Shown here in pieces: positions 1 through 44,578 of a stretch of 44,578 nt of DNA. Where the stretch lies: assembly GCA_022562295.1 (NCBI GenBank), contig JADFPO010000002.1, positions 21,795 through 66,372 on the forward strand, written 5' to 3'. Made by a program: the position numbers and the translations under genes. The DNA comes from Gemmatimonadota bacterium (GTDB lineage Bacteria; Gemmatimonadota; Gemmatimonadetes; Gemmatimonadales; GWC2-71-9). The notes under the pieces were generated by a model. It did not search any database and was not told where the DNA came from. It saw only the letters and a list, made by a program, of their open reading frames with translations. Positions within the stretch are counted from its first letter, which is position 1. The number at the start of each line of letters is the position of its first letter.

Positions 1-111
1 CCGCAGTCCGCGGCGGCGGCCGGTATCGGATTCGGTGAACTCTGTACCAGACTGTGTGAAATGGCGCTACGACGCTCTGAAGGAACAAAGGCAACGTCCA
101 AGGGATCTTAG
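1..111 (+). CDS. 3' end of an unidentified gene (partial)
   Basis: Frame 1 is open from the first base to a TAG at 109-111 and encodes about 36 residues containing the stretch FGELCTRLCEMALRRSE. It could be the helical C-terminus of a protein that begins outside the window. The segment is too short for a family call, and a second frame is also open here, so this may be chance. It ends 8 bases before the rhomboid gene, which would fit co-transcription. Confidence 0.3.
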   Translation, partial: PQSAAAAGIGFGELCTRLCEMALRRSEGTKATSKGS

Positions 112-119
112 AACAAAGA

Positions 120-938
120 ATGCTAACCCGATCTCCGCTCACTCCCTGGGTGCGCCGCCTGCTCGTTGCAAACGCGGTCGTTTATCTCCTGACCATCACG
201 GTGTTTACCGGGCCCTGGTTCTTCGACTGGTTTGCCTTCAGCCCGGCGCTGGTCCTGCAGCAACCGTGGACGCTAGGCACTTATATGTTCGTCCACGGCG
301 GATTCTTCCATCTCGCCTTCAACATGTTGATGTTGTTTTTCTTCGGGACGGCGCTCGAGGGCCGCATGGGCGGAACGGAGTTCGCGCGCTATTACTTTTT
401 CTGCGGACTCGGCGGGGCGGCATTGTCGTACGTATTCATGGCGTTCTCTGCCGCGACCATGGTCGTAGGCGCGAGTGCGGCCATCTTCGGGGTAGCTCTT
501 GCGTTCGCCCTGTACTGGCCGGACCAGGAGATCTACATCTTCCCGCTGCCGGTGCCGATAAAGGTCAAATGGTTGGTAATGGGGCTGGCGGCCCTCGACC
601 TGCTGTCAGCAATGGTAGGAGCTAACGACGGCGTCGCCCATTTCGCCCACCTCGGCGGCTTCGCATTTGGTTTCGGGTACCTTCGGTGGGGTCCGACTCG
701 GTCCCAGCGCGAGACGCCGGCCGTCTACCAACAACCCGTCCGCGTGTTGGCGCACCCAACCTCGCTCTCCGCAGAGCATTCCGAACGCCAGCCCAGGCCA
801 CAGGCCGGGTCAAGCCGGCCGGCGTATGATGAGGTGGACAGGGTGTTGGACAAGATCTCGGAGACTGGACTCGGCAGCCTGACGAAGGAGGAGCGTCGCC
901 TGTTGGATGACATGAGCCAGCGCCTTCGCGGGAGTTGA
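120..938 (+). CDS. Rhomboid-family intramembrane serine protease
   Basis: A predicted 272-residue polytopic membrane protein that would cleave transmembrane segments of substrates within the membrane. The family signatures are visible: HLAFN at about residues 64-68, the catalytic serine in GASAAIFG (Ser119), and the partner histidine in HFAHLGG (His177). About six hydrophobic segments precede residue 190. The last 80 residues are hydrophilic and probably form a cytosolic tail, with a predicted helical end (EVDRVLDKI...LTKEERRLLDDMS) common in bacterial rhomboids. No strong ribosome-binding site precedes the ATG. The substrate is unknown. Confidence 0.88.
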   Translation: MLTRSPLTPWVRRLLVANAVVYLLTITVFTGPWFFDWFAFSPALVLQQPWTLGTYMFVHGGFFHLAFNMLMLFFFGTALEGRMGGTEFARYYFFCGLGGAALSYVFMAFSAATMVVGASAAIFGVALAFALYWPDQEIYIFPLPVPIKVKWLVMGLAALDLLSAMVGANDGVAHFAHLGGFAFGFGYLRWGPTRSQRETPAVYQQPVRVLAHPTSLSAEHSERQPRPQAGSSRPAYDEVDRVLDKISETGLGSLTKEERRLLDDMSQRLRGS

Positions 939-1047
939 GCGGGGTCGCCCCCGCGACCTTCCCCCCTCCCCGTAGCACCCAAAACACACCTGCCACCAAG
1001 CCGTCGTTGCCGCACGCAGCGCCGCCCGGCACATTACACGGCAGGCC

Positions 1048-1992
1048 ATGCTCATCGATTTAGTTCCCAGCTTCCTCGAAGCGACCGCCGCGTCGGATCC
1101 GATCGAAGGGTACCACCGGTATTTCGAGGACCATCGTCCCATTTTGACCGCCCTGTGGCACAACTATATCCTGGATCTGGACAGCCCGGCTGTCGATGAG
1201 GTCGTGCACCGCGTCGCCCGAGCCCGCCGGGATGACCTTCGAGGGTTGTTGGAGCGAGTCGATGTCAGGCAGATCGCGGAAGAGAGCCTCGCGCGTTGTG
1301 AGGAGTCGTTTCAAGCCGACTGCTCGGTCGACCTGTACCTCCTCGTCGGGGTTGGCGGCCCCAGGTCGGGAGAGCTGGTCATCGGCGGTCGCGGAAAAGC
1401 CTTCGTCTGCATGGAGCACTTCACGGCACGCCCCAATCCCGAGACTTTCGGTCTCGGACTCGCCCCGCAACTTCTGCCCGTCAGCATCGCGCACGCGGTG
1501 GCACACGCCGTGAGGTACACCTCGCCAACCAGCCGAAGCGAGATGGCGCGGTTGGTCCGGGAGGCCGGTGGGACCTACGACCCATGGGACGCCGGGAGTC
1601 GAGCCACGGTCGCGGAACTGCTGATCAACGAGGGTCTCGCGGTGGCCGCCTCCCGGGACGTTGCCCCGGGGTTCGAGCTACGCACATACCTGGGGTATGG
1701 AAGTCGGCAGTACCGCAGGATGCGTGAACTCGAAACCTTTCTCCGCCGAGTGGCCGGGCGGGAAATGCAGCGGTCAGGGATGGGATTGCGGCTGCGGTAC
1801 CTCGCCGAAGGCTTCGGCGCGGCAGCCCGGCGTGTGGGAGATAAATCGATTCCTGAGCGCGCGGGCTACTACCTGGGATATCGCATGGCGGAGCCGTACG
1901 TCGCCGAGAATGGCATCGCCGCCGCCCTCCGCGCCAGTGCCGACGAGTGCCTCGCCGCCGATCGCCGGACGGCGGGTGCCCAATCGGTATGA
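1048..1992 (+). CDS. DUF2268-like putative zinc protease homologue with degenerate active site
   Basis: A 314-residue protein that looks soluble, with no signal peptide. The overall pattern resembles predicted Zn-dependent proteases of the DUF2268 type: an HxxxH helix, a later INEGLA segment, and a closing Y-x-x-GYRMAEPYV block (about residues 277-290). The metal helix reads HAVAH (residues 149-153), so the catalytic glutamate of HExxH is alanine. The protein may therefore bind a metal or a substrate without hydrolysing peptides. The family assignment rests on these weak patterns only. It ends 23 bases from the convergent mnmE. Confidence 0.5.
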   Translation: MLIDLVPSFLEATAASDPIEGYHRYFEDHRPILTALWHNYILDLDSPAVDEVVHRVARARRDDLRGLLERVDVRQIAEESLARCEESFQADCSVDLYLLVGVGGPRSGELVIGGRGKAFVCMEHFTARPNPETFGLGLAPQLLPVSIAHAVAHAVRYTSPTSRSEMARLVREAGGTYDPWDAGSRATVAELLINEGLAVAASRDVAPGFELRTYLGYGSRQYRRMRELETFLRRVAGREMQRSGMGLRLRYLAEGFGAAARRVGDKSIPERAGYYLGYRMAEPYVAENGIAAALRASADECLAADRRTAGAQSV

Positions 1993-2014
1993 AGCCGATC
2001 TGAACGAGCGGTTT

Positions 2015-3367
2015 TCATTTTCCAACGCAGAACGAGGCGAACAATCGGTCCAGCACGTCCTGGTGCGTGACGGCCCCAATGATATCCTCGAGCGACGCCA
2101 CCGCAGCGCGCAGATGCACAGCCGCCACGGCCCCTTCTAGGCCCGAATCCCGCGCTTCTCGAAACGCGTCGACTTCGTCCGACGCGACCGCCAAGGCCGC
2201 GCGATGCCTCTCACGAGTCACCAGCGGTTCCATCTCCGACTGGGCCGAAAGGTTCGCGAACGCAAATCTCGCAAGCTCGGTTCGCAACTCTGAGAGTCCG
2301 ACTCCCGACACCGCCGACGTTCGGAGCACCGGAGCGCCTGCCGCGCCGGCGCCCAGGTCCGCCTTTGTCTCCACTACCAAGGTCGGAGCTTCGAGGTCGT
2401 CGAGAAACTCCCGCTCCGCAGCGCTCAATTTCTGTCCGCTCTCGACACAGAACACCACAACGTCCGCACTACTCAAGTAACGCCGGCTCACCTCGATGCC
2501 CAACCGTTCTATCCGATCTTCCGTCGGCTCTTCCGTCGGACGCAGCCCCGCGGTGTCTATCAGTCGGAACGGAAAACCATCACAGGATACCGCTGCTTCG
2601 ATGGCGTCCCGCGTGGTACCGGGCGCCTCGGTCACGATCGCTCGATCCGTTCCCAGGAGCGCGTTGAACAACGAAGACTTCCCCGCGTTGGGCCGACCGG
2701 CGATCACGGCCAGCGCTCCGTCCCGCAACCGCTCGCCTTCCGCGGCGGTGCGCGACAACAGACGCAGCGAATCGGCAAGCCGGCGTAGGGCGGCGTCGAT
2801 GCGCTCGGGCGGCACTGGACCGCTGTCCTCCTCGGGGAAGTCGATCTCGTAGCAGATCAGGGCCTCCAACTCCAGTACCTGACTGCGCAGGGCTTCGATG
2901 CGCTTTGACAAGCCGCGGTCGAGCTGGCTGATCGCGGCCCGACGCTGCGATGGCGAGGTGGCATCGATCAAATCGCCGACCGCCTCTGCCTGCAGCACGT
3001 CCATCTTTCCGTTGATTACGGCCCGTCTGGTGAATTCGCCGGGCGTTGCCAGCCTGGCGCCGGCCTGAAACAGAGCGCCCAAGGTTTCGGACGGAACGAG
3101 CACACCCCCGTGGGTCGAGATCTCCACGGTGTCTTCACCCGTGTACGAACCTGGCGCCTGGTATACCACGTACAGCGCCTGGTCGATGATCTCCTTTGTC
3201 GTGGGATGGACCACCGACACACGCGATGCGCGACGCTGCGGCTCTCGCTGGAAGGGCCGAAGCACCCGGCCCGCAACGTCGAAAGCCCCGGACCCCGACA
3301 GTCGCACCACGGCGATCGCCGAACGGCCGGGCGGGGTCGAGAGCGCGGCGATGACATCACTCAGCAT
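2015..3367 (-). CDS. mnmE: tRNA modification GTPase MnmE
   Basis: A 450-residue, full-length MnmE. With MnmG it adds the (carboxymethyl)aminomethyl group at C5 of the wobble uridine in certain tRNAs, using tetrahydrofolate, FAD and GTP hydrolysis. The N-terminal folate-binding domain starts at DVIAALSTPPG. The inserted G domain shows G1 GRPNAGKS (224-231), G2 TTRD (251-254), G3 DTAG (271-274) and G4 TKAD near residue 337. The protein ends in FCVGK, which carries the conserved catalytic cysteine. It is the last gene of the leftward rpmH-rnpA-yidD-yidC-mnmE cluster, 71 bp after yidC. The jag gene often found between them in other bacteria is absent. Confidence 0.97.
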   Translation of the reverse strand: MLSDVIAALSTPPGRSAIAVVRLSGSGAFDVAGRVLRPFQREPQRRASRVSVVHPTTKEIIDQALYVVYQAPGSYTGEDTVEISTHGGVLVPSETLGALFQAGARLATPGEFTRRAVINGKMDVLQAEAVGDLIDATSPSQRRAAISQLDRGLSKRIEALRSQVLELEALICYEIDFPEEDSGPVPPERIDAALRRLADSLRLLSRTAAEGERLRDGALAVIAGRPNAGKSSLFNALLGTDRAIVTEAPGTTRDAIEAAVSCDGFPFRLIDTAGLRPTEEPTEDRIERLGIEVSRRYLSSADVVVFCVESGQKLSAAEREFLDDLEAPTLVVETKADLGAGAAGAPVLRTSAVSGVGLSELRTELARFAFANLSAQSEMEPLVTRERHRAALAVASDEVDAFREARDSGLEGAVAAVHLRAAVASLEDIIGAVTHQDVLDRLFASFCVGK

Positions 3368-3438
3368 ACCGGGAAAACTACGGCCTGGCGCGGGGCGATG
3401 ACCCTTCGTACGGTCCGTTCATGCCCCTCGGTACACGC

Positions 3439-5115
3439 TCACTTCTTTTTGGCAGCGCGTCGCAATCGCTCCTGAGCGACCATCCACTGCTGCGGAAGGC
3501 TGGCGAGGTTGCTCGTCGCATAATACAGGTTCAGCCCCGAAGAGAATCTCAGGAAGAGCACCGTAAACATGACCGGCATGACATACAGCATCATCTTGGC
3601 CTGGGGATTCGGCGGCACCCCGATCTGCCCGATCTTGGAGAGCGCGAACATCGACGCTCCCATCAGGATGGGGATGATGTACAGAGGATCGGCCAGGGAC
3701 AGATCGGGCAACCACAGGAACGGCGCCCCCCGAAATTCAATCGTATTGAGGAACACGAAAAACAGTGTGAAGAGTATCGGCATCTGGAAGAGAATCGGAA
3801 GACAGCCGCCCAGAGGGCTTGCTCCGTGTTCCTTGTACAACTTCATCATTTCCTGCTGGAGCTTGGCTTTATCGTCTTTATACCGTTCCTGTAGCGCCTT
3901 CATCTCCGGCTGCAGCGCCTGCATGGCCATCGTCGAGCGCATGGCCTTCTGGTTGAGTGGCCAGAGCGCCAGGCGTATCGCGATGCCGAAGAGCACGAGC
4001 ACCCAGCCGTACGCCAGGTTCAGCTCTTCGTGCATCCAGAGCAAGAGCTTCACGACGATGATTGACAGCGGAGTGATGATCGGCTGCAGGATCCATCCAT
4101 AGGGATTCACTTCGGGGAGCTCGTGGCCGATCCGTGAGAGCCGCCGATACTCCTGCGGGCCGATATAGACCGAATAACTGAACGCCCCCGCGGGAACGGG
4201 CAGCGATGCCACCACGTGCACGCGCGTTGCGGGCCCTCCCCGGCGCAGCATCCCCCCCGGGCCGGTTCGCTCTCCCCCAATCACCAAGGCGCCGCCGAAT
4301 CTCGTCTGCCCCTCGTCGATAGCCAGGATCACGGCCAGGAAATACTTCGATTTGATGGCGACCCACTCGAACGGGCCCTCGAGGCTCTCCCGCTCTCCCG
4401 GGCTGAGGGAGCTGAACTTGAGATTGTCGGTCGAGCGATTCTTCGTGACGATGCCGTACGACCGGAAGTCGACCACCGAATCGGATTCGACTGACCGCAG
4501 CCGCGGACCCATCCCCACGAGCAACAGTCCGGTGCTCGATGTTATGCCCTCGAATTCACCTCGCACGTGGAACAGATATTCATCCGGCCGGAACGAATAG
4601 ACGAGGCGGACGGTGGCGGGACCGCGGCGCGCCACCCAGGAGAGCTCCGAACCTCGATCCGCCACTTGCAGCGAACGGCGTGACGGCTCGAACTCCCACT
4701 CGTCCAGGAAGACCGTGTCGTTGCCAAAGACCAAGCGATGCGTAAGAAATTCGGACAGTTCGGGAATCAACTGCGCAGCTCCCGAGTCACCCAACGCAAA
4801 GGATTGGTAGTCCAGCAACTCTGCCCCCACGAGCTTGGCCCCTCGTCGCGAGAACGCGAAGCTGTAGAGCGGGGACGAAACGATAACAGGCTCGCCGTCC
4901 GGCTCCGTTAACGCCGCCGGAGCCGGCTGTACATCGGCGGGCACCGGTGGCCGAGCGGATGGCTCAACGAGGCTGGGGGCTATCCTCTGCGGTGTGGAGT
5001 CAGGCGGCCCAACGCCTCCGTCGGCAGGGGGCACGGGACGGGGCGGAAACAAGATCGACGGCAAGATCAACACGATCAGAATGAGTGTGATCGCCAGGAG
5101 AGTTCGTTGATCCAT
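3439..5115 (-). CDS. yidC: Membrane protein insertase YidC (Gram-negative type)
   Basis: A 558-residue insertase that inserts and folds inner-membrane proteins, alone or with SecYEG. It has an N-terminal signal-anchor (LLAITLILIVLILPSILFPP), then a Pro-rich linker and a long periplasmic P1-like region to about residue 345. The conserved insertase core follows: AYGWVLVLFGIAIRLALWPL, the cytosolic coiled segment ALQPEMKALQERYKDD, GCLPILFQMPILF, and the last helices with LNLYYATSN. The tail RLRRAAKKK is basic. The large P1 region argues for a Gram-negative cell envelope. It starts 13 bp after yidD. Confidence 0.97.
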   Translation of the reverse strand: MDQRTLLAITLILIVLILPSILFPPRPVPPADGGVGPPDSTPQRIAPSLVEPSARPPVPADVQPAPAALTEPDGEPVIVSSPLYSFAFSRRGAKLVGAELLDYQSFALGDSGAAQLIPELSEFLTHRLVFGNDTVFLDEWEFEPSRRSLQVADRGSELSWVARRGPATVRLVYSFRPDEYLFHVRGEFEGITSSTGLLLVGMGPRLRSVESDSVVDFRSYGIVTKNRSTDNLKFSSLSPGERESLEGPFEWVAIKSKYFLAVILAIDEGQTRFGGALVIGGERTGPGGMLRRGGPATRVHVVASLPVPAGAFSYSVYIGPQEYRRLSRIGHELPEVNPYGWILQPIITPLSIIVVKLLLWMHEELNLAYGWVLVLFGIAIRLALWPLNQKAMRSTMAMQALQPEMKALQERYKDDKAKLQQEMMKLYKEHGASPLGGCLPILFQMPILFTLFFVFLNTIEFRGAPFLWLPDLSLADPLYIIPILMGASMFALSKIGQIGVPPNPQAKMMLYVMPVMFTVLFLRFSSGLNLYYATSNLASLPQQWMVAQERLRRAAKKK

Positions 5116-5128
5116 CAGTGATTTTTCG

Positions 5129-5368
5129 TCACGGGACGGGGTCGTAACCGCCGCGGGAGAACGGTTGGCACCGGCCGATCCGAAGGATACCGAGCCACGT
5201 CCCTTTCACCGCCCCGTACCGGTTCACGGCTTCCAGCGCGTACGCCGAGCAGGAGGGAACGTGGCGGCAGGGCGAAGGGAATGGCGACGCCAGAATCTGG
5301 TACAGCCGAATCAACCCGCCAGCGGCTAGCCTCGGGACGCGTGTTAGGCGGAAAACGACGCTAGCCAT
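5129..5368 (-). CDS. yidD: Membrane protein insertion efficiency factor YidD
   Basis: A small 79-residue membrane-associated protein that assists YidC-dependent insertion. Family hallmarks are [12 protein letters not shown], the Cys-rich stretch [15 protein letters not shown], a GxxxGxxRIxRC-type segment ([24 protein letters not shown]) and the terminal GYDPVP. The ATG at 5366-5368 lies inside the 3' end of rnpA, overlapping it by 25 bp, so the two are translationally linked. yidC starts 13 bp downstream. Confidence 0.95.
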
Positions 5369-5652
5369 TGCTCCAGTTCATCGGTCAGATCCCTTGGATG
5401 GGCCCGGTACGCAGACGGACGGGCCCGGATCACCAGATCTATGTCAGCGAGCTGCGGCAAGATTCGTCGGCGCGAACACTCCCGCAATCGGCGTCGGAGA
5501 TTGTTCCGCGACACCGCCGTCGCGCCGTAGCGCGGCACCACGACCCCGAGCCGCGGATGGCCCAGGTCATTGGGCCGCCAGGAAATGTCCAACTTGGAAG
5601 TTCGACGGGAATTGCCGGTGCGTCGCACCGCCTTGAGATCTGACTCGCGCAA
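5344..5652 (-). CDS. rnpA: Ribonuclease P protein component
   Basis: The protein subunit of RNase P, which binds pre-tRNA leaders and helps the catalytic RNA (gene at 10673-11033). The core [11 protein letters not shown] matches the RNR signature helix, and [10 protein letters not shown] matches the central strand. The given start is TTG at 5652, with GGAG 10 bases upstream. However, the same frame continues upstream and encodes LPRSWRI, the usual start of RnpA proteins. The only non-ATG candidates there are CTG codons at 5673 and 5688, the latter overlapping the rpmH stop. The true protein may therefore be 109-114 residues rather than 102. Confidence 0.93.
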
Positions 5653-5684
5653 AATCCGCCAACTCCGTGGCAGCGCCTCGGACG

Positions 5685-5846
5685 TCAGCGTCCTCCATGC
5701 TTCGACGGCAGCAAAACCGCAAGTTTCTTGCGGCCCTTCTTGCGCCGTCGATTCAAAACATCACGTCCCCAGCGCGTTTTCATACGCGCCCGGAAGCCGT
5801 GCTTGTTCACTCGCCGCCTGTTCCGCGGCCGATACGTCGGTCCCAT
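5685..5846 (-). CDS. rpmH: 50S ribosomal protein L34
   Basis: A 53-residue ribosomal protein found by translating the gap between rnpA and dnaA. It starts [18 protein letters not shown] and contains [20 protein letters not shown], the universal L34 pattern. The C-terminus is extended by about eight residues (PSKHGGR). ATG is at 5844-5846, preceded by AAGGTG as ribosome-binding site, and the TGA is at 5685-5687. It is the first gene of the leftward cluster, with its own promoter-like sequence opposing dnaA. Confidence 0.97.
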
Positions 5847-5870
5847 TTCACACCTTAAATCGAGCCGGGA

Positions 5871-5900
5871 AAGCTAGTCGTGCATGGGACACGTGGTCAA
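5871..5900 (-). promoter_or_regulatory. Predicted rpmH promoter
   Basis: On the minus strand, a -35 TTGACC (5900-5895) and a -10 TAGCTT (5876-5871) are separated by 18 bp. They lie about 25-55 bp upstream of rpmH. The -35 box is back to back with that of dnaA; GTCAA-GG-TTGAC forms a short inverted repeat at the join. Confidence 0.5.
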
Positions 5901-5902
5901 GG

Positions 5903-5931
5903 TTGACTTTTCAACACCCGAGAAATACAAT
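5903..5931 (+). promoter_or_regulatory. Predicted dnaA promoter (sigma70-like)
   Basis: A -35 TTGACT (5903-5908) and a -10 TACAAT (5926-5931) with an ideal 17-bp spacer place transcription start near 5938, about 30 bases before the chosen dnaA ATG. An alternative upstream in-frame start at 5884 would precede the promoter, which supports starting dnaA at 5968. Confidence 0.75.
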
Positions 5932-5967
5932 CGTGCGCCCCCTCTAACGCCATCGATCCTCTGTGCT

Positions 5968-7356
5968 ATGCCAATAGAGTTATCAGCCGTCGAAACCTGG
6001 GCGCGAGTGCTCGAAGAGGCGCGCCAGAAGCTTCCCGAAGCCACGATGCGGACGTGGCTGGAACCGACCGAACCGACTTTGTTGGAGAACGGGCGGTTGG
6101 TCGTGAGCGCTCCGGATCAATTTTCGGTGGAGTGGAACGAGTCGAAGCATGCCGGCCTGCTTTCGCGCCTCGCATCGGAGATCGCCGGTACTCCCATCGA
6201 TATCGTGTTCCGGGTGCAGGCCGAGCGCACCGAGCGCCCGCAGATGGATTTCTTTGTCGCCCCGCCGCGGCAAGACGACGGCGGTACAGCGATGGACATG
6301 GCCACGCCGCTAAATCACCGCTACACATTCGACACGTTCGTTATCGGCAAATCCAACGAGCTCGCGGCCGCGGCCGCGCACGCCACCGCCGAGGCTCCCG
6401 GCAAGACTTACAACCCCCTTTTCATCTACGGAGCGACCGGTCTCGGCAAGACACACTTGATGCAGGCGATTGCTCACGCACTTATTCAGCGCAATCCCTC
6501 GTATCGAGTGGTTTACATGGGTGCGGAGCAATTCATCAACGAAGTGATCGAGAGCATCCACGGCCGCTCGATGCCTGAGTTCCGCCGCCGTTACCGAACC
6601 GAACCGGATGTGTTCCTTATTGACGACGTCCATTTCCTCGAGGGCAAGGAAATGACGCAGGAGGAGTTCTTTCACACGTTTAATGCCCTACATGAGGCCG
6701 GCAGACAGATTGTCGTCACGTCCGACCGACCTCCGAAGGAGATTCCGGGGTTGGAGTCGCGTTTGGTGAGTCGATTTGAGTGGGGCATGGTGGCAGATAT
6801 CGGTCAACCCGACCTCGAACACCGGACGGCCATTCTACGTAAGAAGGCCGAGCAGGAGCACCTCGAGCTCACGATCCCGGATGAGGTTCTACGCTTCATA
6901 GCCGAAAACGTCCGTACCTCAGTGCGTGAACTCGAGGGCTCCATCATCAAACTGCTATTGTTTGCGTCCCTCAAGCACCGAGAAGTCACGATCGAGTTGG
7001 CTCGGGATGCTCTCGCAGACAAGATCCACCAGGACGATACGCCGAACATCGGCTCGCTAGCCGGGAGCCCTTCCGTAGATCGAGTCCAAGAAGTGGTTGC
7101 GCGCCGGTGGGGTGTAACTCCCGAGGGATTACGCTCCAAATCGCGCACGAAATCCCTCACTGTACCGCGTCACATTGCGATGTTTCTCGCGCGGGATCTG
7201 CTAGGTATGCAGCTCGTCGAGATCGGTCAAGCATTCGGGGGGCGAGACCACTCTACCGTAATACACAGCGTTGGAAAGGTAGAAAACGACTTGCGACGCG
7301 ACCGCCAACTGCGCGAGCGGATCGAGTTGGCAAGACGCGAATTATCCGCACCGTAA
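5968..7356 (+). CDS. dnaA: Chromosomal replication initiator DnaA
   Basis: A 462-residue initiator AAA+ ATPase that binds DnaA boxes and opens oriC. Domain I begins at the typical ELSAVETWARVLEEARQKLP. The AAA+ domain has Walker A GATGLGKT (155-162), Walker B VFLIDDVHF and a sensor-type VVTSDRPP. The C-terminal DNA-binding domain contains the DnaA signature (GGRDHSTVIHSVGKVE). The frame extends 28 codons further upstream, but those residues do not look like DnaA and would start before the promoter. The putative oriC follows immediately, then dnaN. Confidence 0.98.
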   Translation: MPIELSAVETWARVLEEARQKLPEATMRTWLEPTEPTLLENGRLVVSAPDQFSVEWNESKHAGLLSRLASEIAGTPIDIVFRVQAERTERPQMDFFVAPPRQDDGGTAMDMATPLNHRYTFDTFVIGKSNELAAAAAHATAEAPGKTYNPLFIYGATGLGKTHLMQAIAHALIQRNPSYRVVYMGAEQFINEVIESIHGRSMPEFRRRYRTEPDVFLIDDVHFLEGKEMTQEEFFHTFNALHEAGRQIVVTSDRPPKEIPGLESRLVSRFEWGMVADIGQPDLEHRTAILRKKAEQEHLELTIPDEVLRFIAENVRTSVRELEGSIIKLLLFASLKHREVTIELARDALADKIHQDDTPNIGSLAGSPSVDRVQEVVARRWGVTPEGLRSKSRTKSLTVPRHIAMFLARDLLGMQLVEIGQAFGGRDHSTVIHSVGKVENDLRRDRQLRERIELARRELSAP

Positions 7357-7599
7357 TACACATGCGTACTGGTCCAACTGTTTGAAAGTTATGGGAAACA
7401 TGGGAAACGCTGAGATGCTATGACGCTTATCCATTTGAGTCCACACTCGCCAACAGAGAACCAACAGCGCCATATAGTCTGTAATGCTGTAGTAGCATTG
7501 GGTTAGACAACTTCTCCATATTTCCCGAACCACTACTACTACTACTACTAACTGGTTATCTAGTATCTGAAGTAGGCTCTTATCCACGCGGGGAACGGT
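7357..7599. other. Putative chromosomal origin of replication (oriC) with DnaA-trio tract
   Basis: A 243-bp AT-richer non-coding gap between dnaA and dnaN. DnaA-box-like sequences are TTATCCACG (7580-7588, one mismatch to TTATCCACA) and TTATCCATT (7427-7435). An uninterrupted ACT tract, six units plus A (7532-7550), reads as TAG repeats on the minus strand, like the DnaA-trio element that DnaA uses to unwind and load on single-stranded DNA. Between the trio and box lie GGTTATCTAG and a short GC stretch. A perfect tandem 9-mer, ATGGGAAAC twice, occupies 7391-7408. Location and elements together support an origin; the exact limits are inferred. Confidence 0.75.
7391..7408 (+). repeat. Tandem 9-bp repeat in the origin region
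   Basis: ATGGGAAAC occurs twice head to tail with no spacer (7391-7399 and 7400-7408), 35 bp after the dnaA stop. It could be a protein-binding iteron or a divergent DnaA box pair (GTTTCCCAT on the other strand). Function unknown. Confidence 0.7.
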
Positions 7600-8709
7600 A
7601 TGAAGTTTACAATAACGAGAGAGCGTCTTCAGGAGGGTCTTGTGGCAGTCGCTGCAAGCGTTCCAACCCGGACCACACTGCCAGTCCTCTCAAACATTCT
7701 CGTTGAGGCAACGAAAAACGGACTACGGCTAGCCGGAACAGATCTCGATATCGCTGTGAGTACTGTTGTAGCTGCCGAAGTCGTAGAGGAAGGTGCTGTC
7801 ACGCTTCCGGCGAAGAAGCTGCTGGAGATTGTGCGAGAACTGCCCAGCTCGTCCATCAACATCGCAAGTGCGGGTGAGCAGCGCGTGACCATCGAATGTG
7901 GGCAGTCGCGCTTCAAGCTGCTGGGTATACCGCGGGACGAGTTTCCTACATTTCCGTCAGTGTCATTCGATGACGCGTGGAAGATGACGTCTGGGGATAT
8001 CCAGAAGCTGATCAACCACGTTGCGTTTGCGGCGTCCACAGAGGAGAGCCGACCCATTCTCAACGGCGTGTTGTGGGAGATGCGGGAGGATAGAATGCGT
8101 ATGGTGGCGACGAACGGACACCGGCTAGCGAAGATGGACGTCCCCGTGTCCGGTGGGTCTGTCAATGCCGACTTAATAGTGCCGCCGAAGGCGCTGGAGC
8201 AGATCCGGAAGCTTTTTGGCCCTGCCGACGAAATCGACGTTGCCCAGAGCGACAACCACCTTGGGTTCCGGTCGGGTGACACGATGGTGTTTACACGCCT
8301 AGTCGAGGGACCCTATCCGAATTACGACCAGGTCATCCCACGTGATAACGACAAGGCTGCTATCATCGATAAGCAGACGCTCGCCGCCGCCATCCGACGC
8401 GTTGGCGTCGTGGCGAGCGACCAGACGCATCGAGTACGCCTCTCGTTTAGTGCCAGCACCCTGAAGTTCTCTGTAAACACGCCGGACCTAGGCGAAGCGC
8501 AGGATGAAATTCAAGTTAGTTACGAGGGCGAACCGGTCGAGATCGGCTTCAACGCGACCTACTTGTTGGAATTGCTGAAGCACATGCCGACCGACGAAGT
8601 GCGGTTTACACTAAAAGCCCCGGAACGCGCCGCCACGATCGAGCCCATTGCCTGGGACGACCCTGCCTCTTACCTCTGCCTCGTCATGCCACTTCGGCTG
8701 GTTGACTAG
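7600..8709 (+). CDS. dnaN: DNA polymerase III sliding clamp, beta subunit
   Basis: A 369-residue clamp protein; a dimer encircles DNA and tethers the replicase. It has the typical start MKFTITRERLQEGL, a central ESRPILNGVLWEM segment that begins the second clamp domain, and the closing DPASYLCLVMPLRL, normally P-x-x-x-x-x-YL-MP-R. Three homologous domains account for the length. The ATG directly follows the putative origin. recF and gyrB, which often follow dnaN, are not present; a convergent unrelated operon comes next. Confidence 0.98.
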   Translation: MKFTITRERLQEGLVAVAASVPTRTTLPVLSNILVEATKNGLRLAGTDLDIAVSTVVAAEVVEEGAVTLPAKKLLEIVRELPSSSINIASAGEQRVTIECGQSRFKLLGIPRDEFPTFPSVSFDDAWKMTSGDIQKLINHVAFAASTEESRPILNGVLWEMREDRMRMVATNGHRLAKMDVPVSGGSVNADLIVPPKALEQIRKLFGPADEIDVAQSDNHLGFRSGDTMVFTRLVEGPYPNYDQVIPRDNDKAAIIDKQTLAAAIRRVGVVASDQTHRVRLSFSASTLKFSVNTPDLGEAQDEIQVSYEGEPVEIGFNATYLLELLKHMPTDEVRFTLKAPERAATIEPIAWDDPASYLCLVMPLRLVD

Positions 8710-8733
8710 GGAAAAACCCGAGAATCTGCCGGC

Positions 8734-9573
8734 TCAACGTGATAACAGGGAGTTAGTGGCGACGAACGTCGCGCTGAACTGCTCGAAGACCGGGTTGTTG
8801 TCGCGGGTAAAGGCCGAGGCAACTGATGTGACCTGGCGTGCTAGACCAACGGCGAGCCCAACGCTGAACCCGCGAATACGACCGGTGGAACCTAGGTTGG
8901 CTGCGGCGACCGTTATGAGGGGAAAGCCGGTTGACAGCACAATCCGCGTACCGACGCGGTAGGTGAAATCGTAGCCCGACGTCGGTGTGCCTAGGGCTGA
9001 CCGTTCCTCCGTTGCCAGCACTTCAGAGGAAAACTGTACCCGCGCGGCACTCCACTGGAATCCGGCGACCGCCGTGATGGGAAGCTCCACACCCTCGACG
9101 GTTGGCCGACCGATATGCCGAACAACAGCCCCCAACTGGATAGAGGTAGCGGGCAGGAAAACAATACCGAAGTCAGCCTCTTTGCTGCTAGTGCTGTCTT
9201 GGCTGTACCGAGCGCCCGAAAACCCAATGGCTCCGTGCCGCAGCGGGATGGCCAGCCCGGCTCGAAGAACGCCCACAGCCGAGGCGCCCAACGGGCGATT
9301 CCGCTGATATCCTAGCGATAGGCCGCGCGAGTGGACTCCAACTGTGTACTGCTCCAGCCGTATGTCGCTTTGCGTGCGCCTCAGCGTGAACTCAGCGAGA
9401 ACCGAAGCCTGCGGCACGAGGTTGAGCCCGGCAGGATTGACCCATAGCGCCCGTGCGTCCAGCGCATTCGTCACGAATAGGTAGTCGCCTGACCTCGGTG
9501 GCAGAGTTTGGGCCGCGAGCGGTGGTCCAGCCACCGACAAACCGACAACCAAAGCACGACCGATGTTCGTCAT
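8734..9573 (-). CDS. Predicted outer-membrane beta-barrel-like protein
   Basis: 279 residues with a predicted signal peptide (RALVVGLSVAGPPLAAQ). The mature part begins SGDYLFVTNALDARALWVNPAGL, similar to PorV/PorQ-type or UPF0164-like barrels whose early motif includes a WNPAGL-like segment. It then has alternating hydrophobic strands (VLAEFTLRRTQSDI, LSLGYQRN, GFSGARYSQDS). No specific function can be assigned. It is the last gene of a leftward operon; its start overlaps the stop of the upstream lipoprotein gene by four bases. Confidence 0.6.
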   Translation of the reverse strand: MTNIGRALVVGLSVAGPPLAAQTLPPRSGDYLFVTNALDARALWVNPAGLNLVPQASVLAEFTLRRTQSDIRLEQYTVGVHSRGLSLGYQRNRPLGASAVGVLRAGLAIPLRHGAIGFSGARYSQDSTSSKEADFGIVFLPATSIQLGAVVRHIGRPTVEGVELPITAVAGFQWSAARVQFSSEVLATEERSALGTPTSGYDFTYRVGTRIVLSTGFPLITVAAANLGSTGRIRGFSVGLAVGLARQVTSVASAFTRDNNPVFEQFSATFVATNSLLSR

Positions 9574-10403
9574 CGGGTTAGGATCCTCACCGTGTCGCTT
9601 TGGGTTTGCCGGAGCTGGATCGTGGTTCCCATCGACTCAAGTAGCACTTTGCTGTGGAGCTCGTCCCGCCTGATAGAACCCAAAAATGTTCCCTCGGCGG
9701 AGAACGAAGACACTCCCGACGTGCTTCCGGTACCGCGCACCGAGAACGGCTGGCTCATCTGCTCGCCGATGCCGGTAACAGTATACTCGCGTTCCCAATC
9801 GATGCGGATCGTAGCACCTGGACCCTGACCCTCCCACTCGCGGGCGCCGTATCTCGTAATGGCCATGACCCTCAACTGGGCACCCCCCTGTTCGCGGGGT
9901 GCTTCGGTCGTGTCGACCCACACGAGCCCTGGGCGTATGCCGCCTGGCGGCAGGTGGGGAAAGAAATCGCGAAGCTGGTTCACCAGTTGATCGAGAAGGG
10001 GTGATCGTGCGCCCCGCAGCCTACGGACCTCGAGTTGACCGGTGGGGGCCATCCGCCCGACAAACGTCGCGCCTGAGGCGTCGGCTATTTCGCGCGCATC
10101 GATATTCGAAGCCGTTGCCTGGGTCACCGTGTCGACGACGAAGGTGACGTCGAAGGCCGAATCGGCTCGGGCTATTTCGGCGGTGACGCGATACCGCAAA
10201 ATCGTGCCCTCCGTACGCGCTTGTCCCTCGATGCCGCGATCGATGGTTCGGTGGGACACGGAAACGTATGATGCGATCGTGGGATGGAAGGTGAGTGCAA
10301 GGGGGAGAGGGGGGGGCTGGTCCTCCGCCGACCGGCCCCCAAAACCAACACACGCCGTCACGAAGCATGTCACGACGGCTAATCCCCTTGGGGAGGCATG
10401 CAT
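9570..10403 (-). CDS. Predicted lipoprotein of unknown function
   Basis: 277 residues with an N-terminal hydrophobic segment ending in FVTAC, a plausible lipobox with the lipidated Cys at about residue 18, followed by a flexible Pro-rich stretch (DQPPPLPLAL). The rest is beta-rich, with repeated polar-hydrophobic strands, and no catalytic motif is recognised. The pattern resembles DUF6263-like extracytoplasmic proteins only loosely. It sits between a small soluble protein and a barrel-like protein, so the trio may be an envelope module. A G7 run lies on the plus strand near 10311-10317 within the gene. Confidence 0.55.
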   Translation of the reverse strand: MHASPRGLAVVTCFVTACVGFGGRSAEDQPPPLPLALTFHPTIASYVSVSHRTIDRGIEGQARTEGTILRYRVTAEIARADSAFDVTFVVDTVTQATASNIDAREIADASGATFVGRMAPTGQLEVRRLRGARSPLLDQLVNQLRDFFPHLPPGGIRPGLVWVDTTEAPREQGGAQLRVMAITRYGAREWEGQGPGATIRIDWEREYTVTGIGEQMSQPFSVRGTGSTSGVSSFSAEGTFLGSIRRDELHSKVLLESMGTTIQLRQTQSDTVRILTR

Positions 10404-10406
10404 GCA

Positions 10407-10625
10407 CTATTTGTCCTTGAGGTCTGTTCTCGTGCGACCGAATACCGCAACCATCTCCCGCCGGTCGGTCTGAACACGGAGCAGCTTCCAGCCCCGCCGC
10501 AGCATCTCCCGCCGCCAGCCGATGAGGCGACTCCATTGCTCCTGGCTCGTCCGGAAGACCCTTACTTCCGCAACGTCCTCCCACTCTTGGGGGTAAGGAA
10601 GAGATTCTTCCTTGGTAGGGTTCAT
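10407..10625 (-). CDS. Small hypothetical protein
   Basis: 72 residues, charged, with no signal peptide. The central part EWEDVAEVRVFRTSQEQWSRL and RRGWKLLRVQTDRREMVAVFGR suggests a small alpha/beta fold, somewhat like DUF4177-type proteins; this is not a firm match. It is tightly coupled to the lipoprotein gene (3 bp between them) and starts 47 bp after the RNase P RNA on the same strand. No clear ribosome-binding site precedes the ATG, so a downstream start is possible. Confidence 0.5.
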   Translation of the reverse strand: MNPTKEESLPYPQEWEDVAEVRVFRTSQEQWSRLIGWRREMLRRGWKLLRVQTDRREMVAVFGRTRTDLKDK

Positions 10626-10672
10626 GGATCCGAAGGTCGTGTCTCAACCACCTGCTGCCCCGGGGTGGACAT

Positions 10673-11033
10673 GGGGGTGGCGGAGTCGTAAGCCGAGTCC
10701 TGTTCGCCGTGCTGGCGGATGGTCATCTATCTGGGACGGCAGTCGCCTGTCGCCTCTAGCGGCCTACCCGCGGTTCAAACGGTCCGGGCAGGACCTCACC
10801 GCCTATTTGGCCTTGCTCCGACTGGGGGTTACCCTGCCACGGCTGTTGCCAACCGCGCGGTGGGCTCTTACCCCACCATTTCACCCTTACCCGAAAAATC
10901 GGGCGGTTTGTTTTCTGTGGCCCTGTCCGTCGTCTTTCGACGCCCAGGCGTTACCTGGCAATCTGCCCTATGGAGCTCGGACTTTCCTCGACCCGGCCGT
11001 AGCACGGGCCGCGACCATCTCACTCCACCAACC
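10673..11033 (-). ncRNA. rnpB: RNase P RNA (bacterial type A)
   Basis: The minus strand carries the conserved RNase P RNA blocks: GAGGAAAGTCCGAGCTCC near the 5' end, ACAGAAAACAAACCGCC, a GGTAAGGGTGAAA-type P-stem, AGATAGATGACCATCC and ACAGGACTCGGCTTA near the 3' end. The ends were set by pairing GGTTGGTGGAGT (5') with ACTCCGCCACC (3') as helix P1, giving about 361 nt. The RNA is the catalytic subunit that removes 5' leaders from pre-tRNA. The protein partner rnpA is 5 kb away. No terminator is evident before the small downstream operon. Confidence 0.96.
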
Positions 11034-11188
11034 CCTTGTCCGGTAGAAAGATAGCGGTTGGTTGCCTCCCGCTCCAGAGTCCAGATTGCCGCGACACCAG
11101 CAACGTTGAAGGCGCGCTCCTCGCGTTTGAGGACGCGTTGAGCTACCACCTCCAATATTCGTCCGCCCCCGCTGGTGAGGCATGCGAA

Positions 11189-12040
11189 ATGGTATCAAGG
11201 ATTGGGATGGTGGCGACTGTTTTGGACGACGTCGAGCGCTCGCGCCTCGACGCGGCCGCTGGTGAATATGTCTCCGCGGTGCATACCAAGGACATGGATG
11301 AAGCCATTCGCGCCGTGCGGGAGCAGCCTATCAACGCGGTGCTCGTCTCGCCCGGCTACGTTTCCCGCCGCGACTTGATGGGTGTGGCTCGCCTGGTACG
11401 CGAGTTCCCTGGCGTCCCGACCATCGCCATCGTGTCCCGACCAGATGCTCAGTCCAGCGAACGGCTTCTCGAGCTGGGCAAGTCCGGGGTTCAATCGTTG
11501 GTCGACTTGAGCCGGAAGGATGGATGGCGCCGCTTGCGATCGGTTGTTGGTCAGAATGGAGCGGCGACCGCGTCCCGTATTCTGGCAGCGGTATGGCCTG
11601 CACTCGCGGGCGCAGCGGAGGGCACGGTGCGGTTTTTTGAGACTTTGGTGATCGTCGCCCCCCGAACTCCAACCGCCAAATCCTTGACCACGCATCTCGC
11701 GGTCCGTCCGAGCACGTTCACTTCCCGCTTCTTTCGCGCTCGCCTGCCGTCCCCCAAGCGATACCTCTCCGCCGTCCGGCTCGTCCACGCAGCGGGTATG
11801 CTCGAGATTCCCGGCATGTCGCTGAGCGACGTCGCTTACCGGCTCGAGTACTCGTCACCGCAGAGCTTCAGTCGTCACGTGAAGACCTCGACCGGGATGA
11901 CCGCCGGTGAGTTTCGCGAACGTGTGGGATTTGCCTCAGCCCTGGACGATTTTTCTGCCCGCTTGATCCTGCCCTTCCGGGCCACGTTCCGCACCTTCCA
12001 TCCGTTTGAACATGGGGTGGGAAACCCGGAATGCAGTTAG
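11189..12040 (+). CDS. AraC-family regulator with receiver-like N-terminal domain
   Basis: About 283 residues from the ATG at 11189, which has GGTGAGG 8 bases upstream. The N-terminal 110 residues fit a response-regulator-like alpha/beta fold (AVLVSPGYVSR, PTIAIVSRPD), but the usual phospho-acceptor Asp position after the third strand is Ser-Pro, so it is probably a pseudo-receiver. The C-terminus has an AraC double helix-turn-helix: LSDVAYRLEYSSPQSFSRHV followed by KTSTGMTAGEFRERVGF. A longer frame reaches a TTG at 11036, but that overlaps the rnpB promoter region. It is divergent from rnpB. The target is unknown. Confidence 0.7.
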   Translation: MVSRIGMVATVLDDVERSRLDAAAGEYVSAVHTKDMDEAIRAVREQPINAVLVSPGYVSRRDLMGVARLVREFPGVPTIAIVSRPDAQSSERLLELGKSGVQSLVDLSRKDGWRRLRSVVGQNGAATASRILAAVWPALAGAAEGTVRFFETLVIVAPRTPTAKSLTTHLAVRPSTFTSRFFRARLPSPKRYLSAVRLVHAAGMLEIPGMSLSDVAYRLEYSSPQSFSRHVKTSTGMTAGEFRERVGFASALDDFSARLILPFRATFRTFHPFEHGVGNPECS

Positions 12041-12101
12041 TGCGAACGGAGTTCGGTTGGGTAGGATCAAGATGGACCCGGAGCTGTGCAGCCCCGTCGT
12101 G

Positions 12102-12692
12102 TTAGTTGCCGGAGTCCGGCCGTGATTCCACCACCCCCAGATCTCGGACGGTAACCATAGTTAGCACGGGGTAGCCGGCTGCCTCGATGGCCTCGCGACC
12201 CCCTTCCATCCGATCAACAACCGCGAGCACCCCTACCACCCGCCCGCCCTCTTCCTCGACGGCCTGGGCCGCTGTCAGCGCTGATTTGCCGGTCGTGATG
12301 ACGTCCTCGACCACGATCACTTGCGAAGCAGCCATGAAGCACCCCTCGATTCGGCGGCCGGTGCCATGGCCCTTTGGTTGCTTGCGCACGGTGAAGGCGT
12401 CCATAACCGGCGGATTGTTGCGGCTGGCCATGGCAATCGCGTAGGCCACGGGGTCGGCACCGAGCGTGAGTCCGCCCACCGATGCGGCATGCCAACCGGC
12501 CTCGGCAATCATGGTCACCCCGAGCGGCCCGATCATCTGTAACCCCTCAGCCGACATCGTGGTGGGCCGGGCATCGACGTAATAGTGTGAGATTTGGCCC
12601 GAGGCCAGCGTGAACTCGCCGATTTGCAGCGAGCGCCGCTTGAGCAGGCCGACCAGGGTGCTGCGGCTGGCCTCGTCGGGAGATTCGGACAT
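12102..12692 (-). CDS. pyrE: Orotate phosphoribosyltransferase
   Basis: 196 residues; converts orotate and PRPP to orotidine 5'-phosphate in pyrimidine synthesis. FTLASGQISHYYVDAR is the orotate-binding N-terminal motif, and VIVVEDVITTGKSA is the PRPP-binding loop. GLTLGADPVAYAIAMAS is also typical. ATG at 12690-12692 is preferred over a TTG one codon upstream. The gene is separated from the upstream kinase by a 20-bp perfect TAG/CTA palindrome that could control it. Confidence 0.95.
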   Translation of the reverse strand: MSESPDEASRSTLVGLLKRRSLQIGEFTLASGQISHYYVDARPTTMSAEGLQMIGPLGVTMIAEAGWHAASVGGLTLGADPVAYAIAMASRNNPPVMDAFTVRKQPKGHGTGRRIEGCFMAASQVIVVEDVITTGKSALTAAQAVEEEGGRVVGVLAVVDRMEGGREAIEAAGYPVLTMVTVRDLGVVESRPDSGN

Positions 12693-12703
12693 CAAATTCT
12701 ATA

Positions 12704-12723
12704 GTAGTAGTAAATACTACTAC
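12704..12723. repeat. Perfect GTAGTAGTA-AA-TACTACTAC palindrome
   Basis: Nine-base arms flank AA. The palindrome covers the kinase stop codon and lies 12 bp upstream of the pyrE ATG. Related TAG/CTA arrangements occur at 7489-7550 (oriC) and 44068-44085 (before mnmG). It may be an operator or a weak RNA hairpin; its AT content argues against a rho-independent terminator. Confidence 0.7.
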
Positions 12724-13625
12724 CTTCCAAGCATCGACTTGAACGCCCCGAGCAACCCCGACTTCTTGGTACCGTCGCCTCCCTGCTCCGCCGCCGCCGC
12801 TAGGCCGGCCGCGAACAGCTCCACGGTTTCGGGTCGTTTGCTGGGTTCTCGAGCAAGGCCCTTCATGACAGCCTGCTCCAACTCGTTGGAGAATTTCAGC
12901 CCCTTTCCGGCTTGATTGAGTGGGCGAGGATCAGCGGTGAGCAGTTGCTGAAACAACTCGCGGGGCGATCGGCCGTCGTACGGATGGGCGTCGGTCAGCA
13001 GGAAATAGGCGATGGTTGCCAGGCTGTAAATATCGGCGGGGGCTCCGACCAACTCTCCCGAGAGGGCTTCTGGGGCCACGTACTGGAGCGTCCCGACGAA
13101 GAACCCGGTGCGAGTGAGCCGCTGAGCGGGATCGGCCTGTTCGTCGCGCGCGATCCCGAAATCGAGCAGCATCACTCGTCGGGTTTCCGGGTCGTACACC
13201 ATGTTTTCGGGCTTCAAGTCACGGTGAATGATCCCCGACGCATGGGCTGCTCGGAGCGCACCGGCCAATTGTGTTACGATGTGGGAGACCAGGGAAGGTG
13301 ACAATTTCCCGGTACGATGGACAAAATCAGACAATGGCTCGCCCTCGGCCCATTCGAGAGCCAGGTAATACAACCCATCGGTCTCACCGTAATCGTACGT
13401 TTGTACCACGCTCGGGTGAACCACGCGGGCGCCGTACTCTGACTCACGGAGAAATCGCTTGCGCGCGTTATCATCGTTGCGAAGACGAGGCTTCAGGATC
13501 TTCACGGCGCACTTGCCCCGCTCGGGGTGCTCCGCTCGATAGACCATGGCCGTACCACCCTCCCCCACTCGTTCGAGGAGTTGGTATTCAGCTACCGTCC
13601 GTCCTGCAAGGTTTTCTTGGGCCAT
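12720..13625 (-). CDS. Serine/threonine protein kinase (Hanks type)
   Basis: 301 residues. The kinase domain begins YQLLERVGEGGTAMVYRAEH (glycine loop), then AVKIL (ATP-binding Lys), HRDLKPEN (catalytic loop), DFGIARDE (metal loop), GTLQYVAPEAL (APE motif) and PADIYSLATIAYFLLT. A short C-terminal tail has no transmembrane helix or PASTA repeats, so it is a cytosolic kinase. The frame continues 97 codons upstream into the next gene, but ATG at 13625 gives the canonical start. It is transcribed leftward toward pyrE. It is divergent from the transglycosylase, with an apparent shared -10 region. Confidence 0.93.
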   Translation of the reverse strand: MAQENLAGRTVAEYQLLERVGEGGTAMVYRAEHPERGKCAVKILKPRLRNDDNARKRFLRESEYGARVVHPSVVQTYDYGETDGLYYLALEWAEGEPLSDFVHRTGKLSPSLVSHIVTQLAGALRAAHASGIIHRDLKPENMVYDPETRRVMLLDFGIARDEQADPAQRLTRTGFFVGTLQYVAPEALSGELVGAPADIYSLATIAYFLLTDAHPYDGRSPRELFQQLLTADPRPLNQAGKGLKFSNELEQAVMKGLAREPSKRPETVELFAAGLAAAAEQGGDGTKKSGLLGAFKSMLGR

Positions 13626-13666
13626 GAGAGGTGGGCGAAAGTATAATCGGTTCTCGGCTTCGGCAA
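13617..13666. promoter_or_regulatory. Predicted bidirectional promoter (kinase / transglycosylase)
   Basis: The plus strand reads TATAAT at 13642-13647 and the minus strand reads TATACT at 13645-13640, so one AT-rich octamer can act as -10 in both directions. Candidate -35 boxes are TTGGGC (13617-13622, plus, 19-bp spacer) and TTGCCG (13666-13661, minus, 15-bp spacer). Spacing is not ideal. The leftward transcript would start about 8 bases before the kinase ATG, so it is nearly leaderless. Confidence 0.45.
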
Positions 13667-13736
13667 GCTCGCCGGAGCGGCGGATGCTACCTCGACGTAA
13701 AGAGTTGGTCTTCGGTAATTCGATGATAGGGTTGGT

Positions 13737-15986
13737 GTGACCAAAGCGCCGAAACGAAACCGAGACTACGAATCGCCGCGCCGGCGGTGGGCGGCACTGC
13801 TTGCTGCCTGGACGTGTGTCGGTAGCAGCCTCGGTGCCCAGGAGATAGCCGGCGAGCGCGAGATGGGCGAACGGCCTTGGCACACCGCCGTGGCGTTTAG
13901 CGACGGGGTGAGCCAACGGAGGCCGAATCCGATAGAGATCCTACGGGCCGCGGAGGCCGAGGTTGCTCTTGGCAACGGTGATAGGGCGCTCTCGATACTT
14001 TCCCGCCACTCTTTGCCCGATTCGCTCGTCGGTGGAGCCCCCCTCAGCGCGCTGGCCGGAGCCCAGTACTTGGGCGGCGATTTCGAAAACGCCGGCAAGA
14101 CCTTTTTGCAGGCGGCGACGTACGCGACTGGAACCAAGCGTGCCATCCTGCTCGCGCGCGCAGCGGACGCGTACGAGCGAGCCGGTTTGCCGGCTCCGGC
14201 GGGTGAACTGTACCAGCAGGCTGGCGAGGAGATGCCCGAAGTACGCCGGTGGCTCGCACTAAGGAGGGCCAGTGTAGCTGAGGATCCCGTCATGGCCCTG
14301 AAGCTTCTGCACTCGGCTCCATTGGCCGGTCGCACTATAGCCGCGGAGATACGGGCCGCCGCTTTCGAAGCAATGGGTGATTCGGGGGCCGCGATTCGGA
14401 CGCTAGCCGAAGCGCAGCGCTATGCCGCGGCAGGAAGAGTGGCGCTCGCGGCGGGCGATTCGGCGCGCGCCCGCGAGCTGGTGTACCGTGCGGTCGCGAC
14501 CAGCCGAGAAAACGAGGCCACGGCGGGAATCGAGGCGGCACTGGCCGACTTCCCTCCAAGCACCGCACGGGAGCACTTGATGTTGGCTCGTGCCCTGAGG
14601 CGGTTCGGCACGACCGCGGGAGCCTTGGCGCAGGCGCTCGCGGCGTTTGAGGCAGGCGATTCATCGATGGCGACGCGGCTGTTTCTGGGCGAACTCATGG
14701 AGGCCCGTAGGGACAGGCGGGGAGCAATTCGGGTTTATGACGCCGCCGTGCGGGCGGCTGGGGACGACACCGGGGAGGCCGAATATCGCAGTGCACGTGC
14801 CCACCTCCGCCTGGGCGAACGCAATGTGGCCTATGTGGCATTTCGGGCATTTCTCGAGAACCGACCCCACCATGAGAGAGCTCCGGCTGCATTGTTTCTG
14901 ATGGGTGACCTTCGTCAGGACGAAGGCCGGCTGCGGGAAGCCGACAGCTTGTTTTGGGCGTTGCACGAAGCGTGGCCAGGGGATGCGTTCGCGTCGCGTG
15001 CCCGCACGCGTCTTGCTGCCCGGGCCCTGCTCGACAAGGACAGCACGGCCGCGATGGAGATCCTCCGTGCCGAAGTCGAGCACGGAGGGTCGAGAGCGCG
15101 CGCCGCCCATTTCCAGCTTGCGCGGATTGCGCGAAACGGCGGCGACTCGGCGACGGCGATTCGAGAGTGGACCGCCTTGGCGCACCGGGACTCCATTGGC
15201 TACTACGGGACCGCGGCTCGCCAGGAAGCGGGCCTCCCCGAGCCTACATTCGCCGATGCCGCGCGCCCAGCGGTTTCTCGCGGGGTAGCGCGCGAGCTGG
15301 CGGCGTTGGATTTCCTGGACGCTGCGGCAATGGAGCCGGAGTCGGAGGCCCTTCTCGCCTTCTTGACCGACCCGACCCATTGGGAGGTCGGTCAAATCAT
15401 GGACATAGCGGAAGGATTGATTGCGCGGGGCCGGGCTCGATTGGCGATCGACCTGGGCTGGCGGGTGGCGTCGCTGCACCGCTTGAACGATCCGCGCGTG
15501 CTGCGAATCATCTTCCCATGGCCCAATCGCGCGTTGGTGGAGCAGGAAGCCAAGGAATTCGATCTCGATCCCTACCTCATCGCGGCGCTCATCCGCCAAG
15601 AATCGGCGTTCGACGCGGCTGCGATGTCGCGAGCGGGAGCACGAGGTATGATGCAGTTGATGCCCGCGACGGCCCGCGGCTTGGCGCGACAGCTCAAAGT
15701 TGAGTGGAGCGACCGCCTCCTCGGAGTAGCTGACGCGAACGTGCACTTCGGGTCGGCGCACCTCGCGACGATGTTGCGGCAGTACGACGGCGAGGTGGTA
15801 CCCGCGCTCGCGGCCTATAACGCGGGGGGGTCTCGCGTGAGAAGGTGGCTTCGGTTCCCGGAGGCTGGAGATTGGTTCTCGTTCATCGAAAGAATCCCGT
15901 TCCCCGAAACCCGCGGATACATCCAGACCCTGCTGCGGAACCGGGCTCTCTACGCGGGCCTCTACGGCGAGTGGAAGGCACCGTGA
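13737..15986 (+). CDS. Soluble lytic murein transglycosylase
   Basis: 749 residues. It cleaves peptidoglycan glycan strands to 1,6-anhydro products in the periplasm. An N-terminal signal (RRRWAALLAAWTCVGSSLGAQ) precedes a long helical, TPR-like region (about residues 60-580), as in Slt70. The SLT domain at the C-terminus has the catalytic Glu622 in IRQESAFD, then GARGMMQLMPATA, the AAYNAGG motif and the closing FPETRGYIQTLLRN. Start is GTG at 13737. It overlaps the next gene by four bases. Confidence 0.93.
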   Translation: MTKAPKRNRDYESPRRRWAALLAAWTCVGSSLGAQEIAGEREMGERPWHTAVAFSDGVSQRRPNPIEILRAAEAEVALGNGDRALSILSRHSLPDSLVGGAPLSALAGAQYLGGDFENAGKTFLQAATYATGTKRAILLARAADAYERAGLPAPAGELYQQAGEEMPEVRRWLALRRASVAEDPVMALKLLHSAPLAGRTIAAEIRAAAFEAMGDSGAAIRTLAEAQRYAAAGRVALAAGDSARARELVYRAVATSRENEATAGIEAALADFPPSTAREHLMLARALRRFGTTAGALAQALAAFEAGDSSMATRLFLGELMEARRDRRGAIRVYDAAVRAAGDDTGEAEYRSARAHLRLGERNVAYVAFRAFLENRPHHERAPAALFLMGDLRQDEGRLREADSLFWALHEAWPGDAFASRARTRLAARALLDKDSTAAMEILRAEVEHGGSRARAAHFQLARIARNGGDSATAIREWTALAHRDSIGYYGTAARQEAGLPEPTFADAARPAVSRGVARELAALDFLDAAAMEPESEALLAFLTDPTHWEVGQIMDIAEGLIARGRARLAIDLGWRVASLHRLNDPRVLRIIFPWPNRALVEQEAKEFDLDPYLIAALIRQESAFDAAAMSRAGARGMMQLMPATARGLARQLKVEWSDRLLGVADANVHFGSAHLATMLRQYDGEVVPALAAYNAGGSRVRRWLRFPEAGDWFSFIERIPFPETRGYIQTLLRNRALYAGLYGEWKAP

Positions 15987-16543
15987 ACAGAGCCGCCCTG
16001 CGGCGCTTCCTTCACGCAGGTACGTCGTCGATTCTGCTCATAGGGTTGTTGGGCGATTGGCAAACGTTCAGGCTCGCCGTTCACGTACTTCTCGGCGTGG
16101 CGGTTGTCGGTGAGGGCCTGAGGCTGGGGCACGCCGGATTTCGTAGCGCGCTCGCGCGGGCATTCCCTGTGTTCCGGCCGGAGGAATCCGTCAGACTCAG
16201 CGGAGCCTTTTGGTTGGTGGTCGGGTACACGGTCGCGTCCTGGGTGCCCTTCCCAGGTCCGCCCGCCGGTGTTCTCGCGGCGGCGTTCGCGGACCCCGCT
16301 GCCTCGATTGTCGGAACGCGATGGGGCGGGGGTGGTGGTACGGAGGCCGGGCGGAAGAGTTGGGTGGGCACTGTGGCAGCGTGGGCAGCGGCAGCTGCCG
16401 TGCTGATGAGCCTCAGGCTCCCGCTGCATGCTGCCCTGGCCGGGGCCTTCGCCGCTGCGGTGGCCGAAAGGGTTCCGCGGCCCTTCGATGACAATCTCGT
16501 TGTAGCGCCGGCTGTTGCGGCCGTCACGTGGCTGCTGGTCTGA
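15983..16543 (+). CDS. CTP-dependent lipid kinase-like membrane protein (dolichol/phytol kinase family)
   Basis: 186 residues, polytopic and Ala/Gly-rich. The pattern PAASIVGTRWG, then GRKSWVGTVAAW and RPFDDNLVVAPAVAAV, matches the SEC59/VTE5/CTP-diacylglycerol-kinase branch, in which a D-x-x-A-x-x-x-G segment and a DN-L motif bind the nucleotide. The likely substrate is a polyprenol, phytol-like alcohol or diacylglycerol; which one cannot be told. The GTG start overlaps the transglycosylase stop, so both may serve cell-wall carrier-lipid recycling (inference). Confidence 0.7.
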   Translation: MNRAALRRFLHAGTSSILLIGLLGDWQTFRLAVHVLLGVAVVGEGLRLGHAGFRSALARAFPVFRPEESVRLSGAFWLVVGYTVASWVPFPGPPAGVLAAAFADPAASIVGTRWGGGGGTEAGRKSWVGTVAAWAAAAAVLMSLRLPLHAALAGAFAAAVAERVPRPFDDNLVVAPAVAAVTWLLV

Positions 16544-16615
16544 CGGAAGCGGTCGGAAATACGCCTCCCCTTGCCGGCCTCACTCCCGCCTGTTCGGGTT
16601 CCCCACCAGGCCATC

Positions 16616-16645
16616 TTGACACATCCGACGCTCTTGCTACAGAAT
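16616..16645 (+). promoter_or_regulatory. Predicted cold-shock gene promoter
   Basis: TTGACA (16616-16621) and CAGAAT (16640-16645) are separated by 18 bp. Transcription would begin near 16652 and leave a leader of about 60 nt before the ATG, consistent with the structured leaders of csp genes. Confidence 0.6.
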
Positions 16646-16712
16646 AGCCAGTGCCGGTTAGGATCGACCGGCGTTCAACCCCGTACGAGTCACTTGCAGG
16701 AGGAGCATTACG

Positions 16713-16922
16713 ATGTCTAAAGGGAAGGTGAAGTGGTTCAACGACGCGAAGGGCTATGGATTCATCGAACAAGAAGGAGACGGTGAGGATGTCTTCGTCC
16801 ATTTCTCAGCGATTCAAATGGACGGCTTCAAGACTCTTGCCGAGGGACAGGAAGTGGAGTACGAGGTAGAGTCGGGCGACAAGGGCCTGCACGCCTCCAC
16901 CGTGGTGCGACCCTCCGCGTAG
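16713..16922 (+). CDS. Cold-shock protein (CspA family)
   Basis: 69 residues; a single cold-shock domain that binds single-stranded RNA and DNA and acts as an RNA chaperone. KGYGFIEQ is RNP1 and DVFVHFSAI is RNP2; the start [16 protein letters not shown] is canonical. A strong AGGAGGAG ribosome-binding site precedes the ATG. A monocistronic unit, with its own promoter and a rho-independent terminator 22 bp after the stop. Confidence 0.97.
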
Positions 16923-16944
16923 CGAGTACGCCGGCCATCCCTTG

Positions 16945-16975
16945 AAAACCCCGCCGGCCTCCCGGTGGGGTTTTT
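16945..16975 (+). terminator. Rho-independent terminator after the cold-shock gene
   Basis: Arms AAAACCCCGCCGG and CCGGTGGGGTTTT form a GC-rich hairpin ending in a run of five T (16971-16975). It lies 22 bp after the stop codon and 22 bp before polA. Confidence 0.9.
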
Positions 16976-16997
16976 CATACCATGCTACTTTGTGTTT

Positions 16998-19745
16998 ATG
17001 GAGCAACTGCCGAGACCTAGGATCTTCTTGATCGACGGGTACGCGGTCATCTATCGCGCGTTCTTCGCCATGATCGCCCGCCCCCTCACCACCGCACACG
17101 GAGAGAACACATCGGCTCCTTGGGGTGTTGCGAACTTCTTACTCCGCCTGCGCGACCGATACAAGCCGGAGTATGTCGTGTGGGTCAACGATGCGGGGTC
17201 GTCATTTCGCAAGGACAGGTATCCAGAGTATAAAGCCACCCGCGAAAAGCTGGACGACCAGTTGCAGGACGTGCTCGACCGTTCGATGGAGCGCATCGAT
17301 CAGCTGCTCGAGGCGTTCGAGATGTGCACCGTCGCAGTTCAGGGGTACGAAGCTGACGACGTGATCGGGACGCTGGTCGCCCAGGCCGAGACAGCCGGTG
17401 TGCACTCCGTCATTGTTTCGGGCGACAAGGATTTCTATCAACTCATCACACCAAACGTTTCCCTGCTGAATCCGGGTCGCGGCGGGCCCGCGGCCGTGCA
17501 GGAGGAGGTTGTGACGGTAGACAACGCAGCCGACCGGCTGGGGGTGCAGCCCGACAGGGTTGTCGACTACTTGGCGATGGTCGGAGATTCATCGGATAAC
17601 GTGCCGGGGGTGAAGGGAGTCGGCGCCAAGACGGCGGTGCAGCTGTTGGAGCAGTTTGGGGATCTCGACACGATCTTGCAGCGGGCGGATGAGGTGAAGG
17701 GCAAGCGGGCCCGCGAAGCGTTGCTGGCCGAGAGCGCTATGGCGCTGTTGAGCCGCGAGTTGGTCACGATTCTCCGTGACGTGCCGATCGATCTGGATCT
17801 GGATTCCATGCGCCTCGGTGCGGGCGACGCGGCCGCGATCCGATCTCTCTTCAACGAACTCGAATTCCACTCATTGGTCGATCGAGTCAGCGTCGAAGCA
17901 GAGCCGGTGGCTCTGCAGTTCAGTGTGGTCGGATCCCCCGCCGAACTCGACGACTTGGTCACAGCGTGTCGTGCGTCGCCGATTGTCGCGATCGGGACGT
18001 ACGGTCCGTTCGGTGACGCACGTGCGGCGGGTCTCGACGGAGTGGCCATTGCGGCAAGCGCCGACCGCGCGTGGTACATCCCGCTACAGCATCGGTTGCC
18101 CGACGGCGAACTCCTGAACGACGACCCACCGGCGAATCTTCCGCCGCTGTCGGACGATGCGATGCGTCCGATTACCCAACTGCTGGAAGATGTTGACGTG
18201 CGCAAAGCAGGACACGATCTGAAGAACGATTGGCTTCGGCTACGCACAGCTGGCGTCGAATTGCGCGGTGTCGTCTACGACACGATGATCGCGAGCTTCT
18301 TGCTCGATCCGGGAAAGCGCGGCCACGCGCTCGGTGGGATCGTGCTCGAGCACATCGGGACGCGGTTGCCGCCCTACGCAGGGATCGTGGGAAAGGGCAA
18401 GTCTCAGCGCCCGTTCGCGGAAGTCTCCGTCGAGCGAGCAAGCGAGTATGGCTGCTCCCACACAGCGGCGACGCTCGCGCTGCGCGATCACTTTGCCGCG
18501 CAGCTCGAGTCGGCCGGGCTGCATGAACTCCTCGTGAATGTGGAGATCCCGCTCATTGGCGTTCTGGTCGAGATGCAATGGAACGGCATCGCCCTCGATA
18601 CCGATCGGTTGGCCGCGATGTCAGGAGATTTTCGCGCCGAACTGCAGACCCTGGAGCAATCGATCTACAGTGCGGCGGGCACGGAATTCAACATCAACAG
18701 CACGCCTCAGGTCAGACACGTCCTGTTCGAAAAGCTGCAGCTGCCGGTTATCAAACGCACCAAGACCGGACCGTCCACCGATGCGGACGTGTTGGTACAG
18801 TTGGCCTCCTCAGGGTTCGATGTTCCGAAGTTGCTGCTTCAATACCGGGAGTTAGCCAAGCTACGTTCGACATATGTCGACGCGTTGCCACGCAGCGTGA
18901 ATCCCAACACTCGGCGAGTGCACACCAGTTTTCACCAAACGGGTGCTGCAACGGGCAGGCTCTCGTCGTCCGACCCTAATCTCCAAAACATTCCGGTGCG
19001 TACGCAGCGCGGTGGTGAGATCAGGCGCTGCTTCGTCCCCCAAGCCGGGTGGCAATTCGTCACGGCTGATTATTCGCAGATCGAATTGCGCGTGCTCGCA
19101 CACCTGTCCGACGACGCCGCGTTCATCGACGCGTTTGAGCGCGGTGGCGATGTGCATCGTGAAACGGCGGCGCTCATTTTCGACGTTGCCGCCGCCGACG
19201 TGACGCCCGAGATGCGTAGCCGCGCGAAGACGATCAACTTCGCGACCATCTACGGGCAGGGGCCTTTCGCCTTGGCACGCCAACTTGCGGTCAGCCAGGA
19301 GGAAGCCAAGGACTTCATCACACGCTATTTCGAGCGCTTCTCCGGCGTGCGTGCGTATTTGGATGCGACCGTGGAGAAGGCCCGTGAGGTCGGGTTTGTT
19401 GAGACTTTGTTTGGGCGGCGGCGCTACATTCCGGAGTTGAAAGAAAGGAACTTCAACATTCGGTCGTTCGGGGAGCGGACGGCGATGAATTCGCCGATAC
19501 AGGGCTCGGCGGCCGATCTCATCAAGATAGCCATGATCAAGGTAGATAACGCCCTGAGGCAAGCGGATACCGGCGCCGTGATCTTGCTCCAGGTGCATGA
19601 CGAGCTGGTGCTGGAGGCTCCGGAGGCGAACGTGGACGCGGTAAAAGAGATCGTGCGTGACGAAATGTCCTCTGCGGCGCAGCTCAAAGTGCCACTCGTC
19701 GTGGATGTTGGCGCGGGTCCGAACTGGCTGGACGCCAAACGATGA
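16998..19745 (+). CDS. polA: DNA polymerase I (5' nuclease + polymerase; inactive 3'-5' exonuclease)
   Basis: 915 residues; fills gaps and removes RNA primers. The N-terminal flap nuclease begins IDGYAVIYRAFFAM and has YEADDVIGTL and GVKGVGAKTA. The polymerase domain shows motif A DYSQIELRVLAHLS, motif B RSRAKTINFATIYG and motif C QVHDELVLEAP. In the proofreading domain the DTE motif is G333-T-Y335 and the third acidic site (E. coli Asp501) is His488, while Asp411 remains; proofreading is therefore probably lost, as in Taq polymerase. ATG at 16998 is chosen because the longer frame overlaps the upstream terminator. Confidence 0.97.
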   Translation: MEQLPRPRIFLIDGYAVIYRAFFAMIARPLTTAHGENTSAPWGVANFLLRLRDRYKPEYVVWVNDAGSSFRKDRYPEYKATREKLDDQLQDVLDRSMERIDQLLEAFEMCTVAVQGYEADDVIGTLVAQAETAGVHSVIVSGDKDFYQLITPNVSLLNPGRGGPAAVQEEVVTVDNAADRLGVQPDRVVDYLAMVGDSSDNVPGVKGVGAKTAVQLLEQFGDLDTILQRADEVKGKRAREALLAESAMALLSRELVTILRDVPIDLDLDSMRLGAGDAAAIRSLFNELEFHSLVDRVSVEAEPVALQFSVVGSPAELDDLVTACRASPIVAIGTYGPFGDARAAGLDGVAIAASADRAWYIPLQHRLPDGELLNDDPPANLPPLSDDAMRPITQLLEDVDVRKAGHDLKNDWLRLRTAGVELRGVVYDTMIASFLLDPGKRGHALGGIVLEHIGTRLPPYAGIVGKGKSQRPFAEVSVERASEYGCSHTAATLALRDHFAAQLESAGLHELLVNVEIPLIGVLVEMQWNGIALDTDRLAAMSGDFRAELQTLEQSIYSAAGTEFNINSTPQVRHVLFEKLQLPVIKRTKTGPSTDADVLVQLASSGFDVPKLLLQYRELAKLRSTYVDALPRSVNPNTRRVHTSFHQTGAATGRLSSSDPNLQNIPVRTQRGGEIRRCFVPQAGWQFVTADYSQIELRVLAHLSDDAAFIDAFERGGDVHRETAALIFDVAAADVTPEMRSRAKTINFATIYGQGPFALARQLAVSQEEAKDFITRYFERFSGVRAYLDATVEKAREVGFVETLFGRRRYIPELKERNFNIRSFGERTAMNSPIQGSAADLIKIAMIKVDNALRQADTGAVILLQVHDELVLEAPEANVDAVKEIVRDEMSSAAQLKVPLVVDVGAGPNWLDAKR

Positions 19746-20131
19746 GCGTGAAATCTCGTTTGCTTGATCTCACCCCACTGGAGACGGCGGTGATCGTCGT
19801 CGGCGTCGCGTTGCTCTTTGCCGTCTCGATGCCGCTTCGTAGCATCCTCAGGAACCGTAGATACGCGGACGAACTGAGCGTTTACCTGACGGCGGTCGCG
19901 ACGCAGCAGGAATCCTATCTCTACGACCACGCGGCATACGCCGGTACGCATGGTCAGCTGGTGGCTCTCATTGCGAACCCGAACCTCACCGTGACGGTCC
20001 AAGAGGCGACATCAACAGGTTGGTCGGCCATCGCGGCTCATCGGTCGGCGCCGGTGCAATGCAGCCTCTTCGTTGGGAACGCTGCGCCCGTGGGAGCGGC
20101 GACAGACGAAGGAGATATCGAGTGTGGCTGA
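19742..20131 (+). CDS. Small single-pass membrane protein, pseudopilin-like
   Basis: 129 residues overlapping the polA stop by four bases. DLTPLETAVIVVGVALLFAV is a single N-terminal membrane helix with a Glu five residues after the Asp, as in type IV pilin-like proteins. The Gly of the prepilin cleavage site is replaced by Asp, so processing by a prepilin peptidase is doubtful. The following RRYADELSVYLTAVATQQESYLYD resembles the amphipathic helix of pseudopilins. Two cysteines near the C-terminus (QCSLF and ECG) could form a disulfide loop. Confidence 0.5.
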   Translation: MSVKSRLLDLTPLETAVIVVGVALLFAVSMPLRSILRNRRYADELSVYLTAVATQQESYLYDHAAYAGTHGQLVALIANPNLTVTVQEATSTGWSAIAAHRSAPVQCSLFVGNAAPVGAATDEGDIECG

Positions 20132-20456
20132 TTCGAGGCCTCTCGAGTTCGCGATGCGCCGTGAGGGGATGGAGCACGCGCTCGACGGTGGATTGTGGTT
20201 CCACCGCCACCTGCACAGTGGCGAGCCGATGGCTCACATCGTGTCTTCAGACAAGCAACTCCTGCTGCGGGTGGGGCGGGTGCTTGGTATGCGGCCCCAG
20301 TGGTTGCAATACAAACCCCTGAAGCAGCCGCGAAGCGGCCGGCGTGTGCCGGCGTGGCACTGGGATCTCCGGGGGCTGTATCTGGCTGCGGGATTGGAGC
20401 TGGTGGGCGCCGAAGTTGAAACGGGTGATGAGGTGGGTGTGGGTCCGCCGTCCTAG
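20124..20456 (+). CDS. Hypothetical protein (weak DUF4031-like pattern)
   Basis: 110 residues from GTG at 20124, with GGAG about 10 bases upstream; it overlaps the stop of the pseudopilin-like gene. The segment HIVSSDKQLLLRVGRVLGMR-PQWLQYKP and the later WHWDLRG recall DUF4031 proteins, where a histidine-rich LH-x-F-x-x-R-x-G-x-x-x-x-W-x-Q pattern recurs; this is a faint resemblance only. It ends at a CTAG that also contains the stop of the convergent transporter gene. Confidence 0.5.
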   Translation: MADSRPLEFAMRREGMEHALDGGLWFHRHLHSGEPMAHIVSSDKQLLLRVGRVLGMRPQWLQYKPLKQPRSGRRVPAWHWDLRGLYLAAGLELVGAEVETGDEVGVGPPS

Positions 20457-22717
20457 ACCGGTCCCTCGGGCTCAGCCGGGATGCGAACACCGGGCCACCA
20501 GTTCCACCGACCGGCAATGTGCATGAAAGCCGGCACCAGCACCATCCGAATCAGCGTGGCGTCCAGCAGCACGGCGACCGCCAATCCGAACCCCATCATC
20601 TTCGCGGCCAAGACGCGAGAAAAGGCAAACGTACCGAACACGATGATCATGATGGCCGCGGCGCTGGTGATCACCGACGCCGTGACACTCAGGCCCTCCA
20701 TGGTCGCCAAGTCGTTCTTGTGGGTTCGGTCGAACGCTTCTTTCATGCGTGACAACAGGAACACCTCGTAGTCCATGCTGAGCCCGAATGCCACGGCGAA
20801 CACCAGCACCGGGATCACGACGTGAATCGCCTGCGTTGGTCCCTCCAGCCCCAGGATCCCGCTGCCGATCCCGTCTTGGAACACGAGCACGAGCATGCCA
20901 AAAGCCCCCAATACCGAGAGGGAGTTCATCACCACGGCCTTCAGCGGCACCAGGACCGACCGAAACGCCACCAACAGCATCGCCGCCGTAATCGCCAAGA
21001 CCAAACCGATCACGGTGGGGAATCTTTTCAACAGGTCTTCCTGGAGGTCGAGACTGGCCGCAGCAAATCCGCCCACGTGAATCTCCACCAAATCCAGACC
21101 GCGCAAATCGCCTGCCGCCATTTCTCGAACCCGCTTGACTACCTCCATCGCACCGGGAAGGGACGTCGTATCGGCCAACGTTACGTCCATAAGCGTGGTT
21201 CGGCCGTCCGGGGCGATGTACGATTGGAAGAATTCCGGATAACGGTCGCGGGCCCGTTCGAGGTTGCCGTACAGGCTCAAAAGCCCGAGCCGGGACATGC
21301 CAGTGCCGAGATTCACCGGACCGCGCACACTCGAGATCCGGGGCTCTGCCAGCAAGGAGTTGGAGAAACGGATGAGCCCACCGATATAGCGCGAGCTGAC
21401 GATGCGCTGTCCCTCGGGTGCCCGGAACGTGATTTGCACCGGCAGTAATGCTCCTCGCGAGCCGGTGCGCTCGATGACGGTTGCCCCGATGCTCGATTCC
21501 GTACCGGAGGGGAACCATCCGCTGGTTGGAAGGCCGATCTCAATGTGCAGCAGAGGCCATGTCAGGAGCCCGGTGATGGCCAGCCCGATTACCAATGCCC
21601 GTCCTGGGTGGTGCGACAACCACCGGGCCCAACGCTCCCACGCCGTTGGTCTGTGATACCATGCGAGCCGGCGCGCGAGCCAATGGGGCCAATCGATCGA
21701 CCTTCCCGCGATCGCGAGTACCGCCGGCAGCAGCGTGACGGAGAGAAGCACCGCTGCGGTCACGACGAGCATACCTCCGATGCCCACCGATCTCGTCTCG
21801 ATGAGCGGTGTGAGCAGTAGCGAAGCAAAGCCGACGATGACGGTGAGCCCACTCGTGATTACTGCACGCCCCGCCGTGAGTAAGGTCCGCACCGCGGATT
21901 CCTTGGGCCCCATGCCACGGTTCATCTCTTCGCGGAACCGGGTCACGATCAGCAGCGAGTAGTCGATCCCCACCGCCAGGCCGACCATCGTCACGATCGT
22001 GAGGACGAATATCGACATCCCATGAAATGCCGCGGCCACATACACGGCCGCTAAGGCGCAGGAAATGGCGAACATGCCGATGATGATCGGAAGCACGGCC
22101 GCCGCCAGCGCCCCAAAGGCGAGCACCAGCACGATGCCGGCGGGAATCAACGATCGTCGCTCTCCCCGTCTGGCATCCTCGGCGGTAACGGCGCGGCTGT
22201 CGAAGTCGAGAGCCGGCCCTCCCGTCACCAGAATCTCGTATTCCTCTGCCCCGGGAGTCCGGGCTGCGCGCCGATTCATGGCGTCCCGCAACCACGGGGT
22301 CACTTGGCCTGCGTTCGTGGCATACGGCTCGGCAACCGTTGCGATGAAGAACGTGGTCATGCGGTCGTCGCTGACGAACCCGGGGTCGGGCCGGGTGAGA
22401 TAAGATACGACTTGATCGATGTAGGGTTCCTGGAGGGCTGCGGCGGAAAGATTTTCGAGCACCAGGTGGTAAGCTTGGCTGTCTATCGGGACGGGTCCCG
22501 TCACCACAACCGCCATAAAGCTCACGATTGGCCGCTCGAAGCTTTCCAGAATGATGTCTCTTGTGAGTTGCGCCTCGGTGGAACGGAGTGATTGGCCTCC
22601 CGTTTCGAGCACGTCGGTTACCCGTGCCGCTCTCGGGATGGCGAGGGCGGCGACGATCAACCAAAACGCGATGATGTAGTACCGGAAACGAACGACGGCG
22701 CGCGAGAGCGCTGTCAA
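20453..22717 (-). CDS. MMPL/RND-family membrane exporter
   Basis: 754 residues with two repeats, each with one transmembrane helix, a large extracytoplasmic loop and a group of five helices. The family GxxxDY motifs appear as VGIDYSLLIVTRFREEMNRG in the first half and FGLSMDYEVFLLSRMKEAFDR in the second. The latter Asp-Tyr pair is likely the proton relay. Substrates of relatives are lipids, hopanoids or hydrophobic compounds; none is indicated here. No adjacent membrane-fusion protein or TetR regulator is seen. The last residues end in the shared CTAG. Confidence 0.9.
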   Translation of the reverse strand: MTALSRAVVRFRYYIIAFWLIVAALAIPRAARVTDVLETGGQSLRSTEAQLTRDIILESFERPIVSFMAVVVTGPVPIDSQAYHLVLENLSAAALQEPYIDQVVSYLTRPDPGFVSDDRMTTFFIATVAEPYATNAGQVTPWLRDAMNRRAARTPGAEEYEILVTGGPALDFDSRAVTAEDARRGERRSLIPAGIVLVLAFGALAAAVLPIIIGMFAISCALAAVYVAAAFHGMSIFVLTIVTMVGLAVGIDYSLLIVTRFREEMNRGMGPKESAVRTLLTAGRAVITSGLTVIVGFASLLLTPLIETRSVGIGGMLVVTAAVLLSVTLLPAVLAIAGRSIDWPHWLARRLAWYHRPTAWERWARWLSHHPGRALVIGLAITGLLTWPLLHIEIGLPTSGWFPSGTESSIGATVIERTGSRGALLPVQITFRAPEGQRIVSSRYIGGLIRFSNSLLAEPRISSVRGPVNLGTGMSRLGLLSLYGNLERARDRYPEFFQSYIAPDGRTTLMDVTLADTTSLPGAMEVVKRVREMAAGDLRGLDLVEIHVGGFAAASLDLQEDLLKRFPTVIGLVLAITAAMLLVAFRSVLVPLKAVVMNSLSVLGAFGMLVLVFQDGIGSGILGLEGPTQAIHVVIPVLVFAVAFGLSMDYEVFLLSRMKEAFDRTHKNDLATMEGLSVTASVITSAAAIMIIVFGTFAFSRVLAAKMMGFGLAVAVLLDATLIRMVLVPAFMHIAGRWNWWPGVRIPAEPEGPV

Positions 22718-22880
22718 GCTCCAACCTCCAAAGTGCCGGGTGTGATGACCGAGCCGCGTCGGGCGTTCGTGATGGGAACGAGAGCCGAGACGGCAAAAAG
22801 CTCAGAATCATAGGCGCGACCGCTCTCTCGCGCTACCCAAAGGCTGGCGCCAATCGAGGGCGTCGTGAAATATTTGCCCG

Positions 22881-23621
22881 ATGCGGCGCGTTCTGATGTT
22901 GGCGTTTTTCGTTGCCGGGGCCACGTTGGCGTTCAACCTCGGCCGCCGAGTGCCGGGGCAACCGGCGTCGGACGAGGCGGCACCCCCGGCAGGCGTGGAT
23001 TTGGGTGGCAGCGTGGAGCCATCAGACTCCGCAGCGAACGCCGCGCGCGAGGCCCGGCTGCGCCGCATAGCCCAGAGCAACACATACATGGCGGCGACGC
23101 TAACCGAGGCCGACTCAATAGTGCGGCGCTGGGTGGACCGAGAGGGCCGACCGTTACGCGTCTATTACGAGCCGACCACGGTTTCTGGCGTCACGCCGGC
23201 CCTGGGCAGGGCGGTTCGCGATGCGTTTGCCCGGTGGAGTCGAGTTGGTGGAATCTCCATCGACTTCGTCGTGGTGCGCGCGCCCGAGGAAGCCGAAGTA
23301 GTGGTTCGGTGGATCGACAGGTTCGGGATGCGGCGGGCGGGTCAGGCCGATCTGGTGTGGCGGAGTGACGGAGTGCTGCAACGAGGCACGCTCACGTTGG
23401 CAACGTTGGGCCCGGCCGGACGCCCGCTCACGGTCAAAGAGGTGTCCACGGTCGCGTTGCACGAGATCGGCCATTTGATCGGACTGGGGCACTCCGATGA
23501 ACCACGCGACGTCATGTATCCCACTACCTCGGTCCACGATCTCACAACTCGCGATCGGCGTACGGCGATGTTGCTTTATTCGTTGCCCATCGGTTCGCTG
23601 AAGGCGCCGGCCGGTCGCTGA
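22881..23621 (+). CDS. Matrixin-like (M10-type) zinc metalloprotease
   Basis: 246 residues. The N-terminus MRRVLMLAFFVAGATLAFNL is a signal or anchor. The catalytic core holds HEIGHLIGLGHSDEPRDVMYP: the three zinc histidines of HExxHxxGxxH and the Met-turn VMYP typical of metzincins. A linker of about 55 residues precedes the fold. It is probably secreted or periplasmic. The gene is divergent from the MMPL exporter (163 bp between starts). Confidence 0.85.
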   Translation: MRRVLMLAFFVAGATLAFNLGRRVPGQPASDEAAPPAGVDLGGSVEPSDSAANAAREARLRRIAQSNTYMAATLTEADSIVRRWVDREGRPLRVYYEPTTVSGVTPALGRAVRDAFARWSRVGGISIDFVVVRAPEEAEVVVRWIDRFGMRRAGQADLVWRSDGVLQRGTLTLATLGPAGRPLTVKEVSTVALHEIGHLIGLGHSDEPRDVMYPTTSVHDLTTRDRRTAMLLYSLPIGSLKAPAGR

Positions 23622-23780
23622 GCCAGTCCCACTCGCACCAATATTGCAGCGGGCATGCGAGTCAATCCCGGCCCTCGCGCGAGCGCCCGCTACTTCCCTA
23701 AGCCCGCCGTTCGCTTTCACGGCGTCGAGGGCCCGACTAAGATTCAAGAGTTATGGGACGAGCATGCAGGTGATTCGGCA

Positions 23781-24923
23781 ATGAACCTGACGGTTGTCCT
23801 CGCGGTGCTCGCGCAGGTGCACCCCGTGGCCGAGATTGACGCCACCATTCGGGACGGGATTCGGGAGGGAGTGTACCCCGGGGCGGTCATTGTGGTCGGC
23901 ACGGGAGATTCCGTGTTGTTCGAGCGGGGGTATGGGCACCTGACATGGTCGGCGGAGACGGCCGTACCCTCTCCGAACAGGACCCTCTACGACTTGGCGT
24001 CGCTCACGAAGGTCGTGGCGACGACGCCGGCGGCGATGCTACTAGTGGATCGAGGCTCCCTCGATCTCGATGCGCCGGTTCAAGACCTTCTACCCGAGTT
24101 CTCCGGTGATGGCAAAGAGACCGTGACCGTGAGAGACCTGCTCGGCCATACGTCGGGCTTGAGGGCGTTCCTACCTCTCCATACGCTGACCGAAACCCTC
24201 GAGGAGGCCCGCGCGCGCGTGATGTCCGAACCGCTGCGATGGCCGAGGGGCAGCCGCGTCCAGTACAGCGACCTCAACGCGATGTTGTTGGGTTGGGCCG
24301 TGGAGGCTGCGGCGGGGGAGCCGCTTGACGAGTTCGTGAGAAGCAATCTTTTCGAACAGCTTGGGATGATGGAGACCCGATTCAATCTGCCGCCATCGCT
24401 CCGCCCTCGAGCGGCTCCAATCAACGTTTGGCGGGGCCACGTGATTCAGGGAGTCATCCACGATCAAAATGCGGCCCGTCTGAATGGAGTTGCCGGACAC
24501 GCCGGTCTCTACAGCACCGGGTCGGATCTGGCGCGTTACGCGCAGTGGTACCTCACAAAAGGCGTAACCGGCAGCGGTTTGGCGCTGGTACGGCCAGCCA
24601 CGATGGATCTTTTTACCGCTGACGGTCGCGGCGGACGCGCCCTGGGATGGGAGATACGCGATACGACGAGTACCGACAACTCAGGTGCGCTTCTATCGCC
24701 TGAGGCTTTCGGACATGGCGGGTTTACGGGAACGTCGATTTGGATCGATCCCACGACGGATCTATTCGTCGTCTTGCTGACGAATCGCGTCTATGCACCT
24801 CGCGCCGCGCGATCGATTGCCCGGCTCAAAGCCACGCGGGGAAAGCTCGCCGACGCCGCCGTGCGATTGAAAGAGCATTCGTGCCGGCTGCTGGCTGGGA
24901 TTGGGAGGAGTGGCTCTTGCTGA
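23781..24923 (+). CDS. Serine hydrolase of the beta-lactamase/PBP4* family
   Basis: 380 residues from ATG at 23781, with a short signal-like start MNLTVVLAVLAQV. SLTK carries the catalytic Ser-Lys pair, YSDLN replaces the Y-x-N box and HGGFTG stands for the KTG box, as in class C beta-lactamase-fold esterases and peptidases. The substrate could be peptidoglycan peptides, esters or amino-acid derivatives. A longer frame begins at GTG 23655 but encodes no plausible signal. It overlaps the next gene by 7 bases. Confidence 0.85.
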   Translation: MNLTVVLAVLAQVHPVAEIDATIRDGIREGVYPGAVIVVGTGDSVLFERGYGHLTWSAETAVPSPNRTLYDLASLTKVVATTPAAMLLVDRGSLDLDAPVQDLLPEFSGDGKETVTVRDLLGHTSGLRAFLPLHTLTETLEEARARVMSEPLRWPRGSRVQYSDLNAMLLGWAVEAAAGEPLDEFVRSNLFEQLGMMETRFNLPPSLRPRAAPINVWRGHVIQGVIHDQNAARLNGVAGHAGLYSTGSDLARYAQWYLTKGVTGSGLALVRPATMDLFTADGRGGRALGWEIRDTTSTDNSGALLSPEAFGHGGFTGTSIWIDPTTDLFVVLLTNRVYAPRAARSIARLKATRGKLADAAVRLKEHSCRLLAGIGRSGSC

Positions 24924-25327
24924 CGACCGCCCCCAGATCGGATTCCGTGCTGATCTACGACGACCACTGCCCGTTTTGTCGCAGGTGGGTGGCTCGATTC
25001 GAGCGGTGGAACCGGCACCAAACGGTGAGAGCCATACCGCTGCATGACGCATGGGCTGGCACCGTGTCGGGGAAAACGCGGGCCGAACTCGAACGGGCGA
25101 TGCATTTCGTGGCGGCCGACGGGAGGGTGTTCGCGGGCGCCGGCGCGGTGCAAGAGCTGCTGCGATTCGTGCCATGGGGATGGTTGCCTCGAGCCGCGTT
25201 TAGCCTACCCGGCGCCATGTCGGTCGCCGAACGAATCTATGGTTTGGTGGCGGCCCGTCGCTCGCGGATCGGATGTGGGGGGAAGCACTGTGAGACGGGA
25301 ATGGCACAGTCGGCTGAGCACGGCTAA
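24917..25327 (+). CDS. DCC-family thiol-disulfide oxidoreductase-like protein (DUF393)
   Basis: 136 residues. YDDHCPFCRRW is the D-x-x-C-x-x-C motif of the DCC family, in a thioredoxin-like start with an Arg-rich follow-up helix. Later GAVQELLRFVPWGWLPR is typical. The start is TTG at 24917 with GGAGGAG 6 bases before it; there is no better ATG nearby. It overlaps the end of the hydrolase gene. The role is probably redox or electron transfer; the substrate is not known. Confidence 0.75.
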   Translation: MLTTAPRSDSVLIYDDHCPFCRRWVARFERWNRHQTVRAIPLHDAWAGTVSGKTRAELERAMHFVAADGRVFAGAGAVQELLRFVPWGWLPRAAFSLPGAMSVAERIYGLVAARRSRIGCGGKHCETGMAQSAEHG

Positions 25328-25355
25328 GTTTGGACCGACACCAGCGGAGTGGTTC

Positions 25356-25652
25356 ATGGTCGATGCAGAGGCAGTACGAAAGGTCTTACGACAGGTGAAA
25401 GACCCCGAAGTCGGGCTCAACATCATCGATCTCGGTTTGGTATATGACGTAGAGGTCGAGGAGGGCGAAGTCCACATCAAGATGACCCTGACCTCGCCGG
25501 GGTGTCCGGTTGGTCCGGAGATCTTGGCGGAGGTCGATCAGGTCAGCCGCATGCTCGACGGCGTGACGGGCGTGGATGTCGAACTGGTGTGGGAGCCCTT
25601 TTGGACGCCGGAGCGTATCAACCCCAAGGTGAGGTCGTTTCTCGGTCACTGA
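25356..25652 (+). CDS. DUF59/MIP18-family metal-sulfur cluster assembly protein (SufT-like)
   Basis: 98 residues. RQVKDPEVGLNIIDLGLVYDVEV and TSPGCPVG contain the conserved Asp and the cluster-linked Cys of the MIP18/PaaD-like family, which helps insert Fe-S clusters into targets or matures them with the Suf system. The ATG at 25356 has GGAG 6 bases upstream. A complete suf operon lies 11 kb away, so this gene is detached from it, which is less common than sufT being inside the operon. Confidence 0.85.
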   Translation: MVDAEAVRKVLRQVKDPEVGLNIIDLGLVYDVEVEEGEVHIKMTLTSPGCPVGPEILAEVDQVSRMLDGVTGVDVELVWEPFWTPERINPKVRSFLGH

Positions 25653-25670
25653 TGTGAATTCGGGCGAGGT

Positions 25671-26849
25671 CTAGCGCTTGGCTGCGCCGTCCGATTTTCC
25701 GTTCAACAATTCGATGATTTGCGGGACGCCCATCGCGTCGACCTGCCATCGCTTGGTGTCGTCGATCTTGCGGAGTTCTGTTGCGGTGGTCGGCGCGGCG
25801 CGGACGATGGCTTGGAGCGTGGCGTTTGGACACAGCACGCCGATCTCGATTCCCAACTCCTGGGCTCGGCGCCGTCGCAGCGCCTTGAGCCGATCCAATC
25901 GTTCCATCGCCGGTCGATTCATCTTGGGCCTCGGCGGTTTTTCCAATCTCGGGTAATCCTTCGCCGGCGTGCGGAGGCCCGCCCGTACCGCCTTCAGTAA
26001 CTCGGTGCCGTAGCGCTGCACCGACGCCGCGGGCAGGCCGCTCAACCCCTGGAGGTCGGCCTCCGTCTTGGGTGCCGCGCGGGCTAGCACCGAAAGAGAT
26101 TCGTTTCCCAAGATCCTGAAGGGAGCGCGGTCGAGACGCGCGGCGCGCTTTTCACGCCATTCGTACACCGCCCGCAGCACGGCGAGCGATTTGGGAGGGA
26201 GCGACTTTGCTCCCTTCAGCCTCAGAAACCCGTTTCCATTGGCTGAGTGCGGAGACCACCGAATCGACTCCAATCGTTTGAACTCTTCATCCGCCCACGA
26301 GAGCCGATCGTGGGCTTCGAGCTGCCGGCGCAGCTCGTTCCGGAGGGACAACAAATAGGCAGTGTCGGTCGCCGCATACGAGATCATTTCGGGCGTCAGG
26401 GGGCGCTGCGACCAATCGGCGCGCTGGTACTTCTTGTTGACGCGGACGCCGAAATATTTTTCTAGCAACGGTCCTAGCCCGATGGCGGGTTCCCCCAACA
26501 ACTGCGCCGCGATTCTCGTGTCGAAAAGCCGCTTGCCACGGAATCCATAGTCCCGATCCAGCACCCGCAGATCGTAATCGGCATCATGAAAAACGACCTC
26601 GACCGATGAATCAGCGAGTAGCCGACCAAGTGGTTTGAGATTCTTGATCGACAGTGGATCGATGATTGCCGTCTCGGAGTCCGAGCTAAGCTGGAGAAGA
26701 TAGATTCGGTCGACGTAACGATGGAACGACGCCGCCTCGGTGTCCAAGGCGACGCAACTTTGCTTCCGCAGTTTCCCGACGAATGACTGCAACGCGTCGT
26801 CGTCGGCTAACAGAACGGGTGGGCTTGGTGCTGCAGTTCGCCGCGCCAT
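25671..26849 (-). CDS. rnd: Ribonuclease D
   Basis: 392 residues from ATG at 26849 (a TTG at 26900 would add 17 unremarkable residues). 3'-5' exoribonuclease for tRNA and small-RNA 3' ends. The DEDDy residues are visible: VALDTEAASF, HDADYDLRVLD and YAATDTAYL. Two HRDC-like domains follow: LRAVYEWREKRAARLD and LKALRRRRAQELGIEIGVLC. Unlike polA in this window, its exonuclease site is intact. An AT-rich intergenic island precedes the gene. Confidence 0.93.
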   Translation of the reverse strand: MARRTAAPSPPVLLADDDALQSFVGKLRKQSCVALDTEAASFHRYVDRIYLLQLSSDSETAIIDPLSIKNLKPLGRLLADSSVEVVFHDADYDLRVLDRDYGFRGKRLFDTRIAAQLLGEPAIGLGPLLEKYFGVRVNKKYQRADWSQRPLTPEMISYAATDTAYLLSLRNELRRQLEAHDRLSWADEEFKRLESIRWSPHSANGNGFLRLKGAKSLPPKSLAVLRAVYEWREKRAARLDRAPFRILGNESLSVLARAAPKTEADLQGLSGLPAASVQRYGTELLKAVRAGLRTPAKDYPRLEKPPRPKMNRPAMERLDRLKALRRRRAQELGIEIGVLCPNATLQAIVRAAPTTATELRKIDDTKRWQVDAMGVPQIIELLNGKSDGAAKR

Positions 26850-27253
26850 CACCCTGGTAACATCGCACACGGTCCCACTCAGCGGGAGGGGTGGTATCAA
26901 GGGCGAACGAATTATCTACATCGCTTGCTAACATTTGTGGAAATTCCTCTATCATGTTTAATAACAATGGTTTATGTGTCTGTATGTAAAGTACAGTGTC
27001 TTTACATCATCGCGACATTATCTAGTCATCGCAGCCGTTCGAGTGGATTCTAGGTCGCTCGCTGGGCCCGCGGGCCCGACTATTCTGACTCGCGGCTTGC
27101 TGGGTGTCTTGGGCGTCGCCGCGCGATACGCAATACGAGGTGACGGGCTCGGCAGCTGGCACACAACCAGCGGCGCGCCAGCAGTTACCAACGCTCCCGT
27201 TGTTTGACGAAGGACTTGAGTGAGACGGGCCGAGGGTGTGGTACGCGTCGGCC
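26850..27253. other. Intergenic region between thiC end and rnd start
   Basis: A 404-bp gap. It holds the AT-rich island with the inverted repeat at 26984-27007 and a 14-bp palindrome GGGCCC-GC-GGGCCC at 27064-27077. Overlapping open frames here have atypical composition and no recognisable motif. A tRNA or known RNA was not seen. Confidence 0.5.
26984..27007. promoter_or_regulatory. Perfect inverted repeat, likely operator
   Basis: ATGTAAAG (26984-26991) and CTTTACAT (27000-27007) are exact reverse complements 8 bp apart. They sit in an AT-rich stretch (about 26930-27030) within a gap of 404 bp between the rnd start and the thiC end. The 24-bp size suits a dimeric repressor site. No adjacent regulator gene suggests the binder. 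Confidence 0.55.
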
Positions 27254-28690
<1,437 letters not shown>

Positions 28691-28950
28691 TAGGAATCTA
28701 AGATGGAGCGCTTGGCTTGGCTACGGCCCAAGACCGTGGTGCGCTTGCGGATGGGGGATCGGGCGGGAAACTTAGACACCCTGCCCACGACTCTGTGAGT
28801 GACATGATGACAATGGGATGTCCCACAGCGGCGAGTCCGTTGCTCTTGATGGCAGGCCTCGTACCGGCCGGTCACGCTCAGACGCTCGGGCCGCGGCGGC
28901 CTGACGAACGAGATGCGTGGATGCCCAGGAAGAGAGGTAGGAACTAACAA

Positions 28951-29271
28951 GTGGCGCTTCCGCCTGGCGAGTTCATCCGGGCAATCCTGTTCAGGGGTTT
29001 GGTTATCTGGTTCGGCATGAAGCTGGTGGTGACGGCCGGAGCTGCGGCCCTGCGCCAATCCGGCGAAACTGAGTCCTGGTTACGAGTATTGCAGCTAACG
29101 CCATCTGCGGTCTTGCTTCTCACCGGCTTCGTCACGTGGCTAGTCATCATCGATGCTGGTCGTCGCAACGAGCTGTTGTTTCTTGCCAATCTTGGCGTAG
29201 CGCGGTACGTGATTGGGAGTCTGGCCGCGGTCCCGTCGATAACCTGTGAAATCATCATCGGACTGATGTGA
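28951..29271 (+). CDS. Small three-helix membrane protein
   Basis: 106 residues with about three hydrophobic segments: FRGLVIWFGMKLVVTAGAAAL, LQLTPSAVLLLTGFVTWLVII and VARYVIGSLAAVPSITCEII. Start is GTG at 28951, preceded by TAGGAA about 12 bases upstream. It overlaps the following ABC ATPase gene by four bases. It might be that protein's membrane partner, though it is far smaller than a normal permease. No family recognised. Confidence 0.6.
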   Translation: MALPPGEFIRAILFRGLVIWFGMKLVVTAGAAALRQSGETESWLRVLQLTPSAVLLLTGFVTWLVIIDAGRRNELLFLANLGVARYVIGSLAAVPSITCEIIIGLM

Positions 29272-29978
29272 CCGCCGCTCCCCTGCTCGTGGCCGAGTCG
29301 ATCGGCAAGACGTTCGGAACCCGACGTGTGTTGAACAGCGCGTCGCTCTGGGTGCGTTCGGGCGTCATCACCGTGGTGGTCGGCCGGAACGGAGAAGGTA
29401 AGTCTACCCTTCTCAAGATTGCCGCCGGCGTTTTGCGGCCCGATTTCGGCACGGTGCGGTATCGTGAGGAACACTTTGGGCGGGCCCGCCTCGCGAATCT
29501 GGCCTCAAAGGGGGTGTTCTTTCTACCAGAGCATCCTCTCCTTTGCACCTCGTTCACCGTGCGCGACCATCTGATGATGATTCAACGACGGTTCGGTGGT
29601 GGTGGTGCTGCCGACACCGCCGTCGAGTCGCTCGAAATCGGTGAATTGCTGGATCGCTCTCCTCAATCCCTGTCGCTCGGAGAGCGGCGACGCGCGGACA
29701 TTGCGCTTGCGGTGGCCAGACGGCCTGATTGCTTGCTAGCCGACGAGCCGTTTCTGCGGATCACGCCCAAAGATGCTGAAGCCGTCGCGGATGTATTCCG
29801 CGCACTCGCCACTGCGGGCTGCGCGATCGCGCTCACCGGCCATGAAGTTCCGATGCTGTTCGACGTCGCCGACGAGGTGTCTTGGATGACAGCGGGAACC
29901 ACTCACCCGCTCGGCAGTCCCGACAACGCCCGAGAACATCACCAGTTTGGTCGTGAATATCTTGGCATCGGACTGTGA
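29268..29978 (+). CDS. ABC transporter ATP-binding protein
   Basis: 236 residues. Walker A GRNGEGKST, a Q-loop region (FFLPEHPLL), the signature LSLGERRR in place of LSGGQ, Walker B CLLADEP with the catalytic Glu, and the H-loop TGHEV. The signature and Walker B (LADEP) are somewhat divergent. No classical permease gene follows; the upstream gene encodes a three-helix protein. Possible roles are an exporter lacking its usual partner or a non-transport ABC protein. Confidence 0.88.
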   Translation: MTAAPLLVAESIGKTFGTRRVLNSASLWVRSGVITVVVGRNGEGKSTLLKIAAGVLRPDFGTVRYREEHFGRARLANLASKGVFFLPEHPLLCTSFTVRDHLMMIQRRFGGGGAADTAVESLEIGELLDRSPQSLSLGERRRADIALAVARRPDCLLADEPFLRITPKDAEAVADVFRALATAGCAIALTGHEVPMLFDVADEVSWMTAGTTHPLGSPDNAREHHQFGREYLGIGL

Positions 29979-30048
29979 GCGGATACGGAGGCCTGCCATG
30001 TGGCGCGAGCTTGGTCTCGAGGCAGAGAAGCCAAAGGGGGCCGTTGTC

Positions 30049-31029
30049 ATGCTTCGTGTAACTACTTTACCCGCCGCGTTGATGACCGGCGTGGCGATCT
30101 TGGCCGGCTGTGCTCGCGACGGTGCCGCGGACGACGCCGCGGCTTTACAGGAGTTGCCAACCATCGACCGTTCTGAGCTCTTGGCAGATCTCGCGGCATT
30201 GGCTGACGATTCACTCCAGGGTCGGCTGGTCGGATCCCGCGGCAATAGCGTGGCCCGCGGGATGATTGTCGAGAGATTCACCCGACTCGGTCTCAGTTCA
30301 TTCGGTGACGATTTCACGACGTCGTTTGCTGTGCAACGAAACGGCGTCTCGCTCACTGGCGTGAACGCGGTCGGATACATCGAGGGAAGCTCCGATCCGG
30401 ATCGATACATCGTCATAACAGCCCACTACGATCATCTCGGGATCCGAGCCGGTGAGATCTACAACGGGGCGGATGACAACGGGTCCGGCACGGCGGCTCT
30501 GTTGGCGTTGGCCGCGTACTTTACCGAACACCGGCCGCGAAATTCGATCATCTTCCTGGCCGTTGACGCGGAGGAAGGAGGGGGGGGGTTAACGGGCGCG
30601 CGTGCGTTTGTTTCGACTCCCCCACCCGCCGTTTCGTTGGAGCACATCGCCGCCAACGTCAACATGGACATGATCAGCCACAGCGATGATGAACTCTACG
30701 TGGCAGGCACCTATCACTACCCCTTCTTGAAGTCCTATGTCGATCGCATCGGTAAGGCCGCGGGGATCACGCTCGTGTTCGGCCATGACAGTCCCGATTT
30801 AGGAGACAATGACTGGACGCACGCGTCGGACCATGCGCCGTTTCACGAGGCCGGCATTCCGTTCTTGTATTTCGGCGTCGAGGACCACGTGGATTATCAC
30901 CAGCCGACTGACGAGTTCGACCGCATCAACCAAGACTTCTACGTCAAGGCCGTTACCGCCATACTGCGGGTCGTCCTGGAGCTGGACCGAGACCTCGACC
31001 CGGTCGCGCTCGAGCGAGAGCGTCGCTAG
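30049..31029 (+). CDS. M28-family peptidase lipoprotein
   Basis: 326 residues from ATG at 30049. The signal MLRVTTLPAALMTGVAILAGC carries the lipobox LAGC. The two-zinc aminopeptidase ligands are apparent: AHYDH, GADDNGSGTAALL, EEGGGG, NMDMIS and DYHQPTDEFD. Relatives release N-terminal amino acids from peptides outside the cytoplasm. A G9 run (30580-30588) encodes the Gly stretch right after the catalytic Glu pair. The frame starts further upstream (29947) inside the ABC gene, but lacks a signal there. Confidence 0.9.
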   Translation: MLRVTTLPAALMTGVAILAGCARDGAADDAAALQELPTIDRSELLADLAALADDSLQGRLVGSRGNSVARGMIVERFTRLGLSSFGDDFTTSFAVQRNGVSLTGVNAVGYIEGSSDPDRYIVITAHYDHLGIRAGEIYNGADDNGSGTAALLALAAYFTEHRPRNSIIFLAVDAEEGGGGLTGARAFVSTPPPAVSLEHIAANVNMDMISHSDDELYVAGTYHYPFLKSYVDRIGKAAGITLVFGHDSPDLGDNDWTHASDHAPFHEAGIPFLYFGVEDHVDYHQPTDEFDRINQDFYVKAVTAILRVVLELDRDLDPVALERERR

Positions 31030-31111
31030 TAGCCTGGGGGTTCGGACTTAGCGGTCGCCGTAACCTCGGACTGAGTAGCCTACCAGCCATAGTTGAGAGG
31101 AGTGACGTACG

Positions 31112-31690
31112 TTGAGCCTGAAGCGATGCGGGTGGCCTGGCAACGACGAATTGATGATCGCGTATCACGACGAGGAATGGGGCGTCCCGGTCCATGACGA
31201 TCGAAAGCTCTTCGAGTTCCTCGTGCTCGACGCTTTTCAGGCCGGATTGAGTTGGTCGACGATTCTCAACAAACGGGAGAATTTCCGGCAGGCGTTCGAC
31301 AACTTTGATGCCACTCGAATCGCCGGCTATAAGAAGAGAAAAATTTCGCAGCTGCTGGCCGATGCCGGGATCGTGCGCAACCGACTCAAGGTGCACGCCA
31401 CGATTTCGAATGCGGCTGCCTTTCTCCAGGTGCAGAAGGAATTCGGCGCGTTTGACGCCTATGTCTGGGGGTTGGTAGGTGGCGAGCCCAGACAGAACTC
31501 ATGGAAAACACTGAAGCAGATTCCTGCCAATACGCCGGACTCGGATCGCATGAGCCAGGATCTCAAAGACCGAGGCTTCAAGTTCGTCGGCAGCACGATT
31601 TGCTACGCGTTCATGCAGGCAGCCGGCATGGTAAACGACCACGAAGTCGGGTGCTACCGCCACAGACAAATCACATCGCTGTCCCAGTGA
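31112..31690 (+). CDS. tag: DNA-3-methyladenine glycosylase I (Tag)
   Basis: 192 residues; removes 3-methyladenine from alkylated DNA. RCGWPGNDELMIAYHDEEWG holds the first Cys and His zinc ligands, and NDHEVGCYRH the last His and Cys, as in E. coli Tag. The loop DAFQAGLSWSTILNKRENFR is characteristic. Start is TTG at 31112 with GAGAGGAG upstream. The next gene (hydrolase) overlaps its stop. Confidence 0.93.
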   Translation: MSLKRCGWPGNDELMIAYHDEEWGVPVHDDRKLFEFLVLDAFQAGLSWSTILNKRENFRQAFDNFDATRIAGYKKRKISQLLADAGIVRNRLKVHATISNAAAFLQVQKEFGAFDAYVWGLVGGEPRQNSWKTLKQIPANTPDSDRMSQDLKDRGFKFVGSTICYAFMQAAGMVNDHEVGCYRHRQITSLSQ

Positions 31691-32406
31691 ATCGCCGCGA
31701 CTCCAGGTTCGACGTCCCCGAGGCTAAGTGTTCGGTTTCGGCGCTGCTCCTGCTGCCCGCGGACGCTCGTGTCGTGTATGTCTTGGGTCACGGTGCCGGT
31801 GCAGGCATGCATCACGTGTTTCTAGAGACGATCGCGGTGATGCTCGCCGAGCTGGATGTCGGCACGTTTCGATATCAGTTCCCCTATATGGAGTTGGGTA
31901 AGAAACGCCCCGATTATCATCGAGTGCTGCACGGAACGGTGCGCGCGGCGCTGAGGGCGGCTGCGGCTGCTGCACCGGGGCTACCTATTGTGGCGGGTGG
32001 TAAGTCCATGGGTGGGCGCATGACCTCGCTGGTTCAATCCGTAGCGCCGCAGCCGGGAGTGGCGGGACTGGTTTTCTTGGGGTTCCCGCTGCACGCACCC
32101 AACCAGCCGAGTGCCGAGCGCGGCGACCACCTTCGCGATGTGAAGGTGCCGATGCTTTTCCTTCAGGGTACGCGTGACAAGTTGGCTGACCTGTCCTTGC
32201 TCGCGCCCCTGATCGACAAGTTGGGATCCAACGCCACGTTGCACGCGGTAGCAGGGGGCGATCACTCCTTCAAGGTGCTAAAACGCTCGGGCCGCACCGA
32301 GAGCGACGTGTTCGAAGAGATGGCCGATACCATCCGGCGTTGGACGGCTAGAGCGTTCCTTTTGGATTTTCCCATGCATCGAGCGTCTTCGGCCAGTCCC
32401 CTTTGA
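31687..32406 (+). CDS. Alpha/beta hydrolase (KANL3/Tex30-like)
   Basis: 239 residues from GTG at 31687, overlapping the tag stop. The nucleophile elbow GGKSMGGRM (GxSxG), the acid QGTRDKLAD and the terminal AGGDHSF give a full Ser-Asp-His triad. [11 protein letters not shown] is the oxyanion-loop signature of this branch. No substrate can be inferred. The C-terminal 59 bases overlap the convergent glycosylase gene. Confidence 0.85.
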
Positions 32407-33250
32407 GGAGTCGGGAGAGGGCGCGGTCCGCAAGCATTTTGCCTCCGGTCTGGCACCGAGCGCAGTAGTTCGTTTCATTTTCAGCGAACACGATGCGTTG
32501 AATCGGAGCCCCGCACACTGGGCACGGCTGGCCGAATCGTCCGTGGGCCGCCATGCCCTCCCGAAACGCCGTGACCTTTTCCGGGAATCCGCTCCCCACC
32601 TCGTCCCGAATTCGGCGCGTCCACTCCTCTAGGGTGGCCAGCGTTTGCTCGTGCAAACGCGAAACCTCATCATCGGTCAGTTGGTTCGTGCGTTTGAGCG
32701 GGGACAGACGGGCCGCATGCAAGATCTCGTCGGAATACGCGTTACCGATGCCGCTGAACAAGCGAGGATCCGTCAGCGCGCGTTTGAGGGTATGGTTCTC
32801 GCGCGTCAACGCCTCGCGAAAGGCTTCCAACGCGCATCCCACGACCTCGATGCCCCCTGGATCGTGTTGGAGGAGATTATCATCGCCGCGCACAACGTGA
32901 ATGGATGCGCGTTTCTTCGTTCCGGCTTCAGTGAGAAGCAGCGTCCCCCGAGGGAAATCAAACGCAGCCAATCCGAGTTTCTTAGGAATTTTTTGGTTGC
33001 GCCGACGCCATCGGAACCGGCCGGCAATCATGAGGTGTACGACCAAAAAGAATTCGTCTCCGAATCCGAACACGATGCGCTTGCCCAGGCGCCGGACCGC
33101 TTGGACGGTCTTCCCTTCCAACTCCTGAATGGGCGGATCGACCGATCGCAGGACGAACGGGCTCGAGAGGCGCACCGCCACGAGGGGTTGGCCCACGAGG
33201 TATCGCCGAAGCGACTCGACGTAGATGACGACATCAGGCAGTTCGGGCAT
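32348..33250 (-). CDS. Fpg/Nei-family DNA glycosylase
   Basis: 300 residues; removes oxidised bases and cuts the abasic site. It begins MPELPDVVIYVESL, where the Pro nucleophile and Glu3 are retained but the usual E-V becomes D-V. GKR and the core GIGNAYSDEIL are typical. The zinc finger CPVCGAPIQRIVFAENETNYCARCQT is complete, with its Arg. About 30 further residues extend past the finger ([18 protein letters not shown]). It is the second base-excision enzyme in a row with tag and is convergent with the hydrolase, with a 59-bp overlap. Confidence 0.88.
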   Translation of the reverse strand: MPELPDVVIYVESLRRYLVGQPLVAVRLSSPFVLRSVDPPIQELEGKTVQAVRRLGKRIVFGFGDEFFLVVHLMIAGRFRWRRRNQKIPKKLGLAAFDFPRGTLLLTEAGTKKRASIHVVRGDDNLLQHDPGGIEVVGCALEAFREALTRENHTLKRALTDPRLFSGIGNAYSDEILHAARLSPLKRTNQLTDDEVSRLHEQTLATLEEWTRRIRDEVGSGFPEKVTAFREGMAAHGRFGQPCPVCGAPIQRIVFAENETNYCARCQTGGKMLADRALSRLLKGDWPKTLDAWENPKGTL

Positions 33251-33442
33251 GGTCTCGCGCTCTAGCAGTGCTGCGTGGGTGGCCCCCGCAAGGGGTGACG
33301 AAGGGGTTGTGTGGTATTGTGGGGTTCGAGGCCATGGAGGCGCAGTGTACTACAATCCTACGGGAGGTGGGGAGTGATATCGGCATCGGATGTTCGCCAG
33401 CGCTTGCGCAGCGCTGTCATTCAGTTTGGCGGAGGTCGAACT

Positions 33443-33919
33443 ATGGACGAGCGTGATGCGCGCGGGGAGAAAGCGTTGGCCAGTTTGTTGGCGGGCCTGG
33501 AGGAGTTGAACCGTGCCCGAGAGCGTGGCGAGATTGAAGACCACCGCTCAGTCGAACGGATGTATCACCGTCCGTCGACACGTCTCGCCGTGTACGGCTC
33601 GCTGGCTCCGGGTGAGGTTAACCACCACGTCATCGAAACCGTTGCCGGCAATTGGGAGCGTGGCTTCGTCCGCGGCGAGGTCCAGATGAAGGGTTGGGGT
33701 AGTCATGTGGGCTTTCCGGGATTGACGTGGCTTCCGAGTCGGGGCGAGCAGGTTCCCGTGCGACTCTTAACTTCTCGGGAGCTACCCGCGCATTGGAGCC
33801 GCATCGACGAATTCGAAGGACGTGACTACGTGAGAATTCTTGTCCTGGTGGAGGGTGTGCGGGACGATCCCCTGGTCACCAATCTCTACCAGATCCGCTC
33901 CCCCACCCCGCGGCCGTGA
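33443..33919 (+). CDS. Gamma-glutamylcyclotransferase-like protein (AIG2/GGCT fold)
   Basis: 158 residues from ATG at 33443, with GGAGG 7 bases upstream. LAVYGSLAPGEVNHHV contains the YGSL glutamyl-binding loop of the family. The conserved Glu may be in SRIDEFEGRDYVRILV. An upstream region of about 35 residues is variable and charged. It would split gamma-glutamyl amines or dipeptides, with the natural substrate unknown. Confidence 0.7.
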   Translation: MDERDARGEKALASLLAGLEELNRARERGEIEDHRSVERMYHRPSTRLAVYGSLAPGEVNHHVIETVAGNWERGFVRGEVQMKGWGSHVGFPGLTWLPSRGEQVPVRLLTSRELPAHWSRIDEFEGRDYVRILVLVEGVRDDPLVTNLYQIRSPTPRP

Positions 33920-33960
33920 TGCGCGTGCCTCCGAGGCCGGCGCGCCGGGGATCTGTTAGG

Positions 33961-34524
33961 TCACAGCGTACCTACCTCGACGGGCGCGTATCGAAGTGCA
34001 GGATCGCCGTAGCGGCCCTTCTCCGAGTAGTGCTTGTTCCACTCTTCGTTGAGGCAAAACGGGTCCAGGTCCGTGGCGCGATCGACTGCAAGCACTCCAT
34101 CGAGATGATCGATCTCGTGCTGGAGCAACTCGGCGAGCGGGCCTTCTGCCTCGACGGCGCGTTGTTCGCCGCGGCCGTCGAAATAGTTGACCTTGATCCG
34201 ATAGGCTCGCTGCACCTTCACGTTCAGATCGGGGAAGCAGCAGCAGTCGTCCCATACCAGGAAGTCTTCGGTGCCGACGTCCACGATCTCCGGGTTGACC
34301 AACAACCAGGGCTCGTCCAATTCGATATAGATCATGCGCATGGGGGCCCCGATTTGGGGCGCGGCAATACCTCTGCCGATGCCGTGGCGGGCTTTCAGAT
34401 CCCTCAGCGTCTCCTTGAGTTCGGTAGCGACCAGCCTCGCGGCCGGCGACCTTGGGTTGTCCACAGGCTCGCTGCGGGTTCGCAGGATGGGATCACCCAA
34501 CAAGCGGATTCGATGTATTGTCAT
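33961..34524 (-). CDS. def: Peptide deformylase (divergent motif 2)
   Basis: 187 residues; removes the formyl group from N-terminal Met. GRGIAAPQIG is motif 1, HEIDHLDG is motif 3 with both zinc His and the Glu. Motif 2, normally EGCLS, reads DDCCCFPD (34231-34251): the metal Cys is retained, but two further cysteines and an Asp replace L-S and G. ATG at 34524 is preferred; ATG at 34536 lacks a ribosome-binding site. A standard def gene may exist elsewhere, so this could be a specialised paralogue. Confidence 0.85.
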   Translation of the reverse strand: MTIHRIRLLGDPILRTRSEPVDNPRSPAARLVATELKETLRDLKARHGIGRGIAAPQIGAPMRMIYIELDEPWLLVNPEIVDVGTEDFLVWDDCCCFPDLNVKVQRAYRIKVNYFDGRGEQRAVEAEGPLAELLQHEIDHLDGVLAVDRATDLDPFCLNEEWNKHYSEKGRYGDPALRYAPVEVGTL

Positions 34525-34569
34525 GCTCGACCCCATGGTTTTTGTGGACCCCCAATCTAGGAAACTTGG

Positions 34570-35187
34570 ATGATTGCGGCCACCGTGATTTCCGCCGGGA
34601 CGTCGTCTCGAATGGGCTACCCCAAGGCCCTGCTAGAATTCCACGGACGCACTTTCCTCGAGACCATTCTGGACGCCATGCGGGCGGTTGGGGTGCAGCG
34701 TCGTGTCGTCGTGCTCGGGCCGGACGCCGATAAGATATTGAAACATATTGACTTACGTGACACGACCGTGGTGTCGACCGAACGCCTCGACGCAGGTCCG
34801 ATCGGGTCCATCCGGGCTGCAATTCGGGAGGTGCAAGCCCATCCCGTGGACGGCCTGTTGGTGTGGCCGGTAGATATGCCGCAAGTGACGATCGCCACTG
34901 TCGAGACGCTGCTGGAGCGGTTCCTCACCTCCGATCGTGTCATCGCCGTGCCGGAGTTCGACGGCACCCGTGGCCACCCGGTGATCTTCGGCCGGGCTAC
35001 GTTTCAGGAACTCCTCGACGCCCCCGACTCAGAGGGCGCGAGGTCGGTCGTGCGAGCGGATTCCGGTCGCGTGGTCACGGTTTCAGTGCCCGACCGGGGG
35101 GTCGTTGAGGACCACAACACGCCGTCAGAATATCGACGGCTGATTACACGGCATGACGCGGCGCGGGAGCGGGGCTCATCCACTTAG
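34570..35187 (+). CDS. MobA-like NTP transferase
   Basis: 205 residues. VISAGTSSRMGYPKALLEF is the nucleotide-binding loop (LAGGxSxRMGxxK-like), DMPQVTIATVETLL carries a D-x-P motif, and the later RGHPVIFGR is conserved. The family includes MocA-like molybdenum cytidylyltransferases and other sugar or cofactor nucleotidyltransferases; no adjacent molybdopterin gene decides between them. Start ATG is at 34570, back to back with def. Confidence 0.8.
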   Translation: MIAATVISAGTSSRMGYPKALLEFHGRTFLETILDAMRAVGVQRRVVVLGPDADKILKHIDLRDTTVVSTERLDAGPIGSIRAAIREVQAHPVDGLLVWPVDMPQVTIATVETLLERFLTSDRVIAVPEFDGTRGHPVIFGRATFQELLDAPDSEGARSVVRADSGRVVTVSVPDRGVVEDHNTPSEYRRLITRHDAARERGSST

Positions 35188-35221
35188 GCGCTGGTTCGGG
35201 GCCTCCCCCTCAGATGACGGC

Positions 35222-36535
35222 TCAGCCCCCCGCCCCAATCGGCACCGCGCCGGTATCGCCCCCGCCCCCCGCCCGCGGTACACCGATCACCCTCATCTTC
35301 ATGACGTACTGCACGTCGAGTTCGTCGCGCCACACGCCGTACACCTGGTCTCCGACGAACCGTAGCGGCTGATATCGCTCCGGCATCGTGACGACCCCCA
35401 GGTACCGTCCCTCCGCGTCGAACACATCCCAGTCTGGAGCGCCCATACCGAATCCGAGTTGCGGGTTGAGGTTTTCCCTTTGCTCTTCGGTGAGGTTGCT
35501 GGGTGGATTCAAGTGTTGCACCCAGAGACTCTGAGCCGGGCCGCTCAGGAACTGGAGGTAAACCGGGAAAAACTGCTCGTAGCTGATGGCGGAACGAAGC
35601 TGGCTGAGGGCAGCCCGCGGCACGCCGGCGTTGGTCCAGGCTCGCTCGAGCGCCTCGGTGAAGACGTCTTCGTCGGTGCCGGTGACCTCTTGCCGCTCGA
35701 AGTCCTTGGCGATGACCCGTTCGAGCCGGCCGGCATGATCGTACATGCCGATTCGGTAATCATCGTTCACCCCGAACAGAATGTGCCCATCGGGGGCGAG
35801 TGCCCAGGCCGGCTCGGCCGAAAAGAAATGAAACTCCGGCCGTCCCCCGGCCACGGAAAAGGTTCTCCCGGCTGGAATGCTGAGCAGGGTGTCGAGGATG
35901 GTGCCATCCGAGTCACGCTCGACGATGGCGTCCATCGTATCCGGCTCCGCGACCTGGCCCGGGAGTGGAAAATGCCTGATATGCGAAACGAGCCTGCCAG
36001 AGTCGTTGACCTCCCACCGAAGGGGAATCCCCTGAGTCAGGTCGAGCCGGAAACTGCCGAGCGCCTCGCCCGCCGGAGAGAAACGAACCACGCGCTGGTT
36101 CGCCAGATCGGGCACGAAGATGGTGTCGCCCGCGCCAACCAACAGCGGGCCGGCCCCTTGAGCGCCCAACTCTCCGGGACCGCTGCCGGGCCTGCCGAAC
36201 TTGTTCTCGAGCAGACCGTCCGGACTGAACACTCGAACCTCAGCTGCCTGCTGATCCAGCACGAAGATCCGACCGTCAGAGGCCACGCCGATGCCCGAGA
36301 TTTGGCCGAACTGGTAATCGGGGTCCCCCTCGGTGGTTCCGATCCGCAGGTCCTCGACGACCGTCCACCGGCTGGACTGGGTCCAAGTGCCCTCTTGTGG
36401 GTTGGAGACGATCGCCACACCCGCACTGTCGATAACGGTCCCGACCCATTCCAGCGAGTCGCCCCCGCCCCCGCCCCCGCAGGCTCCGAGCACTGCCGTG
36501 CCCAAGGCCGCGAGTGCAATTCGTGCCGATGTCAT
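35222..36535 (-). CDS. 6-bladed beta-propeller lipoprotein
   Basis: 437 residues. The signal RIALAALGTAVLGAC has a lipobox LGAC followed by six glycines. Repeated blade-type blocks follow: GIGVASDGRIFVLDQQAAEVRVFSPDG, GAGDTIFVPDLANQRVVRFSPAGEAL and ALAPDGHILFGVND, which are NHL/6-bladed propeller strands. The role is probably ligand or protein binding at the outer face. The coding strand is GC-rich, with CCCCCG repeats at 36467-36480 encoding the Gly tract. Confidence 0.8.
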   Translation of the reverse strand: MTSARIALAALGTAVLGACGGGGGGDSLEWVGTVIDSAGVAIVSNPQEGTWTQSSRWTVVEDLRIGTTEGDPDYQFGQISGIGVASDGRIFVLDQQAAEVRVFSPDGLLENKFGRPGSGPGELGAQGAGPLLVGAGDTIFVPDLANQRVVRFSPAGEALGSFRLDLTQGIPLRWEVNDSGRLVSHIRHFPLPGQVAEPDTMDAIVERDSDGTILDTLLSIPAGRTFSVAGGRPEFHFFSAEPAWALAPDGHILFGVNDDYRIGMYDHAGRLERVIAKDFERQEVTGTDEDVFTEALERAWTNAGVPRAALSQLRSAISYEQFFPVYLQFLSGPAQSLWVQHLNPPSNLTEEQRENLNPQLGFGMGAPDWDVFDAEGRYLGVVTMPERYQPLRFVGDQVYGVWRDELDVQYVMKMRVIGVPRAGGGGDTGAVPIGAGG

Positions 36536-36751
36536 GGTTTCTCTCCAAGGAAGACGCCTAGGTGTGGCCGCAATTAACGGACTCAGGTGTTTCGGAACAA
36601 CGGCCGAGGCCGCGAGCGGTCATTTCCCATGTGTGGGCGGACGAGTTCCGGTGTGAGATCGCTAACTCGTTTATTAATAACCACTTAGAGTTGCTGCCTA
36701 CTCGTACCGATGGAGCCGCGCGGTTTCGGGATACAATTCGCCAACAAAATC

Positions 36752-36771
36752 GTTAAATTAGTTGCGTTAAC
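36752..36771. promoter_or_regulatory. Candidate SufR operator
   Basis: GTTAA (36752-36756) and TTAAC (36767-36771) form an inverted repeat with a 10-bp spacer, while CGTTAA is also directly repeated 14 bp apart. The site is 25 bp before sufR and just downstream of a possible -10 TACAAT (36732-36737). Confidence 0.4.
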
Positions 36772-36796
36772 CACCACCAACCACACTTGGGAATGA

Positions 36797-37480
36797 GTGT
36801 CTATGGATGCCATTGCTCCCGGCCTCGCTGGCCAAAAGGGACTTCGCGGAGAGATCATCCTCGAGCTGAAGAAGGCGCAACCACTTACTGCCAAAGCGCT
36901 TGCACAGGTGTTCGAGGTATCGGCGAACGCCGTTCGGAGGCATTTGAAGGAACTCGAGGTGGAGGGGTTGGTTGGTTATGGGCGGGAGCAAAGGGGCGCC
37001 GGAGCCCCCGCCTTCGCCTATCGGCTGACCCGGGCGGGCGAAGCGCTGTTTCCCAACATCTACGAGGAAGCGGTGACGCGACTCATCGGGCATGTCATCG
37101 AAGCGGAGGGCCGGGAGGCCGCCCTCGGTGTAGTCGAGGAGCAGTTCTCGGATCTTCGAAGGCGTCTCGATAGCAACCTAGAGACATTCACGCCATTGGA
37201 CCGGTTGAAAACGGTTGCCGACGTGATGGAAGAAGCGGGGTTCATGGCCGACTCATCGCACGTGGATGGCGAAATGCGGCTGTCGATCCACAACTGCGTC
37301 TTACACGCGGTGGCGACGTGTTTGCCGGAAGTGTGCGACACCGAGTTGCAGTTTCTGGAAGACGCGCTTGGCGCTCACGTGGAGCGGCGCAGTCACATCA
37401 TGAGTGGATGTAACGCCTGCGAATACAGCATCGACTTCGGCGCCACCGCGCCGGCTAACCGGACAGGAGCCGCCGCATGA
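36797..37480 (+). CDS. sufR: SufR-like Fe-S-binding repressor
   Basis: 227 residues, the first gene of the suf operon. The N-terminal winged helix-turn-helix ([22 protein letters not shown] and the wing [10 protein letters not shown]) is DeoR/ArsR-like. The C-terminal half has Cys in [15 protein letters not shown] and SGCNAC, about residues 166-208, fitting a [4Fe-4S]-bound SufR that derepresses suf when cluster is lost. Start may be GTG 36797 or ATG 36803. It overlaps sufB by four bases. Confidence 0.88.
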
Positions 37481-38910
37481 CCTCGCTCGAAACCCAAGTC
37501 AACGAGCCGTACAAGTACGGCTGGGTCACGGATATCGATACCGATACGCTGCCGGCCGGACTCAACGAAGACACGGTTCGCAGCATTTCGCTCAAGAAGC
37601 AAGAACCCGATTTCATGTTGCAATGGCGGCTCAGGGCCTATCGCCACTGGTTAAAGATGACGGAGCCCAGTTGGTCCAACGTGCGGTATCCGCCGATCGA
37701 CTACCAAGCGATCAGCTACTATGCGGCTCCCAAGCCGAAGAAGCAGTTGGACAGTCTCGACGAGGTAGACCCGGAGGTTCTCAAGACGTTCGAGAAGCTG
37801 GGGATCCCCCTCTCGGAGCAGAAGCGGTTGTCCGGGGTGGCGGTGGATGCCATCTTCGACAGCGTTTCGGTGGCGACGACCTTCAAGGACACACTGGCGG
37901 AGTACGGTGTGATTTTCTGCCCGTTTTCGGAAGCGGTTCGCGAGCACCCGGAGTTGGTCGAGAAGTATTTGGGTTCGGTAGTTCCGTACAACGACAATTT
38001 CTTCGCAGCGCTCAACTCAGCGGTCTTTTCCGACGGCTCGTTCTGTTACATCCCCAAGGGCGTTCGTTGCCCTCTGGAACTGTCGACGTATTTCCGCATG
38101 AACGCCGAGGGGTCAGGACAGTTCGAGCGGACGCTGATCGTGGCTGAAGAGTCTGCCTACGTCAGCTATCTGGAGGGGTGCTCGGCTCCGATGCGGGACG
38201 AGAACCAACTCCACGCGGCGGTGGTGGAGCTGATTACCATGGACAATGCCCAGATCAAGTACTCGACTGTGCAGAACTGGTATCCGGGTGACAAGGATGG
38301 AAAAGGCGGCGTGTTCAACTTCGTCACCAAGCGGGGAAAATGCCTCGGGGTGAATTCGAAGATCTCGTGGACGCAGGTGGAGACCGGTTCTGCTATCACG
38401 TGGAAATATCCGAGCTGCATCCTGCAGGGTGACGGTTCGGTGGGTGAGTTCTATTCGGTAGCGGTGACGAACAATCACCAGCAGGCCGACACCGGCACCA
38501 AAATGATACACATCGGTAACAACACCAAGAGCACCATCGTGTCAAAGGGAATCTCGGCCGGTTTCGGTCAGAACACGTACCGCGGCCAGGTGAAGATCAT
38601 GAAGGGTGCGAAGAACGCGCGAAACTATTCCCAGTGCGACTCGATGCTCCTCGGGGACAAGTGCGGTGCGCACACGTTTCCCTACATTGACGTTCGCAAC
38701 AGCACGGCGGTCATGGAACATGAGGCGACGACGTCCAAGGTTGGCGAGGAGCAGATTTTCTATTGCCAACAGCGCGGGCTGTCAGCCGAAGAAGCGGTTT
38801 CGCTCATCGTGAACGGGTTCTGCAAAGAGGTCTTTCGGGAACTGCCCATGGAGTTTGCCGTCGAGGCGCAGAAACTCCTGGGCGTCACGCTCGAGGGCAG
38901 CGTAGGCTGA
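37477..38910 (+). CDS. sufB: Fe-S cluster scaffold subunit SufB
   Basis: 477 residues. Part of the SufBCD scaffold on which clusters are assembled. [44 protein letters not shown] and [24 protein letters not shown] are SufB-typical; the C-terminal region has [23 protein letters not shown], the usual E-x-x-x-S core. The ATG overlaps the sufR stop, indicating one transcript. Confidence 0.97.
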
Positions 38911-38948
38911 TCGATCGCACCAGAAAAGTCCAATCGGAGAACCAAACT

Positions 38949-39704
<756 letters not shown>

Positions 39705-39707
39705 CCG

Positions 39708-41054
39708 ATGCCGTCCACACAAACCGCGGACGAGACCGCCCCGTACCTGGCTCAATTCGAAGCCGTTGCGGCGAATGGCGCCTCGGCTGTGCCGGCGTGG
39801 CTGAAGCAGCTGCGCGAGCAGGCCATACAGCAGTTTGTCGCACTCGGCTTTCCGACGACACGGGACGAGAGGTGGCGGTTCACCAGCTTGAAGTCGTTGG
39901 CGGCGGTGAACTTCACTCTGCCGAAACATCGCGATGACGTGACGCCCGAGTCACTCCAGCAGTATCTCCTTCCCGGCGATAAGGGCGTGCGCTTGGTGTT
40001 CGTGAACGGCGCTTTCGTCGAATCACTCTCTACGGTCCCGGAACTTCCCACCGGTTGTACGGTGGGGAGTCTGGCTGGCGCCTTCGACAGCGATGTGGTG
40101 CGCGAGCACCTCGGGCGTACCGCGCCCGACGGAGACAATCCGTTCACCGCTCTGAACACGGCGTTTGCCAACGACGGCGCGTTTGTCCATCTGCCGCCCG
40201 ATGTCGTGTTGGAGCGGCCGGTGCAGATCCTGTTCGTTTCCACCCCCCAGGATCAACCGGCCATGTCCCACCCGCGGAACCTGTTTATCCTGGAGCGAGG
40301 TGCCAGTGCCGAGTTTGTGGAATCGTACGTGGGTCTAACCGACGGTTCTTATCTCACCAACACCGTTACGGAAATCATCGTGGCAGACGGTGCACGGGCC
40401 GATTGCTACCGTGTGCAGCGCGAGAGCAAGAGTGCGTATCACATCGCCACGACGAATTCGCAGCTGGGGAAAGACAGCCGATTTGGTCTCACGTCGGTGA
40501 CGCTTGGCGCCGCCCTCTCGCGGCATGACATCTCGATGTCGATGCAGGGTGAAGGGGGAGACGGAACGCTAAACGGGCTGTACTTGGTGGATGAAAAACA
40601 ACACGTGGACCACAGCACCGTGATAGAGCACGCGGTGCCGCACTGCGACAGCCACGAGTATTTCAATGGCATCCTGGACGGTCATTCCCGTGCGGTGTTC
40701 AGCGGCAAGATCATCGTACGTCCGGACGCGCAGAAAACCGACTCGAAACAAACCAACAACAACCTCCTGTTGTCCGAGTGGGCCCGGGCAGACAGTCAGC
40801 CGCAGCTCGAGATCTACGCCGACGACGTGCGGTGTACGCACGGTGCCACGCTGGGCCCGCTCGACGAGGACGCCATTTTCTACCTTCAGAGCCGCGGCCT
40901 GAACGCCCTGGCCGCGAGAGCTCTGCTCACTCGTGGATTTGGCGACGAGATCCTAAAACGCGTCGCCATTCCGGACCTTCGGGGGCAGCTAGAGGTCCTC
41001 CTGAAGAATTGGCTGGACCGCGGCGAACAGGGGCAGGGGCGCCTCTCCCCATGA
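39708..41054 (+). CDS. sufD: Fe-S scaffold subunit SufD
   Basis: 448 residues. It shares the beta-helix core of SufB. DERWRFTSLKSL is the N-terminal motif. RHDISMSMQGEGGDGTLNGLYL, HAVPHCDSHEYFNGILDG and GRAVFSGKI-type segments (SRAVFSGKIIVRPDAQKTDS) are SufD-typical, ending SRGLNALAARALLTRGFGDEI. Order here is B-C-D-S-U. Its stop overlaps the sufS start. Confidence 0.96.
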   Translation: MPSTQTADETAPYLAQFEAVAANGASAVPAWLKQLREQAIQQFVALGFPTTRDERWRFTSLKSLAAVNFTLPKHRDDVTPESLQQYLLPGDKGVRLVFVNGAFVESLSTVPELPTGCTVGSLAGAFDSDVVREHLGRTAPDGDNPFTALNTAFANDGAFVHLPPDVVLERPVQILFVSTPQDQPAMSHPRNLFILERGASAEFVESYVGLTDGSYLTNTVTEIIVADGARADCYRVQRESKSAYHIATTNSQLGKDSRFGLTSVTLGAALSRHDISMSMQGEGGDGTLNGLYLVDEKQHVDHSTVIEHAVPHCDSHEYFNGILDGHSRAVFSGKIIVRPDAQKTDSKQTNNNLLLSEWARADSQPQLEIYADDVRCTHGATLGPLDEDAIFYLQSRGLNALAARALLTRGFGDEILKRVAIPDLRGQLEVLLKNWLDRGEQGQGRLSP

Positions 41055-42322
41055 GTGTCGCGCAGGTTTCGTCGACCCACGAGCGTCTGGAGCGAGCCGC
41101 GTCCGTATTCGATGTCCAGCGAGTGCGGCGTGACTTCCCGATTCTCGGTACGAGCGTCAACGGCAAGCCGCTGGTGTATCTCGATAACGCGGCCACGGCG
41201 CAAAAGCCGCAGGCCGTCATCGATGCCGTCAGTCGATACTACGCCAATGACAACGCTAACATCCATCGCGGTGTGCACTACCTCAGCGAGCGGGCGACTG
41301 CCGCCTATGAAGACGTGCGGAGGCGGGCGCAGGTGTTCCTTGGAGCCGGGGAGGCACGCGAAGTCGTCTTTGTGCGCGGGACGACCGATGCGATCAACCT
41401 CGTAGCGCACAGCTACGTGCGACCGCGGCTGGAAGCCGGCGACGAGGTAGTGATTTCTGCCATGGAGCATCACTCCAACATCGTCCCTTGGCAGCTGGCG
41501 TGTGGGGAGCGGGGGGCACGACTACGCGTGGTGCCGATGACCCAGGCCGGCGAATTGATGCTCGACGCGTATGAAGAGCTGTTGAACGACCGTACCAAGA
41601 TGGTCGCACTCGGTCACATCTCGAACGCGCTCGGCACCGTGAATCCGATTAAGGAAATGGTTCGGACAGCGAAAGAGCGTGGAATTCCCGTTCTCGTCGA
41701 TGGCGCCCAGGCGGCGCCGCACCTGACGATCGACGTGAGTGACCTGGGGTGCGACTTCTACGCCGTGTCGGGGCACAAGATGTTCGGACCCACCGGAACC
41801 GGGCTGCTGTACGGTCGGGCTGAGTTGCTCGAGGCGATGTCACCGTATCAGGGTGGAGGTGACATGATTGAAACCGTCAGCTTCGAGCGCAGTACGTACG
41901 CTCGGATCCCAGCGAAATTCGAGGCCGGCACCCCGAATATCGCCGGCGTCGTGGGTCTTGGTGCAGCCATCGACTACCTCCTGTCGATCGGCCGAGCGTC
42001 GATAGCGAAGTATGAAAGCGAGTTGTTGCAATACGCCGTCGAGGCAATCGGCGGTGTCGAAGGAATTCGCTTGGTCGGCACTCCGCGGGAACGCGCCGGA
42101 GTGGTCTCGTTCCTGATGGAAGGGATTCATCCGCACGACGTCGGCACGATCGTCGATCAGGAAGGTGTCGCGATTCGGACGGGGCATCACTGCGCGCAGC
42201 CGGTGATGGATTTTTACGGGATCGCCGCGACGGCCCGGGCATCCTTCGCCTTCTACAATACCAGAGAAGAGGTCGACTCGCTTGTGACGGCACTGGGCAA
42301 GACGCACGAGTTATTCGGGTGA
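41051..42322 (+). CDS. sufS: Cysteine desulfurase SufS
   Basis: 423 residues; PLP enzyme that strips sulfur from cysteine. N-terminal LVYLDNAATAQKPQAVI, SGHKMFGPTG with the PLP lysine, and RTGHHCAQPVM with the persulfide Cys are canonical. ATG at 41051 overlaps the sufD stop; a longer frame upstream is out of place. The product passes sulfur to SufU encoded next. Confidence 0.97.
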   Translation: MSVAQVSSTHERLERAASVFDVQRVRRDFPILGTSVNGKPLVYLDNAATAQKPQAVIDAVSRYYANDNANIHRGVHYLSERATAAYEDVRRRAQVFLGAGEAREVVFVRGTTDAINLVAHSYVRPRLEAGDEVVISAMEHHSNIVPWQLACGERGARLRVVPMTQAGELMLDAYEELLNDRTKMVALGHISNALGTVNPIKEMVRTAKERGIPVLVDGAQAAPHLTIDVSDLGCDFYAVSGHKMFGPTGTGLLYGRAELLEAMSPYQGGGDMIETVSFERSTYARIPAKFEAGTPNIAGVVGLGAAIDYLLSIGRASIAKYESELLQYAVEAIGGVEGIRLVGTPRERAGVVSFLMEGIHPHDVGTIVDQEGVAIRTGHHCAQPVMDFYGIAATARASFAFYNTREEVDSLVTALGKTHELFG

Positions 42323-42774
42323 CGTTTGAGCTGAGGGAGCTGTATCAGCAAACCATTCTCGACCACAATCGAGCGCCCCGAAATTTCAGGGTAGTGGAGG
42401 GTGCGAATCGCGTGGCGGAGGGTTACAACCCGCTGTGCGGCGACAAGCTCAAAGTGTCCCTACGTGTCGATGACGCCGACGTGATCGAAGATGTCGGGTT
42501 TGTAGGGTCGGGATGTGCGATCTCCAAGGCTGCTGCCTCTCTCATGACCGAGGCAGTGAAAGGAAAAACGACAAAGCAGGCAGAGGACATTTTCGAGGAC
42601 TTCCACCGCATGGTCACCGACGCCGGCTATGAACCAGACCGCAAGAAGTTGGGCAAACTGCTGGCCTTTTCCGGTGTAAAGCAGTTTCCGGCTCGTGTAA
42701 AGTGCGCCAGCCTTCCCTGGCATACGCTGAAGGCGGCTATCGAGAGCGCCAATGTCCCCGTTTCCACCGAGTGA
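42319..42774 (+). CDS. sufU: Sulfur carrier SufU
   Basis: 151 residues. LCGDKLKV, GSGCAISKAAASLM and RVKCASLPWHTL carry three Cys and Asp of the zinc site where sulfur is taken from SufS. The insertion between the second and third Cys separates SufU from IscU scaffolds. Start is GTG at 42319, overlapping sufS; the gene overlaps the Rieske gene as well. Confidence 0.95.
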   Translation: MTFELRELYQQTILDHNRAPRNFRVVEGANRVAEGYNPLCGDKLKVSLRVDDADVIEDVGFVGSGCAISKAAASLMTEAVKGKTTKQAEDIFEDFHRMVTDAGYEPDRKKLGKLLAFSGVKQFPARVKCASLPWHTLKAAIESANVPVSTE

Positions 42775-43103
42775 GTACCGACATCGACTATCAGCGTGTC
42801 GCCGATGAGAGCAGTCTGGCTGACGGGGGCCTCTTGTCTGTCTCTCTAGATGGCGGTGAGCGCGTGTGCCTGGCCCGCGTCGGGGGAGAGGTTTTCGCGG
42901 TGCGCGACCGATGCACCCATGCCGAGTTTCCTCTGTCCGATGGTAGCCTCGATGACGAGTATCAGCTGGAGTGTTGCCTACACGGTGCGGTCTTCGATGT
43001 CCGCGACGGAAGCGTGACGGGTCCACCGGCGGAGGATCCGGTCACGACGTACGCGGTGAAGGTGGAGGATGGAGGTATATGGGTGGGGCCACCAAAGGGA
43101 TGA
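42771..43103 (+). CDS. Rieske [2Fe-2S] protein
   Basis: 110 residues from GTG at 42771. RCTHAEFPLSDG and CCLHGAVFDV give the C-x-H and C-x-x-H ligands of a Rieske domain, and GPPAEDPVTTYAVKVEDGGIWV is typical of ferredoxin-type subunits. Such genes recur at the end of suf operons in several phyla; the partner is unknown, with a role in cluster handling or electron supply possible. It is the last gene of the operon. Confidence 0.9.
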   Translation: MSTDIDYQRVADESSLADGGLLSVSLDGGERVCLARVGGEVFAVRDRCTHAEFPLSDGSLDDEYQLECCLHGAVFDVRDGSVTGPPAEDPVTTYAVKVEDGGIWVGPPKG

Positions 43104-43126
43104 TGACCTAGGTCTCCGTGCGAGGG

Positions 43127-43810
43127 CTAGATCATCGTCCGGCGGCAGTGTTCGGCAATCTCCAGCAGTTCATTACGAGAAATGGGGGCAACGAGCGCTC
43201 GAGTGTCGCCGCCTTGACTCCACATCACGATTCGCTGGCCGCGCGCTGACCAGGTGACCATAGAATCTCCCGCCGCTGCGAACCTGCTCATCACGTCGTG
43301 CGGTATCGTCATGTACGTGAGGGGTGCGTCGTTTAGAATATATTCGATCGCTACTCCCCGGATTCCCCCGACGTAAGCCAGCCGCCCCCCCTTGAGTTCC
43401 GCGTTTGGAATCGCCGGAACATCGAGGTCGTGATTCACTCGGGCCTCCAGCCACGTGCGCAGTGCGGTTGGATCGTTGGTTTGGAGAGTTGCTTCTCCCG
43501 TCACGTTATTCAGCGCGATATCAAACCACGGCGTGTCGTCACGAACCGGAGCTAGATTCGGGGCAGCGAGCCAAATGGTCAGCGCCGCAGCAGCCGAAAC
43601 CAGAGCACCGCCAAACCCAGCCGCAAGCAGATCCCACCGGAAACGGCGTCGTGTGTCGAGTTGCTCGGCGGCGAGGTCCGCGAAGACCTGGTCTCGGAGT
43701 CGCTGGGGTGCGCGTTGCGTCTCAGCGATCTTTCGGAGGCGGTCCGCTAGACGCCTGTCGAGCGGGTCCGCAAAATGGGATTCGGAGCCGGGATGTTTGG
43801 GCTTCATCAT
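43127..43810 (-). CDS. Anti-sigma-factor-like single-pass membrane protein
   Basis: 227 residues. An N-terminal soluble part of 60 residues (RLADRLRKIAETQRAPQRLRDQV) precedes one membrane helix (LLAAGFGGALVSAAAALTIWLA), with a 140-residue extracytoplasmic part. This layout is common for anti-sigma factors, though the zinc motif HxxxCxxC is missing and no sigma-factor gene is adjacent. Convergent with the suf operon (24 bp apart). Confidence 0.55.
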   Translation of the reverse strand: MMKPKHPGSESHFADPLDRRLADRLRKIAETQRAPQRLRDQVFADLAAEQLDTRRRFRWDLLAAGFGGALVSAAAALTIWLAAPNLAPVRDDTPWFDIALNNVTGEATLQTNDPTALRTWLEARVNHDLDVPAIPNAELKGGRLAYVGGIRGVAIEYILNDAPLTYMTIPHDVMSRFAAAGDSMVTWSARGQRIVMWSQGGDTRALVAPISRNELLEIAEHCRRTMI

Positions 43811-44212
43811 CGTTTATACGCTTGCTTACAAGAAACCGACTACTGCTCGTTCGCGTGAGAGCTTCCCGTTGATCCCAGAGTTTCCCGCCGTATCAGGCGA
43901 ACCTCGTAGCAGCGGAAAAAGTTCCCAGCAACAGGGTGCCGCGTACGGCTAGCTGAGGCGCCGGTATTTCGGGCGATGTCAGGGCCGTTGGCCGAAAAGA
44001 CAACCCCGCTGTACGAAGCACTATGGGGTTCGTGAGGGAGGATCTCGAATTCGGTGCAATCGCATCTTAGTAGTTAGTGCTACTACCATACGCCCGCCTA
44101 TGATCGAACGATGTGAGAGCACGGTGGAGTTGTTTGCGAGGGCGCCGCGTCGCGCGCTCCGTGCTATGTTTTTGTTCCGTGGGCGAGCTGGCACGGAGAA
44201 GGTCCGAGAAGA
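43811..44212. other. Intergenic region before mnmG
   Basis: A 402-bp gap between the divergent anti-sigma-like gene and mnmG. It holds the TAG/CTA inverted repeat at 44068-44085 and a possible -10 TATGAT at 44099-44104. No gene, tRNA or RNA family was recognised in the rest. Confidence 0.5.
44068..44085. repeat. TAGTAG-N6-CTACTA inverted repeat
   Basis: Arms TAGTAG (44068-44073) and CTACTA (44080-44085) flank TTAGTG. It lies in the long gap upstream of mnmG, about 15-35 bp before a possible -10 TATGAT (44099-44104), where it could cover the -35 area. Similar to the palindrome at 12704-12723. Confidence 0.55.
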
Positions 44213-44578
44213 ATGACAGATTTCGATGTAATCGTGATCGGCGGCGGGCACGCTGGCGCGGAGGCTGCATGTGCCGCGTCACGCCTTGGTGCCGAGGTGC
44301 TTCTTTTGACATCGGCCCTCGAGACGGTGGGCCAGATGTCGTGCAACCCGGCCATTGGTGGGGTGGCCAAGGGCACGGTCGTGAGAGAAGTAGACGCCTT
44401 GGGCGGGATCATGGGCCGTGCTACGGATCGATCGACCATTCAGTTCCGCATGTTGAATCGATCGAAGGGACCGGCGGTCTGGTCGCCGCGGGCGCAATGT
44501 GATCGCGGTCTGTACCGCCGCGCGGTTCGTGCTCTTCTCGAGCAACACGAACATCTGTATCTCATGCAAGGCACCGCT
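44213..44578 (+). CDS. mnmG: tRNA uridine-modification FAD enzyme MnmG (5' part)
   Basis: The first 122 residues, cut by the window end. [22 protein letters not shown] is the FAD-binding GxGxxG-type fold; [20 protein letters not shown] and [20 protein letters not shown] are signature blocks of MnmG. It works with MnmE (2015-3367) on wobble uridine. ATG at 44213 has GGAGAAGG upstream. Confidence 0.96.

Follow-up and report, generated by a model that had tools for sequence, protein, structure and literature searches.

The gap between dnaA and dnaN in this Gemmatimonadota genome is very probably the chromosomal origin of replication (oriC), with a canonical DnaA-trio basal unwinding system (BUS) as its right half; we put the probability of this reading at roughly 0.92. 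It extends the known Bacillus mechanism to another lineage and introduces no new one. The observations on which it is built are the anatomy of the site, its spacing and conservation, the identity of the base-capturing residues of DnaA, the presence of DciA, and the GC skew near the locus. The window, that is, the whole stretch of 44,578 nucleotides that was analysed (G000:C206:21795-66372, + strand), is part of a contig in a 3.79-Mb assembly of 210 contigs. Pfam domains identify the genes on both sides of the gap (7357-7599) as genuine: dnaA, encoding 461 amino acids, at 5971-7356 on the + strand (PF00308, PF08299, PF11638), and dnaN, encoding the beta sliding clamp, at 7600-8709 on the + strand (PF00712, PF02767, PF02768). 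No sigma-70 promoter or terminator was found at the gap site. (Two structured RNAs lie farther along the window on the minus strand: class A RNase P RNA (RF00010, 301 bits) at 10673-11031, about 2 kb beyond dnaN, and a TPP riboswitch (RF00059) at 28597-28694, immediately 5' of an ORF on that strand (27254-28609) that resembles thiC.)

Published rules for recognizing a BUS specify a DnaA-box with at most 2 mismatches, separated by 0-16 nt from the trios and on the correct side and strand, followed by three or more trios whose middle base is adenine (3'-NAN-5'); a second, tandem box with up to 4 mismatches is optional. Box searches were scored against TTATCCACA, the E. coli consensus. Six perfect 3'-GAT-5' trios occupy 7533-7550 on the minus strand (CTAx6 on the + strand), as defined by repeat search, family profile and genus alignment; the original prediction had read the tract as six uninterrupted ACT units, and these are present at 7532-7549, with 0 expected (100 shuffles). 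The presumed loading box, TTCTCCATA, stands on the correct side, 12 nt ahead of the first trio (7512-7520, + strand, 2 mismatches), where the box scan and the best offset of the family profile, -21, both place it; that it matches the E. coli consensus only at the 2-mismatch level counts against the BUS reading. A degenerate tandem box, ATTTCCCGA (7520-7528, + strand, 4 mismatches), lies within the 12-nt spacer at the second family optimum, offset -13. Farther upstream on the same strand are a weak box-like sequence, TTAGACAAC (7503-7511), and, from the box scan, the DnaA-box-like TTATCCATT (7427-7435, 2 mismatches). Beyond the trios come an AT-rich stretch (7551-7579), a putative DNA unwinding element according to the family AT profile, and another + strand box-like sequence from the scan, TTATCCACG (7580-7588), 11 nt ahead of dnaN. 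Boxes with no more than 2 mismatches thus number three in the gap (TTATCCATT, TTCTCCATA and TTATCCACG), against 0.75 expected.

Conservation was followed in 95 genomes of the family that matched DnaA strongly, from which the 3' end of dnaA and the sequence beyond it were extracted; 87 gaps were usable, the window's own included, with dnaN within reach in 86. All 87 contain a CTA/TAG tract, and in nearly every case a degenerate DnaA-box of the same orientation stands 12 nt away. Every gap matches four CTA units at 9 or more of 12 positions, 68 of them at 11 or 12, and 36 perfectly; shuffled gaps never reached a match of 11 and reached 10 in 0.7%. The conservation profile was anchored on the tract, whose own column frequencies are accordingly not independent evidence. 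The columns to its left do count as such because only the tract served as anchor: CCA...TTTCC is mostly conserved at 0.74-0.90, as is a TT at -30/-29 (0.89 and 0.83), within TTAGACAAC in the window. Box similarity in the family gaps peaks sharply at -21, the offset that corresponds to the 12-nt spacing, with -13 as second optimum, and AT content is 0.63-0.77 at +10..+50 compared with 0.34-0.40 in the GC-rich flanks. In the alignment of the genus, conservation is among the highest along the stretch that runs from the boxes to the end of the fifth trio. The same layout of box and trios is seen in most of the phylum sample from other families, a minority of loci outside the family being without a clear BUS at the settings used, and TTATCCACA-12 nt-CTACTA recurs in the same orientation in diverse Bacillota and in other phyla. 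In the literature searched, no relevant account of a Gemmatimonadota oriC turned up.

The tract had also been called strikingly long, which is half right: its perfect uniformity is uncommon, while its number of trios is not unusual. The 3.79-Mb assembly as a whole contains a single CTAx6; the run is found in just one other of 102 family genomes, and in five of 395 genomes of the phylum, three of which carry it inside the dnaA-dnaN gap; six perfect units are found in 2/87 family gaps. Within the genus the sole distinctive unit is the sixth, which is CTA in the window and TTA, ATT or GTT in relatives; the alignment fits substitution of this unit, and expansion by slippage was rejected on that ground. 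As to number, B. subtilis has six trios and H. pylori eight (PMC10316083), and in the solved complex six trios are bound by seven DnaA protomers (PMC10721633). Several Bacillota origins (L095, L099, L101, L114) have tracts of mixed CTA/TTA type, six to eight units long, 12 nt from TTATCCACA; thus, six units is not long.

GC skew supports placing a replication origin at the dnaA-dnaN gap. The clearest case is a complete chromosome of 4,636,964 bases (G113; dnaA start at 104), for which skew was computed from sampled 20-kb stretches: its sign changes at dnaA and near 2.2 Mb, the stretches between 0.3 and about 2.05 Mb being positive and those from 2.4 Mb onward negative, one of the latter near zero. 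A second genome (G054:C1) is consistent with this, its skew being mixed, mainly negative ahead of dnaA and positive past it. In the window's own contig, too, skew that is mostly negative gives way to positive values close to the gap; that the minimum, and the turn to positive, falls about 5 kb to the right of the gap counts against this assignment. Of three other genomes, G075 has too little skew for use, and G051 (whose single contig has runs of N) and G100 have no usable pattern. An oriC with a DnaA-trio element, as originally predicted, is borne out by the skew together with the conservation of the tract in relatives.

Past the AT-rich stretch the family gaps frequently carry a second motif, AGYAG, that reads as trios on the opposite strand; AGTAG at 7571-7575 (+ strand), picked out by the family motif counts, is its short form in the window, whose genome has it only weakly. 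It is present at +20..+55 in 59/87 family gaps, its reverse complement in 9, and in upstream windows it occurs in 5/199 (3%); it is in the majority in 19 of 36 genera, as against two for the reverse complement (p = 8e-5). In most cases 35-36 nt separate it from the first CTA (L003-L088). Many genera and half of the window's own genus do without it, among 38 loci from farther afield whose tract is clear it appears in only two (L094, one of the pair, may itself be from the Gemmatimonadota), and no mirrored DnaA-box was found beside it in the family gaps. It is conceivable, though doubtful, that oriC in this family and part of its order has a second, opposite-strand set of trios beyond the AT-rich stretch, and with it a single-strand DnaA site for each strand. 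Nor did the literature searched yield anything relevant on trios of the opposite strand. The motif is offered as a lead and not a finding.

Could the tract and the downstream AGTAG instead be the two sides of a hairpin, in DNA or in the RNA leader of dnaN, with structure as the thing conserved? The two motifs are indeed complementary (CTACT... and AGTAG), and in many gaps they stand opposite one another with some 15-30 nt between them. However, mean pairing is 7.99 within sequences and 7.94 between sequences; with one sequence per genus the values are 7.56 and 7.67, and 70% of permutations are at least as high. There is no covariation of AGYAG with the forward tract in the family gaps by this within- versus between-sequence comparison, no Rfam match at the site, and a hairpin leaves the conservation of box and spacer unexplained. 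The hairpin is very unlikely, and was rejected for want of any within-sequence pairing excess or covariation.

The original prediction had chosen TTATCCACG, correctly located at 30 bp from the tract, as a strong box acting together with it, and had proposed that opening leans on an unusually long trio tract, boxes being few. TTATCCACG is the closest single match to consensus within the gap, and a site with up to 2 mismatches recurs at about +45, chiefly in nearer relatives. But it lies on the wrong side: DnaA loads 3'->5' from box onto trio (PMC6669920), so that the partner box must stand to the left of the window's tract, and TTATCCACG cannot serve; in every clear BUS found in other phyla the box is on the left. 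Box conservation divides along the same line, with the left-hand core columns kept and the right-hand site retained in only 17/87 gaps. The conserved loading box is thus the degenerate TTCTCCATA, 12 nt upstream. Nor is an unusual reliance on the trios supported: their number is that of B. subtilis, and family gaps contain degenerate box cores upstream (per gap, about 2 in forward and 2.3 in reverse orientation). All in all, a partnership of TTATCCACG with the tract is scarcely tenable.

That the tract is a functionless chance microsatellite born of replication slippage is extremely improbable: the phylum can produce such runs at other places, as a long CTA array without relation to dnaA in one genome (G235) shows, but position, register and spacing are kept across the 87 gaps, the sixth unit looks substituted rather than inserted, and most CTAx6 genomes have the run at this very place. 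The G235 array (G235:C1:357924-357968, L296) is long and unbroken in TAG/CTA, has no dnaA or dnaN match nearby, and is unlike the oriC tracts.

The BUS reading finds its counterpart in the protein. The B. subtilis residues named as reading the trios (PMC10721633) are all identical in the window's DnaA, according to a full-length alignment to structure 8btg: Asn187/N190, Ile190/I193, Ile193/I196, Arg202/R205 and Glu228/E232 (B. subtilis/window). DciA is encoded in the window's genome and in 27 of 30 relatives. DnaD was not found: NCBIfam TIGR01446, which matched both positive controls, B. subtilis and L. lactis, is absent from the window's genome and from 10 relatives. (Two DnaA-like matches of 37% identity, at G000:C29:26767-27480 and G000:C25:71083-71721, cover only the AAA+ region, residues 109-351 of the query, and leave the DNA-binding end unmatched; these could be Hda-like regulators or helicase loaders.) By homology, we infer the following sequence of events. 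DnaA would bind at 7512-7528, where the two degenerate boxes stand in tandem, perhaps with assistance from the weak site (7503-7511) and from boxes farther upstream; box-bound DnaA would be directed 3'->5' to the TAG trios of the minus strand (7533-7550); the growing oligomer would capture two bases of each trio and open the AT-rich DNA on the right of the tract, where the helicase would be loaded, probably with the help of DciA.

The closest known relative is the BUS of B. subtilis oriC (PMC6669920, PMC10721633, PMC8287927), which shares the location between dnaA and dnaN, the side of the tract on which the box lies, the tandem box in a 12-nt spacer, the six trios, the AT-rich stretch beyond and the trio-reading residues. 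It differs in that its boxes are less degenerate (TTATCCACA in place of TTCTCCATA), in that its trios mix TAG, AAG and TAA while those of the window are all TAG, and in its DnaD, for which 11 genomes on the Gemmatimonadota side yield no family match, DciA being present. Opposite the B. subtilis trios lies a DnaD recognition element (PMC10201434), and the + strand of the window (CTACTA...) has the same 5'-TnnT-3' spacing; with DnaD not found in the window's genome or its relatives, the element is here without a known reader. Tandem TAG repeats are also shared with the eTrio of Thermotoga maritima oriC, where they are bound single-stranded by DnaA oligomers (PMC10316083); there, three TAGs lie between the annotated trio and a TTATT motif, whereas in the window six follow directly on the box spacer.

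If the opposite-strand trios are real, they could steer the loading of the second helicase in bacteria without DnaD, and a functional mirror motif would make the placement of that helicase testable. The main finding has a broader bearing: the 12-nt spacing between box and trios is kept as in the Bacillota, in a lineage in which DnaD was not found, and the claim that bacteria ancestrally opened their origins by the BUS gains a conserved case from the little-studied Gemmatimonadota.
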